Below are positions 1 through 59,600 of a DNA stretch of 59,600 bases, piece by piece. The translations under genes were made by a program, and so were the position numbers. The notes beneath the pieces were generated by a model. It was not told the origin of the DNA. It saw only the letters and a program-made list of their open reading frames with translations, and ran no database searches. How positions within the stretch are numbered: the first letter of the stretch is position 1; each line of letters starts with the position of its first letter. Location of the stretch: positions 88,578 through 148,177 of the forward strand of contig JAFYOR010000064.1 of the NCBI GenBank assembly GCA_017547805.1, written 5' to 3'. This stretch comes from Clostridia bacterium. GTDB taxonomy: Bacteria; Bacillota; Clostridia; Christensenellales; Aristaeellaceae.

Positions 1-1
1 A

Positions 2-30
2 TTGACACAGGGGACATAAATCGGTATAAT
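2..30 (+). promoter_or_regulatory. Sigma-A-type promoter of peptide ABC operon
   Basis: TTGACA at 2-7 and TATAAT at 25-30 are separated by 17 bp, a perfect consensus. It points at the substrate-binding-protein gene starting at 156 and implies a leader of roughly 115-120 nt. A perfect match fits a highly expressed operon. Confidence 0.85.
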
Positions 31-85
31 AAAGCCTGTCTAATATTGTTCGGGTGTGTAAGCTCGTACAGGTTGGACAGGCTTT
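31..85 (+). promoter_or_regulatory. 10-bp inverted repeat spanning the start of the leader
   Basis: AAAGCCTGTC (31-40) and GACAGGCTTT (76-85) are perfect inverted repeats separated by 35 nt, directly after the -10 box. The left arm overlaps the expected start site near 37, so it could be an operator or an RNA stem at the 5' end. The function is inferred; only the symmetry is seen. Confidence 0.5.
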
Positions 86-155
86 GTATCTTTGAGCGGG
101 TGAAACGCAAATCTTCCCTGCCGCAAGATAAAAATTCATCAAGGAGGATATTCCT

Positions 156-2048
156 ATGAAGAAGCTTATCTCTCTGCTTCTGGCGATCGCCATGGTTCTG
201 TCCATGACTGCTGCTTTCGCTGAGAACACCGCTGAGAAGGGCACTGTCATCTACGGTTCTTCTACCGAGATCGGCGGCGACTTCGCTCCGGGCGCCTGGT
301 GGACCAACAACGCCACCGACAAGATGATCCGTGACATGACCAACGATTACTTCGTGACCACCACCAACCAGGGCGGTCAGTACGTGATCAACGAGACTGT
401 CTGCGGCGGTCTGTCCAGCGTTGTCAATCCGGACGGCTCCAAGACCTTCACCGTGAAGATCAACGAGGGCCTGACCTACAACAACGGCGAAGCCATCACC
501 GCGAAGGACTTCGTGTGGCCGATGGTCTTCGCGTGCTCCCCGGTTGCGACCGAGGTCGGCGCGAAGCTGACTGGCTACCTGACCTACGTCGGCGGCCAGG
601 ACTACTATGACGGCGCTGCCGCTGCGGTCTCCGGCGTCCGCCTGATCGACGAGTACACCTACTCCGTGACCATCGTTGCGGACAAGATCCCGTACTTCTT
701 CGATATGGCTTACGTTGCTGACCATCCGTTCTCCATCAAGTACTGGCTGGGCGACGCTGTCGAGCTCAAGGACGACGGCGAGGGCGCCTACATCGCTGGT
801 CTGACCAAGGAAGCCGTTGAAGCGCAGCTCGAGTTCGCTCGCTTCCACGCTGGTGAGGACCGCGTCTCTGCTGGTCCGTACAACCTCGTCGAGTACGACA
901 AGGCTGCTCTCCAGGCGACCTTCGTCATCAACGAGAACTACGCCGGCAACTTCGAAGGCCAGAAGCCGTCCATCGAGAAGGTCGTTATCGTGAAGGCTGA
1001 AGACGCCACCTGGGCTGACCAGATCAAGACCGGCGCGTTCAACTTCTACGACACCATCACCGATGGTTCCCAGATCAACACTGCGCTTGACATCATCGAG
1101 GCCGGCGGCTTCGAGTATGTTGAGTTCAACCGTGCCGGCTACGGCATGCTGAACTTCCAGTGTGACTTCGGCCCGACCCAGTTCGAGGCTGTCCGTCACG
1201 CCGTTGCTCTCCTGCTTGACCGCAACGAGTTTGCTAACACCTTCTGCCAGGGCTGGGGCGGCGTCGTCAACGGTCCGTACGGCACTGGCCTGTGGCAGGC
1301 TCAGGAGGCTGAGGAGTGGCTCGAGAACACCCTGAACTCCTACGCTTACGATCCGGAGCTGGCTGTTGAGACCCTGGTCGCCGACGGCTGGATCTACAAT
1401 GCTGACGGTTCCGAGTGGACCGAGGGCAACGTCCGTCACAAGAAGGTTACCGCTGTTGAGGCTGGCGACTACGTCCACAACGTGACCCTGGCCGATGGCA
1501 CCATCCTGATGCCGCTGATCATCGAGTGGTCCTCCTCCGAGAACAACTCCGTTTCCGAGCTCCTCAACGTCATGCTGGCTCAGGGCGAGCAGACCAAGGC
1601 TGCTGGCGTCCAGATCAACCAGAACGTCATGACCTTCACCGAGCTGCTCAACTACTACTATCGTGACGGTTCCCAGGGCGACAAGTACCTGGTTCCGACC
1701 TACGGCATGTTCAACCTGGCCACCAACTTCACCCCGGCCTACGACATGTCCTACGAGTGGACTCAGGATCCGGACATGGTTGCTCAGGGCTACAACCTGA
1801 ACCGCCTGTACAACGATTCCCTCGACGCGCTGACCATGAACATGGTTTACGGCGTTGACTCCACCGATCCGACCACCTACATGGCGTACTGGAAGGCGTA
1901 CATCATGCTGTGGAATGACATTCTGCCGCAGATCCCGCTCTACTCCAACGTGTACATCACCCTGTATCCGGATTGGCTCGAGGGCTATGAGCAGGATTCC
2001 TTCTGGGATTTCAATCAGGCGATCCTCTACGCCACCGTTGCTGAGTAA
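156..2048 (+). CDS. Oligopeptide ABC transporter substrate-binding protein
   Basis: 630-residue family-5 (SBP_bac_5) extracellular solute receptor that would capture peptides and hand them to the permeases encoded downstream. The N-terminus is a classic signal peptide (MKKLISLLLAIAMVLSMTAAFA) with likely cleavage after AFA near residue 22. There is no lipobox cysteine, which is unusual for a monoderm, where such receptors are normally lipid-anchored. The start follows AAGGAGGAT at good spacing. Codon choice is strongly restricted (AAC, TAC, TTC, GAG, GGC), as in highly expressed genes. The peptide specificity cannot be read from the sequence. It is first in an operon with two permeases, two ATPases and a small membrane protein. 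Confidence 0.93.
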   Translation: MKKLISLLLAIAMVLSMTAAFAENTAEKGTVIYGSSTEIGGDFAPGAWWTNNATDKMIRDMTNDYFVTTTNQGGQYVINETVCGGLSSVVNPDGSKTFTVKINEGLTYNNGEAITAKDFVWPMVFACSPVATEVGAKLTGYLTYVGGQDYYDGAAAAVSGVRLIDEYTYSVTIVADKIPYFFDMAYVADHPFSIKYWLGDAVELKDDGEGAYIAGLTKEAVEAQLEFARFHAGEDRVSAGPYNLVEYDKAALQATFVINENYAGNFEGQKPSIEKVVIVKAEDATWADQIKTGAFNFYDTITDGSQINTALDIIEAGGFEYVEFNRAGYGMLNFQCDFGPTQFEAVRHAVALLLDRNEFANTFCQGWGGVVNGPYGTGLWQAQEAEEWLENTLNSYAYDPELAVETLVADGWIYNADGSEWTEGNVRHKKVTAVEAGDYVHNVTLADGTILMPLIIEWSSSENNSVSELLNVMLAQGEQTKAAGVQINQNVMTFTELLNYYYRDGSQGDKYLVPTYGMFNLATNFTPAYDMSYEWTQDPDMVAQGYNLNRLYNDSLDALTMNMVYGVDSTDPTTYMAYWKAYIMLWNDILPQIPLYSNVYITLYPDWLEGYEQDSFWDFNQAILYATVAE

Positions 2049-2076
2049 TCAAACCTTAAGCGCGTAAAGCGTACTT

Positions 2077-2101
2077 GAGGGCGGGCATTGCGCCCGCCCT
2101 C
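2077..2101 (+). terminator. Stem-loop between receptor and permease genes (attenuator)
   Basis: GAGGGCGGGC (2077-2086) pairs perfectly with GCCCGCCCTC (2092-2101) around a 5-nt loop. The U-tract is poor, so it probably acts as a partial terminator or 3' stabiliser, raising receptor mRNA over permease mRNA. The same arm sequence recurs after the sugar receptor gene at 12753-12780. Confidence 0.7.
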
Positions 2102-2139
2102 ATATTCGCGTTTTTCGGAAAACTGTATTTTTCGTATGC

Positions 2140-2168
2140 TGTCCCCATGGGACAAGGGCTTTGCCCTT
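2140..2168 (+). other. Two abutting small hairpins upstream of permease
   Basis: TGTCCC-CAT-GGGACA (2140-2154) is followed at once by AAGGGC-TTT-GCCCTT (2154-2168). They lie in the ~150-nt gap before the dppB-like gene and may shape mRNA processing or translation. No known family was recognised. Confidence 0.4.
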
Positions 2169-2254
2169 GACGAGGGGCGTTCTGCCGCGAGAGTAAAGGC
2201 AGAGTCCTTGTTCCGTATCGTACAAAACGACCAAACTAAGAGAGGATGGATGAG

Positions 2255-3277
<1,023 letters not shown>

Positions 3278-3293
3278 GAAGGAGGAAGAAATC

Positions 3294-5150
3294 ATGAGCA
3301 AAAACAAAAAAGAATTCTTCCTCGTTCGCTGGTTCAAGCGCATGTTCCTGGGCGCTCGTCCGGAGCTGTCCATGGAGGAAGCTGAGAAGATCCAGACGCC
3401 GATGCGTCAGATGATCTCCAACTTTGTGCATAAGCCGCTGGCGATGACGGGCCTGATTGTGTTCCTCGCGATCTTTGCCTTCGTCATGATCGGTCCGAAG
3501 TACTGGGTGCTGGATCTGTCCGAGCAGGATGCGACCCTGACCAACCTCCCGCCGAGCAGCAACATGATGACCGTGCCGGAAGCGATGCTCAAGGCCGGTA
3601 TCGCGGATATCGCTGCGGGCAACACCTACGGCATCGGCACCGACGTCAATGGTGAGCTTTACATCTGGGGTCATACCCGCATTACCGAAAAGATCGACAT
3701 CGCTAACGTGCCGGACGAAGTCCGCGCGGCGGATCTGTCCATGATCGCTGCTGGTACGGACCACGTCGTCGCGCTGGCGGAAGACGGTCAGGTCTATGTC
3801 TGGGGCAACACCCGCCTCAAGCAGGACAAGTTCGGCAACGACATGGAAAAGGCCATGAAGAAGGGCGGCAAGGACTGGGAGGTTATCCAGCTGGAAGCCA
3901 GCAACCAGTTCTCCGCGATCGTTACCGCTGATGGCAACTGCTATCTCTGGGGCAACGGCAACATGGCCGACGTCAAGATCAAGTCCAAGTTTCAGGGCAA
4001 GGTCGCCAAGGTGGCCCTGACCGAGAACGAATACATCGCGCTGCTGAACGACGGCAGCGTCGCCTACACCGGCAACAAGGATAAGAACTCTCCCTTCGCC
4101 CGTATCCCGGACGAAGTCAAGGGCAAGAACAGCGCTGTGGACGTTGCGGCTACTGCGAAATCCGTTGCCGCGCTGACCACGGATGGCAAGGTTGTTGTCT
4201 GGGGTAGTGCTTCCAAGGGCGAAAACAACGTGCCGGAATTCGGCGCGAAGGTCACCAAGCTTTACGGCGGCCGCTTCCATTACACCGCGCTGCTTGAAGA
4301 TGGCAGCGTCGTGACCTGGGGCGACAACAAGTATAAGCAGCTCGACGTTCCGGAAGAGCTTGCCTCCGTCAAGATCGATCGTATGTTCATCTCCAACTAT
4401 CAGAACTATGCGCTGGATACCGATGGCAAGCTGCACACCTGGGGACTGAAGGGCTTCACGCTGGGCACGGACGGCCTCGGCCGCGACATGCTGACCCGTA
4501 TCGTCAACGGCGGTAAGGTCACCATGACCGTCGGTGCGATCTCCGTCGTCATTGCCACCATCCTGGGCATCATTCTGGGTGGTACCGCCGGTTACTTCGG
4601 CGGCAAGCTGGACATGCTGATCATGCGCGTGGCGGAAATCGTCGGCGGTCTGCCGTTCATTCCGTTCGCGATGATCCTCTCCGCGGTCATCGGCACGCGC
4701 CTTGACCCGACGCAGAGAATGTATCTGATCATGGTGGTTCTGGGCGTCCTTTCCTGGGTGCCGACCTGCCGTCTCGTCCGTTCCCAGATTCTGGCGCAGC
4801 GCGAAATGGAATACGTCACCGCGGCGAAGGCCATGGGCATCAAGGAGAGCACGATCGTGTTCCGTCACATCCTGCCCAACGTCTTCTCCCTGCTGATCGT
4901 CTCCATGACGCTCGACTTTGCGACCTGCATGCTGACCGAATCCACGCTGTCCTACCTCGGCTTCGGCATTCCGCTGCCGACCCCGACCTGGGGCAACCTG
5001 CTCAACGGCGCGAACAACTCCATCGTCATCCAGCAGTACTGGTGGCAGTGGGTGTTCCCGGCGACCATTTTCGGTATCTGTACCATTTGTATCAACCTGA
5101 TCGGCGACGGTCTGCGCGATGCGCTTGACCCGAAGACCATCGGACGCTAA
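3294..5150 (+). CDS. DppC/OppC-type permease with inserted RCC1-like beta-propeller
   Basis: 618 residues, about twice the usual ~300 for this family. Residues ~48-70 form membrane helix 1. Residues ~100-385 are an insert of seven RCC1-type repeats, each centred on a Y/V-x-W-G-like strand (YIWGHT, YVWGNT, YLWGNG, AYTGNK, VVWGSA, VTWGDN, HTWGLK). After it the normal DppC sequence resumes at LGTDGLGRDMLTRIVNGG with the remaining membrane helices and the EAA loop (YVTAAKAMGIKESTIVFRHI). The insert replaces the short loop between helices 1 and 2, so it should face outward. The start follows AAGGAGG at 3279-3285. The fusion is intact, with no frameshift. Receptor docking or signal sensing by the propeller is inference. 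Confidence 0.93.
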   Translation: MSKNKKEFFLVRWFKRMFLGARPELSMEEAEKIQTPMRQMISNFVHKPLAMTGLIVFLAIFAFVMIGPKYWVLDLSEQDATLTNLPPSSNMMTVPEAMLKAGIADIAAGNTYGIGTDVNGELYIWGHTRITEKIDIANVPDEVRAADLSMIAAGTDHVVALAEDGQVYVWGNTRLKQDKFGNDMEKAMKKGGKDWEVIQLEASNQFSAIVTADGNCYLWGNGNMADVKIKSKFQGKVAKVALTENEYIALLNDGSVAYTGNKDKNSPFARIPDEVKGKNSAVDVAATAKSVAALTTDGKVVVWGSASKGENNVPEFGAKVTKLYGGRFHYTALLEDGSVVTWGDNKYKQLDVPEELASVKIDRMFISNYQNYALDTDGKLHTWGLKGFTLGTDGLGRDMLTRIVNGGKVTMTVGAISVVIATILGIILGGTAGYFGGKLDMLIMRVAEIVGGLPFIPFAMILSAVIGTRLDPTQRMYLIMVVLGVLSWVPTCRLVRSQILAQREMEYVTAAKAMGIKESTIVFRHILPNVFSLLIVSMTLDFATCMLTESTLSYLGFGIPLPTPTWGNLLNGANNSIVIQQYWWQWVFPATIFGICTICINLIGDGLRDALDPKTIGR

Positions 5151-5164
5151 GAAGGAGGTAAATT

Positions 5165-6157
5165 ATGGCGCTTCTTGAAATGAAAAATCTGAAGACCTTC
5201 TTTACCACCAAGCGCGGCGTGGTCAAGGCGGTCAACGGCGTTTCCTACAGCGTTGACGCTGGCAGAACGCTCGGCGTCGTCGGCGAGTCCGGTTCCGGCA
5301 AGAGCGTTTCTGCGATGAGCATGCTCAAGCTGCTGGACGGCAATGGCTACATCGAGGGCGGCGAGATCATCTTTGACGGTCAGGACCTGACCAAGCTCTC
5401 CATTCCGCAGATGCAGAAGATCCGCGGCAACGATATTTCCGTCATCTTCCAGGAGCCGATGACGAGCCTGAACCCGGTTTTCACCATTGAAAAGCAGGTT
5501 TCCGAGCCGTTCATCATCCATCAGGGCATGAGCAAGGAAGAGGCGAAGAAGAAGGTCATCGAAATGCTGGCCGACGTCAAGATTCCCAATCCGGAAGTCG
5601 TCGCCAAGCAGTATCCGCATCAGCTTTCCGGCGGCATGCGTCAGCGCGTCATGATCGCGATGGCGCTGGCCTGCAAGCCGAAGCTCCTCATCGCGGACGA
5701 GCCGACCACCGCGCTGGACGTGACGATTCAGGCGCAGATCCTCAAGCTCATGAACGACCTCAAGCGTGAGCACGGCACCTCCATTCTCTTCATCACCCAT
5801 GACCTTGGCGTTATTGCCCAGATGGCGGACGACGTTGCCGTCATGTACTGCGGTCAGGTGGTTGAGATGGCGCCGGCCCGCACGATCTTCACCGACTGCG
5901 AGTTCTCCCATCCCTACACCGAGGGCCTGATGGTTTCCATCCCGCGCCTGGATACCCCGGCGGATACCCGTCTGGAGTCCATCCCGGGCGCCGTGCCGCA
6001 TCCGCTGGATCTGCCCAAGGGCTGCAAGTTTGCGCCCCGCTGCAAGTATTGCCAGCAGCGCTGCCTGGAGGAAGAGCCGGAGCTTGTCAGCGTGAGCGAG
6101 AATCAGCAGGTTCGCTGCTTCTATCCCAGAAAGGAGGAGCGCCGTGCAAACCTCTAA
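5165..6157 (+). CDS. Peptide ABC transporter ATPase, DppD/OppD family
   Basis: 330-residue cytoplasmic ATPase that drives transport. Walker A is GESGSGKS (~residues 38-45), the Q-loop is in VIFQEPMTSLNP, the signature is LSGGMRQRV, and Walker B plus D-loop is LLIADEPTTALDVT, followed by the switch histidine in FITHDLG. The C-terminus has the oligopeptide-type cysteine cluster (CKFAPRCKYCQQRC), which in relatives binds an iron-sulfur cluster. The start follows GAAGGAGG 14 nt after the permease stop. It overlaps the next ATPase gene by 14 nt. This half of the ATPase pair has normal length and no insert. Confidence 0.95.
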   Translation: MALLEMKNLKTFFTTKRGVVKAVNGVSYSVDAGRTLGVVGESGSGKSVSAMSMLKLLDGNGYIEGGEIIFDGQDLTKLSIPQMQKIRGNDISVIFQEPMTSLNPVFTIEKQVSEPFIIHQGMSKEEAKKKVIEMLADVKIPNPEVVAKQYPHQLSGGMRQRVMIAMALACKPKLLIADEPTTALDVTIQAQILKLMNDLKREHGTSILFITHDLGVIAQMADDVAVMYCGQVVEMAPARTIFTDCEFSHPYTEGLMVSIPRLDTPADTRLESIPGAVPHPLDLPKGCKFAPRCKYCQQRCLEEEPELVSVSENQQVRCFYPRKEERRANL

Positions 6158-7679
6158 TAAAGAAAAAAAGGTTCTGCTTCGCGTCAATAACCTCAAGCAG
6201 TACTTCCCGCTCAAGAAGAAGGGCCTGTTTGTCAAGGCGAACGACGGCATCACGCTGGATATCTACGAGGGCGAGACCTTCGGTCTGGTCGGCGAGTCTG
6301 GCTGCGGCAAGTCCACGCTTGGCCGTACGCTGCTGCAGCTTTATCGCCAGACGGACGGACGCTCCATGTACTATGGCCGCACGATCGAGGAGATCGCGCC
6401 CAAGTATGTGGAAAAGACGCTGAAGACGGTTGAAAAGCGCCGCGCGAAGTGGAAGACCCTTGATGCTGCGGCTGTGACTGCGCGCAAGGAATACGACGCC
6501 ATGCCCGACGGCGAGGAAAAATACAAGAAGAGCAACGACGTCGCCAAGGCGGAAAAGGAAGCCAACGACGAGCTGCTGGATATGGCCACGCTTATCGGCG
6601 GTTTCGTCGCCATTGAGGATATCAAGGATGTCATCGCCCTGTTCCTCAAGGAGTACGGCATTGCCGTGCAGCGCAAGAAGATCCGCGAAAAGCGCGCCAC
6701 GGTTCAGCTGGATTACGACGACGCTGTGTACAGCGCGGCGAAGGCCGAAAAGCCGGATGCGGCGAAGAGCGACAGCCTGAAGAAGAAGCTCGACGCGTTT
6801 GACGCGCAGATCAAGGAATTTGACGCTCAGCTTGCCGAGGTTCGCGCCCAGATTGATGAAATGCGCAAGCCGCACAAGGGCAATGCGGAGTTTGAAAAGT
6901 ACGAAGCGCTGCGCGATGAGGGCATTGACCTTGCGCGCCTTGAGTACCCGGAGATCCGCCTGCTGCGCAGCGACCTGCAGCTGATCTTCCAGGATCCGTA
7001 TTCCTCCCTGAATCCGCGCATGACCGTCGGCAACATCATCGGCGAAGGCCTGCTGGCGCATAACTTCTTCAAGAAGAACGACGAGCGCATGCAGGAATAC
7101 ATCGTCAAGACGATGGAGGACGCCGGCCTTGCCAGCTACTTCCTGCACCGTTATCCGCATCAGTTCTCCGGCGGTCAGCGTCAGCGCATCGGCATCGCCC
7201 GCAGCCTGGCTGTCAAGCCGAAGTTCGTCGTCTGCGACGAGGCGGTTTCCGCGCTGGACGTGTCCATCCAGTCCCAGATCATTAACCTGCTCTACGACCT
7301 CAAGGAGCAGAGCAACCTGACCTATCTGTTCATCACGCACGACCTGTCCGTCGTCAAGTACATTTCCGACCGCATCGGCGTCATGTACCTTGGCAACATG
7401 GTTGAGCTGGCGGATACGGAGTCCCTCTTCGCCAACCCGCTGCATCCCTACACCGAGGCGCTGATGGCGGCGATTCCCACGACGGACGTCGACTCCGACA
7501 AGGAGCTGCGCATTCTGGAGGGCGACATTCCCAGCCCGGTGAATCCGCCTAAGGGCTGCAAGTTCCACACGCGCTGCAGCCGCTGCACCGAGATCTGCAA
7601 GCATGCTGAGCCGCAGTGGACCGAGATGGCGCCGGGTCACTTTGTTGCCTGCCACCATCCGCTGGAGACCAAGGAGTAA
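6144..7679 (+). CDS. DppF/OppF-type ATPase with large helical insert
   Basis: 511 residues against ~320-330 for typical relatives. Walker A (GESGCGKST, ~50-58) is followed by an extra block at about residues 84-270, rich in Lys, Glu, Asp and Ala and predicted helical or coiled-coil. The canonical fold then resumes at the Q-loop (LQLIFQDPYSSLNPR, ~279-292), signature FSGGQRQRIG, Walker B FVVCDEAVSALDVS and the C-terminal CKFHTRC cluster. All catalytic motifs are intact, so it should be active. The GTG start at 6144 follows AAGGAGGAG. The insert lies between Walker A and the Q-loop, where a short sheet and helix normally sit. Its function is unknown. Confidence 0.93.
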   Translation: MQTSNKEKKVLLRVNNLKQYFPLKKKGLFVKANDGITLDIYEGETFGLVGESGCGKSTLGRTLLQLYRQTDGRSMYYGRTIEEIAPKYVEKTLKTVEKRRAKWKTLDAAAVTARKEYDAMPDGEEKYKKSNDVAKAEKEANDELLDMATLIGGFVAIEDIKDVIALFLKEYGIAVQRKKIREKRATVQLDYDDAVYSAAKAEKPDAAKSDSLKKKLDAFDAQIKEFDAQLAEVRAQIDEMRKPHKGNAEFEKYEALRDEGIDLARLEYPEIRLLRSDLQLIFQDPYSSLNPRMTVGNIIGEGLLAHNFFKKNDERMQEYIVKTMEDAGLASYFLHRYPHQFSGGQRQRIGIARSLAVKPKFVVCDEAVSALDVSIQSQIINLLYDLKEQSNLTYLFITHDLSVVKYISDRIGVMYLGNMVELADTESLFANPLHPYTEALMAAIPTTDVDSDKELRILEGDIPSPVNPPKGCKFHTRCSRCTEICKHAEPQWTEMAPGHFVACHHPLETKE

Positions 7680-7682
7680 AAC

Positions 7683-7913
7683 ATGCATCTGCCTTTTCAG
7701 GGGAAAATCGACCGTGCGCACAAGTTCCAAAAGGAGCAGAAGGCGCAGCGCGGTCAGCCTTCGGGCTATGACGAGGAGCTTTCCCCGAGCGATGTGATGG
7801 AAAAGGGCGACGGCTGCGCGATGGCGATTGCAGCGCTGATTACGTTCGTGCCGGTTGCCTTGGTTGCACTGGCGGCGATGTGCGCAGTGGGTTACTTTTT
7901 CCTCATCCGATAA
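7683..7913 (+). CDS. Small membrane protein at end of peptide ABC operon
   Basis: 76 residues: a charged, Gln/Lys-rich N-terminal half and one C-terminal membrane segment (about residues 48-73, MAIAALITFVPVALVALA). The ribosome site AAGGAG overlaps the end of the upstream ATPase gene, 3 nt away, and a strong terminator follows, so it is the last gene of the operon. No family was recognised. It could be an accessory or stability factor for the transporter, but only the linkage supports that. Confidence 0.75.
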   Translation: MHLPFQGKIDRAHKFQKEQKAQRGQPSGYDEELSPSDVMEKGDGCAMAIAALITFVPVALVALAAMCAVGYFFLIR

Positions 7914-7920
7914 TATGGAG

Positions 7921-7953
7921 AAACCAGCAGGGTTTGCGCCCTGCTGGTTTTTT
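7921..7953 (+). terminator. Rho-independent terminator of peptide ABC operon
   Basis: AAACCAGCAGGG (7921-7932) pairs with CCCTGCTGGTTT (7939-7950) around a 6-nt loop and runs into a T-tract. It closes the six-gene operon. Confidence 0.93.
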
Positions 7954-8068
7954 AGTGTGCGATATTTATCAACTGAATTGCAGCTTAAAGCTGGGCGAAG
8001 CGGAGAAGGGTTAAGGGGTTCAGATTTATCTGAACTGGTCCGGCAATGAATGAAATCCCAGAGAGCCT

Positions 8069-8710
8069 TCAGGACCGGATTGACCGACGAGCGTCGAGCG
8101 AGAAGAAGGATATCCCCATGGAGGATTGGGCGGCGGCTATGCATCGATCCTCGGATTCCGTCTCCCTGTGCGGCTTATAGCACGCCTCATGGTCGATCAC
8201 CGCCCATGCATCCATCTGGCTGGTGCGCAGCTGGATTTCAATGGGGATGAGCAGATGCTGTCCGCGGTCAATCACGGGAACGACCATCAGCAGATGAAGG
8301 CTCTGATAACCGCTTTGCTTCGGCTCGGCGATATAATCCCGGCAGGAGACAAACTCTGCCAGCGGGGATGCGGTCAGCAGCGCGGCGAAGCGATAAACGG
8401 CGCTGACGCTTGTGAGCACCACGCGCAGGCCGGCGATGTCGTGCAGAGCGGCGCTGGCGGCGTCGCATGAGACGGGCAGCTTCTTCTTTCGCAGCTTGCC
8501 GCTGATGGACTGTGGGGATTTCAGGCGAAAGGTCATCTGCTGAACGGTTTCCTCGCCCAGATCGCTGCGAAGCAGGCTGCGCGCGTGGCAGAGCATGGCA
8601 AATGCGGTTTGGACGGCGAGGCGGTACGGCTGATAAAACGTTTCACAGAACTGGTGATCTGCCAGAACAGGCGGATAGTTACTCTTTTGTGCACAGATGC
8701 TGCTTGACAA
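8069..8710 (-). CDS. Small alarmone synthetase (RelA/SpoT-like GTP pyrophosphokinase)
   Basis: 213-residue single-domain (p)ppGpp synthetase of the RelQ/YjbM type, with no hydrolase or regulatory domains. It shows the synthetase signatures RLKSPQSISGKLRKK, HDIAGLRVV, EPKQSGYQSLHL, IEIQLRTSQMDAWAVIDHE. It would transfer pyrophosphate from ATP to GTP or GDP in the cytosol. The ribosome site GAGGTG with 6-nt spacing supports a TTG start at 8710; a GTG at 8719 lies inside that site. It is a single gene, convergent with the peptide operon. The C-terminal half is somewhat divergent and ends in a Ser/Arg-rich tail. Confidence 0.85.
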   Translation of the reverse strand: MSSSICAQKSNYPPVLADHQFCETFYQPYRLAVQTAFAMLCHARSLLRSDLGEETVQQMTFRLKSPQSISGKLRKKKLPVSCDAASAALHDIAGLRVVLTSVSAVYRFAALLTASPLAEFVSCRDYIAEPKQSGYQSLHLLMVVPVIDRGQHLLIPIEIQLRTSQMDAWAVIDHEACYKPHRETESEDRCIAAAQSSMGISFFSLDARRSIRS

Positions 8711-8930
8711 TGGAATCACCTCGTTTGAGAGAAGGTCATGACGATTTATGATTGTACAGGATCAACGTACCATACAACTGCGTACCGGATATGAAAGCCA
8801 TGTGAAGCGGTTGGAAACTCCGGACAGCAGCGCATTTTGACAGATTCATCCTATGACGGCGCAGGCGGAATTATGCCGCTTTACAGGACTGCGCTGCGCA
8901 GCGCCATACGAACTTTTGACCGGAAAGGCG

Positions 8931-8958
8931 TTTACATCGGGCGAAAGTATGGTATAAT
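8931..8958 (+). promoter_or_regulatory. Promoter for YheO-like regulator; rest of gap 8720-9037 unassigned
   Basis: TTTACA (8931-8936) and TATAAT (8953-8958) are spaced 16 bp apart, giving an ~75-nt leader that contains a GC hairpin around 8980-9000 (GCCTCC/GGAGGC). Nothing else was recognised in the ~318-bp gap between the divergent genes. Confidence 0.65.
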
Positions 8959-9037
8959 TGATGTATACAAATTGTCAAGGCCTCCTGTACGCGCGGAGGC
9001 TGACGGCGCAGATGATCACAACAAACGGAGGAAGTGC

Positions 9038-9691
9038 ATGAACAGAGACGATATGCTTGCGTTTCTTAAGAACGAAGCGAAGGGTATTGCCACCATGTTC
9101 GGACCGAACTGCGAAACGCTTGTCCATGATATGACGCGACCGGGACATCCGATTCTGGCAATTTACAACGGCACAGTGACGGGTCGTGAAGTCGGATCGA
9201 CTGCGGATATTTTCGGCGACATCGGTGATTATGATGAGTCGATCTACAGAAACAGAGATTATGTCAACCAGCTTGTGATTTCCCGCGACGGGCGAACGAT
9301 CAAGAGCTCGACATTCAACATTGTCGGCGACGATTTCCATTTTGCCTTCGGCATCAATATGGACATCACTTCCCTCGTGCGTGCCGGGCAGATGATCAGC
9401 GAGCTGACGGCGACCAGCGGCGAGCTGCAGCAGACGCTTATGCAGGACGCGCGAAGCCAGCTTGAAGAGTTGCTGCGCGAGTGCATCAGCACCGTGGGCA
9501 AGGAACCGGAGGCGATGAAGAAGACCGACCGCATGCGCATCATTCGCATGCTCTACAAGCGCCGCGCGTTCACTTACCAAAAGTCCGTGGCAATCGTCGC
9601 AGAGCGCCTGAACGTCTCCCGCTACACGGTCTACAAATACATGCACGAGCTGGAAGAACTCGAAAAAGCCGGCGAACACCTCCAAGACTGA
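9038..9691 (+). CDS. YheO-family transcriptional regulator (PAS-like plus HTH)
   Basis: 217 residues. Residues ~8-120 match the YheO/DauR PAS-like sensor (GPNCETLVHDMT, DYVNQLVISRDGRTIKSSTF). The C-terminus is the HTH_22-type DNA-binding domain ending in AIVAERLNVSRYTVYKYMHE. Relatives respond to small metabolites, DauR to D-arginine, but the ligand here is unknown. The ATG at 9038 with GGAGGAAG upstream is the supported start; an in-frame extension to 8837 lacks family similarity and contains the promoter. It is monocistronic and followed by an R3 repeat and terminator. Confidence 0.88.
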   Translation: MNRDDMLAFLKNEAKGIATMFGPNCETLVHDMTRPGHPILAIYNGTVTGREVGSTADIFGDIGDYDESIYRNRDYVNQLVISRDGRTIKSSTFNIVGDDFHFAFGINMDITSLVRAGQMISELTATSGELQQTLMQDARSQLEELLRECISTVGKEPEAMKKTDRMRIIRMLYKRRAFTYQKSVAIVAERLNVSRYTVYKYMHELEELEKAGEHLQD

Positions 9692-9713
9692 CGGGCAGGA
9701 CCCGTAGCCACAT

Positions 9714-9840
9714 CGCTTCGCGGCGGTATGACACGCTGCGTTCGCGTGAAGGGCGCTCCGCAGCTTGGCTGGGCGGGGGAATATGCGGCTTTGAGGAAAG
9801 CACGAAACCGAAGGCGGAAGGTCTTCGGTTTCTTACTTTT
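9714..9840 (+). repeat. R3 structured repeat, copy A (ends in terminator)
   Basis: A 51-bp GC-rich block (9714-9764) is nearly identical, with three to four differences, to the reverse complement of 10856-10906. It is followed by a 12-bp hairpin, GAAACCGAAGGC / GTCTTCGGTTTC (9804-9815 / 9821-9832), with loop GGAAG and then a T-rich tail. The copy at 10790-10906 has the same loop and stem length but changed base pairs. Here it acts as the 3' region of the YheO-like gene. Confidence 0.75.
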
Positions 9841-9885
9841 TGGATTTGGCGTGGATAAGGAAAAAGCACCGGCATACCGATGCTT

Positions 9886-10335
9886 TTATTTTGGATTTTT
9901 GGGTTGGTAGGCGCCGAGGTTCAGGATGGGCTTTTTGCCGGTTATGTGATCAAGTGGTTCATAGATTTTACTATCTGCATGTTCAACGTAGGTGATCATC
10001 AGGTCACACTGTTCAGCCATCCATTTATTCCGGCATGGAATATGCCATCTATCAGGATAATTATCGAGGTGGTCGGGATAGAAGCAGGAGTCGAAAGTCG
10101 GGCGTGGGGCGTACTGCGGTTTATAGGCGCATACGAGCCGGTTTTTGATATGGGGATATTCGGGCTTTAGCGAGGCGACAACGTGCTCTGCGAGGCGATC
10201 AAAGCCGCCATAGCCGCCGTTCCAGAACTCGGTAATGCCGTAATCTTCGATAGCTTGCCTGATTGTTTCGCGCAGGCGCGGCTCGAGGTCATCCGGGATG
10301 GTGCGATGACCGAAGAAGGCGCAGATAATAGACAT
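9886..10335 (-). CDS. SLOG-fold protein (YpsA/DUF1273-like)
   Basis: 149 residues with the Rossmann-like SLOG signatures of nucleotide-binding proteins: FFGHRTI near the N-terminus, NGGYGGFDRLAEHVV in the middle and MAEQCDLMITYVEHADSKIYE late. Members are thought to bind nucleotides or their derivatives, and several are linked to phage or stress biology. The ATG start is preceded by AGGAG at 8-nt spacing. The gene is visibly more AT-rich than its neighbours and diverges from an XRE regulator, together forming a small module between two inverted R3 repeats. The specific function is unknown. Confidence 0.78.
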   Translation of the reverse strand: MSIICAFFGHRTIPDDLEPRLRETIRQAIEDYGITEFWNGGYGGFDRLAEHVVASLKPEYPHIKNRLVCAYKPQYAPRPTFDSCFYPDHLDNYPDRWHIPCRNKWMAEQCDLMITYVEHADSKIYEPLDHITGKKPILNLGAYQPKNPK

Positions 10336-10459
10336 AGCATTGCTCCTATTGAAAGATAATAGATTAGGGGGATAACGAAATAGTGAGTCACATTAACGTG
10401 AGTTTTTGATTACGAACTAATTATATATAATAATCCTAACGATGTAAAGAGGGGATTAT

Positions 10460-10702
10460 ATGTTAGTTTCAGATCAGGAAAACTTTGGAAGAATTGAACT
10501 CCGTATCAACGACATATTAAAAGAAAAACGGATTTCTAAGAATAGAATATGTAAGGATATGGATATTCCTAGAGCGAATTTCAACCGTTACTGCAAGAAT
10601 AGTTTCCAGCGAATCGACGCCAACCTGATCTGTAAGCTCTGCTATTACTTAGGCGTGGATGTTGGCGATCTGATCGTCTACAAACGACCGGAAAATGAAT
10701 AA
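10460..10702 (+). CDS. XRE-family (Cro/C1-type) transcriptional regulator
   Basis: 80 residues, one Cro/C1-type helix-turn-helix. The pattern KEKRISKNRICKDMDIPRAN, FNRYC, LICKLCYYLGVDVGDLI fits the small HTH_26-like single-domain regulators. It is preceded by AGAGGGG and an AT-rich stretch with TATAAT at 10426-10431. It diverges from the SLOG gene, so it probably regulates that pair. Base composition is low-GC compared with flanking operons, consistent with acquisition. A hairpin terminator follows directly. Confidence 0.85.
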   Translation: MLVSDQENFGRIELRINDILKEKRISKNRICKDMDIPRANFNRYCKNSFQRIDANLICKLCYYLGVDVGDLIVYKRPENE

Positions 10703-10713
10703 TGCGAAAGCAT

Positions 10714-10747
10714 GCCCCTGAAGACAGAAGGTCTCCGGGGGCGTTTT
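10714..10747 (+). terminator. Terminator of XRE regulator gene
   Basis: GCCCCTGAAGAC pairs with GTCTCCGGGGGC (one mismatch) around loop AGAAG and runs into GTTTTGT. The loop and lower stem resemble those of the R3 hairpins. Confidence 0.75.
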
Positions 10748-10789
10748 GTATGCTGAAAAACAAGATCGCAGAAGAAATCAGCAAAGAAA

Positions 10790-10906
10790 GAACCCGAGGA
10801 CCTTCCGTCCTCGGGTTCGTGCATCCTGCAAAAAACAAGAGAAAACCGAAAACCAGCTGCGGAGCGCCCTCCGCGCGAACGCAGCGAGTCATACCGCCGC
10901 GAAGCG
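10790..10906 (-). repeat. R3 structured repeat, copy B (inverted)
   Basis: On the minus strand a 51-bp block (10906-10856) is followed by the hairpin GAACCCGAGGAC / GTCCTCGGGTTC with loop GGAAG (10790-10818 on the plus strand) and a T-rich tail. It lies just after the sugar permease stop and would terminate that operon. Three stem pairs differ from copy A yet remain paired. Confidence 0.75.
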
Positions 10907-10930
10907 AAGCGGGTGCGGGCACAGCCCGCC

Positions 10931-11806
10931 TTAACCCTTGACTGCGCCGGCGATGACGCCTTCGATGATGTGCTTCTGGCAGAGCAGATACATGATGATG
11001 ATCGGGATGACCGTGATCATGATGCATGCCATCATCGGGCCCATTTCCACGCGGCCGTAGCTGCCGCGGAAATACTGGATGGCCATCGGGATGGTGCGGT
11101 ATTTCTTGATATCCAGCACCAGCGTGGGCAGCAGGTAGTCGTTCCAGACCCACATCGTTTCAAGGATCGCCGTGGAGATCATCGTGGGCTTGAGGATCGG
11201 GAAAACGACATTGAAGAAGATCTGTAGCGGATTGCAGCCGTCGATCATTGCGGCTTCTTCAATCGCGATCGGGACGGATTTCATGAAGCCTGTGAACATG
11301 AACACCGCCAGACCCGCGCCGAAGCCCAGATAGATGATGCAGATGTTGAACGGATTGTTGAGCCTCAATGTGTCGGCCGTTTTGGAGAGGGTGAACATGA
11401 CCATCTGGAACGGGACAACCATCGAGAACACGCACAGCAGATACATCAGCCTGGAGGGAAGAGAATTGACGCGGGTGATGTACCAGCCGCACATCGAGCA
11501 GCACAGAAGAATCAGCAGCACGGAAGTGACCGTGATGGTGAGCGAATAGAAGAAGGCGGAGAGGAAGTTCATCTGCGTGATGCCGTAGATGTAATTGTGC
11601 AGCCCGACAAACGCCTCGCCGATGGGCAGCTCAAAGACGGAGGTGGTGGAAATGGACGTTTCAGCCTTGAGGGAATTGAGCAGGATCAGCGCGACGGGAT
11701 AGAGCCAGATAATGCTCAGGATGCCAAGGAAAACGGAGAGACAGGTGTCCAGCGTGCGCTTCGCGCCGGAAACCGCGCCGTCGTGATACGCTTTGGTTTT
11801 GGCCAT
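10931..11806 (-). CDS. Carbohydrate ABC transporter permease, MalG family
   Basis: 291-residue permease with six membrane helices and the EAA loop EEAAMIDGCNPLQIFFNVVFP, typical of MalG-type sugar importers. It pairs with the MalF-type permease upstream; the two genes overlap as TAATG. No ATPase gene lies in the operon, as is common for this class, which shares a MsmK-like ATPase encoded elsewhere. The sugar cannot be deduced. A minus-strand R3 repeat with hairpin follows and should terminate transcription. Confidence 0.92.
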   Translation of the reverse strand: MAKTKAYHDGAVSGAKRTLDTCLSVFLGILSIIWLYPVALILLNSLKAETSISTTSVFELPIGEAFVGLHNYIYGITQMNFLSAFFYSLTITVTSVLLILLCCSMCGWYITRVNSLPSRLMYLLCVFSMVVPFQMVMFTLSKTADTLRLNNPFNICIIYLGFGAGLAVFMFTGFMKSVPIAIEEAAMIDGCNPLQIFFNVVFPILKPTMISTAILETMWVWNDYLLPTLVLDIKKYRTIPMAIQYFRGSYGRVEMGPMMACIMITVIPIIIMYLLCQKHIIEGVIAGAVKG

Positions 11807-12657
11807 TACTGCTGCACCTCCTTACGGCGGGTGAAGTAAAGCTGGACGAGCGAGATGCCGACCACCAGCAGGAAGAAGACGACGGCCTTCGCCTGACCGA
11901 TGCCCTTCCACTGTGCGCCGGAGCGGGCGTAGAAGGTATCGTAGATATTGAGCGCGAGCATCTGGCTGGCTTTTGCCGGCTCGCCGTTGGTGAGGGAAAG
12001 GTTCTGGTCAAAGAGCTTAAAGGAGTTGGTCAGTGTAAGGAAGGTGCAGATCGTGATGGACGGCATGACCATCGGCAGCTTCACCTGCAGGAGCGTCTGC
12101 GTGCTGTTCGCGCCGTCGATGGACGCGGCCTCCAGCAGATCCGACGGCACATTCTGAAGGCCTGCGATGTAGATGATCATCATGTAGCCGATCTGCTGCC
12201 AGCACATCAGAATGATCAATCCCCAGAAGCCGTTGCGCGCATCCAGCGCGAGCAGCGGCAGCCCGAGATGGGTGAGGATGCCGTTGAGCAGAATCTGCCA
12301 GATATAGCCCAGCACGATGCCGCCGATGAGATTGGGCAGGAAGAAAACCGTGCGGAAGATGTTTGTGCCGCGGATGCCGCGGGTGAGCGCAAGGGCGATC
12401 ATGAAGGCGATGAGATTGATCAGCACGGTGGAGACGATGGTGAAGGAAGCCGTGAACCAGAAAGCGGACACAAAGGTGGCGTCCTGAAATACCTTCACAT
12501 AGTTGTTCAGACCGACAAAGGTCGTCTTGCTGACGGTGATGAACTTATGGAAGGAGAGATAAATGCCCCAGAGGAAGGGCCAGATGAAGCCGATTGCGAA
12601 TGCTGCAAACGTAGGCAGCAGGAAGATCGGCCAGTATTTTTTGATTGATTTTTCCAT
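11806..12657 (-). CDS. Carbohydrate ABC transporter permease, MalF family
   Basis: 283-residue permease with six predicted helices and the EAA motif LLEAASIDGANSTQTLLQVKLPM. The start MEKSIKKYWPIFLLP at 12657 is supported by GGAGGT six bases upstream; a longer in-frame reading to 12735 adds non-conserved sequence. It forms the sugar channel with the MalG-type partner. A strong stem-loop separates it from the receptor gene and probably lowers its expression relative to the receptor. Confidence 0.92.
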   Translation of the reverse strand: MEKSIKKYWPIFLLPTFAAFAIGFIWPFLWGIYLSFHKFITVSKTTFVGLNNYVKVFQDATFVSAFWFTASFTIVSTVLINLIAFMIALALTRGIRGTNIFRTVFFLPNLIGGIVLGYIWQILLNGILTHLGLPLLALDARNGFWGLIILMCWQQIGYMMIIYIAGLQNVPSDLLEAASIDGANSTQTLLQVKLPMVMPSITICTFLTLTNSFKLFDQNLSLTNGEPAKASQMLALNIYDTFYARSGAQWKGIGQAKAVVFFLLVVGISLVQLYFTRRKEVQQ

Positions 12658-12752
12658 GCGATACCTCCATGGCGGAAGAATCAGGCAGTCTGCAAAACCC
12701 ATGAGCGGTTCCCGTGGGCTTGACAGACTGCCCAAAGGCCGGGATAAGAGAA

Positions 12753-12780
12753 AAGAGGGCGGGCGTAAGCCCGCCCTCTT
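12753..12780 (-). terminator. Stem-loop between sugar receptor and permease genes
   Basis: AAGAGGGCGGGC and GCCCGCCCTCTT are perfect 12-bp arms around GTAA. It lies between the receptor stop (12801) and the MalF-type start (12657), and acts as attenuator or 3' stabiliser. The inner ten bases of each arm equal those after the peptide receptor at 2077-2101. Confidence 0.75.
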
Positions 12781-12800
12781 GAGGGTACAAAAGAATCGGA

Positions 12801-14063
12801 TTATTCAGCCAGAGCAGCCTCAGCAGCCCAGCCATCCACGAACGCGGTCACGACGCCCGCCCAGTCGCCGGTGCCGGCAGCGTAGGCAGTCAGCGCGGAG
12901 CCAACCATGTTCTTCCAGTTCTCGGACGGCATGGTCGGGAAGTTCCAGGACACCGGGGTCTTGCCGGCGGCGGTGTAGGCAGCGTCAACCGCGACGAGCG
13001 GGTTGGCGGAAGCGTATTCGCCGGTGAAGGTGTCGAACGGAACGACGAAGCCCATGTCCTGAGACATGCACTTGCGGCCTTCCTCAGAGGTGATGACCCA
13101 CTCGAGGAACGCGATGGTCGCGTCGATGTCTTCCTGATCAGCGATGGCGTTCACGCACCAGTAGTTTTCGGTGCCGGTGCACAGGCCCTGATTCTCTTCG
13201 CCTTCCACGCCGATGTAGATCGGGAGCATGGTCAGGTTCTCAGCGCCCAGCGCCTTGATGTCGTTCCAGGCCCAGGTGCCGTTCTGATAGAAGACGCCCT
13301 TTTCGCCAACGAACTCAGCGACGGCGTCGTTGCCGGTCTTGGAGGCCAGCAGGGCCGGTTCGCAGGTCGCGTAGTTGATGTACAGATCCCAGATCTTCTT
13401 GTAGTTGTCGAGGTAGGTGCCCTTGATGGCCTTGGTGGTGCCGATGCCGTCAGCCTGATACTCGTAGTAGATCGGCATGTTGGCCAGATGGGTCTTGAAG
13501 CGCCAGTCGGAGGAGCTGTCCATGCCGGCGGAAGTGAACGCGCCGTCGATGCCCAGCTCAGCCTTGCGGGCCTGGATGTCGGCAGCGGCAGCAGCCAGCT
13601 TGTCGAAGGTGTTCAGGTCCTCGGCCTTGTAGCCGGCCTTCTCCAGGAGCTTGGTGTTGGCGATGATGCCGTAGGTTTCGATAACGTAGGCAACGCCCTT
13701 GACTTCCTCGCCGCTCTTGAGGGCGAAGGCGTCGCTGGTCAGATGCTTGACCAGCTCGGTGCCGGCGAGATCGTAGCAGTAGTCAGTCCAGTTCGCCAGA
13801 CCGACCGGGCCGTTGACCTGGAACAGCGTCGGCGGCTCGCTCTTTTCGATTTCGGACATGAGGGTGGTCTCGTAGGTGCCGGAGGCGGCGGTCACGACGG
13901 TGACCGGAACGCCGGTCTTCTCGGTGTAGACCTTGGCCAGCTCCTGCCACTGAGCGTCCTGCTCGGGCTTGAAGTTGAGGTAGTAGACGGAGGCGTCGGC
14001 GCAGGCGGTGGCCAGAGCGAGGCACAGCACAGCGGCGAGAACCAGAGCGACGATCTTCTTCAT
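12801..14063 (-). CDS. Carbohydrate ABC transporter substrate-binding protein (family 1)
   Basis: 420-residue receptor of the SBP_bac_1 sugar-binding family, exported by the signal peptide MKKIVALVLAAVLCLALATA. A cysteine follows in LATAC, a weak lipobox with Ala/Thr rather than Leu at -3, so lipid anchoring is uncertain; cleavage after ADA is the alternative. Family features include PVTVVTAASGTYE and the C-terminal WNFPTMPSENWKNMVGSALT region. The start at 14063 follows GAAGGAG; an in-frame extension to 14252 runs back through the promoter and is rejected. It is first in its operon. Confidence 0.92.
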   Translation of the reverse strand: MKKIVALVLAAVLCLALATACADASVYYLNFKPEQDAQWQELAKVYTEKTGVPVTVVTAASGTYETTLMSEIEKSEPPTLFQVNGPVGLANWTDYCYDLAGTELVKHLTSDAFALKSGEEVKGVAYVIETYGIIANTKLLEKAGYKAEDLNTFDKLAAAAADIQARKAELGIDGAFTSAGMDSSSDWRFKTHLANMPIYYEYQADGIGTTKAIKGTYLDNYKKIWDLYINYATCEPALLASKTGNDAVAEFVGEKGVFYQNGTWAWNDIKALGAENLTMLPIYIGVEGEENQGLCTGTENYWCVNAIADQEDIDATIAFLEWVITSEEGRKCMSQDMGFVVPFDTFTGEYASANPLVAVDAAYTAAGKTPVSWNFPTMPSENWKNMVGSALTAYAAGTGDWAGVVTAFVDGWAAEAALAE

Positions 14064-14180
14064 AAGACAGATCTCCTTCCATAACATGGAATAAATTATA
14101 TCTGTACGGGAGCGTGACACGGATCCCGTATTCAGCAAAACCGCAGCCAAAGCGCAGGAACGCACAAACAGAACAATAAC

Positions 14181-14209
14181 ATTATAGGATTTTGCCGTCA
14201 ATCTGTCAA
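14181..14209 (-). promoter_or_regulatory. Promoter of sugar ABC operon
   Basis: On the minus strand TTGACA (14209-14204) and TATAAT (14186-14181) are spaced 17 bp, a perfect consensus. The leader is ~110 nt. The 307-bp gap 14064-14370 contains this and the divergent ychF promoter; no clear operator was seen. Confidence 0.85.
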
Positions 14210-14288
14210 TAACAAGATAATTGGATTGTGGGATTATGTGCACCTTTGCCAATAGGGGAGCGTAAGAGAGAGAAATCGACAGGAATGA

Positions 14289-14317
14289 TTGAAATTTCCC
14301 TGTTATTCCGTTATAAT
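14289..14317 (+). promoter_or_regulatory. Promoter of ychF
   Basis: TTGAAA (14289-14294), a 17-bp spacer, and TATAAT (14312-14317), 54 nt before the ychF start. Confidence 0.8.
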
Positions 14318-14370
14318 AAACAGGTTAAGGAATCAACAACAATCTGCCATTTTTTCGGAGGTATGAATAG

Positions 14371-15468
14371 ATGAAACTCGGCGTCGTCGGACTGCCCAAT
14401 GTCGGCAAGTCCACCCTTTTCAACGCGATCACTCAGGCGGGCGCGGAAGCGGCCAACTATCCTTTCTGCACCATCGAGCCCAACACCGGCATGGTTGCCG
14501 TTCCGGATGAGCGTCTTGACAAGCTGACGGCGATGTATAATCCCAAGAAGCGCACCCCAGCGGTGATCGAGTTCGTCGATATTGCGGGTCTGGTCAAGGG
14601 CGCCAGCCACGGCGAGGGCCTTGGCAATAAGTTCCTTTCCCACATCCGCGAGTGTGAGGCGATCGTGCACGTCGTCCGCTGCTTTGAGGATCCGGACATC
14701 ATCCGCCATGCGGACAGCGTCGGCCCGCAGCACGACATTGAGACGATCAACCTCGAGCTGATCGCCGCTGACCGCGAGTCCGTCGCCAAGCGCGCCGAGC
14801 GCGCAACCAAGATGCTCAAGACCGGCGACAAAAAGTTTGCCGAGGAGAGCGAGCTGGGCAACAAGCTGCTGGCGCATCTGGACAACCTGCAGCCGGCGCG
14901 CACCTGCCCGATGACCGATAAGGAGCGCGAAATCGCGCGCGAGTGGTTCCTGCTGACCACCAAGCCGGTGATCTACGCCTGCAACATCAAGGAAGATGAC
15001 CTGGGCAAGGACGAGAGCGAGCTGCCGGGCGTTGACGAGGTGAAGGCGATCGCTGCCGAGGAGAACGCCAAGGTGCTTGTCATCTCCGCGAAGATCGAAG
15101 AGGATATTGCGCAGATGGACGAGGAAGAGAAGGCGATGTTCCTTGAGGAGCTGGGCATCGGCAAGAGCGGCCTTGACCGCCTGATTGCCGAGTGCTACGA
15201 TCTGCTGGGCTTGATCTCCTTCCTGACTGCCGGCGCGGATGAGTGCCGTGCGTGGACGATTAAGAAGGGCACCAAGGCGCCGCAGGCTGCCGGCAAAATC
15301 CACAGCGACTTTGAGCGCGGCTTCATCCGCGCGGAAATCGTCGCCTTCAAGGATCTGGAAGAAAACGGCACGATGCTCGCCTGCAAGGAAAAGGGTCTCG
15401 TGCGCAGCGAGGGCAAGGAGTACGTCATGAACGACGGCGATGTGACCCTCTTCCGCTTCAACGTGTAA
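14371..15468 (+). CDS. ychF: Redox-regulated ATPase YchF (OLA1 family)
   Basis: 365-residue Obg-related P-loop protein that in this family hydrolyses ATP rather than GTP and associates with ribosomes. G1 is GLPNVGKST at the N-terminus, G3 is VDIAGLVKGASHGEG, and the altered G4 region (YACNIKEDD) has Glu where GTPases have Asp, as in all YchF proteins. A coiled-coil insertion and a C-terminal TGS-like domain (GTKAPQAAGKIHSDFERGF) complete it. Length is normal. It is monocistronic, with its own promoter and terminator. Confidence 0.97.
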   Translation: MKLGVVGLPNVGKSTLFNAITQAGAEAANYPFCTIEPNTGMVAVPDERLDKLTAMYNPKKRTPAVIEFVDIAGLVKGASHGEGLGNKFLSHIRECEAIVHVVRCFEDPDIIRHADSVGPQHDIETINLELIAADRESVAKRAERATKMLKTGDKKFAEESELGNKLLAHLDNLQPARTCPMTDKEREIAREWFLLTTKPVIYACNIKEDDLGKDESELPGVDEVKAIAAEENAKVLVISAKIEEDIAQMDEEEKAMFLEELGIGKSGLDRLIAECYDLLGLISFLTAGADECRAWTIKKGTKAPQAAGKIHSDFERGFIRAEIVAFKDLEENGTMLACKEKGLVRSEGKEYVMNDGDVTLFRFNV

Positions 15469-15484
15469 TCCATCAAACCGCACA

Positions 15485-15512
15485 AAGACGCCGGAAACGG
15501 CGTCTTTTTTTC
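15485..15512 (+). terminator. Terminator of ychF
   Basis: AAGACGCCG-GAAA-CGGCGTCTT followed by a T-run, a GNRA-capped stem. Confidence 0.93.
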
Positions 15513-15576
15513 TGCGCAGGCACGGCGGCGTGATGAGACGGAGCGATGGCTTTTATATGTTATTTTTGATAAGCTA

Positions 15577-15605
15577 TTTACAATGCCTGCGGATTCCGAT
15601 ATAAT
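15577..15605 (+). promoter_or_regulatory. Promoter of TetR gene, with possible operator
   Basis: TTTACA (15577-15582) and TATAAT (15600-15605) are spaced 17 bp. An imperfect palindrome, ATAG...CTAT at 15613-15628, just downstream could be an autoregulatory operator. Confidence 0.7.
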
Positions 15606-15658
15606 TTATTAGATAGACTATGTACTATTTGGGAAAAGTGTGATGGGAGGGATCAACG

Positions 15659-16225
15659 GTGGCAAAGAATCGGAAGCTGCTCCTTGACAGCGCGCGGAAG
15701 CTTCTTACCGACAGAAGCTTTGAAAGCGTGACCATCCGGGAGATATGCGAGCACGCCGGCGTGGCCAACAGCACCTTCTATTACCACTTCAAGACCAAGG
15801 AAGAGTTGATGGACGGCCTGCGCGCGCAGGATGACCGTCCGCTGCGCACGGAACTGCTGGAGTTGGTCATGGAGCCGAACCTGACGGAGCAGCTGCTGGC
15901 TGTATGCATGATGCGCACCGCGCGTGCCGAGCGCCATGGCTGCTCGATCACGGCGCAGTACTACAAGAGCGTCATCGGACGCGAGGATGGATGCGACAGT
16001 CTGGATGAAGCCCATCGTCAGGAAGATGAGACGGTGCTGGCGCTGGTCCTGCGTGCGCAGCAGGCCGGGCTGATCAGCAGAGACAAGGACGCGCAAACCC
16101 TTACCACGGCGGCCATCCGGCTGACCAGATGTGTGATTTTCGACTGGTGTGCCTCGGGCGGCAGCTTCGATCTGCGTGCGGAGACGCGCAGGATGCTGAT
16201 GCTCCTCTTCGATATCAAGGAATAA
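15659..16225 (+). CDS. TetR/AcrR-family transcriptional regulator
   Basis: 188 residues. The N-terminal HTH is clear (SVTIREICEHAGVANSTFYYHF, split here for length as residues ~22-43), followed by a ligand-binding helical domain with the C-terminal pattern of Firmicute TetR_C_8-like members. It starts with GTG after GGGAGGG. It is convergent with the degV gene and shares a bidirectional terminator with it. Its target is unknown and may be its own promoter. Confidence 0.88.
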   Translation: MAKNRKLLLDSARKLLTDRSFESVTIREICEHAGVANSTFYYHFKTKEELMDGLRAQDDRPLRTELLELVMEPNLTEQLLAVCMMRTARAERHGCSITAQYYKSVIGREDGCDSLDEAHRQEDETVLALVLRAQQAGLISRDKDAQTLTTAAIRLTRCVIFDWCASGGSFDLRAETRRMLMLLFDIKE

Positions 16226-16286
16226 CCGGCATGCTGCCGGCGGCATTTCCGACAAACCACAGCAGGTCTCTCATAATAAAATACCG

Positions 16287-16329
16287 CGCCTGCGGCAGGG
16301 ATTTTCCTTTGCTGCAGGCGCGTTTTTCA
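16287..16329. terminator. Bidirectional terminator between tetR and degV genes
   Basis: CGCGCCTGC (16287-16295) pairs with GCAGGCGCG (16316-16324), with T-runs on one side and A-runs on the other, serving both convergent genes. Confidence 0.85.
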
Positions 16330-16352
16330 TTTTTGATTGTCTCAGAAACGGC

Positions 16353-17192
16353 TTATTCCGCCTCCACAAACGTGACGCCGTATGCGCCCGGGCCGATGTG
16401 CGGCGCGATGGACGCGCCGATGGCGCTGAGTAGGCATTCGTCAACGGCCACACCGAGCGAGGCGAGCTTCCTGAGCAGCGCACGGCAATTATCTGCCGTG
16501 TGGGAATACAGCGGAATGACGGGATAGTTCCGGTCGATGCGCATGGAAGCGATGCGCCTGGCGAGGCTGTCAATCGCGCGATGGCGGCCGAATGCCTTGC
16601 CGGCGAGGGCGATTTCTCCCTCCGGCGTGACGTGAAGCAGCGGCTTGAGCTGAGCAAGGGACCCAAGGCTTGCCACAGCCCGGGGAATGCGTCCGCTGCG
16701 CGCAAGGTTATCCAGCGTATCCAGACTGGCGAACAGGCGGATGCGGCTGCGCAGGGTGTTGAGCTTCTCGGCAATTTCGCCGGCGAGAAGCCTGCCCTCG
16801 TCGCGCAGACGGCATGCCTGCAGGACGAGGAGCTTTTGCCCGGCTGCGCCGGTCAGCGCGTCGATGATGTGGATGCGTCCGTAATCGATCATGGATGCGG
16901 CCAGTCTGGCGCTTTGCAGCGTTCCGGAAAGCGTGGAAGAGATGCAGATGCATACGGCGTCTTCGCCGGCAGCTTTTGCCGCCTCAAACTCGCGCAGGAA
17001 AGCCTGCGGCGCGGGCTGGGAGGTCTTGATGCTTTCGCCGGCAAGCAGGCGCTGCCAGAAGGCTTCTTCGGTCAGCTCGTCTGCGGTGCATTCCTGCGTG
17101 CCGATGATGATGCCGGTGTTAACACAGTGAACATGATACTGGCTGAGCTCTTCCCGGGTGAAGTCTGCCGCTGAATCGGTGATGATGCGCAT
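16353..17192 (-). CDS. DegV-family (FakB-like) fatty-acid-binding protein
   Basis: 279 residues, the normal DegV length, starting MRIITDSAADF. Conserved features include SSTLSGTLQSARLAA and the ligand-contacting GAAGQKL and RSGRIPRAV segments. DegV/FakB proteins hold a fatty acid for phosphorylation by FakA. The start at 17192 follows AAGGATCACC; upstream in-frame sequence to 17480 crosses the promoter and another gene and is rejected. No fakA homologue lies nearby. Confidence 0.92.
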   Translation of the reverse strand: MRIITDSAADFTREELSQYHVHCVNTGIIIGTQECTADELTEEAFWQRLLAGESIKTSQPAPQAFLREFEAAKAAGEDAVCICISSTLSGTLQSARLAASMIDYGRIHIIDALTGAAGQKLLVLQACRLRDEGRLLAGEIAEKLNTLRSRIRLFASLDTLDNLARSGRIPRAVASLGSLAQLKPLLHVTPEGEIALAGKAFGRHRAIDSLARRIASMRIDRNYPVIPLYSHTADNCRALLRKLASLGVAVDECLLSAIGASIAPHIGPGAYGVTFVEAE

Positions 17193-17259
17193 GGTGATCC
17201 TTTCAGATAAGAGGTAAATGTAAACTTTAATCAGGTTAATTAAAAACCGAAGCAAAGGT

Positions 17260-17288
17260 ATTATAATACCGCTTGAAAAAGATGTCAA
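17260..17288 (-). promoter_or_regulatory. Promoter of degV gene
   Basis: On the minus strand TTGACA (17288-17283), a 17-bp spacer, and TATAAT (17265-17260). Confidence 0.85.
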
Positions 17289-17290
17289 GA

Positions 17291-17320
17291 AAAAAGCGCG
17301 CCCGAAAGGGCACGCAGCGG
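17291..17320 (-). terminator. Terminator of DUF1540 gene
   Basis: On the minus strand GCGTGCCC-TTTC-GGGCGCGC (one mismatch) runs into TTTTTTC. It also insulates the degV promoter immediately downstream. Confidence 0.8.
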
Positions 17321-17332
17321 CCTGAGAATGCG

Positions 17333-17380
17333 TTTTTGACAGGCCGGCGGACAGGGGAAACGGCTTCCCCCGTCCGCCGG
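17333..17380 (-). repeat. Partial R1 repeat (3' end only), diverged
   Basis: On the minus strand it has the order seen at the R1 3' end: a GGGGGAA/TTTCCCC hairpin, then GTCCGCCGGCCTGTCAAAAA. The arms CCGGCGGAC (17344-17352) and GTCCGCCGG (17372-17380) pair perfectly. It lies just after the DUF1540 stop and may aid termination. Confidence 0.5.
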
Positions 17381-17386
17381 CGAAGA

Positions 17387-17539
17387 TTACTTCTTGTCGT
17401 AGGAGCCGCACATGCTCTCGTCGCACTTGCCGGAGTGGCAGTTGCAGTTGGGACGCACGTCGATGGTATCCAGCTGGCACAGGTTCTTCTGGCTGTGATG
17501 ACGGCAGGATTCAACGCTGCAGTGAATGGTCTGATTCAT
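17387..17539 (-). CDS. DUF1540 small cysteine-rich protein
   Basis: 50 residues, starting MNQTIHCSVESCRHHSQKN. Eight cysteines and several histidines are spaced as in DUF1540 (C-x4-C-x-H, then C, then C-x-C-x4-C, then C), a family common in Clostridia and probably metal-binding. GGAGG lies nine bases before the ATG. The reading frame was found by direct translation because it is very short. It diverges from the aldo/keto reductase gene. The function is unknown. Confidence 0.88.
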   Translation of the reverse strand: MNQTIHCSVESCRHHSQKNLCQLDTIDVRPNCNCHSGKCDESMCGSYDKK

Positions 17540-17653
17540 GGTTTGTTTCCTCCATTATTGTTTCTGAGCTTTCGCCCGGGCTTATTGTCGCCGGAGTGCG
17601 AGCGGATTATTCGGCAAAATGACGCGGGAAAACGATTAAGCGCATGCAGCTTC

Positions 17654-17682
17654 TTGAAATGGGGGAAACGAGAGACTATAAT
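17654..17682 (+). promoter_or_regulatory. Promoter of aldo/keto reductase gene
   Basis: TTGAAA (17654-17659), a 17-bp spacer, and TATAAT (17677-17682), 40 nt before the start. Confidence 0.8.
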
Positions 17683-17722
17683 AGAAGGCACATGAGATTT
17701 GCAGTACTCAAGGAGGAGACAT

Positions 17723-18730
17723 ATGGAATATATTACATTGGGAAAAACCGGTCTGAAGGTTTCCCGCATGGGCTTTGGCGGCATCCCGATTCAGAAAATT
17801 GATGCGGCGGGCACGCGCGTGCTGATGGAAAAGCTGCTTGAAGCCGGTGTCAATTACGTCGATTCTGCGCGCGGCTATACCGTGAGCGAGGCGTTCCTTG
17901 GCGAGGCGCTGGAGGGCATGCGCGATCAATTCATCATCGCGACCAAGACGATGGCCCGCACGAAGGAAGCGATGGAGAAGGATATTGCGACCAGCCTTGC
18001 CAATTTCAGAACCGATTACATCGACCTGTATCAGGTGCACAATCCGTCCCTCGCCGATCTTGAAACGGTGATCGCCCCGGGCGGCGCGCTGGAGGCGCTG
18101 CTGGAGGCGAAGGCGCAGGGAAAGATCCGCCACATTGGCCTGACCGCGCACATGGCGACGGTGTTTGAGCGTGCGCTCGATTTTGACTGGGTGGAAACGG
18201 TCATGTTCCCCTACAACATCGTGGAAACGCAGGGCGAAGCGCTGATGAAGCGTGCGGCGCAGCAGGGCGTAGGCTTTGTGTGCATGAAGCCGTTGGCCGG
18301 CGGCGCGATCGAGGATGCGTCGCTTGCGCTGCGCTTTATCGCGGCGAATCCCGATTCCGGCGTGATCATCCCGGGCATGTACAGCGAAGCGGAAATCGCG
18401 CAGAATCTTGCGGCGATTGAGGACCGGTCCCCGCTTACGGAGCAGGAGCTTGAAAAGATCCGTGCGATTCGCGAGGAGCTGGGCACGCAGTTCTGCCGCC
18501 GCTGCAACTACTGCCAGCCCTGCCCGCAGGGCGTGGGCATTGCCGGCATCTTCGTGCTGGAAGGATATCTGCGCCGCTACGGTCTGCAGGACTGGGCGAA
18601 GCTGCGCTATAATGCGACGCCCAAAAAGGCGGGCGATTGCGTGGGCTGCGGCGCATGTGAGGCGCGCTGCCCGTATCAGCTGCCCATCCGGCAGATGCTT
18701 GCGCGCTGCAGGGAAGAATTTGGCTGCTGA
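17723..18730 (+). CDS. Aldo/keto reductase with C-terminal iron-sulfur domain
   Basis: 335 residues. Residues ~1-260 form the AKR TIM barrel (LGKTGLKVSRMGFGG, the catalytic Asp-Tyr in VDSARGYT, and DYIDLYQVHN). The C-terminal ~70 residues carry cysteine clusters CRRCNYCQPCPQG and CVGCGACEARCP, the ferredoxin-like extension found in a clostridial AKR subfamily that probably holds a [4Fe-4S] cluster. The substrate is unknown. ATG follows AAGGAGGAG. Oxygen-sensitive clusters fit an anaerobe. It is followed by a terminator and an AraC-GyrI regulator. Confidence 0.92.
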   Translation: MEYITLGKTGLKVSRMGFGGIPIQKIDAAGTRVLMEKLLEAGVNYVDSARGYTVSEAFLGEALEGMRDQFIIATKTMARTKEAMEKDIATSLANFRTDYIDLYQVHNPSLADLETVIAPGGALEALLEAKAQGKIRHIGLTAHMATVFERALDFDWVETVMFPYNIVETQGEALMKRAAQQGVGFVCMKPLAGGAIEDASLALRFIAANPDSGVIIPGMYSEAEIAQNLAAIEDRSPLTEQELEKIRAIREELGTQFCRRCNYCQPCPQGVGIAGIFVLEGYLRRYGLQDWAKLRYNATPKKAGDCVGCGACEARCPYQLPIRQMLARCREEFGC

Positions 18731-18746
18731 TTCATTATCATATTCT

Positions 18747-18778
18747 CGGCTCCGCAACGGATTGTGCGGAGCCGATTG
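18747..18778 (+). terminator. Terminator of aldo/keto reductase gene
   Basis: CGGCTCCGCA (18747-18756) pairs with TGCGGAGCCG (18765-18774) around an 8-nt loop; a T-rich run follows a few bases later. Confidence 0.7.
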
Positions 18779-18860
18779 CTGTTTTGCGCAAGCAGAATCA
18801 GAAAAAACGGAGAATGCGGTGATAAAATAGGCGCAGGCTTGATGAAGGAGGGCGAAGCGG

Positions 18861-19826
18861 ATGCAGTGGTATCGGAATATTCAGCAGATCGTCGATGAAA
18901 TCGACAGATGTATCCGGGCGCACGAGGATGATGCGCTGACGCTGCTCAGGCTGGCTGCGCGGTTTGGATACAGCGAATACCACATGTCCCGCAAGTTCCG
19001 GGAAATCACGGGCATGGCCTTTCGCGACTATCTGAGGGGAAGACGCCTTGCGCATGCGCTGATCCGCCTGCGCGATACGCGGGAGCGGATTCTTGATATT
19101 GCGCTGGATTGCGGGTTTTCTTCTCAGGAGGCGTTTACCCGCGCATTCAGCGCGGCATATGGCATGACGCCCGGTGCATACCGCAGAAAACCGGTTCCCG
19201 TTGTACTGCGCACCGTCATCAAGCCGCTGGATTGTTACCTGATGGGGATAGGAGGAACGGGCATGGCGCAGACAACAGGCGATGTGAAGACGTATTTTGT
19301 GACGATTCCCGCGCACAAGTACCTGCACATCAGAAACTACGAGAGCATCGGATACTGGGATTTCTGGCAGAAGCAGAGCCGCATTCCGGGACAGGACTGC
19401 GAGACGATTTGCGGGCTGCTGGCCAGCGTTGAAGGCAAGCTCGACGACGCCGGCGGTCAGGCGGCAGACAGCGGCGGCGGACAGGTGATGGCGTTCATCA
19501 ATGAACCGTCCGGGCGCATCTGCAGCTGGGGCATTCCGCTGGCGGAAAGCTACGGCGTGCGTCTGCCGGCGGATTACGACGCAGAAGTGCCGCCGCAGAT
19601 GATGCTCATGGACGTGCCGGAGGGCGAATACATCGTCTTTGAACACGGCCCATTTGATTACGAAAGGGAGAACGCCGCGGTGGAAGCGAAGATCGAGGCG
19701 GCGATGAAGGCATTTGATTACGATGCCAGCGGATACCGTCTGGATACGACGCCGGGCAGGGTGTTTTACTTTTATCACGACACGCAGCGGTTTTTCAAAT
19801 ACGTGCGGCCAGTATGCCGCAGATAA
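18861..19826 (+). CDS. AraC-family regulator with GyrI-like effector domain
   Basis: 321 residues. Residues ~8-110 hold two AraC helix-turn-helix units (LLRLAARFGYSEYHMSRKFR and IALDCGFSSQEAFTRAFSAA). The rest is a GyrI-like small-molecule-binding domain beginning at FVTIPAHKYLHIR and ending with FKYVRPV. The fusion resembles Rob/SoxS-type multidrug sensors. It sits after the AKR gene but has its own start region and strong terminator. The target and ligand are unknown. Confidence 0.9.
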   Translation: MQWYRNIQQIVDEIDRCIRAHEDDALTLLRLAARFGYSEYHMSRKFREITGMAFRDYLRGRRLAHALIRLRDTRERILDIALDCGFSSQEAFTRAFSAAYGMTPGAYRRKPVPVVLRTVIKPLDCYLMGIGGTGMAQTTGDVKTYFVTIPAHKYLHIRNYESIGYWDFWQKQSRIPGQDCETICGLLASVEGKLDDAGGQAADSGGGQVMAFINEPSGRICSWGIPLAESYGVRLPADYDAEVPPQMMLMDVPEGEYIVFEHGPFDYERENAAVEAKIEAAMKAFDYDASGYRLDTTPGRVFYFYHDTQRFFKYVRPVCRR

Positions 19827-19832
19827 GCAAAA

Positions 19833-19864
19833 GAACCCGCCGGACCATCCCGGCGGGTTCTATT
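19833..19864 (+). terminator. Terminator after AraC-GyrI gene
   Basis: GAACCCGCCGG-ACCATC-CCGGCGGGTTC, perfect 11-bp stem, followed by TATTTGG. It may also serve the convergent minus-strand gene. Confidence 0.85.
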
Positions 19865-19895
19865 TGGATAAAAGGAAAAGCGTAAATCCTGAGGA

Positions 19896-20408
19896 TTACT
19901 TCGCGTCAGCAGCGGCCTTCTCCAGCGCCTTCAGGTGATCGGCGACAGAGATGGTGCAGCCGACAGCCAGATCGACGTCGGTCGGGACGTGGGTGTGGCT
20001 GCCGTCGCCGCGGTCCATGACCGGCATGGTCAGAACCTGCTCAACGGTCTTGCCGATGCACCAGGCTTCGAGCGCAGCGATCTGCTCGTAGTACTCCTTG
20101 CCGATGCCGGAAACGCGCTTCATGTTGTAGCCTTCCTTGAGCTCCAGCTTGGTCTGGGTCTCAACAACGGCCTCTTCCCAGTTGCTCTTGGGCTGAACAA
20201 CGTCAAAGTCGATGTCAACGATCTTGCCTTCGGCGTCGAGGGTCACGGCGCACATGGTGGTGTTGACAGAAACGCTGGCGGCCTTGTCGGCGGTCGCCGG
20301 GGTGGAGGTAACCTTGGTGTAGGAGCCCAGACCGGTGGCGGCGAAGGCGCACGCGGAGATGGACACGAGCAGCAGGGCGACGAGCGCAGCAGTGATGATC
20401 TTCTTCAT
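19896..20408 (-). CDS. Secreted FMN-bind-like protein, single domain
   Basis: 170 residues with signal peptide MKKIITAALVALLLVSISAC and probable cleavage after AFA. The mature part has the alternating strand pattern of FMN-bind-related secreted proteins of Clostridia (TMCAVTLDAEGKIVDIDFDV, KEYYEQIAALEAWCIGKTVEQV). No clear flavinylation motif S-G-A-T is present, so cofactor binding is doubtful. It starts after GGAG and lies downstream of another FMN-bind-like gene in the same direction with an intervening inverted repeat. Confidence 0.6.
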   Translation of the reverse strand: MKKIITAALVALLLVSISACAFAATGLGSYTKVTSTPATADKAASVSVNTTMCAVTLDAEGKIVDIDFDVVQPKSNWEEAVVETQTKLELKEGYNMKRVSGIGKEYYEQIAALEAWCIGKTVEQVLTMPVMDRGDGSHTHVPTDVDLAVGCTISVADHLKALEKAAADAK

Positions 20409-20444
20409 ACGATGTGTCTCCTTTGAAATAAATAATATCGATTC

Positions 20445-20475
20445 ACGCGTTTTCCCCTGCAGCAGGAAAACGCGT
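20445..20475 (-). other. 11-bp inverted repeat between two secreted-protein genes
   Basis: ACGCGTTTTCC (20445-20455) and GGAAAACGCGT (20465-20475) are perfect arms with a 9-nt loop and no U-tract. It could be an attenuator or operator between the two FMN-bind-like genes. Confidence 0.5.
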
Positions 20476-20505
20476 AAATTCCTTGATCAGGGCGCCTTCG
20501 CTTTC

Positions 20506-21309
20506 TCAGTCAAGGCGATAGGCGCGGCGGTTCAAAGCGTCCCAGACGGCGGAAATCACTTTGGACGCGCTCGGCGTTGCGCCAGAAAATGCATCCGCTG
20601 CGATCTCTGCGGGCGGATACAGATCGTTGACGCAGGAAACGGGCTTTCCTTGAAGATAGGCGATCAGGGAAAGGTAGTATTCGGCAATCTCCGCCTGCTC
20701 TTCGGTGCGGTTTTCAGCGAGATAATCCTCGCCGTGATAGCGAAGCGCACGGAAGGAAATGCTGGCAAAGCAGTTGTCGCGGAGCGTAAACTCCAGCGCG
20801 ACCTGCTCCTCGCCGTCCTCCATGAAGCAGCCGCGGTAGGCGCCGTTTGCATGGCTGCCGACGTCCGGCAGGACGGAGGTGGAAACCAGCCTGTACGGGC
20901 GGCGGTTCAGACCATCCCACAGGGCGGAAACCAGCTTGCTTGACTGCATGGTGGCGGAGGTGACCGCATCCAGATCATCGACGATTTCATATGGAGCGTA
21001 GAGCATATCGATCGAAGCGATGTTCCTGCCCAAGAGATAGTCTGCCAACTGACGGTACTGACGCAGGGCTGCTTTCTGTGCGTCGCTGGCGTCTGCGGTC
21101 ATGTAATCTCCGTCTTTGTACTTGATGGCGCGATAGTCGATGGATAAAAAGACCTCGTCGCGCAGCTCAAATTCAATGGCGATCTGTTCGATGCCGCCTT
21201 CATAATAGAAGCCGCGGTAGATGCCGTCCGGATAGCGGGCGGATTCGGCGGCGGCGCAGGCTGTCACGACGAAAACAATCGCTATGAAAATGAGTAGTAC
21301 ACGTTTCAT
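20506..21309 (-). CDS. Secreted protein with two FMN-bind-like domains
   Basis: 267 residues: signal peptide (MKRVLLIFIAIVFVVTACAA, with a weak lipobox-like VTAC), then two similar ~115-residue units, each beginning DGIYRGFY or NGAYRGCF and ending in an SGAT-like motif (DAVTSATMQSSK; AFSGATPSASK). In true FMN-bind proteins the Thr of S-G-A-T is flavinylated by ApbE; the second unit retains SGAT and the first has TSAT. It is paralogous to the gene at 39295. The start follows GGAGGG. Electron-carrier function is plausible but no ApbE is in the window. Confidence 0.72.
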   Translation of the reverse strand: MKRVLLIFIAIVFVVTACAAAESARYPDGIYRGFYYEGGIEQIAIEFELRDEVFLSIDYRAIKYKDGDYMTADASDAQKAALRQYRQLADYLLGRNIASIDMLYAPYEIVDDLDAVTSATMQSSKLVSALWDGLNRRPYRLVSTSVLPDVGSHANGAYRGCFMEDGEEQVALEFTLRDNCFASISFRALRYHGEDYLAENRTEEQAEIAEYYLSLIAYLQGKPVSCVNDLYPPAEIAADAFSGATPSASKVISAVWDALNRRAYRLD

Positions 21310-21402
21310 GATCAGCCCTCCCGATTGCGCATTTAAGTTTATCGATCAGATATGGCAAAACGATGGCTTTTTGGGGCAAACTCCAGAAAATCTCGATTCA
21401 AA

Positions 21403-21431
21403 TTGACAAGCGAATAAAAGCATCCTATAGT
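21403..21431 (+). promoter_or_regulatory. Promoter of two-component system
   Basis: TTGACA (21403-21408), 17-bp spacer, TATAGT (21426-21431), 55 nt before the response regulator start. Confidence 0.8.
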
Positions 21432-21485
21432 TAAGAGGCGCATAGATCATGCGCCCATGATGCAGGAAGAAGGAGGCGGGTTATT

Positions 21486-22169
21486 TTGAACCCCATTCTT
21501 GTTGTCGATGATAATCAGCAGATTCTGGATATTCTCTCTCAGTATATCAGAAAGGAAAACTGGCCCTTTGTCACGGCGCAGACCGGTGAAAATGCGCTGA
21601 AGCTTTTCAAGGCAATCGATCCGTCGCTGATCCTGCTGGACATCATGCTGCCCGGCATCGATGGGCTGGAGGTGTGCCGGCGCATTCGAAGCGTTTCTTC
21701 CGTCCCGATCCTGATGATCACCGCGCGCGATGAAGACGCGGACAGGATTCTGGGGCTGGATATCGGCGCGGACGATTATATCGTCAAGCCCTTTTCGCCC
21801 GGAGAGGTCATGGCGCGCATCCGCAGCGTCATCCGCCGCATGAAGGCCCAGACCAGCAGCGATACGCTGATCATCGGCTCGCTCGTCATCCATATGCCGT
21901 CGCTGAGCGTGAGTATCGGCGGGGAGGCGGTCAACCTGACGCGCAGGGAAACGGAGCTTCTGTATACGCTGGCCTCCGCACCCGAACGCGTGTTTACCCG
22001 GGATAACCTGCTGACGCTCGTGTGGGGATACGAGCACGTGGGCAATTACCGCGCGGTGGATTCCCATATCAAGCGCCTGCGTCAGAAGCTTGACGCCTAT
22101 GAGCACGATTTCTTTGATATTGCGACGGTTTGGGGCACCGGATATAAATTCGAAAGGAAGCTGCCATGA
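21486..22169 (+). CDS. OmpR-family response regulator
   Basis: 227 residues. The receiver domain has acidic residues VVDDN, the phospho-acceptor Asp52 in LILLDIMLPG and the switch Lys in YIVKPFSP. The C-terminal winged helix carries ERVFTRDNLLTLVWGYEHVG and the recognition segment AVDSHIKRLRQKL. The TTG start is backed by GAAGGAGGCGGG. The gene overlaps the kinase gene by four bases (ATGA), so the two are a cognate pair. The signal is unknown. Confidence 0.95.
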   Translation: MNPILVVDDNQQILDILSQYIRKENWPFVTAQTGENALKLFKAIDPSLILLDIMLPGIDGLEVCRRIRSVSSVPILMITARDEDADRILGLDIGADDYIVKPFSPGEVMARIRSVIRRMKAQTSSDTLIIGSLVIHMPSLSVSIGGEAVNLTRRETELLYTLASAPERVFTRDNLLTLVWGYEHVGNYRAVDSHIKRLRQKLDAYEHDFFDIATVWGTGYKFERKLP

Positions 22170-23662
22170 AACAGCTGCGTTCGCGCCGATCCATCCGCAG
22201 CCAGCTGATCAGCATGTTCCTGCTGCTGCTCATTACGTTTGCCGTGATCCTCAGCCTGCTCTTCAACGGCATTCTTCAGCGGCAGCTTATTTCAAATTAT
22301 AACGCGTCCATGCAGCGCCATGCATATGCCATTTCACAGAACCTCTCTGAGCTGATTGCGCCTTCCGGGGATCAGATGCTGGACGAAACCCGGTTCATCG
22401 TCAGCGAGGATACGCTGGCGCCGTATCTGGCGCTGATTGAACAGATCACAAGCTGCAATGTCTATGTCGTTGATACGGCGCACGACATCACGGGCTATTT
22501 TGACGGCGTCGTGCAGCGGCTGGATAATCCGCTTCTGCCGGGCTATATCGAGCAGACGATTGCCCTTGGCTTCATGGGCAAGACGCCGGCTATCCGCGCT
22601 TATGCCGAAGGGGACATCCATCTGACGGCGTGCATGCCGATCATGGACGAAAACAGCCGCGTACTCGGCGTGGTGCTGCTGGAATCGACGCTGCGCCAGA
22701 TGGGCTATTCGCAGGTGCCCAGCGCGGTGATTCTGCTGACGAGTATTGTCGTATCCTTCGTGCTGTCGGGCATTCTGGCGGGCTTGTTTACGCGCCAGTT
22801 CACCCTGCCGATCCGTGCGGTTCAGCGCTTTGCGCATGAGCTGGCCGGCGGCAATTATGCGCTGCGCATGGAGCCGAAAAAGCAGGATGAAATCGGTTCG
22901 CTCGCGCAGTCCATGGATATCCTCGCCCAGCGGCTGGAAGACGCCAGAGCGCGCGACGAGCAGCTGCGCAGCCAGCAGCGGGCGTTCTTTGCCAACGTTT
23001 CCCATGAACTGAAGACGCCGGTGACCGTCATCCGCGGATCGCTTGAAGCGCTCAGTGACGGCATTATCTCCTCGCCCGAGGACCGGCAGGCGTATTATCA
23101 GCAAATGATCGTGGAGAGCCGTTGGCTGCAGCGGCTGATTCAGGACCTTCTGGAGCTTTCCCGTCTGCAGAACCTGGAGTTTTCGCTGGAAAAGTCGACC
23201 TTTTCCCTTTCGGAGCTGCTGGGCGACGTGGCGATGAGCGCCGGGGCGCTGTGCGAGGCGAAGGGGATCCTCTTTGAAGCGAGGGAACCTTCAAGGGACA
23301 TGCAGATCAACGGCGACTATGCGCGCCTGCGCCAGATGCTGCTGGCCGTTGTGGATAATGCGGTGAAATACACGCCGCAGGGAAGGCGCGTTCGCCTGTC
23401 CGTGAGCGAGGAAGAACCCCTGATCGTGATTGCGGACGAAGGCAAGGGAATCGCTCAGCAGGAGCTTGAGCATATTTTTGAGCGGTTTGCGCGCACAAGG
23501 GATGCATCGCGCGAGAGCACCGGCCTTGGTCTTCCGATTGTCAAGGAGATCGCCCGCCGCCATGATATCGCCATCAGCGTGATGAGCAGCGAGGGGCAAG
23601 GCACGACCGTGACCTTCCGCCTGCCTCAAGGAGAAGAAACCGCCGCAGACGCGGACAAATGA
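22166..23662 (+). CDS. Sensor histidine kinase
   Basis: 498 residues. Two membrane helices (~15-36 and ~180-203) flank an extracytoplasmic sensor of ~145 residues. HAMP is followed by the dimerisation box FANVSHELKTPVTVIRG with His near 280, the N-box VVDNAVKYTPQG, and G boxes IADEGKGIAQ and STGLGLPIVKEI. It autophosphorylates and passes phosphate to the adjacent regulator. The sensor domain resembles the double-Cache-like folds of Firmicute kinases but no ligand can be named. A small hairpin (GCGCAGCG/CGCTGCGC, ~23669-23688) and an R1 repeat follow. Confidence 0.95.
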   Translation: MKQLRSRRSIRSQLISMFLLLLITFAVILSLLFNGILQRQLISNYNASMQRHAYAISQNLSELIAPSGDQMLDETRFIVSEDTLAPYLALIEQITSCNVYVVDTAHDITGYFDGVVQRLDNPLLPGYIEQTIALGFMGKTPAIRAYAEGDIHLTACMPIMDENSRVLGVVLLESTLRQMGYSQVPSAVILLTSIVVSFVLSGILAGLFTRQFTLPIRAVQRFAHELAGGNYALRMEPKKQDEIGSLAQSMDILAQRLEDARARDEQLRSQQRAFFANVSHELKTPVTVIRGSLEALSDGIISSPEDRQAYYQQMIVESRWLQRLIQDLLELSRLQNLEFSLEKSTFSLSELLGDVAMSAGALCEAKGILFEAREPSRDMQINGDYARLRQMLLAVVDNAVKYTPQGRRVRLSVSEEEPLIVIADEGKGIAQQELEHIFERFARTRDASRESTGLGLPIVKEIARRHDIAISVMSSEGQGTTVTFRLPQGEETAADADK

Positions 23663-23707
23663 GGGAAAGCGCAGCGGGGACGCTGCGCACAGCTTGCCGA
23701 AAAAGCT

Positions 23708-23924
23708 GCATCGAGCAGTCAATATGATCGGTCGCGGCGGCGTGTACGGCGCAACCGCAGCGATTTTTCGAGAGGAAAATCCCATTTTCTGGAAGAAAAA
23801 TCGTTTCCTTGCAGATTTCAGGACTGGAATCCGAAGGATTCAAGTGAAATCTGTTGGGGGTGGTTGTGGCGGGGGAAAGGTTCCCCCGTCCACTAGACTG
23901 TCAAAAATCCTTTTTGACAGTCTG
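23708..23924 (+). repeat. R1 structured repeat, copy 1
   Basis: About 217 bp similar to 33058-33258. Hairpins in order: GGTCGCG/CGCAACC (23730/23750, one mismatch), GGAAAAT-CCC-ATTTTCT (23774-23790), CAGATTTCA/TGAAATCTG (23812/23845), GGGGGAA-AGG-TTCCCCC (23871-23887), and a palindromic end AGACTGTCAAAAA/TTTTTGACAGTCT (23895-23923). A 15-bp direct repeat GCGGGGACGCTGCGC flanks it at 23674-23688 and 23931-23945. No protein-coding capacity is convincing. It fills most of the gap 23663-24044. Confidence 0.8.
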
Positions 23925-23995
23925 AGCACCGCGGGGACGCTGCGCTTTCCACACCGCTGCGATGAAAAATAAAACCAGAAAAGTGAAAAAGGGGC

Positions 23996-24024
23996 TTGAT
24001 CTTTTCGGATTCATACGGTATAAT
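23996..24024 (+). promoter_or_regulatory. Promoter of tRNA-Arg copy 1
   Basis: TTGATC (23996-24001), 17-bp spacer, TATAAT (24019-24024), 21 nt before the tRNA. Confidence 0.8.
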
Positions 24025-24044
24025 AGCTTCTGCTTTGAGAGCTT

Positions 24045-24121
24045 GCACCCATAGCTCAGCTGGATAGAGCGTTTGACTACGAATCAAAAGGCCACAGGTT
24101 CGAATCCTGTTGGGTGCACCA
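24045..24121 (+). tRNA. tRNA-Arg (anticodon ACG), copy 1
   Basis: 77-nt cloverleaf: acceptor GCACCCA/TGGGTGC, D-arm AGCTCAGCTGGATAGAGC, anticodon loop CTACGAA between TTTGA and TCAAA, T-loop GTTCGAATC, encoded CCA. Anticodon ACG (read as ICG) decodes CGU, CGC and CGA. Identical to the copy at 27567. Confidence 0.98.
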
Positions 24122-24123
24122 CG

Positions 24124-24162
24124 AACCGCCGATATGCTTAGCGCTGTCGGCGGTTGTTTTTT
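24124..24162 (+). terminator. Terminator of tRNA-Arg copy 1
   Basis: AACCGCCGA (24124-24132) pairs with TCGGCGGTT (24147-24155), then GTTTTTT. The same stem sequence follows the second copy. Confidence 0.88.
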
Positions 24163-24309
24163 ATCGCATAGGAAACTGTGTGAAATCGCCCGCGTGCGTC
24201 ATGCTGCATATCACGCAGACTCGGGCGGAAGTGGGCGCGCGCTTTTTATAAGATATTGAGATGGCGCAGGCGGTGCGCTGCAACCGTCAGGAGACGTTTG
24301 CGGAAGCAA

Positions 24310-24338
24310 TTGAATCCTGACGGCGGTTTTGATATACT
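24310..24338 (+). promoter_or_regulatory. Promoter of acyltransferase gene
   Basis: TTGAAT (24310-24315), 17-bp spacer, TATACT (24333-24338), 39 nt before the start. Nothing else was recognised in 24163-24309. Confidence 0.7.
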
Positions 24339-24376
24339 GAATTCACAGATCTTGATTGAATGAGGATGTTGCTGCA

Positions 24377-25447
24377 ATGAAAGATAAGCGTCATCAGGGA
24401 ATCGATCTCATGCGCGTCATATGCATGTTGATGATCGTTCTGTATCATCTTCAGGGGCATGGCGGATTGGTGGGCAGTCAGCAGATTTCTGCGGAGAACC
24501 GAACACTGCTTGTGATCCTGCAATCGGTGTATCAGGTTGCCGTGGACGGCTATGCGCTGATTTCCGGGTATATTGGCTATACCTCTCGGCACAAATACAG
24601 GTCGCTCGTGATGCTCTGGCTGCGCGTGCTGTTTTATTCAGTGGGAATGACCGCGCTGATTTGGCTGATTTCCCCGGCGACGGTCAGCTGGGCGAGCATC
24701 CGAAATGCCTTTTTCCCGCTGCTGAAGGGGCAGTACTGGTATTTCAATGCGTATGTCGGCTGCTTTGTGTTCTTTCCTTTCGTGCGCGCTGCGGTGGATG
24801 CGCTCTCCCAAAAGGAGCTGCGGCGAACGCTTTCCGGCATCGTCCTCGTGTTTTCCGTCCTGCCGTATGTGATGCGCAGCGATCCGCTCACCACCTCCGG
24901 CGGCAACCATGCGATGTGGCTTCTGGTTCTCTATGCGCTGGGCGCGTATTTCCGGAAGTATCAGTCCTTTGAAAACGCATCCGTCGGTGCGCTGGCCGGC
25001 GCGGTGGCCTGCGCTGCCGTTATCCAGTCCTCCGCAGGGTTTGTTCTGCAGATGATCGGAGGGATGCTGGGCGGAAAGACCGTCACGCAGTGGTATTTCA
25101 TCTGCCACGATTCCCCGACGACGCTTTTCCTTGCCGCGGCGATGCTGGCGCTGTTTTCAAGGCTTCCCTTCCGCTGCGACAGCGGCATGTTCCGCCTGCT
25201 CGTTTCCGCCAGCTTCAGCGTATATCTGATTCACGATCATCCGCTGGTTCGCCAGCATGTCATCATCCCGCTGGCTTCGCGCCTGACTGCGCTGCCGGAA
25301 ATGATGCTGATTCCGTCGGTCTTTCTTTGCGGCGCCGCCATTTATCTGGTCTGCGCCGGGATCGATTTTCTGCGCGAAAGGCTGTTTGCCGTCCTGCGCG
25401 TCCGGGTGTGGGTTGATAAAGCGGCCGGTAAGCTCAGTTGGTCATGA
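24377..25447 (+). CDS. Acyltransferase family 3 membrane protein (OafA/WecH-like)
   Basis: 356 residues, about ten membrane helices, starting MKDKRHQGIDLMRVICMLMI with the conserved family opening (GIDLMRVICMLMIVLYH). Further features are SGYIGYTSRHKYRS and the late SVYLIHDHPLVR segment. Such proteins transfer acetyl or other acyl groups onto cell-surface polysaccharides. The start at 24377 is chosen over an upstream in-frame TTG (24356) because the family begins here; the ribosome site (GAGGA) is weak. It lies between two tRNA-Arg genes beside the WG-repeat gene. The substrate is unknown. Confidence 0.88.
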   Translation: MKDKRHQGIDLMRVICMLMIVLYHLQGHGGLVGSQQISAENRTLLVILQSVYQVAVDGYALISGYIGYTSRHKYRSLVMLWLRVLFYSVGMTALIWLISPATVSWASIRNAFFPLLKGQYWYFNAYVGCFVFFPFVRAAVDALSQKELRRTLSGIVLVFSVLPYVMRSDPLTTSGGNHAMWLLVLYALGAYFRKYQSFENASVGALAGAVACAAVIQSSAGFVLQMIGGMLGGKTVTQWYFICHDSPTTLFLAAAMLALFSRLPFRCDSGMFRLLVSASFSVYLIHDHPLVRQHVIIPLASRLTALPEMMLIPSVFLCGAAIYLVCAGIDFLRERLFAVLRVRVWVDKAAGKLSWS

Positions 25448-25499
25448 GATGCTGCGGGATTTCTCTTCCGCCGGACGGGAAAACGGAGCATACAGATAC

Positions 25500-25536
25500 G
25501 CTCCCTGCATGGAAGACATGCAGGGAGCGCTTTTTT
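25500..25536 (+). terminator. Terminator of acyltransferase gene
   Basis: GCTCCCTGCATG-GAAGA-CATGCAGGGAGC, perfect 12-bp stem, followed by GCTTTTTT. It also lies past the convergent WG-repeat gene. Confidence 0.93.
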
Positions 25537-25539
25537 CAA

Positions 25540-27348
25540 TTATTGCGTATTGATCACGCCAAAGCCGTAGACGATTTCGCCGGAGGTGTTGATCAGACCA
25601 CACATACTGTCCTTCTTTACGGCCGCAAGTCCTTCGCAAAAATATCCTGCGTCATCCCACAGGGGTTCGCTGATGATACACCCTTTCGAATCAATCCATC
25701 CGTATTTGTCGTCCTTCTCAACGAGTGCAAAACCATCTGAGAAGCTGTATGCAGAATCCCAAAGAAGTTCAATGACTACGCGCCCTGTTGTGTCGATAAA
25801 TCCGTATTTGTCGCCTTGCTTGACGAGTGCGAGCCCATCCGAAAAGTTGGAGGCATCATCCCATTGAGGTTCGCAGACCACGCGCCCTGTCGTATCGATA
25901 AATCCGTATTTATTGTCCTTCTTCACGCATGCAAATCCATTGGAGAAGCTATATGCATTATCCCACTGAGGTTGGATGATGACGCGCCCGGTCGCATCAA
26001 TGAATCCGTATTTGCCATCCTTCTTTACCAATGCAACGCCGTCTTCGAAATCATATGCATAATCCCATTGATTCGTGCTGATGAAATGACCAGAGGTGTC
26101 GATATAACCGTATTTTTCGTTTCTCTTTACTCTTGCAATTCCTTCAGAAAAGCTGTATACAGAATCCCATTGCGGCGTGCTGACGACGTTGCCTGATGCA
26201 TCGATGATTCCGTATTTGTTGCCTGTCTTTACCTCTGCAAAACCGTCTGAGAAGCTGTATGCATGATCCCACTGAGGTTCTATGACCAAGCGACCTGTTG
26301 TATCGATATAACCGTATTTTCCCTTTTTCTTCACAGCTGCAAGCCCTTCCGAGAAGGCGGATGCATCATCCCACTGAGGATTGACAACGATATTGCCTGC
26401 TGTATCGATATAACCGTATTTTCCGTCCTTCTTTACAAAAGCAAGCCCTTCTGAGAAGCTGGACACATCATCCCAGTACGGCTCAATGATGACGCGCCCC
26501 GTGGGATCCATATATCCACATTTCTCGTCCTTCATTACACAGATAACGTCATCCCCATAAAAAGCGACAGCACCATCCCAATCATACTCGCCGATAAAGC
26601 GCCCGGATGCGTCAAGCAGCGCATACTTTCTCTTGTCATCCTTGGTCAGTTCGATTAAGCTTTCGCCCTGCTTTAAGCGATATATCATGTGTGCGCCGCT
26701 CGCCCATCTTAACATCGGGATCTTCTGGAGCCGTTCGTCGCTGTCCATAAACAAGGGGATGGTTTTGTAATACTCCTGCGCGATGTCCAGCGCATCGGCA
26801 TTTCCCTGTTCAAATTGCATTTCTGCCCGCCGCGCAGAATAATAGACGACGCGCATCGCGCTGTCCTTGTAGCTGCCAAGGAGGTTCAGCGTATGAATCG
26901 CTGCGTCGTATTCTCCGTTTTCCGCCGCCGCGCAGGCCTTGCAGTACATCATCAGGTTGGCGGAATCCTCATAAACGCCCAGCTTTTCAAAAGCTTCTGC
27001 CGCCTGCTGATACTGCCCGGCAAGCAGCGCGTCCTGCGCGCGGTGATAGGCAAACGGCTTGCTAAGCAGCACAAATGCGCCTGCTGCCGCGAGCAGCAGC
27101 ACCGTCAGCAGCGCAATCAGGGCGATCAGGATGCCTTTTGAGCGCTTCTTCTTTTTCTTTCTTTTGCCTTTCAGCTGCGTGCGCTGCGGCAGCGGCTGCG
27201 CCGCTTTTTCCTGCCGGCGCTCCGCTGCCTGCAGGGGTTCGCGCTTTGCCGCCTGTACGGCGCTTTCGGCCTCCGGGGGCTGCGCGGACGCCTCCGGAAT
27301 AGGCGTGTCTATGACCTGACGGCGTCTTCTTCTGGGTTGTTCGCTCAT
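25540..27348 (-). CDS. Membrane-anchored WG-repeat protein with TPR-like region
   Basis: 602 residues. A basic, proline-rich cytoplasmic N-terminus (~1-70) is followed by one membrane helix (GILIALIALLTVLLLAAAGA, ~73-95), a TPR/helical region (AQDALLAGQYQQAAEAFEKL and two related units), then about ten WG repeats of ~34 residues with the core KYGYID-T-G-x-V-x-x-PQWD and FSEGLA-x-VKK. The repeats are well conserved and probably form an elongated beta surface outside the cell. AAAGGA at 8-nt spacing favours the ATG at 27348 over 27357. It is likely a cell-surface binding protein; the partner is unknown. Confidence 0.9.
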   Translation of the reverse strand: MSEQPRRRRRQVIDTPIPEASAQPPEAESAVQAAKREPLQAAERRQEKAAQPLPQRTQLKGKRKKKKKRSKGILIALIALLTVLLLAAAGAFVLLSKPFAYHRAQDALLAGQYQQAAEAFEKLGVYEDSANLMMYCKACAAAENGEYDAAIHTLNLLGSYKDSAMRVVYYSARRAEMQFEQGNADALDIAQEYYKTIPLFMDSDERLQKIPMLRWASGAHMIYRLKQGESLIELTKDDKRKYALLDASGRFIGEYDWDGAVAFYGDDVICVMKDEKCGYMDPTGRVIIEPYWDDVSSFSEGLAFVKKDGKYGYIDTAGNIVVNPQWDDASAFSEGLAAVKKKGKYGYIDTTGRLVIEPQWDHAYSFSDGFAEVKTGNKYGIIDASGNVVSTPQWDSVYSFSEGIARVKRNEKYGYIDTSGHFISTNQWDYAYDFEDGVALVKKDGKYGFIDATGRVIIQPQWDNAYSFSNGFACVKKDNKYGFIDTTGRVVCEPQWDDASNFSDGLALVKQGDKYGFIDTTGRVVIELLWDSAYSFSDGFALVEKDDKYGWIDSKGCIISEPLWDDAGYFCEGLAAVKKDSMCGLINTSGEIVYGFGVINTQ

Positions 27349-27397
27349 ATGCTGCATCCTTTCATGAGGAATTCAAACGATCTGATACGTTGTCTTC

Positions 27398-27426
27398 ATT
27401 ATACTCTGGCGCAGAGGATCTTTCAA
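27398..27426 (-). promoter_or_regulatory. Promoter of WG-repeat gene
   Basis: On the minus strand TTGAAA (27426-27421), 17-bp spacer, TATAAT (27403-27398). Confidence 0.8.
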
Positions 27427-27514
27427 CCGTCTGTCCGCAATGGGGAGCGGGCAGTAAATGGGCGTGGGTTTGCGCGCATCCGGAACATAAAAAAGAAAAA
27501 GTTTCAAAAAAGTA

Positions 27515-27543
27515 TTGACAACTCATCTGACATCTGATAAAAT
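27515..27543 (+). promoter_or_regulatory. Promoter of tRNA-Arg copy 2
   Basis: TTGACA (27515-27520), 17-bp spacer, TAAAAT (27538-27543). The bases after the -10 (ATCTTCTG) resemble those of copy 1 (AGCTTCTG). Confidence 0.8.
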
Positions 27544-27566
27544 ATCTTCTGTTGAAAAACGAATAC

Positions 27567-27643
27567 GCACCCATAGCTCAGCTGGATAGAGCGTTTGACT
27601 ACGAATCAAAAGGCCACAGGTTCGAATCCTGTTGGGTGCACCA
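27567..27643 (+). tRNA. tRNA-Arg (anticodon ACG), copy 2
   Basis: Identical over all 77 nt to the gene at 24045, including encoded CCA. It has its own promoter and a terminator with the same stem, so the whole transcription unit appears duplicated. Confidence 0.98.
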
Positions 27644-27645
27644 CA

Positions 27646-27683
27646 AACCGCCGATGGCAAAAGCTGTCGGCGGTTGCTTTTTT
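27646..27683 (+). terminator. Terminator of tRNA-Arg copy 2
   Basis: AACCGCCGA (27646-27654) pairs with TCGGCGGTT (27667-27675), followed by GCTTTTTT. Confidence 0.88.
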
Positions 27684-27730
27684 CCCCGGCTTCGGCCGGC
27701 TTTTTTTATTCTTTGGATCACAGCAGCCGA

Positions 27731-28108
27731 TCACGCCCTGTGCTTCCTGACCCACTCAAGCAGCGCGTCATACTTCATTGCGCCGCTGGCCACGCCCAAG
27801 CCTGCCTCAATGACGTCCTCGTTGGTGCAGGTCATGCGGATGCCGTTGACCTCAAGGAAGGTGAGCATCACGAACATGCCGATGCGCTTGTTGCCGTCGA
27901 CAAAGGCGTGGTTGCTGATGAGCGAAAAGCCCAGCCGCGCGCCCTTCTCTTCCAGAGAGGGATAGAGCTCTGTGCCGCCGAAGGTGGCGTAGGCGCCCTC
28001 CAGCGCGCTGTCAAGCAGCGCAAAATCGCGCAGGTGATCGGCGCCGCCCGTTTCACGGATCAGCAGCTGATGAAGCAGCAGCACCTTTTTTTCGGAAAAT
28101 CTGATCAT
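27731..28108 (-). CDS. doc: Doc toxin (death-on-curing, Fic fold)
   Basis: 125 residues. The Fic-type active motif HAFVDGNKRIG begins at His67, matching Doc, which phosphorylates elongation factor Tu and stops translation. The N-terminus (ETGGADHLRDFALLDSAL) is the conserved Doc region that binds the antitoxin tail. It overlaps the antitoxin gene by four bases, so translation is coupled. All catalytic residues are present, so the toxin looks functional. Confidence 0.93.
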   Translation of the reverse strand: MIRFSEKKVLLLHQLLIRETGGADHLRDFALLDSALEGAYATFGGTELYPSLEEKGARLGFSLISNHAFVDGNKRIGMFVMLTFLEVNGIRMTCTNEDVIEAGLGVASGAMKYDALLEWVRKHRA

Positions 28109-28347
28109 TTGGCCAACTCCTCAAACGCAGGACGGTATCTTTCCAGCACGCGCCGGGCGATCACGTCGATCTTTTCATCGTCCGTCATCTCAAAATGCGA
28201 CGTGCTTTCCATGTCGATGAGCAGATACTTGGGCCTGTTGTTGCGGAAGATCACTGCCTGACCGTTTGCCTCGGCGATGCGCGCCACGCGCGAAAAATTC
28301 TGGTTTGCTTCCGTGATGGAAACGATGTTGTTTGTGTTGATCATCAT
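28105..28347 (-). CDS. phd: Phd/YefM-family antitoxin
   Basis: 80 residues. The N-terminal Phd/YefM DNA-binding fold is visible (NIVSITEANQNFSRVARIAE, AVIFRNNRPKYLLIDME). The charged C-terminus (~50-80) would neutralise Doc. The start follows GGAGGGATGACGT. Phd proteins repress their own operon by binding palindromes upstream; a candidate site lies at 28403-28421. Confidence 0.92.
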   Translation of the reverse strand: MMINTNNIVSITEANQNFSRVARIAEANGQAVIFRNNRPKYLLIDMESTSHFEMTDDEKIDVIARRVLERYRPAFEELAK

Positions 28348-28366
28348 ACGTCATCCCTCCAAAGAA

Positions 28367-28421
28367 AGAATAACACGATACTAGGATGAATTCAACCTAT
28401 AAATACGAGGTATAATCGTAT
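28367..28421 (-). promoter_or_regulatory. phd-doc promoter with upstream inverted repeat
   Basis: On the minus strand TTGAAT (28395-28390), 17-bp spacer, TATTCT (28372-28367). Just upstream ATACGA (28403-28408) and TCGTAT (28416-28421) form an inverted repeat with a 7-bp spacer, a likely Phd operator. Confidence 0.6.
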
Positions 28422-28506
28422 CTTGGCTATGCGCGGCAACGGCGCGCCGCTACGGAGAAGGGTTTATATTCTCTTTGTTTCGTAATTGAATTCCCGTGCG
28501 AACGTC

Positions 28507-28535
28507 TTGCTATTTTGCAGCGGCTTTGATATTCT
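28507..28535 (+). promoter_or_regulatory. Possible promoter of GH35 gene
   Basis: TTGCTA (28507-28512), 17-bp spacer, TATTCT (28530-28535), 32 nt before the start. The boxes are weaker than others in the window. Confidence 0.5.
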
Positions 28536-28566
28536 TTTGGCATGATGATTTCATAGGAGGCATTCC

Positions 28567-30315
28567 ATGGGTACGTTTGAAATCCGCGATGATTTTTACC
28601 TGAACGGGGAAAAGATCAAGATCATCTCCGGTTCGATCCATTATTTCCGCGTTGTGCCGGAGTATTGGCGCGACAGGCTACTCAAGCTCAAGGCGATGGG
28701 CTGCAACACGGTGGAAACCTACATTGCGTGGAACGTGCATGAGCGCCGCAAGGGCGAGTTTGATTTTTCCGGCATCTGCGACGTCGAGCGCTTTGTCGCC
28801 ATGGCGCAGGAGCTGGGGCTGTATGTGATCCTGCGTCCTGCGCCGTATATCTGCGCGGAGTGGGAGTTCGGCGGTCTGCCGGCGTGGCTGCTCAAGGAGG
28901 ATGGTATCCGTCTGCGCTGCAGCGACCCGCGCTACATGGCGCATGTCCTTTCTTACTACGATGAACTGATTCCGCGCCTTGCGCCGCTGCAGATCACCAG
29001 AGGCGGCCCGGTCATCATGATGCAGGTGGAAAACGAGTACGGCTCCTACTGCGAGGACAAGGTGTATCTGGCGCAGCTGCGCGATGCGCTGATTGCCCGC
29101 GGCATCGAGATCCCGCTCGTCACCTCCGACGGCCCGTGGGGCGATATGCTTTGCTGCGGCGAAATCGACGGCGTGTTCCGCACCGGCAACTTCGGCTCCA
29201 AGGCGGAGGAGCACTTCGCCAAGATGGACACGCTGGGCATCAATCCGAAGATGTGCATGGAGTTCTGGTGCGGCTGGTTTGACCACTGGGGCTGCGGCAA
29301 GCACAGCACCACCTCCGCCGAGACGGCTGCGCACGAGTTTGACGAGATCCTCAAGCGCGGACATGCGAACATCTATATGTTCCACGGCGGCACGAACTTC
29401 GGCTTCATGAACGGCGCCAACGATTACGAGGCGCTTGCGCCGGACGTCACCAGCTATGACTACGATTCTCCGCTGACCGAGGATGGACGCACGACGGAGA
29501 AATACGAGCTGTTCAGGCAGGTCATCGCCAAGTATCGCGATCTCACGGCTGAAAAGATCGACATTCCCGAGATTCCGCGCCGCGCCTACGGCAAGGCGCA
29601 GCGCGTGGCCAGCGCGCCGCTGCTTGGGCTTGCCGCGGGAAAAGAACCCGTTTGCGCGCTGCATCCTATGAGCATGGAGCGGCTTGACCAGCATTACGGC
29701 TACACGCTCTACCGCACGAAGCTCGTCTACGAAACCTCGCTGGCGGCCATTCAGCTCATCGACGCGGGCGACCGTGCGCAGATCTTCCTTGACGGCAAGC
29801 ATCTGGTTACCCTGTACGACCGCGAGCTGCTGGGCGAATATGTCTTTGAGACGCCGGTTCCCGTCACCAAGGGCGCGACGCTGGAGATTCTCGTGGAAAA
29901 CATGGGCCGCGTCAACTACAGCTACAAACTGGAGCGTCAGCGCAAGGGCATCGACCATGCCGTCGTGATCAACCGCCATCTGCACCCCTGCTGGGAGATG
30001 GTGACGATGGACGAGGAGACGCTGCTTTCCTTTGCGCCGGCTGAGGGCGAGGCGCGCGAGGGCGAACCGTCCATTGGCAGCTATGTCTTTGATGTGGACG
30101 CTGCCGCCGATACGTTCCTTGAGCTGCCGGGCTTTGGCAAGGGCTTTGTCTTCATCAACGGCTTTGCGCTGGGTCGCTTCTGGGAGATCGGACCGCAGAA
30201 GCGCCTGTATATCCCTGCGCCGCTGCTGCGCGAGGGCAAGAACGACCTGCTCATCATCGAAACCGAGGGTAAGACGGGCGAGGTTGTCCTCTGCGACGAG
30301 CCGGAGCTGGGTTGA
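28567..30315 (+). CDS. Beta-galactosidase, glycoside hydrolase family 35
   Basis: 582 residues, a normal bacterial GH35 length. The TIM barrel opens with KIISGSIHYFRVVPEYWRDR. The acid/base is Glu157 in QVENEYGSY and the nucleophile Glu232 in CMEFWCGWFDHWG. A C-terminal beta domain ends with FVFINGFALGRFWEIGPQ. There is no signal peptide, so it acts in the cytosol on imported beta-galactosides. It is convergent with a GH42 gene, a pairing that suggests galactan- or lactose-type oligosaccharide use. It starts after TAGGAGG. Confidence 0.95.
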   Translation: MGTFEIRDDFYLNGEKIKIISGSIHYFRVVPEYWRDRLLKLKAMGCNTVETYIAWNVHERRKGEFDFSGICDVERFVAMAQELGLYVILRPAPYICAEWEFGGLPAWLLKEDGIRLRCSDPRYMAHVLSYYDELIPRLAPLQITRGGPVIMMQVENEYGSYCEDKVYLAQLRDALIARGIEIPLVTSDGPWGDMLCCGEIDGVFRTGNFGSKAEEHFAKMDTLGINPKMCMEFWCGWFDHWGCGKHSTTSAETAAHEFDEILKRGHANIYMFHGGTNFGFMNGANDYEALAPDVTSYDYDSPLTEDGRTTEKYELFRQVIAKYRDLTAEKIDIPEIPRRAYGKAQRVASAPLLGLAAGKEPVCALHPMSMERLDQHYGYTLYRTKLVYETSLAAIQLIDAGDRAQIFLDGKHLVTLYDRELLGEYVFETPVPVTKGATLEILVENMGRVNYSYKLERQRKGIDHAVVINRHLHPCWEMVTMDEETLLSFAPAEGEAREGEPSIGSYVFDVDAAADTFLELPGFGKGFVFINGFALGRFWEIGPQKRLYIPAPLLREGKNDLLIIETEGKTGEVVLCDEPELG

Positions 30316-30334
30316 TCGATTGATGAATATACAG

Positions 30335-30371
30335 CAGCCTCCGTCAGAATTTTCTGACGGAGGCTGTTTTT
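30335..30371 (+). terminator. Terminator between GH35 and GH42 genes
   Basis: CAGCCTCCGTCAGAA pairs perfectly with TTCTGACGGAGGCTG across TT, followed by TTTTTG. It overlaps the space before the convergent GH42 stop. Confidence 0.93.
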
Positions 30372-30378
30372 GTTTATA

Positions 30379-32439
30379 TCAGCTGCCGGAGCGCACTTCC
30401 AGCACCTTGACCCCGTAAGGCCTGAGCGTCACGCTGCCGCGCAGCGTTTTTTCTTCCAGCACGTCGTGCATCTCTTCGTGCAGGGTGATCTCCATGTCCT
30501 TTTCCTGATAGTTGAGCACGAAGAGCCAGCGCCTGCCGTCCTTTTCGCGGGGGACGATTTCCACGTCCTCCGGCACGGTGATTTGATCCGCAAACGGCGC
30601 GGTGAGGCCGAGAGTATCAAGAATCATCCGCGTGTTTTCCGCGCAGAAGGCGCTGCCCAGATGCAGCGCGCGGCCGCTGCCCACGGTCTGCTCAACGAGC
30701 GCGCCGGCGCCGGCAAAGATGCCCGTTTCATACCGCGCGAGCACCTTTGCGCCTTCCCTTGCATCAAGCGCGTCGCAGAAGACGGGCATCGGCATCGTTT
30801 TGCCGTTCCAGCTGGCGACAGGCGTCTCTTCCGCCGGGCTGACAAAGGAAAAATCGCGCACATCGCTGCCGGTGAGCGATGAAAGCAGACCGGGCTGCGG
30901 CGTCATCACGCAGCGTCCGGATTCGTCCTTGTAACCGCTGCGGCAGCCGATGACCAGCGTGCCGCCGTCGCGGACATACGCATCCAGGGCGTCTGCATAC
31001 GCCTTGGTCATGATGACCGCGTGGGGCATGAAGAGCGCCTTGTATTTCTTCAGTTCCTGAAGGGAGATGCCCTCGTGCAGGTAGACGAAGTCCATCGGCG
31101 TGTGCGTGAGCTGGGCGGTTTCAAAGATCGCGTCTTCGCTCTGCTGCGTCACGCGGCGGTGGTACTGATCGATTTGAGCGTCAAACACATTGTCGTAATC
31201 CCGGACAACGGCAAAGGACGCGGGGTGTGACGCGCCGCACAGCGGCGTCAGCTTCTTCATAGCGTCGGTAAACGCCCGAAGCTCTGAAAGACGCCGGTTG
31301 TCCCGGTTGTCGTAGTCAAGCACGCCGTGCCAGTAAATCTCCGTGCCGAAGGTACAGGTGCGCCAGCGGAAGAAGGACACGAAGTCCGCGCCGTGCGCCG
31401 CGCTCTGCAGCGCCCACAGCAGCATCTGCCCCGGGCGCGGGGCGGGCATCTCCATCCGGCTGTACCAGCCGCCAGGGCCGCTCTGCTGCTCCATGACGCC
31501 AAAATGCGGGCAGATGGAACGCACCTCGGTCAGCTTCATGCTGCTCCATCGGTCGCGCAGGCGATCAAGCTGTCCTTCCCGCGCGAGCTCAAAGGCAAAG
31601 TCCGGGTAGGAATCGTAGGTGTACAGATCGAGGCTTTCGCGCGTCATTTTGTGGTTGTCCATGTGCGCGAACAGGCCGTTGGTCGTGATGAACATGCGCG
31701 GGGCGATGTGCGCGCGCAGGATGTCGGCCTGCAGCGCGCAGTAGGACAGCGCGCTGTGGGAGATGAAGCGCAGGTAATCCAGCTCAAGATGCGGATTGAT
31801 GCCCACATGCGCCACGGGACGCGGAACGAAGATTTCCTCCCAGTCGGTATACGTCTGGCTCCAGAAGACCGTGCCCCAGCTGGCGTTCAGCGCGTCAAGC
31901 GTGCCGTATTTGTTCCTGAGGAACACGCGGAAGGCCGCGCTGTCCGCTTCGGAATAGAACTCATCCGTCTCGCAGTTGAGCTCGTTGTCGATCTGCCAGC
32001 CGATAATCGCCGGATGCTGTCCGTAATGCATGGCAAGCTTTGTGACGATGATGCGCGTCTTTTCAAGGTAAATCGGGGAGTTGTAGTTATAGTGCTTTCT
32101 GCCGCCGTGGCGCAGGAGCACGCCGTCGCGCCGGGCGTTGAGCACCTCGGGGTATTTGCGCGTCAGCCATGCGGGCGGCGTGGCTGTCGGGGTGCCGAAG
32201 ATGACCTTCATGCCCTTCCTCTGGCACAGGGCGAGGAAGCGGTCGAAAAAGTCAAAGGAGAAGGCGCCCTCTGTTTTTTCGAAAATGCTCCACGCAAATT
32301 CCGCCACGCGCACGACGCTGACGCCCGCGCCGAGCATCCTGTCAAGATCGCTTTCCCACAGGCCTTCATCCCAATGCTCGGGATAATAGCAAACGCCGAC
32401 GGTCATGGAAGAAAAGAGGCGGCTGTCCGGATGGGTCAT
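30379..32439 (-). CDS. Beta-galactosidase, glycoside hydrolase family 42
   Basis: 686 residues, typical for GH42. VGVCYYPEHWDE opens the barrel. The acid/base is Glu153 in GWQIDNEL and the nucleophile Glu317 in HFGVMEQQSGPGGW. The trimerisation and C-terminal beta domains follow. There is no signal peptide, so it is cytosolic. The start MTHPDSRLF at 32439 is supported by GGAGGAAACGAT; sequence upstream in frame to 32478 is rejected. The enzyme hydrolyses short beta-galactosides and works alongside the convergent GH35 enzyme. Confidence 0.95.
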   Translation of the reverse strand: MTHPDSRLFSSMTVGVCYYPEHWDEGLWESDLDRMLGAGVSVVRVAEFAWSIFEKTEGAFSFDFFDRFLALCQRKGMKVIFGTPTATPPAWLTRKYPEVLNARRDGVLLRHGGRKHYNYNSPIYLEKTRIIVTKLAMHYGQHPAIIGWQIDNELNCETDEFYSEADSAAFRVFLRNKYGTLDALNASWGTVFWSQTYTDWEEIFVPRPVAHVGINPHLELDYLRFISHSALSYCALQADILRAHIAPRMFITTNGLFAHMDNHKMTRESLDLYTYDSYPDFAFELAREGQLDRLRDRWSSMKLTEVRSICPHFGVMEQQSGPGGWYSRMEMPAPRPGQMLLWALQSAAHGADFVSFFRWRTCTFGTEIYWHGVLDYDNRDNRRLSELRAFTDAMKKLTPLCGASHPASFAVVRDYDNVFDAQIDQYHRRVTQQSEDAIFETAQLTHTPMDFVYLHEGISLQELKKYKALFMPHAVIMTKAYADALDAYVRDGGTLVIGCRSGYKDESGRCVMTPQPGLLSSLTGSDVRDFSFVSPAEETPVASWNGKTMPMPVFCDALDAREGAKVLARYETGIFAGAGALVEQTVGSGRALHLGSAFCAENTRMILDTLGLTAPFADQITVPEDVEIVPREKDGRRWLFVLNYQEKDMEITLHEEMHDVLEEKTLRGSVTLRPYGVKVLEVRSGS

Positions 32440-32476
32440 ATCGTTTCCTCCTGCTGCTTGGCAAGCTGTTTTGATC

Positions 32477-32506
32477 ATTATACCGCGCGGCGGCGTCGGG
32501 GGTCAA
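32477..32506 (-). promoter_or_regulatory. Promoter of GH42 gene
   Basis: On the minus strand TTGACC (32506-32501), 18-bp spacer, TATAAT (32482-32477), 37 nt before the start. Confidence 0.75.
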
Positions 32507-32522
32507 TCGCCTGCGGGCATAC

Positions 32523-32554
32523 AAAAAAGCCCCGCATGCCAATGCATGCGGGGC
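32523..32554 (-). terminator. Terminator of small membrane protein operon
   Basis: On the minus strand GCCCCGCATGC-ATTG-GCATGCGGGGC followed by TTTTTTG. Confidence 0.92.
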
Positions 32555-32568
32555 GAAGCGGATGTTGC

Positions 32569-32790
32569 TCAGATTTTCTGCGTATCTTTTTCAAAGCGCG
32601 CGCCATAGCGCAGCAGAAAGCCGGCGATGAGCAGCGCGACGCACAGATACGGCGCAGTGAGCACGGCGATGAGCACGTAGAGCGCGGGCAGATCCGCGAT
32701 CTTCTCACTCGGGGAGGAGACGATCAGGCGCAGCGCGCACAGCTGGGAAAACGCATTGAGCAGGTTACGCTTGATGGCTTCAAAATCCAT
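32569..32790 (-). CDS. Small membrane protein, unknown
   Basis: 73 residues with one long or two short membrane segments (~35-64, LPALYVLIAVLTAPYLCVAL), a polar N-terminus and a charged tail. AAGGAGG lies 7 nt before the ATG. It is second of two small membrane genes, 12 nt after the first and just before a terminator. No family was recognised. Confidence 0.7.
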   Translation of the reverse strand: MDFEAIKRNLLNAFSQLCALRLIVSSPSEKIADLPALYVLIAVLTAPYLCVALLIAGFLLRYGARFEKDTQKI

Positions 32791-32802
32791 GGTGCCGCCT
32801 CC

Positions 32803-32994
32803 TTACGCCTTCACGGTTTTGACCGTCATGCCGAACGCCACGACCAGCACAGCGGTGATGACCAGCAGCGGAAGGCAGGCAAGCGCCATCACGACGGCCA
32901 GCCATGTCGGGAGCTTTGCAAACGTTCTGCCTCTTCCCTCGATGAGCAGGAAGCTGCCAAAGAGAAGTGCGATGATATCCTTAATCTTGTTCAT
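32803..32994 (-). CDS. Small membrane protein, unknown
   Basis: 63 residues. It has a short amphipathic start, then a basic turn (EGRGRTFAKL), then a membrane helix (TWLAVVMALACLPLLVITAV, ~29-55). It begins after AAAGGAACCGG. It is probably cotranscribed with the downstream 73-residue protein, and perhaps with the PadR/DUF4097 genes upstream on the same strand, although an R1 repeat intervenes. The basic-plus-hydrophobic layout recalls DUF4342-type partners but the match is weak. Confidence 0.65.
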   Translation of the reverse strand: MNKIKDIIALLFGSFLLIEGRGRTFAKLPTWLAVVMALACLPLLVITAVLVVAFGMTVKTVKA

Positions 32995-33057
32995 AATCCG
33001 GTTCCTTTCATGAAGACTGTCACAGTCTGGTGATCGTCACAGTTTATCAAATAACCC

Positions 33058-33258
33058 GCATCGAGCAGCCAATGGGATCGGTCGCGGCGGCGTGTACGGC
33101 GCGACCGCAGCGATTTTTCTGTAGGGAAATCCCATTTCCCGGAAGAAATAATCGTTTCCTTGCATTTTTCAGTTGTGCCCAGCGGGCGCGGCTGAAAAAT
33201 GTAGGGGGTGGTTGTGGCGGGGGAAAGATTCCCCCGTCCACCAGACTGTCACAGTCTG
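33058..33258 (+). repeat. R1 structured repeat, copy 2, with flanking 26-bp direct repeat
   Basis: About 201 bp similar to 23708-23924, with the same hairpin order: GGTCGCG/CGCGACC (33080/33100), GGGAAAT-CCC-ATTTCCC (33124-33140), CATTTTTCAG/CTGAAAAATG (33163/33192), GGGGGAA-AGA-TTCCCCC (33219-33235), palindromic end AGACTGTCACAGTCT (33243-33257). A 26-bp perfect direct repeat beginning AGACTGTCACAG occurs at 33014-33039 and 33243-33268, bracketing the element and including the last codons of the DUF4097 gene. The gap 32995-33248 holds nothing else. Confidence 0.82.
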
Positions 33259-35048
33259 GTGATCGTCATATTGCCCGAGAGCGTGTTCAGGTGGATGGGC
33301 AGGGCGCAGGTGCCGAACCGATCCGGACCGAACTCGTTGATCAGCTTGCCGCTCATGGATTCAAACTCCACCACGAAGCCGCGCACGGAGGCGGGGAGGG
33401 AGAGCGTCAGGCCGCCGGAAATGGTATCGGCCTTGATCTTGCCGCCGGGCACGACGGTGCAGATCAGTTCCGTCTTGCCGGAAACGGCGTTGACGTCCCA
33501 TTCGTCGCAGGCGCCTTCGATGTGAAGCTTGCCGGAAACAACGTCGCAGCAGACCTTCTGACAGTCGCAGGAGACGAACACATTGCCGGAGACGGACTTG
33601 GCGGCAATATCGATGGCCAGCGCGCTGATCGTCACGCAGCCGGAAATCGTATTCACCTTCAGGTTGCGGGCGCGCACGCCGGTGTCCGGCTCGATGCGCA
33701 CGCTGCCGGAGGTCGTGGAGACACCCACATCGTCCACATCCACGCGGGAGAGGAAGACATCGCCGGAGGTCGTGGCGATGGCATAGTCCGCCGCGTAGCC
33801 GCGCGGCACGCGCACGGTGATCTTTCCGCCGTTCTTGCTGAAGACGGAGAAGAAGGTCTTGAAGACGTCCGGGTTCTTTCTGCGGATGACCAGCGCATGG
33901 TTGCTCATGCTGACGGCAGGTTCGCCCTCCGCGTTCTGCGCGGTCCAGTTGACGATGATTTCATCGCCGTCCGCCGGTTCAATCGCCACGTCGTCTGCAT
34001 CCAGCTTGATGTCCAGACGGCGAAGGCCGGCAACCGGGAAGCGCGCTTCGCGGCGCTGCGGATCGCGCTTGCCGTAGACGACGTCGTGCAGGGCTTCGCC
34101 TGCCTTGTCCGCGGCTTCCTCCGCCTGACGGCCAAGATCCTCAATCGCGTCTCCCGCCTCGCGCACGAGGCGCTCGGCTTCGCGGCTCATCTGTTCGACG
34201 TTTCTGGCGAAGGAGTCTTCATCGATTTCGCCGTCCGCGCCGACATAGCCGGCGGGTTCCGCCTGCACCGGCTCATCTTTGCCGGCGCTCTCTTCCTGCT
34301 CAATCATCTCTTCCATGGCGGCGCGCGCCTGCTCGACGGCGGCCTGTTCCGTTCTGCCGGCCTGTGCTTCCAGCGCGTCTGCCTGCGCATCCAGCGCGTC
34401 GGCGCCGTCCTTGTCGCCGATGGCGCGCTTAAGGCCTGCCTGCGCCCGCAGATCCTTGGCGTCCTCGCGCAGGTCTTCCGGCGTCTTGTCCGCGGGATAT
34501 CCGGCATCCTGTTCCGGCTGCGTTTTGTCAAGCATGTCGCCGGCGGCCTTCTGCGCTTCCTTGACGCCCTTTTCCACCGCGCGGCCGATGCCGCTGAGCA
34601 CGCCGCCGGTGGCGTCGTCCACCTGCTGCACGAGTTTCTTTGCCTGCGGCATGATGCTCTGTCCCCAGTCGCCCAGCATGGAAAAAGCCTTGTTAAGCGC
34701 GTCGCCAAGGTCAGTCTGGAGCGCTTCTTCCTGAGCTTCTTCTTGTGCTTCTTCCTGCGGCTCGTATTCGGCGTCCTGTACCTGGGCGTCGGCTGTCTCC
34801 TCTGCGGCGTCTTGCGCCGGCTGCGGCGAGGGGGCTTCGCCGTTCATTTCACGCAGCAGATCGCTGACGTCCTCAAGGGAGACGGCAACCTGAGCAAAGG
34901 CTTCTTCCTCCGTTTTTCCCTGAGCGAGCATATCTTCATAGCGCGCCTGCGCATTGGCCATCAGCTCATCGCGCAGGGCAAGGTTTTCCGCCGTCATCTT
35001 CATCTCCGCAAAGATGGCGTCAATCATGCTGCGAATGCGTTTATTCAT
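33249..35048 (-). CDS. DUF4097-type beta-repeat protein with long helical linker
   Basis: 599 residues. Residues ~1-70 are helical and resemble the DUF1700-type N-terminus that precedes such proteins (MAQGKTEEEAFAQVAVSLED pattern begins DMLAQGKTEEEAF). Residues ~75-290 are low-complexity, Ala/Glu/Asp-rich and helical. Residues ~300-599 are the DUF4097 repetitive beta domain (TTSGDVFLSRVDVDDVGV, TVSGNV-like turns). There is no signal peptide or membrane helix. It follows the PadR gene with only two bases between them. PadR-linked DUF4097 proteins are common in Firmicutes; their function is unknown. Confidence 0.85.
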   Translation of the reverse strand: MNKRIRSMIDAIFAEMKMTAENLALRDELMANAQARYEDMLAQGKTEEEAFAQVAVSLEDVSDLLREMNGEAPSPQPAQDAAEETADAQVQDAEYEPQEEAQEEAQEEALQTDLGDALNKAFSMLGDWGQSIMPQAKKLVQQVDDATGGVLSGIGRAVEKGVKEAQKAAGDMLDKTQPEQDAGYPADKTPEDLREDAKDLRAQAGLKRAIGDKDGADALDAQADALEAQAGRTEQAAVEQARAAMEEMIEQEESAGKDEPVQAEPAGYVGADGEIDEDSFARNVEQMSREAERLVREAGDAIEDLGRQAEEAADKAGEALHDVVYGKRDPQRREARFPVAGLRRLDIKLDADDVAIEPADGDEIIVNWTAQNAEGEPAVSMSNHALVIRRKNPDVFKTFFSVFSKNGGKITVRVPRGYAADYAIATTSGDVFLSRVDVDDVGVSTTSGSVRIEPDTGVRARNLKVNTISGCVTISALAIDIAAKSVSGNVFVSCDCQKVCCDVVSGKLHIEGACDEWDVNAVSGKTELICTVVPGGKIKADTISGGLTLSLPASVRGFVVEFESMSGKLINEFGPDRFGTCALPIHLNTLSGNMTITRL

Positions 35049-35050
35049 AT

Positions 35051-35386
35051 TCAGGCATCCTCCATTCCCAAGAGCTGACAGAGCATGGCGCTGTAGCGGA
35101 GCCAGTCTGCCTTGTTTTCTTCATATAGCTGTCTTCCGGCGTCGGTCAGATGGTAATAGCGTCTGCGCGCGCCGGCGTTTTCATTACCCCAGTAGGACTC
35201 AATCACGCCTGCGCTTTCCAGCCGGCGGAAGGTCGTATACAGGGTGGCTTCCTTTAGCTGAAGTTCCCCGCGGGTGATCTCCTGCACGTTTTTGCTGATG
35301 ACGTAACCGTAGCTGTCCTCACGGGCGAGCTGGGCCAGGATGATCGTGTCCGTATAACCGCGAAGGATATCCGATGAATTCAGCAT
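35051..35386 (-). CDS. PadR-family transcriptional regulator
   Basis: 111 residues starting MLNSSDILRGYTDTIILAQL. The PadR winged helix is clear: REDSYGYVISKNVQEI, LKEATLYTTFRRLESAGVIE and YWGNENAGARRRYYHLTDAG. The start follows GGAGGTGAT; upstream in-frame sequence to 35437 overlaps the promoter and is rejected. An inverted repeat over the -35 box is a likely autoregulatory operator. It probably controls the DUF4097 gene just downstream. Confidence 0.92.
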   Translation of the reverse strand: MLNSSDILRGYTDTIILAQLAREDSYGYVISKNVQEITRGELQLKEATLYTTFRRLESAGVIESYWGNENAGARRRYYHLTDAGRQLYEENKADWLRYSAMLCQLLGMEDA

Positions 35387-35408
35387 TTCATCACCTCCGA
35401 CAAGATAG

Positions 35409-35442
35409 AGTATAGCACAACATACCTCGCCTGTCAAGGTAT
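35409..35442 (-). promoter_or_regulatory. PadR operon promoter and operator
   Basis: On the minus strand TTGACA (35437-35432), 17-bp spacer, TATACT (35414-35409). ATACCT (35422-35427) and AGGTAT (35437-35442), 9-bp spacer, form an inverted repeat covering the -35, a likely PadR site. Confidence 0.8.
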
Positions 35443-35474
35443 CTCAAAATGCATATTTCTCCGATTTTGGAAGA

Positions 35475-35503
35475 TTGACGCGGGATGTTTCGTCATATAT
35501 AAT
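35475..35503 (+). promoter_or_regulatory. Promoter of large secreted protein gene
   Basis: TTGACG (35475-35480), 17-bp spacer, TATAAT (35498-35503), 45 nt before the start. Confidence 0.8.
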
Positions 35504-35547
35504 GGAATCAATCAATACCCTACGCGAGAAAACAGGGAGGGAAAACT

Positions 35548-37239
35548 ATGAAGAAGAATTTAAAGAGCCTTTTGGCGCTTGTGCTGTGCCTGCTGATGCT
35601 CTGCCCGGCGGCGCTTGCGCAGGACGGCTACAGGATTGGCCAGCCCACGGCGCAGATGCTGACCAAGGCGCTGATGACCGGCAAGATGCTCAATGCGTCC
35701 GTCAAGCTGGGGATGGATCTTGACCCGACGGTGCTGGGCATGAGCGAGGAGGACGCTGCGCTGCTGCCCATGGTGCAGAAAGTGCTTGCGCAGACGAAGA
35801 TCACGGGCGGCTTTGCGCTGCTTGATAACGGCGTGCGCGTGCAGCTGGCGGGCGAAGTGGTCAGCGAAGCGAGCGCCCAGTCCGTTGCCGTCACCGGCGC
35901 GGTGGATGTGACGCTTGACGGTCTGAGCATTGAAAGCAACCTGATTTCCGGACGCCGCGTCACCGTCAAGTGGGAAACCCTGCTTGCGCTGGCGGGTTTT
36001 GGCGCTGAGGAAATCAGCGCGTTTACCGAGGTGAAGAACATGCTCACCTCGATGACGCCGGAAGAGCTGGCTGCGATGGTGGAGCAGACGGTCGGCATGT
36101 ACGTTGCGCAGCTCCAGCCGGTGTTTGAGGCCCTTGCGGCGAGCGCGGAAACGTACGCGGCGATCGCCTCTGAATGGTTCCTCGCGCTGCCGATGGAACT
36201 GGCCGAGAATCTGAACGAGGAAGGCTATCCGCCCACCGCGATGCAGATTACCGTTGTTGTGACCGCAAAGGACCTGGGCAACCTGCTCAATCAGCTTGCC
36301 GATCAGGTGGATAAGGATGCTGCGCTGAAGCAGATTTTCCAGGTCATTCTCGCCGAGATGGGCGAACAGGCGACGGGAGACGAGCTGGCGGATGCGCTGC
36401 GCAGCGCGGCGGCGCAGATGACCGATACGTCTATGCCGGCAACGATCTTCCTTGGCATGGATGAGTATGGTCTTCCGCTGTATCTGGAGCTGGTGCTGAT
36501 GGATGGCGAGTCCGGCGAATACTTCTACGGCGGTCTGTTTGGCTATGAGGACGCTGCGGCGGGACATGTATTCTCCGCTGTTCTGGGCATTTATGATGCG
36601 AACGGCAACCCGATCGACGGCATTTATGCCGGCGGTACCTATCTGGCGGATCCGTCCGACGTCAACGTCTTCGATCTGAAGATCGCGGTGTCCGGAATGA
36701 CGGAAGGCGAAACGATTCTTGATATGGGCTATGATTACGTCATCGTGCGCGCTGCGGACAGCGATCTGCCGGCGTATGACGTGAAGAACGCGTTTAGCCT
36801 GTTTGTCAACGACGGATACGATACCACCGAGCTGACCGTCACGGGCGAAGGCCGCAACGGTCAGACGAAGATGGATGGCGAATTCGGCAACGGCAAGAGC
36901 GAGATGCAGCTGATCGAATACGGCAGCAAGATGGAAAGCACCGTGACGACGGACTTCATGCTGATGGACGTTGGCATGAATGAGCTCTCCGGACATTATC
37001 ATCTGACGGAGTCCATGCCGTATATGGGCGTCAACGCGCTTGACGTGGATACGTCCATCTATACCTCTTCCTACAATCCGGCCCTCTCTGCGGCACTCAC
37101 GGTCATCGAGCTGGAAACGATGTCCAACGACGACATGAATACGTTGATGGCGGAGATTGAAAACGTGCTGATGAATGAAAAACTGATTGAGCTGATGCAG
37201 GTGCTGCCGACCGACGTGGTCCAGATGCTTGCACAGTAA
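35548..37239 (+). CDS. Large secreted protein, unknown function
   Basis: 563 residues. Signal peptide MKKNLKSLLALVLCLLMLCP with likely cleavage after ALA (~24); a cysteine in the hydrophobic core is not in a lipobox. The mature part is acidic, mostly beta-strand with a helical middle (~150-260), and has repeated Asp/Thr-Gly strand patterns near the end. No catalytic motif was recognised. ATG follows GGGAGGG. It has its own promoter and strong terminator, so it is monocistronic. It may belong to a lineage-specific family of exported proteins. Confidence 0.8.
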   Translation: MKKNLKSLLALVLCLLMLCPAALAQDGYRIGQPTAQMLTKALMTGKMLNASVKLGMDLDPTVLGMSEEDAALLPMVQKVLAQTKITGGFALLDNGVRVQLAGEVVSEASAQSVAVTGAVDVTLDGLSIESNLISGRRVTVKWETLLALAGFGAEEISAFTEVKNMLTSMTPEELAAMVEQTVGMYVAQLQPVFEALAASAETYAAIASEWFLALPMELAENLNEEGYPPTAMQITVVVTAKDLGNLLNQLADQVDKDAALKQIFQVILAEMGEQATGDELADALRSAAAQMTDTSMPATIFLGMDEYGLPLYLELVLMDGESGEYFYGGLFGYEDAAAGHVFSAVLGIYDANGNPIDGIYAGGTYLADPSDVNVFDLKIAVSGMTEGETILDMGYDYVIVRAADSDLPAYDVKNAFSLFVNDGYDTTELTVTGEGRNGQTKMDGEFGNGKSEMQLIEYGSKMESTVTTDFMLMDVGMNELSGHYHLTESMPYMGVNALDVDTSIYTSSYNPALSAALTVIELETMSNDDMNTLMAEIENVLMNEKLIELMQVLPTDVVQMLAQ

Positions 37240-37250
37240 CACACACAGAG

Positions 37251-37281
37251 CGCTGCGCAGCCAAGGCTGCGCAGCGTCTTT
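37251..37281 (+). terminator. Terminator of large secreted protein gene
   Basis: CGCTGCGCAGCC-AA-GGCTGCGCAGCG followed by TCTTTTT. Confidence 0.92.
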
Positions 37282-37350
37282 TTGATGTTCGGAAGTGGTA
37301 GCGGGTACAGCCCGCCTCCGGCTTTGTAGGGAGCCTCCGCAAAACCTTCG

Positions 37351-37421
37351 GCCGCGTGCGCAGAAGAAAGATAGATCGCGGAGTGTTTCGGATGTGGGTG
37401 CGGGCACAGCCCGCTTTTTTG
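37351..37421 (+). repeat. R2 terminator-type repeat, single copy
   Basis: Starts GCCGCGTGCGCAGAAGAAA and ends GTTTCGGATGTGGG then GCGGGCACAGCCCGC hairpin and TTTTTT. It closely matches the tandem units at 57584-57878. It sits between a terminator and the GH51 gene; a TATAAT at 37446-37451 with a poor -35 may drive GH51. Confidence 0.75.
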
Positions 37422-37514
37422 CTTCCATTTCAGGTGGGTTTTGATTATAATGGAATCAGCATGATTCCGTATCTTTCCAATGGATTCCAACCACAGCGTC
37501 AGGAGGACAAGGCC

Positions 37515-38987
37515 ATGGCCAGAATCATCGTCAATACCGCCCGCTCCAAGGGCACGATCAACCGCAACATTTACGGTCATTTTGCCGAGCATCTTGGCCG
37601 CTGCATTTACGGCGGCCTGTATGCGGGTGAAAACAGCGATATTCCCAACGTGAACGGCATGCGCGCGGACGTGGTTCAGGCGCTGAAAAACATCGCCATT
37701 CCCGTGCTGCGCTGGCCGGGCGGCTGCTTCGCCGATACCTATCACTGGATGGACGGCATCGGTCCCAAACAGGAGCGCAAGACCATCGTCAATACCCACT
37801 GGGGCGGCGTCACGGAGGATAACTCCTTTGGCACGCACGAGTTCATGGAGCTGTGCCGCCAGCTGGGCTGCGATGCCTACATCTCCGGCAACGTGGGATC
37901 CGGTACCGTACAGGAGCTGAGCGACTGGATTGAATACTGCAACATGGGCGGCATTTCTCCCATGTCTGCCCTGCGCAGGAAGAACGGGCAGGACGAGCCG
38001 TGGAACATCCCCTACTGGGGACTGGGCAACGAGGCGTGGGGCTGCGGCGGCAACATGCGCGCGCAGTACTACGCGGACGAGTGCCGCAAGTTTGCCACCT
38101 ATATGCGCAGCTACGCGCCCGGACAGAAGATGGTGCGCATCGCCTGCGGCGCGAACACGGCGGACTACCACTGGACGAAGACGGTCGTTGAAAACGCACG
38201 CGACCAGATCGACGCCATCAGCCTGCATTACTACACCGTGCCCGGCACGTGGGAGGATAAGAACGCCGCGACGGAATTCACCAGCGGGGATTACTATCAG
38301 ACCCTTGCCCGCACGCTGTTCATGGATGAGCTGATCGAAAACCACAGCCGCATCATCCGCCAATACGCCCGCGGGAAGAAGATCGGGCTGGTCGTGGACG
38401 AGTGGGGCACGTGGTTTAAGGTGGAGCCCGGCACGAATCCCGGCTTCCTCTATCAGCAGAACACCATGCGCGATGCGCTCGTTGCCAGCCTGAACCTCAA
38501 CATCTTCAATAACCACTGCGACAGCGTGATCATGGCCAACATCGCCCAGACGGTCAATGTCCTGCAGTCGATGATCCTCACCGAGGGTGCGCGGATGGTG
38601 CTCACGCCCACATACCACGTCTTTGAGATGTACAAGGGGCATCAGGACGCGCAGCAGCTGGAGTGCTATGCGCAGACGGCGATGATCGGCGAAGGCGGCG
38701 AATCCGTGCCGCAGCTGCATGCCAGCGCCAGCCGCGCTGCGGACGGCAGCATCCTTGTGACCATCGCCAACACCAGCCTGACGGATGATTGCCCGATCCA
38801 GTGCTTTATCGACGTGCCGCAGACGGCGAAGGCGACTGCCCGCGTGCTCTGCGGCGACGCGCACGCGCATAATACGTTTGACGCGCCGGATACCGTCGCG
38901 CCGGCAGCGCTGGAGGTGTTGCTTGAAAATGGCGAGCTCAGGGCGGCTTTGCCGCCGTGCAGCGTGGCGGCGTTTACCATCCGCTGA
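37515..38987 (+). CDS. abfA: Alpha-L-arabinofuranosidase, glycoside hydrolase family 51
   Basis: 490 residues, typical for GH51. NIYGHFAEHLGRCIYGGLY opens the barrel; the acid/base is Glu173 in GLGNEAWGCGG and the nucleophile Glu296 in VVDEWGTWF. A C-terminal beta domain follows. No signal peptide is present, so it releases arabinose from imported arabino-oligosaccharides in the cytosol. The start at 37515 follows AGGAGG with 8-nt spacing; in-frame sequence upstream to 37356 runs through the R2 repeat and is rejected. The DUF6171-like gene follows after 2 nt. Confidence 0.96.
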   Translation: MARIIVNTARSKGTINRNIYGHFAEHLGRCIYGGLYAGENSDIPNVNGMRADVVQALKNIAIPVLRWPGGCFADTYHWMDGIGPKQERKTIVNTHWGGVTEDNSFGTHEFMELCRQLGCDAYISGNVGSGTVQELSDWIEYCNMGGISPMSALRRKNGQDEPWNIPYWGLGNEAWGCGGNMRAQYYADECRKFATYMRSYAPGQKMVRIACGANTADYHWTKTVVENARDQIDAISLHYYTVPGTWEDKNAATEFTSGDYYQTLARTLFMDELIENHSRIIRQYARGKKIGLVVDEWGTWFKVEPGTNPGFLYQQNTMRDALVASLNLNIFNNHCDSVIMANIAQTVNVLQSMILTEGARMVLTPTYHVFEMYKGHQDAQQLECYAQTAMIGEGGESVPQLHASASRAADGSILVTIANTSLTDDCPIQCFIDVPQTAKATARVLCGDAHAHNTFDAPDTVAPAALEVLLENGELRAALPPCSVAAFTIR

Positions 38988-38989
38988 TT

Positions 38990-39256
38990 ATGGAGACGAC
39001 CAATCCCACGCGCTGCCGCGCGTGCCTGCTGCGCGATGCGTTCAGCGCGGAGGAATATGAAAAAACCGTGCTGCGCATGTGGGAAAGCCTTTCGCCCGAC
39101 GTGCGCGCGGACGAGACGCTGTATGAAGCGCGGCTGGCGCGGTGCACCGCCTGCGCGCATCTGCAGGGCGGCACCTGCATGCAGTGCGGGTGTCTGGTGG
39201 AGATCCGCGCCATGCGCACGGACAGCCGCTGCCCGCTGCCCGAAGGACGCTGGTAA
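38990..39256 (+). CDS. DUF6171-like cysteine-rich protein
   Basis: 88 residues. Cysteine pattern: TRCRACLLRDAF near the start, then CTACAHLQGGTCMQCGCLVE and CPLPEGRW at the end, like the DUF6171 zinc-ribbon family of Clostridia. The ATG at 38990 begins right after the GH51 stop with a poor ribosome site, so it is probably translated by coupling. The function is unknown; metal binding is inferred from the cysteines. Confidence 0.72.
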   Translation: METTNPTRCRACLLRDAFSAEEYEKTVLRMWESLSPDVRADETLYEARLARCTACAHLQGGTCMQCGCLVEIRAMRTDSRCPLPEGRW

Positions 39257-39294
39257 CGGGCGGAGTAATGAATTCACGATCGGAGGATGCTGGC

Positions 39295-40104
39295 ATGAGA
39301 AAATGGGTGTTGGCGCTGCTTATGTGCGTGCTTTGCTGCAGCGTTGCGCTCGGCGAGGCGCCGGACTATCGGGACGGCGTGTACCGCGGGTTTTATTACG
39401 AGGACGGCATGGAACAGGTCGCCGTGCAGTTTGAGCTCAAGGACGGTATGTTCAAGTCTCTCGTCCTGCGCAAGCTGAAAAACAGCCAGGGCAGCTTCAT
39501 GGATGAAGAGGCGGCGGCGTGGCAAAAGCGCGCGCTCACGCATTTTACCGTGCTGTGCAATTACCTCGTCGGCAAGGAGGTCGGTGCGATAGAGGAGCTC
39601 TATGCGCCGCAGGAGATCCTCAGTCAGGCGGGGATTGAAATGTCTGAACATATTCATTACGCTAAGCTGATTTCCGCGCTCTTTGACGCGCTCAGCCACC
39701 ATCCCTATAAATTGGTGGATACCTCCAAGCTGCCGGAGGCGGAGCCTTATCCCGACGGCGTATACGTCGGGCGATACAGCGACGACGACGGCGAGCAGGT
39801 GGTGCTGGATTTCACGGTCAGGGATAACGCCATCACGCAGATCGCCTACCGCAAGCTGGCGTATAAGGGGATTGATTACCTGAGCGAAGAGGCCGACGAG
39901 GCCGTCCGGCAGATTGCGGGACAGTTTCAGCAGCTGATCGATTATCTGGAGGGCAAGACGCTTTCCGCCGTGAACGACCTGTATCAGCCGGAAAACATCG
40001 CTGATGATACGGATGCTTTCTCCGCGGCGACGCTGCGCACGCCCAAAATCATTTCCGCTGTGTGGGAAGGGCTGAACAAGAACGCATACAGCACCGTGGA
40101 ATGA
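39295..40104 (+). CDS. Secreted protein with two FMN-bind-like domains (paralogue)
   Basis: 269 residues: signal peptide MRKWVLALLMCVLCCSVALG, then two similar units beginning DGVYRGFYYEDGMEQVAVQF and DGVYVGRYSDDDGEQ. The first has lost the S-G-A-T-like motif (EMSEHIHYAKLIS); the second has AFSAATLRTPKII. It resembles the protein encoded at 20506-21309 over its whole length. The start follows GGAGGATG. The motif loss makes covalent flavin binding doubtful here. It lies upstream of a NUDIX gene. Confidence 0.72.
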   Translation: MRKWVLALLMCVLCCSVALGEAPDYRDGVYRGFYYEDGMEQVAVQFELKDGMFKSLVLRKLKNSQGSFMDEEAAAWQKRALTHFTVLCNYLVGKEVGAIEELYAPQEILSQAGIEMSEHIHYAKLISALFDALSHHPYKLVDTSKLPEAEPYPDGVYVGRYSDDDGEQVVLDFTVRDNAITQIAYRKLAYKGIDYLSEEADEAVRQIAGQFQQLIDYLEGKTLSAVNDLYQPENIADDTDAFSAATLRTPKIISAVWEGLNKNAYSTVE

Positions 40105-40153
40105 CGCGGGATGCCCCGTACGGGCGGGATCAAAGCGAAAAGAAGGGATAACG

Positions 40154-40741
40154 ATGAAAAAGCCGAACATTCAGGACCTTCCGGCATGGGCGCGTCCGCT
40201 TTGGGAATATGTGCCGGGCGATGCGCGCGAGGAAGCGGAGCAAAGCGAGATGCTGGAGATGATCGCGCTGCTGGGGGACCGCATCCTGCGGCGGGAATGC
40301 GGCTTTGCGCATATGACGGCGTCTGCCATCATCGTCAGTCCGGACAGAAGCAGGACGCTGATGGCGTTCCATAGGATTTACAACAGCTGGGCGTGGACGG
40401 GCGGTCATGCGGACGGCGAAAAGGATTTCGAAGCCATCGCCAGAAGGGAAGCGCAGGAGGAAACCGGCATCACCGGGCTGCGCCGTCTGGGCGCGGGCAT
40501 TGCGTCGCTGGAGATTCTGCCGGTCTGGGCGCATGTCAAGCGCGGCAGACAGGTGGGCACGCATCTGCATCTGAATGCGACATATCTATTTGAAGCCGAC
40601 GATACGCTGCCCCTGCGCATGGCGCAGGATGAAAACAGCGCGGTCGGCTGGATTGCGGTGCGCGAGCTTGAAGAGAAGGTGAGCGAACCGCCGATGCTGC
40701 CGATCTACAGAAAATTGCTGAAAAGAGCGAACATTTGTTAA
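40154..40741 (+). CDS. NUDIX hydrolase
   Basis: 195 residues. The Nudix box is complete: GGHADGEKDFEAIARREAQE followed by ETGI (about residues 79-102), giving G-x5-E-x7-R-E-x2-E-E-x-G-I. It would hydrolyse a nucleoside diphosphate derivative in the cytosol; the substrate is unknown. It starts after AGAAGGGAT, 49 nt after the FMN-bind-like gene. Length and fold are ordinary for Firmicute members with an N-terminal helical extension. Confidence 0.92.
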   Translation: MKKPNIQDLPAWARPLWEYVPGDAREEAEQSEMLEMIALLGDRILRRECGFAHMTASAIIVSPDRSRTLMAFHRIYNSWAWTGGHADGEKDFEAIARREAQEETGITGLRRLGAGIASLEILPVWAHVKRGRQVGTHLHLNATYLFEADDTLPLRMAQDENSAVGWIAVRELEEKVSEPPMLPIYRKLLKRANIC

Positions 40742-40768
40742 ATACATACAATAAATATCCGAATTTGC

Positions 40769-40797
40769 TTGAGTGATTTGAACGAATGGGGTATACT
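40769..40797 (+). promoter_or_regulatory. Promoter of hpf
   Basis: TTGAGT (40769-40774), 17-bp spacer, TATACT (40792-40797), 93 nt before the start. Confidence 0.75.
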
Positions 40798-40890
40798 GCC
40801 CATACAGAAAGGAGAAAAAGACATATCAGGAAGCGCATGAGGCGTTTCCACAAAGTTCCCAGGCGATTCCCACATAAAGGAGGCCGGTAT

Positions 40891-41433
40891 ATGATTATTC
40901 GTTTCGTGCTCAAAGACGCCCGCGTTCCCCAGTCCATTCAGGATACGATGATGAAGCGCGTACACCAGCGCATGGATGCATACTTCAAGGATGAGGCAGA
41001 GGACGCGACGGTCATTACCGTGCGCGTCTCGCAGCAGAAGAGTATGTTCAAGGTCGAAATGACCATGCCGTATATGGGCCACACGCTTCGCACGGAGAAT
41101 CAGGAGCGGGAGATTTCCCTGCCCGCGCTTGATAAGGGCATCGACATTCTCGAGCGCCAGATGAAGAAGCTGCGCACGCGCCTTTCCCGCGACAAGCGCA
41201 GAAAGCCGACCATTGATGAAGCGGCTGTGATCCCGGAAATTGAAGAGGAAGAAGAGAAGATCATCCGTAGCAAGCGCTACGCAGCCAAGCCGATGAGCGT
41301 GGAAGACGCGATTCTTGAAATGGACATGCTGGAGCATGCGTTCTACATGTTCATCAACATCGAAAGCGATCTCCCGGCTACGGTGTATCGCCGCAAGGAC
41401 GGCGGATGCGGCCTGATCGAGCTGGAAACTTGA
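40891..41433 (+). CDS. hpf: Long ribosome hibernation-promoting factor
   Basis: 180 residues. The N-terminal ~100 residues form the HPF ribosome-binding domain (ATVITVRVSQQKSMFKVEM, PALDKGIDILERQMKKLRTR) and the C-terminal ~55 residues the dimerisation domain (SVEDAILEMDMLEHAFYMF, GGCGLIEL), the long type that pairs 70S ribosomes into 100S dimers. It starts at 40891 after AAAGGAGG. It appears monocistronic. Its own leader of ~93 nt is unassigned. Confidence 0.95.
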   Translation: MIIRFVLKDARVPQSIQDTMMKRVHQRMDAYFKDEAEDATVITVRVSQQKSMFKVEMTMPYMGHTLRTENQEREISLPALDKGIDILERQMKKLRTRLSRDKRRKPTIDEAAVIPEIEEEEEKIIRSKRYAAKPMSVEDAILEMDMLEHAFYMFINIESDLPATVYRRKDGGCGLIELET

Positions 41434-41458
41434 CAAGCCGGAGCTTCTCTTATAAAAT
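41430..41458 (+). promoter_or_regulatory. Promoter overlapping hpf stop codon
   Basis: TTGACA (41430-41435), 17-bp spacer, TAAAAT (41453-41458). It drives the small membrane protein gene at 41542. Confidence 0.8.
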
Positions 41459-41541
41459 AGATGAACAGCGGAATGCCTCCACGTAAAGGGTAGTTCCGAC
41501 GCGATACACGCCCGGCAGGGCGAAGAGAAAGGGTGAGTCCG

Positions 41542-41910
41542 ATGAACCACATATCCAAGATCGCAATCGCGATTATTGCGGTTGCGCTGGTCGTTGTCAT
41601 CGGTTTGATTATTTTGAACGCCAGCAGCAGAACACAGGACATTCAGCCGACGCCTGAACCCACGGTACAGGCGACTGCAGAGCCGACGCAGGAACCCACC
41701 GCGCAGCCGACCAAGGCCCCCGAAGAAGAGGCGCAGGATGAAGCGCAAACGAATGGTGAAATGTACGAGGGTGCGCTTGCAGGACTGACGGAAGAGGAAA
41801 TCGGCAAGCTTGCGATGGCGGAAGAACACAGCTCAAGCGGCGAGACCGGCGAGGAAAACGCCGAAGAGGAAGGCACAATGGATGAAAGCGTCGCCGGCGT
41901 CGCGGATTGA
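41542..41910 (+). CDS. Small membrane protein with acidic Pro/Thr/Glu tail
   Basis: 122 residues: short N-terminus, one membrane helix (IAIAIIAVALVVVIGLIILN, ~8-28), then a Pro/Thr/Glu-rich tail (PTPEPTVQATAEPTQEPTAQ) and a very acidic C-terminus. The layout suggests an outward-facing linker or stalk. It starts after AAAGGGTGAG. No family was recognised. It has its own promoter and terminator. Confidence 0.72.
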   Translation: MNHISKIAIAIIAVALVVVIGLIILNASSRTQDIQPTPEPTVQATAEPTQEPTAQPTKAPEEEAQDEAQTNGEMYEGALAGLTEEEIGKLAMAEEHSSSGETGEENAEEEGTMDESVAGVAD

Positions 41911-42004
41911 TCGGATGACAGCCCGGATTACGAAAACGTGCCTCAGGGGAAATCCCCTGCAACGCATGCAGATGCGTGCGCGATGGAAATTTATGTATAG
42001 CGAC

Positions 42005-42038
42005 CGGAGCTGACGGGAAGCCGTCAGCTCCGTTTTTT
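42005..42038 (+). terminator. Terminator of small membrane protein gene
   Basis: CGGAGCTGACGG-GAAG-CCGTCAGCTCCG followed by TTTTTT. Downstream, 42083-42121 holds a diverged R2-like fragment; the rest of 41911-42261 is the tRNA operon promoter region. Confidence 0.93.
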
Positions 42039-42184
42039 GCGCAGGCATATTGGGCCGCGGATGCGAGTGAAGCGGCGGCTGCCGTGTGTTTCGGATGCAG
42101 GGTCGGGCGAGGTCCGCTTTTTTTCATATATTGCGGGAAAATATACGGATTGAAATTGTTTTTGAAAAAAGTTTGAAAAAACTG

Positions 42185-42213
42185 TTGACAAATGCAGGGT
42201 CATCGTGTATTAT
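42185..42213 (+). promoter_or_regulatory. Promoter of five-tRNA operon
   Basis: TTGACA (42185-42190), 17-bp spacer, TATTAT (42208-42213), ~49 nt before the first tRNA. Confidence 0.82.
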
Positions 42214-42261
42214 ATATTTCGTCGCCGCGCTCGACACAAATCAAGCGATGCGGCGGACCCC

Positions 42262-42337
42262 GGGAGCATAGCTCAGCTGGGAGAGCATCTGCCTTACAAG
42301 CAGAGGGTCACAGGTTCGAGCCCTGTTGTTCCCACCA
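42262..42337 (+). tRNA. tRNA-Val (anticodon TAC)
   Basis: Acceptor GGGAGCA/TGTTCCC, D-arm GCTCAGCTGGGAGAGC, anticodon loop CTTACAA between TCTGC and GCAGA, T-loop GTTCGAGCC, encoded CCA. First of five tRNAs. Confidence 0.97.
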
Positions 42338-42350
42338 ATTTTATAAAAGT

Positions 42351-42427
42351 GGCGCGGTAGTTCAGTCGGTTAGAATGCCAGCCTGTCACGCTGGAGGTCG
42401 AGGGTTCGAGCCCCTTCCGCGTCGCCA
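42351..42427 (+). tRNA. tRNA-Asp (anticodon GTC)
   Basis: Acceptor GGCGCGG/CCGCGTC, anticodon loop CTGTCAC between CCAGC and GCTGG, T-loop GTTCGAGCC, encoded CCA. Confidence 0.97.
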
Positions 42428-42431
42428 TTTC

Positions 42432-42507
42432 GCCTTGGTAGCTCAGTCGGTAGAGCAGTAGACTGAAAATCTACGTGTCGGTGGTTCGATTCCGCCCCAA
42501 GGCACCA
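42432..42507 (+). tRNA. tRNA-Phe (anticodon GAA)
   Basis: Acceptor GCCTTGG/CCAAGGC, anticodon loop CTGAAAA between GTAGA and TCTAC, T-loop GTTCGATTC, encoded CCA. Confidence 0.97.
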
Positions 42508-42512
42508 TTTTT

Positions 42513-42587
42513 GCGGTAGTAGCTCAGTGGTAGAGTGCCACCTTGCCAAGGTGGATGTCGCGAGTCCGAATCTCGTCTACCGCTCCA
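42513..42587 (+). tRNA. tRNA-Gly (anticodon GCC)
   Basis: Acceptor GCGGTAG/CTACCGC, anticodon loop CTTGCCA between CCAC and GTGG, encoded CCA. The T-loop reads AGTCCGAATC, with C in place of the usual second T of TTC. Confidence 0.96.
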
Positions 42588-42590
42588 ATC

Positions 42591-42665
42591 GGCGCCATGG
42601 CCAAGTGGTAAGGCAAAGCTCTGCAAAAGCTTCACTCTCCAGTTCGAATCTGGATGGCGCCTCCA
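42591..42665 (+). tRNA. tRNA-Cys (anticodon GCA)
   Basis: Acceptor GGCGCCA/TGGCGCC, anticodon loop CTGCAAA between AAGCT and AGCTT, T-loop GTTCGAATC, encoded CCA. Last of the cluster. Confidence 0.97.
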
Positions 42666-42692
42666 CCTTATCACCGTCATGGTGATGCAAAG

Positions 42693-42715
42693 AACCACCT
42701 TTCGGTGGTTTTTTT
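42693..42715 (+). terminator. Terminator of tRNA operon
   Basis: AACCACC-TTTC-GGTGGTT followed by TTTTT. Confidence 0.9.
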
Positions 42716-42828
42716 GTTTTCTGCTTTTTCCATTGACCGCACAGGAAACGCGGCAGATTCTGTAGACAGCCGCCGCGCATCTGTGTTAAGATGATGTACA
42801 CCAATATCGAAGATATACGGGAGGAACT

Positions 42829-43743
42829 ATGCAGCTGCTTTATGCCATCCAGTCGATCCGTACGCCGCTGCTTGACGGCGTTTTCAGCGTGGTTACCCGC
42901 CTTGGCGAGGAAACTGTTCTGCTGGTGATCGGCATGCTGATCATCTGGTGCATCAACAAAAAGTGGGGATTCCGCTTCCTGCTGGCCGGCCTTTTCGGCA
43001 CGGCGGTCAATCAGCTGCTCAAGGCTATTTTCCTTGTTCCGCGCCCGTGGGTGATCGATCCGGAGTTTGAGATCGTCGAATCCGCGCGCGAGGCGGCGAC
43101 GGGCTATTCCTTCCCCAGCGGCCATACGCAGAGCGCAGGCACGGTCTTTGGCATGATCGCCATGTGGCTCAAGCGCCGCGCGGTGACGGCTGCCTGTCTG
43201 GTTGTGATTCTGCTGGTCGGCTTCTCCCGCATGTATCTGGGTGTGCATACGCCGTATGACGTGGGCGTTTCGCTGATCACGTCCGCGCTGACCGTCTTTG
43301 GCATGACGGCGCTGTGCGAGCGCGCAAAGACCAGCAAACAGAAGGCGGCGCTGCTTTCCGGTCTGGTCGGCTTTGCGCTGGTGCTGGTGCTGTATGTGAC
43401 GTTTGCGCCCAAACGCGCGGCGAATGTCGCGGAGTTCGACGCGCACGGCGTGCAGAACGCGTGGAAGCTGCTGGGTTCGATGCTCGGCATGGCGATCGCG
43501 TGGTATGTCGATGAGCGCTACACGCGCTTTGATACGAAGGCCGTCTGGTGGGCGCAGGCGCTCAAGCTGGCGGCGGGCTTTGCCGTGGTCATGCTCGTCA
43601 AGGAGGGCGGCAAGCCTGTGCTGCGCGCGCTGCTGAACGGCCATCAGGCGGCGGAAGCGATCCGCTATTTCCTGATGGTGATTGTGGGCGTCGGCGTCTG
43701 GCCGATGACGTTTAAATGGTTTGCAAAGCTTGGGAAGAAGTGA
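42829..43743 (+). CDS. PAP2-family membrane phosphatase
   Basis: 304 residues, about eight membrane helices. The three PAP2 motifs are present: KAIFLVPRPW, PSGHTQSAG and SRMYLGVHTPYDVG, so the lipid- or undecaprenyl-pyrophosphate phosphatase active site is complete. The C-terminal ~100 residues add further helices beyond a minimal PAP2 protein, which is common in Clostridia. It starts after ACGGGAGGAAC. It is monocistronic. The exact lipid substrate cannot be told. Confidence 0.93.
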   Translation: MQLLYAIQSIRTPLLDGVFSVVTRLGEETVLLVIGMLIIWCINKKWGFRFLLAGLFGTAVNQLLKAIFLVPRPWVIDPEFEIVESAREAATGYSFPSGHTQSAGTVFGMIAMWLKRRAVTAACLVVILLVGFSRMYLGVHTPYDVGVSLITSALTVFGMTALCERAKTSKQKAALLSGLVGFALVLVLYVTFAPKRAANVAEFDAHGVQNAWKLLGSMLGMAIAWYVDERYTRFDTKAVWWAQALKLAAGFAVVMLVKEGGKPVLRALLNGHQAAEAIRYFLMVIVGVGVWPMTFKWFAKLGKK

Positions 43744-43751
43744 AAATCATG

Positions 43752-43776
43752 AAGCGGCCTTCGGGCCGCTTTTTTC
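43752..43776 (+). terminator. Terminator of PAP2 gene
   Basis: AAGCGGCC-TTCG-GGCCGCTT followed by TTTT, a UUCG-capped stem. Confidence 0.92.
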
Positions 43777-43789
43777 ATACCTGCTAAAA

Positions 43790-43875
43790 ACTTTTTGACA
43801 GGCTGGTGAACGGGGGAACCTTTTCCCCGCCACGCCCCCTGCGTTTTTCAGCCGCATCCTTCGGGCACAGCCCGC
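43790..43875 (-). repeat. Partial R1 repeat, 3' half, inverted
   Basis: The minus strand reads like the R1 second half: GGCTGAAAAACGCAGGGGGC, a GGGGAA/TTCCCCC hairpin, then GTTCACCAGCCTGTCAAAAA. The 5' hairpins are missing. Confidence 0.65.
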
Positions 43876-43883
43876 ATTTTCTT

Positions 43884-43912
43884 TTGACAAATGGAGCGCT
43901 GCGCAGTATCAT
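43884..43912 (+). promoter_or_regulatory. Promoter of D-amino-acid transaminase genes
   Basis: TTGACA (43884-43889), 17-bp spacer, TATCAT (43907-43912), 44 nt before the first gene. Confidence 0.75.
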
Positions 43913-43956
43913 ACTGTGTATAGTCACAATTTCAGTACCCAAAGGAGCGTTAGATC

Positions 43957-44805
43957 ATGGAGAATATCGCCTACTACAACGGAAAAACCGGGCCGATCGA
44001 GGAAATGACCGTCCCGATGAACGATCGCGCCTGCTATTTTGCGGACGGCGTGTACGACGCCATGATGACGCGCAACCATATTCCGCTCTCGCTTGACGAT
44101 CACCTTGCCCGGCTTTACCGCAGCGCGAAGCTGATCGACATCGAGGTGCCGATGGCGTATGAGGCGCTGCGTGCGCTGATGATGGAGCTGTGCGCGAAGG
44201 TGGACAGCCCGGACGCGATGGCGTATGTGCAGGTGACGCGCGGCGTGGGCATGCGCAGCCACCCCTACAGCGGCGCCGGCGAGGGTGGGCCGAGCCTGTG
44301 GATCTTTGTCAAGCCCGACGTTCTTGACGACATGGATCGCGAGTACAGCTGCATCACGCTTCCCGATACGCGCTATCTGCACTGCAACATCAAGACGCTC
44401 AACCTGCTGCCCGCCGTGCTCTACACGCAGAAGGCGGTGCAGGCCGGCTGCGACGAGGCGATTCTCCACCGCGACGGCCGCGTGACGGAGTGTGCGCATT
44501 CCAATGTGCATATCCTCAAGGACGGCGTTTTCCGCACGGCGCCCTGCGACAACCTGATTCTGCCGGGCATCACCCGCGCGCACCGCATCGCGCAGTGCCG
44601 CGAGATGGGCATTCCCGTCGTGGAGGAGGCGTTCACGCTGGAAGATCTGATGGATGCGGACGAGGTCATCTTCACCTCCGCCAGCGCGCTGTGCTGCCGC
44701 GTGACGACGATCGACGGAAAGCGCGTCGGCGGCAAGGATTTTGAGCTCTTTGACCGCATCCGCCAGGCGGCGAAGCGGGAGATTATCGAAGAGGCTGGAG
44801 AATAA
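43957..44805 (+). CDS. dat: D-amino-acid transaminase, copy 1
   Basis: 282-residue class-IV PLP aminotransferase. The PLP lysine is Lys146 in LHCNIKTLNLLP. The D-amino-acid-transaminase carboxylate trap R-x-H is present (GMRSHPYS, Arg100 and His102), along with GVYD near residue 31-34 and the phosphate-binding EANS-type region as ECAHSNVHIL. It would make D-Ala or D-Glu for the cell wall. ATG follows AAAGGAGCG. The next gene encodes a close paralogue. Confidence 0.9.
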   Translation: MENIAYYNGKTGPIEEMTVPMNDRACYFADGVYDAMMTRNHIPLSLDDHLARLYRSAKLIDIEVPMAYEALRALMMELCAKVDSPDAMAYVQVTRGVGMRSHPYSGAGEGGPSLWIFVKPDVLDDMDREYSCITLPDTRYLHCNIKTLNLLPAVLYTQKAVQAGCDEAILHRDGRVTECAHSNVHILKDGVFRTAPCDNLILPGITRAHRIAQCREMGIPVVEEAFTLEDLMDADEVIFTSASALCCRVTTIDGKRVGGKDFELFDRIRQAAKREIIEEAGE

Positions 44806-44902
44806 CCGGCATCCTGCCGGAACCATCGCCGAAACAGCGCTGGAAATTGCATGCTTTTGCGCACGCGGCCGATGTCTAACATCATAAAAGGGGGAAACGA
44901 CG

Positions 44903-45745
44903 ATGAAGAATATCGCTTACTATAACGGAAAGATCGCGCCCATCGAGGAAATGATGGTGCCGATGAATGATCGTGCCTGCTACTTTGGCGACGGCATCTA
45001 CGATGCGACCTGCGCGGTCAACCACGTGCCGATGCACTTTGACGCGCATGTGGACAGACTCTACCGCAGCGCGGAGCTGATCGATATCCGCATCGACATG
45101 CCCAAGGAGGAGATGAAGCAGCTCATCCTTGATCTGGTGGCGCAGGTGGAGGGCGACACGCTGTTTGTCTATGTACAGGTGACGCGCGGCGTGGGCATGC
45201 GCAATCACGCCTACAGCGGCGCTGCGACCGGTCCGAGCATCTGGGCGTTCGTCCGCCCGTGCAAGATGCGCGATCCCTACAAGGCGTATCCGTGCATCAC
45301 GATGGAGGATACGCGCTTTTTGCACTGCAACATCAAGACGATCAACCTGCTGCCCGCCGTCATCGCTAACCAGCGCGCGATGGAAGCCGGCTGCGAGGAG
45401 ACGATCTTCCACCGCGGCGAGCGTGTGACGGAATGCTCGCATTCCAATGTGCACATCCTCAAGGACGGCGTGCTCAAAACCGCGCCCTGCGACAACCTGA
45501 TTCTGCCGGGCATCACCCGTGCGCACATCCTTGACATCTGCGCGCGCAAGGGCATCCCGGTCATCGAGGAGCCGTTCACGCTTGAGGAAATGATGGATGC
45601 TGACGAGGTGTTCTTCTCCTCGTCAAGCGCGCTGACCTCGCGCGTGTGCGCCATCGACGGCAAGCCTGTGGGCATGAAGGACGAAAAGACGTTTGCCATC
45701 ATCCGCGATACGTATCAGGAAGACGTCGCGAAGGAATGCAGATAA
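44903..45745 (+). CDS. dat: D-amino-acid transaminase, copy 2
   Basis: 280 residues, clearly homologous over the whole length to the preceding gene, with the same lysine motif (LHCNIKTINLLP), R-x-H trap (GMRNHAYS) and ECSHSNVHILKDGVLKTAP segment. It is a tandem duplicate lying 97 nt downstream, with a good AAAGGGGG ribosome site. Differences cluster around residues 34-80 and the C-terminus, so substrate range may have diverged. A terminator follows. Confidence 0.9.
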   Translation: MKNIAYYNGKIAPIEEMMVPMNDRACYFGDGIYDATCAVNHVPMHFDAHVDRLYRSAELIDIRIDMPKEEMKQLILDLVAQVEGDTLFVYVQVTRGVGMRNHAYSGAATGPSIWAFVRPCKMRDPYKAYPCITMEDTRFLHCNIKTINLLPAVIANQRAMEAGCEETIFHRGERVTECSHSNVHILKDGVLKTAPCDNLILPGITRAHILDICARKGIPVIEEPFTLEEMMDADEVFFSSSSALTSRVCAIDGKPVGMKDEKTFAIIRDTYQEDVAKECR

Positions 45746-45750
45746 ACAGA

Positions 45751-45779
45751 ACGGACGGCATTCAGCCGTCCGTTTTTTC
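45751..45779 (+). terminator. Terminator of transaminase genes
   Basis: ACGGACGGC-ATTCA-GCCGTCCGT followed by TTTTT. It overlaps the last codons of the convergent minus-strand gene. Confidence 0.9.
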
Positions 45780-46181
45780 GTGCAGTTCGCGCCTGAGCAG
45801 ATGCAGCAGCATCCCGTCGCTGTGCATAAGCTGGGTCTGTGACAGGGACAGCGCGCCAGTGAGGGAAAGCCGCAGCACAGCTACGCGCAGGAGCTGACTG
45901 AGCAGCTGCTCAAGGCGCAGGTAGACGCTGGAGCTCTGGCGGCGCAGGAGCATGGCGCCAGAGCACGCGCGGAGAATCTCCTCTCTGTATCGCGATGAAA
46001 TCTCGGCGCACAGCTGTTCGGCGGATTCGTTTTTCCGAAAGGAATACAGGTGCAACAGGCGGCGGACTTCCTGCGCATCGCGCACAATGCCGTCGATGAC
46101 GGCGGCGCAGTGATGGCGGGAAAGCAGATCAAGCGCCAGCTCGCATTCGCTGGCGGGGGCGGTTATTCCGGCGGCGGTCAA
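45762..46181 (-). CDS. Hypothetical protein, helical
   Basis: 139 residues, predicted almost entirely alpha-helical, with Leu-rich and Arg-rich segments (VRRLLHLYSFRKNESAEQLC; SVYLRLEQLLSQLLRVAV). No signal peptide or membrane helix is evident. The TTG start at 46181 is supported by GGAGG seven bases upstream. The end overlaps the convergent terminator. No family was recognised; codon usage and the ribosome site make it a plausible real gene. Confidence 0.6.
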   Translation of the reverse strand: MTAAGITAPASECELALDLLSRHHCAAVIDGIVRDAQEVRRLLHLYSFRKNESAEQLCAEISSRYREEILRACSGAMLLRRQSSSVYLRLEQLLSQLLRVAVLRLSLTGALSLSQTQLMHSDGMLLHLLRRELHEKTDG

Positions 46182-46529
46182 GGGCAGTCCTCCTTGCTTT
46201 GTTCGGGTCTGTCAAGGGTATGCGGATGGGCGCCCGAAAAGAAGGAAAATAGCGGCAAAAAACACGTTTTTGTCACAAAAAAAACGGCTGTTGTGCGGCG
46301 GGGAAAACATAGTATGCAGAAGGTATAAAAAACGGGTTGTTCAGGTTGACATTCCCGTGTGTTGGGATTAAAATTGAATCGACTGACCGACCGTTTAGGC
46401 CGTGCTTTGTTGTGGACTTTTTTCTGCGCGGCATGACCGGCGGACGGGAAGCCGGGGTGATTCTATATGCGCGCGTATGCGTGTCATATTCATGCTTCAT
46501 CATTTCTATTATGGACAAGAGGTGTTGTC
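46182..46529 (+). promoter_or_regulatory. Leader of antiporter operon, promoter at 46346-46374
   Basis: TTGACA (46346-46351), 17-bp spacer, TAAAAT (46369-46374), leaving a leader of ~150 nt before the first antiporter gene. A short CCGGC/GCCGG pairing and a GCGCGC stretch can be seen, but no known riboswitch was recognised. 46182-46345 holds nothing identified. Confidence 0.7.
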
Positions 46530-46994
46530 ATGTTCTTCGTGTATTTTGCTCTGTGGGTTGTTCTCAACGGCAAATGGACGACGGAGATTGCCGCATTCGG
46601 CCTCGCTTTTGCGGCGATTGCGTATTTCTTCTCCTGCCGTTTCATGGGATTCAGCCTGAAGACGGACGCAAGGCTTATGATCCGGGCCTGGCAGGCCGTG
46701 CGCTATGGCGTCATGCTGCTCAAAGAGATTCTCAATGCGAATCTGGCGGTTATGCGCATGGTGCTGGATCTGGATTTTGAGCCCAAGCCGCAGCTGGTGA
46801 AGTTCAACAGCGGCCTTAAGAAGGAGCGTCACCGCGTCGTGCTCGCCAATTCCATCACCCTCACGCCGGGTACGATCACGTGCCTGCTGGAGGGCGACGA
46901 GTTCCTTGTGCACGCGCTGGATGAGTCTCTTGTGGAGGGGCTTGACGACGGCGTGATGATTACGCGCCTGAAGGAAATGGAGGCGGGAAAATGA
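46530..46994 (+). CDS. mnhE: Na+/H+ antiporter subunit MnhE (MrpE)
   Basis: 154 residues with N-terminal membrane helices (MFFVYFALWVVLNGKW start) and the conserved cytoplasmic domain SITLTPGTITCLLEGDEFLV, the hallmark of MrpE. It is the first gene of the ten-gene Mrp/Mbh-type operon. ATG follows AAGAGGTG. It overlaps the next gene by four bases. Confidence 0.93.
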   Translation: MFFVYFALWVVLNGKWTTEIAAFGLAFAAIAYFFSCRFMGFSLKTDARLMIRAWQAVRYGVMLLKEILNANLAVMRMVLDLDFEPKPQLVKFNSGLKKERHRVVLANSITLTPGTITCLLEGDEFLVHALDESLVEGLDDGVMITRLKEMEAGK

Positions 46995-47329
46995 TCGACA
47001 AGGCGTATGAATTGCTGATGGCGGCAAGTCTTGGCGTGATGGTCATCTATGCGATGCTCTGCCTTGTGCGCTGCATCCGCGGACCGCGCATCTCTGACCG
47101 CGTGCTGGCAGTCAATATGATCGGCACACTGACGATCGCGATGGTCGTCGTGTTTGTCGTGCTGCTGGGCGAGGGCAGTCTGGTGGATATCGCGCTGGTG
47201 TATGCGGCGATCAGCTTCCTTGCCGTGATTCTGCTGAGCAAGGTGTATCTTGGCATCTACAAGGAGCGCAAGCACGAGGAAGCGCTCCTGGCGGCGAAGG
47301 CGCAGGCGGAAGGAGGCGAGGAGAAATGA
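46991..47329 (+). CDS. mnhF: Na+/H+ antiporter subunit MnhF (MrpF)
   Basis: 112 residues, three membrane helices, with the family core RCIRGPRISDRVLAVNMIGT and LVDIALVYAAISFLAV. Small structural subunit of the membrane complex. It is translationally coupled on both sides by 4-bp overlaps. Confidence 0.93.
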   Translation: MIDKAYELLMAASLGVMVIYAMLCLVRCIRGPRISDRVLAVNMIGTLTIAMVVVFVVLLGEGSLVDIALVYAAISFLAVILLSKVYLGIYKERKHEEALLAAKAQAEGGEEK

Positions 47330-47688
47330 TCGAATGGATTCGCTTTATTCTCACCGCGCTGCTGATGATCGCCGGCCTTGTGATCTTCGGCATCAGCACG
47401 CTGGGCGTGTTCCGCTTCAAGTATGCCGTCAACCGCATGCATGCGGCGGCGATGGGCGATACGCTGGGCGTGGGCCTTTGTCTGGTGGGTCTGGCTGTCA
47501 GCGCGCCGGATTTCTTTGTCGCGGCGAAGATTCTGATGGTCGTCATTTTCTTCTGGCTCAGCGCGCCGGTTTCCAGCCATCTGCTGTGCCGCCTGGAGAT
47601 TGAGACCAACGAAAGGCTGCACAAGTACATGACCGTACACGAAAAAACGCTCGCGCAGGAGCGCGAGGAGAAGGAGGAAGAGGCATGA
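47326..47688 (+). CDS. mnhG: Na+/H+ antiporter subunit MnhG (MrpG)
   Basis: 120 residues, three membrane helices, with GLVIFGISTLGVFRFKYAVN and RMHAAAMGDTLGVGL, the MrpG signature. A charged cytoplasmic tail follows. It overlaps both neighbours by four bases. Confidence 0.93.
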   Translation: MIEWIRFILTALLMIAGLVIFGISTLGVFRFKYAVNRMHAAAMGDTLGVGLCLVGLAVSAPDFFVAAKILMVVIFFWLSAPVSSHLLCRLEIETNERLHKYMTVHEKTLAQEREEKEEEA

Positions 47689-47990
47689 CGGCGATTGTTG
47701 TGCTGATGCTGCTGTTTCTGATCGTCTGCGCCGTGGCAGTCTGCCTGACGCGCGATCTGCTGACCAGCGTGGTCATCTATATGTCCTTTTCGCTCATCAT
47801 GTCCGTCGTGTGGATCACGCTGGAATCGCCGGATCTGGCGATCACCGAAGCGGCGGTCGGCGCGGGCATCACGAGTCTTCTGTTCTTCCTGACCCTCAAG
47901 AAGATCCATGCGATCGACGCGCGCAACGAAGTGCGCCGCCGCCATGCGCAGCAAAAGCAGGATAAGGGAGGTGCATCCGGCAATGCGTGA
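47685..47990 (+). CDS. DUF4040 / MbhD-like antiporter subunit
   Basis: 101 residues, three membrane helices, with RDLLTSVVIYMSFSLIMSV and ESPDLAITEAAVGAGITSLL, the MbhD-like piece corresponding to part of the MrpA C-terminal region. A separate gene for this piece is typical of the Mbh-type arrangement found in Clostridia and archaea. The highly basic tail overlaps the next gene by 8 bp. Confidence 0.9.
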   Translation: MTAIVVLMLLFLIVCAVAVCLTRDLLTSVVIYMSFSLIMSVVWITLESPDLAITEAAVGAGITSLLFFLTLKKIHAIDARNEVRRRHAQQKQDKGGASGNA

Positions 47991-48984
47991 GAAACCCGAA
48001 GGCCTGCTCAAGTGGGCGCATGCGTTTTCCGCATTCATGAACGCCGGCGACGAACGCCTTGACAACGACCTCGTCTTCAGTCAGGTCCGCGATGCGGATC
48101 AGGATGTCTATGAGGCGGATTCCTACGAACAGGAATGGGCTGAGCACGAGCAGGAGGAAAAACAGGAGGTCATCGAGCGTCTGGAGCGCTGGCGCGCCCT
48201 GAAGGGCTATCGCGCGGCGCGCAGGGCGTATGCGCTCTTGTGCGTGACGATCTGCATGATCATGATCGTCGTCCTGCTCTATACGGTTGGCAGCCTGCCG
48301 GCTTACGGCGATCCCAATCATCCCATCAACAACGAGGTTTCCGCCCGCTACATTGAAAAGGGTCTGCAGGAAACCGGCGCGGTGAATATCGTCACCGGCA
48401 TGATCCTTGACTACCGCGCGTTTGATACGCTGGGCGAATCGACCGTGCTGTTTACCGGCGCGATGGTCGTGCTCTTCCTGCTGCGTGCAGATGCGCAGTC
48501 CCATAAGTACAGCGCGCTGGCGCAGACGATGAAGGACAGCCCGCACAGCGAAACGTTCTATGAGCCGCACCGCGATGTGATTCTGCAGAAGACCGCGATG
48601 ATTCTCGTGCCGGTCGTGCTGATCTTCGGCGTATATGTCGTCCTCAACGGACACCTATCGCCAGGCGGCGGCTTCTCCGGCGGCGCGATCATGGGCGCGG
48701 GTCTGATGCTTTACGTCACCGCGTTCGGCTTTGCCAGCATCCGCCGCTTCTTCACCTATAAGACGTATCAGTTCGTGGTCCTCATCGCGCTGCTGACGTA
48801 CGCGATGAGCAAGTGCTATTCCTTCTATACCGGCGCGAACCACATTGAAAGCATCATCCCGCTGGGCACGCCGGGCGCGATTCTCTCCAGCGGACTGATT
48901 CTGGTGCTCAATATCTGCGTTGGTTTTGTCGTCACCTGTACGATGTACGCCTTCTATGCGATGTTCAGGAAAGGAGAGATGTAA
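47983..48984 (+). CDS. mnhB: MbhE-MnhB fusion antiporter subunit
   Basis: 333 residues. A ~70-residue acidic, cytoplasmic N-terminus (SQVRDADQDVYEADSYEQEW region) comes first. The MbhE-like part (~75-170) has NNEVSARYIEKGLQETGAVN and ILDYRAFDTLGESTVLFTGA. The MnhB part (~220-333) has VLNGHLSPGGGFSGGAIMGA. Both halves are usually separate or part of MrpA. The ATG at 47983 follows GGGAGGTG with long spacing. The acidic extension is unusual and may be regulatory. Confidence 0.88.
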   Translation: MREKPEGLLKWAHAFSAFMNAGDERLDNDLVFSQVRDADQDVYEADSYEQEWAEHEQEEKQEVIERLERWRALKGYRAARRAYALLCVTICMIMIVVLLYTVGSLPAYGDPNHPINNEVSARYIEKGLQETGAVNIVTGMILDYRAFDTLGESTVLFTGAMVVLFLLRADAQSHKYSALAQTMKDSPHSETFYEPHRDVILQKTAMILVPVVLIFGVYVVLNGHLSPGGGFSGGAIMGAGLMLYVTAFGFASIRRFFTYKTYQFVVLIALLTYAMSKCYSFYTGANHIESIIPLGTPGAILSSGLILVLNICVGFVVTCTMYAFYAMFRKGEM

Positions 48985-48985
48985 G

Positions 48986-49369
48986 GTGGGCGCATTGATT
49001 GACAGACTGCTGGTCAACTATGAATCGACCGCATCGGTCATCCTCTTCTGCATCGGCTTTTCCACGCTGCTGATGAACAACAACCTCATCAAGAAGATCA
49101 TCGGCATGGACATCATGGATGCCTCTGTGTATCTGTTCCTTGCCTGTCAGGGCTATATCAAGGGACGCACTGCGCCCATCATCGTTGACGGCATTCAGTC
49201 GGTTGAAAAGTATATCAACCCGATTCCTGCGGGTCTGGTGCTGACGGGCATCGTCGTGTCCGTCAGCGTGACGGCGCTGATGCTGGCGCTGTCCATCCGC
49301 CTGTACTACCGTTACCACACGCTGAATCTCGATGAGATCATCGCGCTGGCCGGAAAGGAGGAGGTCTGA
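48986..49369 (+). CDS. mnhC: Na+/H+ antiporter subunit MnhC (MrpC, NuoK-like)
   Basis: 127 residues, three membrane helices, NuoK-like, with FSTLLMNNNLIKKIIGMDI and the D-x-x-x-PIP segment YINPIPAGLVLTGIVV, conserved in MrpC. The GTG start at 48986 follows AAAGGAGAG and lies one base after the previous stop. The stop overlaps the next start. Confidence 0.9.
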   Translation: MGALIDRLLVNYESTASVILFCIGFSTLLMNNNLIKKIIGMDIMDASVYLFLACQGYIKGRTAPIIVDGIQSVEKYINPIPAGLVLTGIVVSVSVTALMLALSIRLYYRYHTLNLDEIIALAGKEEV

Positions 49370-50865
49370 TGCATATGCATTTTGTTCAGAACTTCCCCTT
49401 CATGGGCATCCTGCTCACGCTGATCTGCGCGGTGCTTTCCTCGGTGCTGCGGCCCAGGGCCGCGCGCGTCGTGACGCTCTTTGTCATTGCGGCGGTGACG
49501 TGCCTGACGGCCGGTACGCTTGCCTATACGGTTTCCACGGGCGAGAGCTACGTCTACATGATGGGCCATTTCCCGGCGCCGTGGGGCAATGAAATCCGCG
49601 CCGGTTCTCTGGAGGCGGTTTCCCTCCTGTTCTTCATGGGTGTGATTTTCTGCGCGTTCGTCGGCGGCAAGGAGCGCAGCTTCCAGGATATCGAGGAGAC
49701 GAAGTACAACATCTTCTGCATTCTGGTGGATCTGGTGATTCTCTCGCTGCAGGCGTTGGTGTACACCAACGATATCTTTACCGCCTTCGTTTTCATCGAG
49801 ATCAACACGCTCGCTGCGGCGGGTCTGGTCTGCATGCGCCAGACGGGCAGAAGCCTCGTCGCCTCCGTGCGCTATATGATCATGAACCTGCTGGGCTCCA
49901 GCCTCTTCCTGATCGGCATCGTCATCCTGTATACGATCACCGGTCATCTGCTGATGGAGCCGCTCTACGACAGCGTGCAGCTGCTGGTCGCCTCCGGCGA
50001 ATACCGCGTGCCGCTGCTGATGGTGGTCGCGCTGATCACCGTCGGTCTTTCCCTCAAGAGCGCGCTGTTCCCGTTTGACAAGTGGCTTCCGGGCGCGTAT
50101 TCCAACTCCACGCCCACGGGCTCCGCGATTCTTTCCAGCATCGTTTCCAAGGGCTACATCTTCCTGCTGATCAAGATTTTCTATCGCGTGATCGGCATTG
50201 AGAACATCTTTGCGCTGGGCATCTGCGACGTGCTGTTTGTCTTCGGCGTGATCGGTATGATCATGGGCTCCGTCTCCGCCGTGCGCGCGACGACGACCCG
50301 CATGATGATCGCCTACTCCTCCGTCGCGCAGATCGGCTACGTTTACGTGGCGCTGGGCATGCGCAGCGAGGCGGGCATCATCTGCGCCCTGTGGCACATC
50401 GTCGCCCACGCGCTGACCAAGTCGATGCTCTTCGTCTCCGCCAGCGCGCTGGACGCGGCGTCCGGCGGCACGCACAAGCGCCGTGACCTGCGCGGCGTGT
50501 TCTATCGCAATCCGCTGGCGGCGCTCGCCTTTACGCTTGGCGGCGTCAACCTTGTCGGCGTGCCGCTGCTCAACGTGTTCATCACCAAGGTCATGCTCAT
50601 GGAAGCGGCGTTTGACGCGGGCGGGCTGCACATGGCCATCACGCTGACGGCGATGGTCATTTCCACCCTGCTCAATGCGAAGTACTTCCTTGGCACGATT
50701 CAGACCTTCTTCACGCCCAAGCGTGACGAACAGGCCGTGCGCGTGAAGAACAGCTTCTCGCTGACGGTGGGTCTGGTTGGATTCATCGTGCTCAACTTCC
50801 TGATGGGTATCTTCGGCAGTCAGGTGCTGGATATCATGGTTTCCGGCCTTGCGTGCTTTGTGTAA
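49369..50865 (+). CDS. mnhD: Antiporter-like subunit D1 (MrpD/NuoN family)
   Basis: 498 residues, about fourteen membrane helices, proton_antipo_M family. The TM5 glutamate is in FIEINTLAAAGLVC, the TM7 lysine in SLKSALFPFDKWLPGAYSNS, and the TM8 lysine in SIVSKGYIFLLIK. HIVAHALTKSMLF is also conserved. It is one of four related large subunits in this operon. It overlaps mnhC by one base. The start MHMHFVQNF follows AAGGAGGAG. Confidence 0.93.
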   Translation: MHMHFVQNFPFMGILLTLICAVLSSVLRPRAARVVTLFVIAAVTCLTAGTLAYTVSTGESYVYMMGHFPAPWGNEIRAGSLEAVSLLFFMGVIFCAFVGGKERSFQDIEETKYNIFCILVDLVILSLQALVYTNDIFTAFVFIEINTLAAAGLVCMRQTGRSLVASVRYMIMNLLGSSLFLIGIVILYTITGHLLMEPLYDSVQLLVASGEYRVPLLMVVALITVGLSLKSALFPFDKWLPGAYSNSTPTGSAILSSIVSKGYIFLLIKIFYRVIGIENIFALGICDVLFVFGVIGMIMGSVSAVRATTTRMMIAYSSVAQIGYVYVALGMRSEAGIICALWHIVAHALTKSMLFVSASALDAASGGTHKRRDLRGVFYRNPLAALAFTLGGVNLVGVPLLNVFITKVMLMEAAFDAGGLHMAITLTAMVISTLLNAKYFLGTIQTFFTPKRDEQAVRVKNSFSLTVGLVGFIVLNFLMGIFGSQVLDIMVSGLACFV

Positions 50866-50889
50866 GCAGCAGCGATTGGAGGAATATTG

Positions 50890-52356
50890 ATGATGCATAT
50901 GCTTTTGATTTTCGCGATCTTCTGGCCGGCGGCCGCGGGTCTGGCGATCTACTTTATGAAGGCGGCTGAAAACCGCGCCCTGCGCAGCAAGCTGGTCGTC
51001 GGCGCGCTGGCGGCGGAGCTTGCTGCTGTGATTGGCTTGTGCTTTGGCACGGGCACGGGGATGAATCTCCTGAAGATGACACCCACCCTGAGCGTGACGC
51101 TGAATGTGGACGCCGTGGGCTGCATCTTTGCGGTGCTGATGAGTGCGATGTGGCTGGTGGGCGGCGTGTTTGCGCTGTACTACATGGGTCATGACCACAA
51201 TGAACGTCTGTACCAGATGTACTACATGACGGTGCTCTCCGCGCTCGTCGGTCAGTGCTTCGCCGGCTCGATGATCACCTACTACGTCTTCTACGAGCTG
51301 ATGACGCTGCTCTCCGTTCCGATGGTTGTGCATGAGCGCACGCCGCAGGCGGTTGCCGCGGGCGTCAAGTACCTGATCTATTCCATCTTCGGCGCGATGA
51401 TGGGCCTGCTGGGCATCTTCTTCTTCCAGCATTATCTGGGCAGCGTCGAGTTTACTGCGGGCGGCATTGCCACCGCCGCGGCTGCGCCGGCCGGTCTTCT
51501 GCTGATCACTTTCGTGGTGATTCTGGGCTTTGGCACCAAGGCCGGTATGTTCCCGATGCACGGCTGGCTGCCCACGGCGCACCCGGTTGCCCCGGCGCCG
51601 GCGTCTGCGGTTCTCTCCGGCGTCATCACCAAGGCCGGCGTGCTGGCGATCATCCGCGTGATCTATTACCTTGTCGGCGCCGACGTGCTGCGCGGCACCT
51701 GGGTGCAGAGCGCGTTCATGACCCTTGCCCTGTGCACGGTGTTCATGGGCTCCATGCTGGCCTACAAGGAGCCGCTGATGAAGAAGCGCCTTGCGTATTC
51801 CACCGTTTCTCAGGTTTCCTACGTGCTCTTTGGCCTGAGCCTGATGACGGCGGACGCCATGGGCGGCGCGCTGCTGCACGTTGTTGCGCACAGCGTGATT
51901 AAGAACGCGCTGTTCCTGTGCGCCGGCGCGATCATCCATCAGACCGGCAAGACCTATATCCGCGACCTGCGCGGCATCGGCAAGGAAATGCCGGTGACCA
52001 TCTGGGTGTGGACGATCGCTTCCCTCGGCCTGATCGGCATCCCGCCGACGGGCGGCTTTGTCAGCAAGTGGCTGCTGGCGACGGGCTCGCTGTCTGCGCA
52101 GCTGGGCGCGGCGTCCATCGTGGGTCCCATTGTGCTGATTATCTCTGCGCTGCTGACCGCGGCGTATCTGCTGCCGGTGACGATCAACGGCTTCTTCCCG
52201 GGCAGCGATTTTGACTACGCTGCGCTTGAAAAGAAGGAAGCGCCTGCGCTGGCGACGATTCCGCTGCTGATTCTCGCTGCGGGCGTCGTTTTGAGCGGTG
52301 TGCTCGCTCAGCCGCTGATGCAGGCGATTGCGACGGCGGCAGCCGCCATCCTGTAA
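50890..52356 (+). CDS. Antiporter-like subunit D2 (MrpD family)
   Basis: 488 residues, about fourteen helices. TM5 glutamate in VFYELMTLLSVPMVVHERT, TM7 lysine in GFGTKAGMFPMHGWLPTAHP, and second lysine in SGVITKAGVLAIIRV. Ends with the usual C-terminal helices. ATG 50890 follows GGAGGA; an upstream TTG (50887) is less likely. It is paralogous to the other three large subunits, closest to the 53849 protein around the PVAPAPASA motif. Confidence 0.92.
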   Translation: MMHMLLIFAIFWPAAAGLAIYFMKAAENRALRSKLVVGALAAELAAVIGLCFGTGTGMNLLKMTPTLSVTLNVDAVGCIFAVLMSAMWLVGGVFALYYMGHDHNERLYQMYYMTVLSALVGQCFAGSMITYYVFYELMTLLSVPMVVHERTPQAVAAGVKYLIYSIFGAMMGLLGIFFFQHYLGSVEFTAGGIATAAAAPAGLLLITFVVILGFGTKAGMFPMHGWLPTAHPVAPAPASAVLSGVITKAGVLAIIRVIYYLVGADVLRGTWVQSAFMTLALCTVFMGSMLAYKEPLMKKRLAYSTVSQVSYVLFGLSLMTADAMGGALLHVVAHSVIKNALFLCAGAIIHQTGKTYIRDLRGIGKEMPVTIWVWTIASLGLIGIPPTGGFVSKWLLATGSLSAQLGAASIVGPIVLIISALLTAAYLLPVTINGFFPGSDFDYAALEKKEAPALATIPLLILAAGVVLSGVLAQPLMQAIATAAAAIL

Positions 52357-52369
52357 AGGAGGGCAGCCT

Positions 52370-53836
52370 ATGTTGAGCCTTGCAGTTTTTCTTCCGATTA
52401 TTGCGGGTCTGCTGATGCTGGTATATCCGCCCAAGAGCCGCCGCATGCGCGAGCTTCTGGTGGAGGGCGTGACGATCGCGACGTCTGTGATCGTGCTGTA
52501 TTGCCTGTTTTTCCTGCGGGAAACGCAGCAGACTCTGGTGTATCTGACGACGAACCTGCCCATCGCCTTCTGTATCGACGGCGTGGGTTCGGTGTTCACG
52601 GCGATTGTCGCCTTCCTCTGGCCGCTGGCGGCGCTCTATGCCTTTGAATACATGGAGCACGAGGGCGGAGAGAACCACTTCTTTGCCGTCTATACGCTGA
52701 CCTACGGCGTGACGCTGGGCATTTCCATGGCAGCCAACGCCATTACGCTGTACACGTTCTATGAGTTCCTGACGCTGTGCACGCTGCCGCTGGTTGTTCA
52801 CGGCTCCCGGCAGGAGGCGCGCGCTGCCGGCCGCAAGTATGTGATGTATTCCTTCTTCGGCGCGGCGCTGGCCTTTGTCGGCGTGATGATCGCCGTGTAT
52901 TACGGCGGCAATCGGCCGTTTGTCATGGGCGGCGTGCTGGGCGAGGCGTTCAAGACGGAGCACCCGATTCTCCTTGAAATCGGCTATCTGTGCATGTTCT
53001 TCGGCTTTGGCGTGAAGGCTGCGATCTTCCCGCTGCATGCGTGGCTGCCGGCTGCTTCCGTTGCGCCCACGCCGGTCACGGCGCTGCTGCACGCGGTGGC
53101 AGTCGTTAAGGCGGGCGTCTTCGGCGTGATCCGTATGACGTACTTTGTCGTCGGCGCGCAGCTGCTGCGCGGCACGACGGCGCAGGCGATTGTTGTCATC
53201 CTTGCCGCTGCGACCATCGTGTACGGCAGCGCGTCCGCGGTGCGCGAGCATCACTTCAAGCGCCGTCTGGCGTATTCCACCATTTCCAATCTGTCCTACA
53301 TCATGCTCGCCGCAGCGATGATGAGCGCAGAGGGCCTTGTTGCCGGCCTTGCGCATATGCTCTTCCATGCGCTGATCAAGATCACGCTGTTCTATTGTGC
53401 GGGCGCTGTGCTGGTGCGTACCGGCCGCACGCAGGTGGAAAGCCTGCGCGGCATGGGCAAGGTAATGCCCTTCACCTGCGCGGTGTATACGCTTGCGGCG
53501 CTGGCGCTGACGGGTACGCCGCTTCTGCCCGGCTTTATCAGCAAGTGGATGATCGGCTCCGCCATGATTGCCAGCGGCACGACGATCGGCCTGATCGGCC
53601 TGGTCGCGGTGCTCATTTCCGCCGTGCTGACCGCAGTCTATCTGATGAGCGTCGTATTTGCGATGTACTTCCGTCCGTTTGAAGCGGATGAAAAGACAAC
53701 GCTTGAGACGAAGGCGGATCCGGGCATGAACATGAAGCTGCCCTTTGCCGTGCTGTGCACGGTGATTGTGCTGTGCGGCCTGTTTTCCAACAATGTGATC
53801 ACGGTGCTTGAATCTCTTTGCACCGGCGTGCTGTAA
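52370..53836 (+). CDS. Antiporter-like subunit D3 (MrpD family)
   Basis: 488 residues with the same fold: TM5 glutamate in YTFYEFLTLCTLPLVVHGS, TM7 lysine in GFGVKAAIFPLHAWLPAASV and second lysine in AVAVVKAGVFGVIRM. ATG follows AAAGGAGGGC, 14 nt after the previous stop. All residues expected for proton transfer are present, so it is unlikely to be a vestigial copy. Confidence 0.92.
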   Translation: MLSLAVFLPIIAGLLMLVYPPKSRRMRELLVEGVTIATSVIVLYCLFFLRETQQTLVYLTTNLPIAFCIDGVGSVFTAIVAFLWPLAALYAFEYMEHEGGENHFFAVYTLTYGVTLGISMAANAITLYTFYEFLTLCTLPLVVHGSRQEARAAGRKYVMYSFFGAALAFVGVMIAVYYGGNRPFVMGGVLGEAFKTEHPILLEIGYLCMFFGFGVKAAIFPLHAWLPAASVAPTPVTALLHAVAVVKAGVFGVIRMTYFVVGAQLLRGTTAQAIVVILAAATIVYGSASAVREHHFKRRLAYSTISNLSYIMLAAAMMSAEGLVAGLAHMLFHALIKITLFYCAGAVLVRTGRTQVESLRGMGKVMPFTCAVYTLAALALTGTPLLPGFISKWMIGSAMIASGTTIGLIGLVAVLISAVLTAVYLMSVVFAMYFRPFEADEKTTLETKADPGMNMKLPFAVLCTVIVLCGLFSNNVITVLESLCTGVL

Positions 53837-53848
53837 GGAGGGAAGACG

Positions 53849-55996
53849 ATGCTGTTTCTGGTTTTCTTTCCGATGATTGCGGCGGTTGTCTCTTATCTGA
53901 TCGGCCGCGTAAGCAAGACCGCGCGTGATCTGTTCATGATGCTTTCCTGCGGCGTGACGCTTGCGGCGGTTGGCTATTTCCTCTCCGGCGTGATCGCCGG
54001 TCAGGAATATGTGTCGGTCATTCCCGGCATGTGCGGCTTTGGGCTCAGCTTCCGTCTGGATGGCTTCCGCGTGCTCTACGCGCTGATCGGCGGCGTGATG
54101 TGGCTGATGACGGCGCTGCTTTCCAAGCAGTATTTTGCGCATCACTATCACAACCGTAACCGGTATTATTTCTTCTTCCTGATGACGCTGGGCGCGACGC
54201 TGGGCGTGTTCCTCTCCGATGATCTGTTCACCACGTTCATCTTCTTTGAGATCATGTCCTTCACGTCCTATACGTGGGTTGCGCACGACGAGACCCCGGG
54301 CGCGATGCGCGCGGCGGAAACGTATCTCGCCGTCGCCATTATCGGCGGCATGGTGATGCTGGTGGGTCTGTTCCTGCTCAAGTATACCGTGGGCACGCTG
54401 GCCATTGGCGAGCTGCATGCGGCCTGTGCGGCGGCGGCAGATAAGACGGTGATCTGGGCGGCGAGCCTGTGCATCCTGTGCGGCTTCGGTGCGAAGGCGG
54501 GCATGTTCCCGATGCACATCTGGCTGCCCAAGGCGCACCCGGTTGCGCCCGCGCCTGCCTCTGCGCTGCTTTCCGGCATCCTGACCAAGTCCGGCATTTT
54601 CGGCGTGATCGTCGTCTCCGCGAACATCTTCCGCGAGGATGCGGCGTGGGGCAATATGCTCCTCGTACTCGCGCTGATTACGATGCTCGGCGGCGCTGTG
54701 CTGGCAGTGTTCTCCACCAACCTTAAGCGGACGCTGGCCTGCTCCTCGATGTCCCAGATCGGCTTCATCCTCACCGGCATCGCGATGAGCTGCCTGCTCG
54801 GGCATGACAATGCGCTTGCCGCGCGCGGCGCGCTGCTTTACATGCTCAATCACTCTCTCTTCAAGCTCATCCTCTTCATGGCGGCCGGCGTGGTGTACAT
54901 GAACCTGCATAAGCTGGAGCTTGACGACGTGGCGGGCTTTGGCCGCGGCAAGTGGCTGCTGCACTTTGCCTTCCTGATGGGCGCGGTGGGTCTGATGGGC
55001 GTGCCGCTGTTCTCCGGCTATGTATCCAAAACGCTGATTCACGAGGGCATCGTCGAGTATGTCCATCATCTTGAGGCGCATGGTCACAGCGGCGCGGCGT
55101 ATACCGTCGCGGAGTGGGTATATCTCTTCTCGGGCGGCCTTACCGGCGCGTACATGATCAAGCTCTACATCTGCCTCTTCTGGCAGAAGAACAAGGATCA
55201 CCTCACGCAGACGATGTTCAAGGCGAAGAACGGCAAGTACATGACGCCGCTTTCTGCGTTTGCGCTGACGGTTTCTGCTGTGCTGGTTCCGCTGCTGGGC
55301 GTGAAGCCGAACGCGACGATGGACCGGATTGCCGATTTTGCCGGCGGGTTCCTGCATGCGGGCATCCCGGCGCATGAGGTGCATTACTTCACCTGGGTCA
55401 ATCTCAAGGGTTCCTGCATCTCCATTGCGATTGGTCTTGCGGTGTATCTGCTGTTCATCCGTCTGGTGCTCATGAAGCGCGAGGGCGACAGCGTTACCCA
55501 CAAGAATCTCTGGCCGGCGAAGCTGGATATGGAAGATCGCCTCTATCGTCCGGCAATCAACGGCCTGCTTGCCATCGGCGGCGTTGTCGCCTCCATCGGC
55601 GATGAGCGCCTGCTTGAAAAGTATGTGTATGTGCCTGTCATCAAGGCGCTGGTTTTCGCGGGCACGTTCGCGGCGCGCGTTGCCGGCAGCCTGACCGATG
55701 CTGTGGCTGTGACGGCTTCGCATCTGTGGCTTTCCGTGCATCGCAATATCCATCATCTGCATGTCGGCAATTTCTTTACCGAGGCAATCGGCAAGACGGC
55801 GGACGCTGTTGCCGAGGGACTCAACCACACGGTGCTTCAGGAGAAGCCACTGCGTCACCATATCGCAGGCTTCCTTGCCGGCGTGTGGGAGGGCCTGCTC
55901 AATCTGTACCGCGCGGTCAGCCATACGATGAGCTACGCACTGGTGCTCTTTGCCTTTGGCCTGCTGGCAACGATCGTGTATCTGCTGACGTATTGA
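53849..55996 (+). CDS. Large antiporter subunit, MrpA/NuoL-like
   Basis: 715 residues, the largest of the four. Core motifs FFEIMSFTSYTWVAHDETPG, GFGAKAGMFPMHIWLPKAHP and GILTKSGIFGVIVV. After the ~14-helix core, a C-terminal extension (~480-715) contains a helix and a long amphipathic segment (HLWLSVHRNIHHLHVGNFFT) like the lateral helix of NuoL. The start follows AAGGAGGG. It closes the antiporter operon and is followed by a terminator. Full MrpA fusion domains are absent because MbhD/E-type parts are encoded by separate genes. Confidence 0.92.
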   Translation: MLFLVFFPMIAAVVSYLIGRVSKTARDLFMMLSCGVTLAAVGYFLSGVIAGQEYVSVIPGMCGFGLSFRLDGFRVLYALIGGVMWLMTALLSKQYFAHHYHNRNRYYFFFLMTLGATLGVFLSDDLFTTFIFFEIMSFTSYTWVAHDETPGAMRAAETYLAVAIIGGMVMLVGLFLLKYTVGTLAIGELHAACAAAADKTVIWAASLCILCGFGAKAGMFPMHIWLPKAHPVAPAPASALLSGILTKSGIFGVIVVSANIFREDAAWGNMLLVLALITMLGGAVLAVFSTNLKRTLACSSMSQIGFILTGIAMSCLLGHDNALAARGALLYMLNHSLFKLILFMAAGVVYMNLHKLELDDVAGFGRGKWLLHFAFLMGAVGLMGVPLFSGYVSKTLIHEGIVEYVHHLEAHGHSGAAYTVAEWVYLFSGGLTGAYMIKLYICLFWQKNKDHLTQTMFKAKNGKYMTPLSAFALTVSAVLVPLLGVKPNATMDRIADFAGGFLHAGIPAHEVHYFTWVNLKGSCISIAIGLAVYLLFIRLVLMKREGDSVTHKNLWPAKLDMEDRLYRPAINGLLAIGGVVASIGDERLLEKYVYVPVIKALVFAGTFAARVAGSLTDAVAVTASHLWLSVHRNIHHLHVGNFFTEAIGKTADAVAEGLNHTVLQEKPLRHHIAGFLAGVWEGLLNLYRAVSHTMSYALVLFAFGLLATIVYLLTY

Positions 55997-56006
55997 TTTC
56001 TATCCG

Positions 56007-56035
56007 CCTCTCCTCCATGCGGGGGAGAGGTTTTT
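56007..56035 (+). terminator. Terminator of antiporter operon
   Basis: CCTCTCC (56007-56013) pairs with GGAGAGG (56024-56030), then TTTTTG. Confidence 0.85.
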
Positions 56036-56088
56036 GATTGATCTGGATGTTGTTGAGTGATACAAATTGTGTTTTGTCCACATACTGG

Positions 56089-56117
56089 TTGACAGTGCAT
56101 TTTATTCGCGATACAAT
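56089..56117 (+). promoter_or_regulatory. Promoter of MATE gene
   Basis: TTGACA (56089-56094), 17-bp spacer, TACAAT (56112-56117), 49 nt before the start. Confidence 0.82.
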
Positions 56118-56166
56118 AAATATTTGTGATTCGCGTTTCAGCGTGATGATTTCCGGAGGATATAGA

Positions 56167-57543
56167 ATGGAAAAACAGACAATGCAGGAAAATAAAATGG
56201 GCGTCATGCCGGTGGGAAAGCTGCTGGTGAACATGAGCCTTCCGATGATGGCGTCCATGCTTGTGATGGCGCTGTACAACATCGTCGACTCGATCTTCGT
56301 TGCGCAGATCGGCGAAGATGCGCTGACGGCGCTGAGCCTTGCGTTCCCCGTGCAGAATCTGATGATCGCGGTGTCCGTTGGCATCGGCGTGGGCATCAAC
56401 GCGGTGCTCTCCCGTTCGCTTGGCGCCAAGGATGAGGCGGCTGTTGCACGCACCAGCATGAACGGCGGACTTGTGCTGCTGATGTGTTCGTTTGTCTTCA
56501 TGATTCTCGGCGCGACGGTGATCCGCCCGTTCTATCAGGCGCAGACGGACATCGCGCCGATCATTGAATATGGCGTGACCTATACAAGCATCGTAACGGT
56601 CGGATGCTTCGGCCTGTTTGTGCAGGTGCTTTGCGAGCGCCTGCTGCAGAGCACGGGCCGCACCGTCGGCGTGATGCTGATTCAGGCTTCCGGCGCGGTG
56701 GTCAATATCGTTCTTGACCCGATTCTCATCTTTGGCCTGTTTGGCATGCCGAAGATGGGCGTTGCGGGTGCGGCGCTGGCGACGGTTGCCGGCCAATGGA
56801 TTGCGGCAGCGATCGGTATTTACTTGAATGTGAAGAAGAATCCGGAGATTCCGCTTGATATCCGTGGCTTCAGGGTGCACTGGGCAACCATCAGCAAGAT
56901 CCTTGCTATCGGCGTGCCATCCGTGGTGATGCAGTCGATTGGCTCGATCATGAATTTCTGCATGAATCAGATTCTGATTGCATTCTCTTCCACGGCTGTG
57001 GCGGTATTCGGCGTATACTTCAAGCTCCAGAGCTTCATTTTCATGCCGATTTTCGGTCTGAACAACGGTTCCGTGCCGATTGTTGCCTTCAACTACGGCG
57101 CAAGGCGCGCGGACCGCATGGTGCAGGCGATCCGGTATTCCGTCATCGGCGCTGTGACGATCATGGTTGCCGGCATGGCGCTGTTTCAGGCGCTGCCCGA
57201 GCAGTTGCTGCGCTTCTTTGACGCATCTGAGGAAATGCTGCGCATCGGCGTGCCTGCGCTGAGGATCATCTCGTTCCATTTCCCGATTGCGGGCGTATGC
57301 ATCGGCTGCGGCTCCGTGTTCCAGGCGCTGGGATTCAGCGTGTATTCGATGATCACCTCGCTCGTGCGTCAGCTGGTCGTGCTGATTCCCTGCGCATATC
57401 TCATCGGTACGCTGACTGGCAGCGTGACGCTGGTCTGGTGGGCGTTTATTATCGCGGAGATCGCCTCCGTTACGCTGACGATGCTCTTCTTTGCCCGGAT
57501 TTACCGCGGCGTGATCAAGCCGATTCTTCCTGCGAAAGCGTGA
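56167..57543 (+). CDS. MATE-family efflux transporter
   Basis: 458 residues, twelve membrane helices in two similar halves. It has GKLLVNMSLPMMASMLVMAL at the start, the YNIVDSIFVAQIGEDALTAL family signature and ERLLQSTGRTVGVMLIQASG. MATE proteins export drugs or metabolites using Na+ or H+ gradients, which the adjacent Mrp operon would help maintain. The start at 56167 follows GGAGGA; in-frame sequence to 56038 overlaps the promoter and is rejected. Terminator and R2 repeats follow. Confidence 0.94.
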   Translation: MEKQTMQENKMGVMPVGKLLVNMSLPMMASMLVMALYNIVDSIFVAQIGEDALTALSLAFPVQNLMIAVSVGIGVGINAVLSRSLGAKDEAAVARTSMNGGLVLLMCSFVFMILGATVIRPFYQAQTDIAPIIEYGVTYTSIVTVGCFGLFVQVLCERLLQSTGRTVGVMLIQASGAVVNIVLDPILIFGLFGMPKMGVAGAALATVAGQWIAAAIGIYLNVKKNPEIPLDIRGFRVHWATISKILAIGVPSVVMQSIGSIMNFCMNQILIAFSSTAVAVFGVYFKLQSFIFMPIFGLNNGSVPIVAFNYGARRADRMVQAIRYSVIGAVTIMVAGMALFQALPEQLLRFFDASEEMLRIGVPALRIISFHFPIAGVCIGCGSVFQALGFSVYSMITSLVRQLVVLIPCAYLIGTLTGSVTLVWWAFIIAEIASVTLTMLFFARIYRGVIKPILPAKA

Positions 57544-57550
57544 GAATATT

Positions 57551-57580
57551 AAAAGGCGCGGATTGATCCGCGCCTTTTTT
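57551..57580 (+). terminator. Terminator of MATE gene
   Basis: AAAAGGCGCGGA-TTGA-TCCGCGCCTTTT, perfect 12-bp stem with a T-run. Confidence 0.93.
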
Positions 57581-57583
57581 CTA

Positions 57584-57878
57584 TATAAGGAATTGCGCGA
57601 AAATCATCTGCCGCGTACGCAGAAGAAACAGGGACTACGGAGTGCTTCGGATACGGGAGCGGGCACTGCCCGCTTTTTTGCTTATAAGGAATTGCGCGAA
57701 AATCATCGGCTGCGTATGCAGAAGAAACAGGGATTGCGGAGTGCTTCGGATATGTGAGCGGGCACTGCTCGCTTTTTTGCTTATAAGGAATTGCGCGAAA
57801 ATCATCTGCCGCGTACGCAGAAGAAACAGGGACTACGGAGTGCTTCGGATACGGGAGCGGGCACTGCCCGCTTATGTT
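57584..57878 (+). repeat. R2 terminator-type repeat, three tandem ~99-bp units
   Basis: Units begin TATAAGGAATTGCGCG at 57584, 57683 and 57782, a 99-bp period. Each ends with GAGCGGGCACTGCCCGC hairpin and, in the first two, TTTTTTGC. Units differ at only a few positions. One further copy of the 3' part is at 37351-37421. The array fills the gap between the MATE gene and the convergent ATPase gene. Confidence 0.88.
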
Positions 57879-57886
57879 GCTGCACG

Positions 57887-58942
57887 TCAGCAAAGCGAGT
57901 CGAGTGTTTCGTCAAGTCGCTTTTGCCATGCAGAAAAGTCCATATTGGGCACGTAGAACGACTCCAGCTCGTCGTGCACTTCCTTTGCGGCGGCAAGCGC
58001 GGCGACGGCACGGCTGATGTGCAGGCTGATGGAAGCCCTTCCCTGTTCAAGCATGCATTCGCGGCGCAGAAGATTGCCTTGCGGAATGCAGGAGGCCAGA
58101 TCGAATGTCATTTCTGAAGGTAGGCGCGCGCTGGTGGTGATCAGCGTGTGAAGCGCGGGAATGCTCACGTGCAGCAGTCCGCCCGGGAGACGAGGACTGA
58201 GATGCTCCTCGACAGCCAGGCTGCTTGCCTGCGCGGCGCGGCTGAGCGCGCGCAGAACGGGCGTGAAGTCGGTTGAATCATGTCCGGTCAGGCGGATGAC
58301 GCGCTGCTGCTCGCCCTCCGCAAGCAGGCAAAGCTCGCCCTTGGCGGTAACGGCGTCGGTGATCACGGGGCGGACGGCAGCGTGCGGCGCTGCCTGAGCA
58401 GGCGTGCCTGAGAGCACGGCGGTGATCAGCGCGTGCGTCAGACGCCGCAGCCTGCCATCATCTGCGGCATCAGAGATGATCCGTGCGTTGTTCCGGATCA
58501 TCGGCAGGGCGGCGCACAGACAGGCGCGCGCCCGGCTCAGGCAGGCGGCATGCTCAGCCATCACGCTGCGGATCTGCGAAAGACGGGGGCGAAGCGCCTT
58601 TTCATTCAGGCATTCGCCCAGATTGATCAGGCTGTCCCGCGCGCCCGGGATCTGCGGATCGATGATATGCGGCGCGGTGCCGTCCAGAATCAGCAGCCCC
58701 CTGTCCGGGAACGCGACGGCGTCCAGACTGTCCGGATCGCCGGAACAGAAATACAGCGTTGATTGCGTGTCGCTGCCCAGCGCGGCATGAATGCGCCGCA
58801 TGAAGGTTGATTTGCCGACGCCCGGGCCGCCCTTGAGAATGAGCTTGCGGCGCAGACAATCGTCGGATATCAGGTGGTCGAAACAGGAAATCAGACCTTC
58901 CGGGCCGGTAGCGGCCGGGAAAAGCGAACGGACGTGAGCCAA
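57887..58942 (-). CDS. PRK06851-like P-loop ATPase with degenerate second domain
   Basis: 351 residues. The first half has a good Walker A (LKGGPGVGKSTFMRR, ~37-51), then SGDPDSLDAVAFPDRGLLIL and DGTAPHIIDPQIPGA, matching the PRK06851-like nucleotide-binding family of Firmicutes. In that family, as I recall it, the C-terminal half repeats the fold with a second P-loop; here the equivalent segment reads IRLTGHDSTDFTPVLRAL and lacks the lysine. The TTG start at 58942 is favoured by GGGAGG at 8-nt spacing over an ATG two codons earlier. The function is unknown. Confidence 0.8.
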   Translation of the reverse strand: MAHVRSLFPAATGPEGLISCFDHLISDDCLRRKLILKGGPGVGKSTFMRRIHAALGSDTQSTLYFCSGDPDSLDAVAFPDRGLLILDGTAPHIIDPQIPGARDSLINLGECLNEKALRPRLSQIRSVMAEHAACLSRARACLCAALPMIRNNARIISDAADDGRLRRLTHALITAVLSGTPAQAAPHAAVRPVITDAVTAKGELCLLAEGEQQRVIRLTGHDSTDFTPVLRALSRAAQASSLAVEEHLSPRLPGGLLHVSIPALHTLITTSARLPSEMTFDLASCIPQGNLLRRECMLEQGRASISLHISRAVAALAAAKEVHDELESFYVPNMDFSAWQKRLDETLDSLC

Positions 58943-58992
58943 TATCATCGCCTCCCAAAAACCATGGCATGCTGTACCCGGCTCAGAATATG

Positions 58993-59022
58993 AAAAAAGC
59001 GGACGCGTCATGCGTCCGCTTT
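58993..59022 (-). terminator. Terminator of surface-protein gene
   Basis: On the minus strand AAGCGGACGC/GCGTCCGCTT around a 5-nt loop, followed by TTTT. Confidence 0.88.
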
Positions 59023-59042
59023 TATGTTTGATTGAATCGGAA

Positions 59043-59600
59043 TCAGTTCTTGCGGCTCCTGCGAACAAGGATGAGGATGATCATCGCGATGATCGCGATC
59101 AGCAGCAGGATCAGCAGAATCAGTCCGCTGTGAAGCGTGGGGGCATTTCCGGTGGAGTCCGGCTCGGCAGTCGGCTCGGCGGTCGGCTCAGCGGTCGGCT
59201 CGGCAGTCGGCTCGGCGGTCGGCTCAGCAGTCGGCTCGGCGGTCGGCTCGGCGGTCGGCTCAGCAGTCGGCACAGCAGTCGGCTCAGCAGTCGGCACAGC
59301 AGTCGGCTCAGCAGTCGGCTCAGCAGTCGGCTCAGCAGTCGGCTCACCGGTCAGCTGTGCATCGGCGTCGACAACATCGCCGCTGATGACGGCAATGGCT
59401 TCACCCTCGTCAGAACCGTCATCCGGCTTGGCTTCGCCCTGAGCGTCGCTGTCTTCCGGCTTGGCTTCACCCTGAGCGTCGTCGCCCTCCGGCTTGGCTT
59501 CGCCCTGAGCGTCGCTGCCCTCCGGCTTGACCTCGCCCTGAGCGTCGTCGCCCTCCGGCTTGACCTCGCCCTGAGCGTCGTCGCCCTCCGGCTTGACCTC
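59043..59600 (-). CDS. Repeat-rich surface protein, C-terminal part (runs off window)
   Basis: 186 codons remain open to the window edge, so the N-terminus is missing. From the edge inward: five or more 11-residue repeats (E-V/A-KPEGDDAQG), a short non-repetitive stretch (EAIAVISGDVVDADAQLTG), about fifteen P-T-A-E/V units forming a stalk, then one membrane helix (LILLILLLIAIIAMIILILV) and a basic tail RRSRKN. This is a sortase-independent C-terminal membrane anchor. The repeats suggest a flexible wall-spanning linker; the exposed domain lies outside the window. Confidence 0.85.
   Translation of the reverse strand, partial: EVKPEGDDAQGEVKPEGDDAQGEVKPEGSDAQGEAKPEGDDAQGEAKPEDSDAQGEAKPDDGSDEGEAIAVISGDVVDADAQLTGEPTAEPTAEPTAEPTAVPTAEPTAVPTAEPTAEPTAEPTAEPTAEPTAEPTAEPTAEPTAEPDSTGNAPTLHSGLILLILLLIAIIAMIILILVRRSRKN

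Follow-up and report, generated by a model that had tools for sequence, protein, structure and literature searches.

Near the start of the window (the whole stretch of DNA that was analysed, 59,600 nucleotides) lies an operon of five genes, here called A, B, C, D and F in the order of their position. Its composition, an SBP_bac_5 protein together with proteins of the OppB, OppC, OppD and OppF types, fits an Opp-type importer. Shine-Dalgarno-like sequence is found at each start in the operon, and aaggaggaagaaatc precedes the ATG of the open frame 3294-5150 (+), which encodes the 618 amino acids of permease C. The operon is made up as follows:

156..2048, + strand: substrate-binding protein (A), SBP_bac_5 (Pfam, 6.1e-29), with a signal peptide without lipobox (N-terminus read)
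2246..3277, + strand: partner permease (B) of the OppB/DppB type (BPD_transp_1, 3e-38; BPD_transp_1_N, 3.3e-07)
3294..5150, + strand: permease (C) of the OppC type with inserted RCC1-type repeats (Pfam, PDB sequence matches, hydropathy)
5165..6157, + strand: ATPase (D) of the OppD type (ABC_tran, 5.3e-30; oligo_HPY, 6.1e-19)
6144..7679, + strand: ATPase (F) of the OppF type, itself carrying an internal insert (ABC_tran split over two stretches; oligo_HPY, 2.4e-19)

Permease C matches OppC_N of Pfam at residues 35-87 (7.1e-08) and BPD_transp_1 at residues 425-615 (4.7e-31), both above the curated cut-offs, and its residues 384-614 match the PDB sequences of E. coli OppC (8z21, 1.6e-48) and of DppC (8z1v, 1.1e-41). 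It reaches the cut-off of no named NCBIfam equivalog, the best model being that of oligopeptide Opp4C at 288.5 bits, under its cut-off of 350; the best NCBIfam model for permease B, a protein of 343 residues, is Opp4B, also below cut-off. Judged from these matches, permease C is an OppC/DppC-type channel subunit of an Opp-type peptide ABC importer. The label “DppC-type” given in the first-pass annotation of this DNA is loose, since the closest NCBIfam model, although below its cut-off, is Opp4C.

The insert between helices 1 and 2

Hydropathy predicts six helices in permease C, with residues 68-408 forming a single loop from helix 1 to helix 2. The coupling loop is placed inside on the basis of charge and homology (the N-terminus has 10 K/R and 5 D/E). 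Within the helix 1-2 loop, and bounded by NLPPS and LGTDGLGRD, is an insert holding approximately 300 residues of RCC1-type repeats, which end immediately N-terminal to GTDGLGRD. Helix 1 and the GTD motif are separated by 322 residues, compared with 21-31 in ordinary OppC relatives, in keeping with the expectation that this loop is normally short. The protein can be divided into the following parts:

3438..3494, + strand: membrane helix 1, residues 49-67 (hydropathy; OppC_N at residues 35-87)
3573..4451, + strand: RCC1-type seven-repeat domain, residues 94-386, including an N-terminal VPEAM linker-like element (boundaries by eye)
3594..3671, + strand: repeat 1, residues 101-126
3729..3806, + strand: repeat 2, residues 146-171
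3876..3953, + strand: repeat 3, residues 195-220
3996..4073, + strand: repeat 4, residues 235-260, with a TG end; no co-variation with the binding protein
4128..4205, + strand: repeat 5, residues 279-304; no co-variation with the binding protein
4245..4322, + strand: repeat 6, residues 318-343
4368..4445, + strand: repeat 7, residues 359-384, continuous with the permease core
4455..5147, + strand: permease core, residues 388-618, with the GTDGLGRD motif, helices 2-6 and the coupling loop (Pfam, PDB matches, hydropathy)

The insert matches RCC1_2 of Pfam in three stretches (1.5e-30; 104.6 bits against a cut-off of 22) and the “RCC1-like domain” WD40_RLD with an E-value of 6.1e-35 and 121.6 bits, short of the curated 150; it does not reach the cut-off of the Pfam RCC1 model (PF00415). 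Among PDB sequences its best match is BLIP-II (1jtd, 8.6e-23), and UVR8, HERC2 and RCC1 also match parts of it. Repeat anchors fall at residues 126, 171, 220, 260, 304, 343 and 384, at a spacing of 39-49, and the seven 27-residue repeats have a mean pairwise identity of 27.3% (1000 shuffles: mean 6.6%, maximum 10.2%). Seven W-G-centred repeats had been claimed earlier; the number seven holds, but WG ends only six repeats and TG the fourth.

By eye, the sequence TVPEAM ahead of repeat 1 resembles the inter-repeat linkers NVPDEV, RIPDEV and DVPEEL, and no VPEAM-like element is seen after repeat 7. Among 97 relatives, after thinning to 90% identity, at least 80% retain the proline of the VPEAM element. 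An N-terminal strand closing the ring would explain why such an element stands before repeat 1 and none after repeat 7. The insert is predicted to be a seven-repeat RCC1-type propeller with a presumably closed ring, and both the architecture of a propeller within a permease and its outward placement, as first proposed, are borne out by Pfam and hydropathy, the propeller itself by sequence homology. In blades 1 to 7, the loop that joins strands one and two has conservation values of 0.56, 0.77, 0.66, 0.47, 0.53, 0.71 and 0.66; these loops are best conserved on the arc 6-7-1-2-3, with the exception of blade 1 (0.56), which is near blade 5 (0.53).

Distribution of the propeller permeases and other contents of the slot

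A related insert was found in 121 distinct sequences (E-value at most 1.9e-15), in samples that were picked by similarity to permease C and are not a census, and from which relatives lacking the expected GTD pattern, or duplicating the last 400 residues of another, were dropped. Of 308 genomes in the window's family, 59 match over nearly the full length, 4 more partially or in split form, and 11 in the permease core only (59 + 4 + 11 = 74 genomes at 1e-60). Near-full-length matches occur in 34 of 396 genomes of the order, and 16 of 391 genomes of the class besides the window's own match at 1e-70, two of these being single-contig genomes and one (G883) matching over residues 199-615 only, with its insert read by eye; the family, order and class samples overlap, those of the order and the class being even subsamples of larger groups. 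Of 100 loci found, 80 were kept, and 51 of these come from named records. The named records are MAGs that carry the labels Clostridia or Clostridiales, Oscillospiraceae, Erysipelotrichaceae, Solobacterium, Tissierellia and Bacillota, plus a few labelled Lachnospiraceae, Anaerolineaceae or Chloroflexi. The architecture turns up repeatedly among anaerobes and gut bacteria. The plasmids searched gave no propeller permease match at 1e-60. That the insert is an assembly or frameshift artefact can be dismissed with near certainty: the draft genome of the window is fragmented (113 contigs, 83% complete), but the search of related genomes suggested by the first-pass annotation finds the same insert in an open frame in numerous independent assemblies, among them G692 and G710, which are single-contig genomes.

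The neighbours of the propeller permease were scored in a linkage set of 164 fetched stretches, some included twice as they occur in two collections, wherever the stretch was long enough. The binding protein A is present in 76 of 77 cases (the sole exception in the set being L087), B in 150 of 150, D in 141 of 141 and F in 62 of 62, where it should be noted that OppD and OppF profiles cross-score and the test separates D from F poorly; at L176 and L177 it is the F profile that gives either ATPase its best score. One locus, L172 (G455:C28), has two adjoining binding-protein genes ahead of the propeller permease, while the permease is split over two open frames at L083 and in G187:C21, and the binding protein at L052. 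The OppF-type protein of the window (6144-7679) has an internal charged, by eye coiled-coil-looking insert that splits its ABC_tran match. OppF frame length varies widely across propeller operons, and no link between this insert and the propeller is claimed.

The helix 1-2 slot also has other contents. In 19 other permeases it holds 46-450 residues without detectable similarity to the propeller insert. An OppC paralogue in the window's own genome (L004:1486-3159, - strand, G000:C30) carries a bacterial SH3 domain in the slot (SH3_3 of Pfam, 2e-06; 28.3 bits, cut-off 27), and the own-genome paralogues L002 and L003 have roughly 50 and 100 slot residues there (by eye). The OppC relatives L117-L121, L123-L126, L189, L190 and L192-L196 have slot inserts of 224-450 residues whose sequence, to the eye, suggests repeating helix-strand-strand units of some 40 residues each. 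Six of these were scanned (L117, L118, L190, L193, L195 and L196), with no above-cut-off Pfam match within the insert and weak matches such as S_layer_N (0.011, in L190).

In an unrooted tree of 86 permease cores, into which 35 of the 121 propeller rows were taken, the propeller class makes up one side of one branch (100/99), and the class with unnamed repeats one side of another (97/83); the positions of L004 and L003 are unsure, both being long branches. Judged from the single propeller branch and the separate branch of the unnamed repeats, the propeller was probably gained once, and the helix 1-2 slot of OppC has been occupied on more than one occasion. That the propeller was inserted several times independently is unsupported, given its single branch side among the 86 cores.

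Co-variation of the insert with the binding protein

At 1e-50, the window's binding protein is matched in 40 of the 396 order genomes. These are 33 of the 34 genomes with a near-full-length propeller permease, G272, which has a permease fragment only, and six others; the exception among the 34 is G417, where the gene lies near a contig end. Nine further binding-protein matches were followed up in fetched stretches. Eight of them (L243-L245 and L247-L251) are distant relatives of 27-33% identity, with no OppC in the 9-13 kb stretch, and the ninth (L246) is accompanied by an OppC whose insert, judged by eye, is RCC1-like but divergent.

Co-variation was measured as the partial correlation of pairwise distances, with rate-matched columns of B, C and D plus the core as controls, and in three treatments. 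From 77 complete A-B-C-D operons with different C, 73 were cut into parts (L058, L063, L169 and L185 being dropped for mismatch to the GTD pattern) and reduced to 59 representatives, among which L037 represents the operon of the window. The insert and the binding protein have a partial correlation of 0.45-0.59 over the 59 operons (bootstrap 5-95%, 0.40-0.63), 0.40-0.45 in subfamily 1 (34 operons) and 0.56-0.69 in subfamily 2 (25 operons); permuted labels reached the observed value in 0 of 1000 trials per set (one treatment), in a permutation that ignores shared ancestry. For the binding protein and B the values are 0.30-0.39 in the full set and 0.22-0.39 over all sets, and for the binding protein and either the core or ATPase D they are at most 0.08 in the full set and -0.38 to 0.12 over all sets. 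The insert also co-varies with ATPase D (full set, 0.27-0.29; subfamily 2, 0.26-0.32), and since D is cytosolic and cannot touch it, part of the co-variation between insert and binding protein is background.

Earlier runs with 35 operons had given 0.33-0.59 for insert and binding protein in the full set, and up to 0.44 for insert and D (up to 0.46 in subfamily 2). In the rank treatment of the full set, the value for insert and D (0.43) exceeded that for insert and binding protein (0.33); among 15 operons of subfamily 1, B and the binding protein (0.56-0.65) exceeded insert and binding protein (0.37-0.45); and the largest partial correlation in one run was between permeases B and C (0.76). With more operons the value for insert and D fell, and that for insert and binding protein stayed.

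Blade by blade, co-variation with the binding protein is 0.45, 0.30, 0.32, 0.05, -0.01, 0.28 and 0.37 for blades 1 to 7. When pooled, blades 6-7-1-2-3 reach 0.59 (bootstrap 5-95%, 0.47-0.69) and blades 4-5 only 0.02 (-0.12 to 0.18), in a grouping that was suggested by, and then tested on, the same data; against D both blade sets have the same value, 0.18 each. Poorer alignment of blades 4 and 5 may be a factor, as it would lower their values. Longer inserts go with longer binding proteins (Spearman 0.66 over the 59 operons, with shared ancestry left in). In part of subfamily 2 (L130, L132-L134, L147, L148, L150-L154 and L156) the binding-protein frame has 730-785 residues, with an extra N-terminal stretch seen by eye, and is paired with a permease insert that is likewise longer.

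Possible roles of the propeller

With a little better than even confidence, we read the propeller as an extracytoplasmic docking platform for the operon's own binding protein. It would stand on the outside of the channel, close to the gate through which substrate enters, as an addition to the permease on which the binding protein could dock, and the co-variation suggests that the two may make physical contact. Blades 6, 7, 1, 2 and 3, on the part of the ring closest to where it is inserted, would face the binding protein, with blades 4 and 5 pointing away from it, and docking would presumably aid substrate delivery. In the structure of E. coli DppABCDF, both permeases are capped by the binding protein, whose cleft receives a scoop motif formed by the helix 1-2 region of DppB, and activity requires binding protein and ATP together (PMC12136057). 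An AlphaFold model of the pneumococcal Ami importer has the helix 1-2 coil of AmiD contacting lobe 2 of the binding protein, and two extracellular domains of AmiC that could clamp it (PMC11192437). Docking is favoured by this placement in Dpp and Ami. Partner B has kept its own N-terminal region (BPD_transp_1_N), so that the ring would probably add to the usual docking. A folded ring in the helix 1-2 loop would sit beside the docked binding protein, where it could raise affinity, orient the binding protein or sense its loaded state. Ordinary OppC proteins work without such a domain, which counts against this reading. Of the three roles put forward in the first-pass annotation, that of holding the receptor is the one favoured by co-variation, and filtering the substrate or contacting another surface factor would be less likely alternatives.

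It is improbable, but worth weighing, that the transported molecule is itself a ligand of the propeller, which would then act as a filter or as a second capture site before the gate. Beta-propellers often bind ligands, and the position on the outer face near the gate, taken by homology, is a suitable one. A shared substrate alone could make propeller and binding protein co-vary, so that co-variation does not separate this role from docking. On the other hand, the conserved positions sit in loops of several blades, and BLIP-II, UVR8, HERC2 and RCC1, the nearest relatives with a solved structure, mostly act on proteins.

A similarly low probability is given to contact with another surface partner, be it the cell wall, a surface layer, a protease or a protein of another cell. 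RCC1 folds bind proteins, the own-genome paralogue L004 has in the same slot an SH3_3 domain, of a bacterial SH3 type often linked to the cell wall, and blades 4-5, which show no tie to the binding protein, could hold something else. However, the largest pairwise value of the insert over the 59 operons is that with the binding protein, and several hosts and gut sites are represented among the relatives, some of which also bear MAG names that we take to denote digester samples, making a single host partner unlikely. A tentative and rather doubtful extension of the docking reading would combine the two: the OppC helix 1-2 loop may be an exchangeable slot, with RCC1 propeller, SH3 domain and unnamed repeats as separate receptor platforms, and with the binding protein held by the propeller arc and a further surface partner recruited by blades 4-5. 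If this were true, the importer would be wired to something besides its own binding protein.

It seems quite unlikely that the insert only stabilises the protein passively or is carried along as a neutral passenger. Its conservation (0.556) is lower than that of helices 2-6 (0.765), but it is near that of the helix 1 region (0.587), the loop of one blade (0.77) equals the core average, and no insert-less permease is found inside the propeller branch among the 86 rows, chosen by similarity to permease C.

Still harder to credit is a propeller that replaces the lipid anchor of the binding protein, holding a soluble protein at the surface of a cell without outer membrane. The window's binding protein does lack a lipobox, as do those of seven of eight operons in its family (the eighth being possible), and none of 30 family genomes gave an Omp85 match. 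Propeller and lipobox nevertheless coexist in other families, where the operons keep it (21 with a lipobox and 9 possible, of 30), which weakens the idea. In 39 named-record operons there are 18 with a lipobox, 2 possible and 19 with none, by a pattern search in which L086, one of the 18, looks wrong by eye and L050 is mislocated. Moreover, of the other four full SBP_bac_5 proteins of the genome three have no lipobox and the fourth (L159) is ambiguous, and one of them (L157) is on the same contig as an OppC without a large insert (L002). The full SBP_bac_5 proteins of this genome (156-2048 and L157-L160) are thus alike in having no clear lipobox. Loss of the lipoprotein pathway in the family is unsupported, as Lgt is found in 117 of 120 genomes (weakly in the window's own, 5.7e-17), and so is an outer membrane as the reason for soluble binding proteins, with Omp85 at 0 of 30.

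The docking reading can be set against known systems. Permease C is like OppC and DppC of E. coli (8z21, 8z1v) in its six helices, OppC_N and BPD_transp_1 domains, GTDxxGRD motif and five-gene operon, and unlike them in having around 300 extra RCC1-type residues where ordinary relatives have 21-31. BLIP-II, RCC1, UVR8 and HERC2 share the RCC1-type repeats, but their propellers are soluble proteins or parts of other proteins, whereas the present one sits in a membrane channel. The P2 loop of MalF, in the maltose importer, is likewise an extracytoplasmic part of a permease that meets the binding protein (MalE), although importer type, loop and fold all differ from those of the propeller insert. 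AmiC, for its part, is an OppB-side subunit, whereas here the insert is in the OppC-side subunit. The large extracellular domains of AmiC (residues 31-278) resemble the docking idea in being proposed from a model to clamp the binding protein, and no propeller is described there in the available part of that paper (PMC11192437). By analogy, a docking insert would probably work like MalF P2 or the AmiC domains.

Permease parts that meet the binding protein are known, as are RCC1 propellers, and it is their combination that appears undescribed. The literature searched, with little subscription content and no preprints, yielded among the papers listed no description of an RCC1 domain or propeller in a permease or importer, and the remark in the first-pass annotation that there was no characterised example stands uncontradicted within that range. 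Peptide importers are major bacterial gates for nutrients and signals, and a question that still stands is how a binding protein locates its channel. To test this, a widespread permease branch with a putative built-in protein-binding ring would offer a removable module. The unlike domains found in the same slot suggest a general way of rewiring importers. There is also a risk for annotation, in that such proteins score both as permease and as “chromosome condensation” repeats and may be misread.
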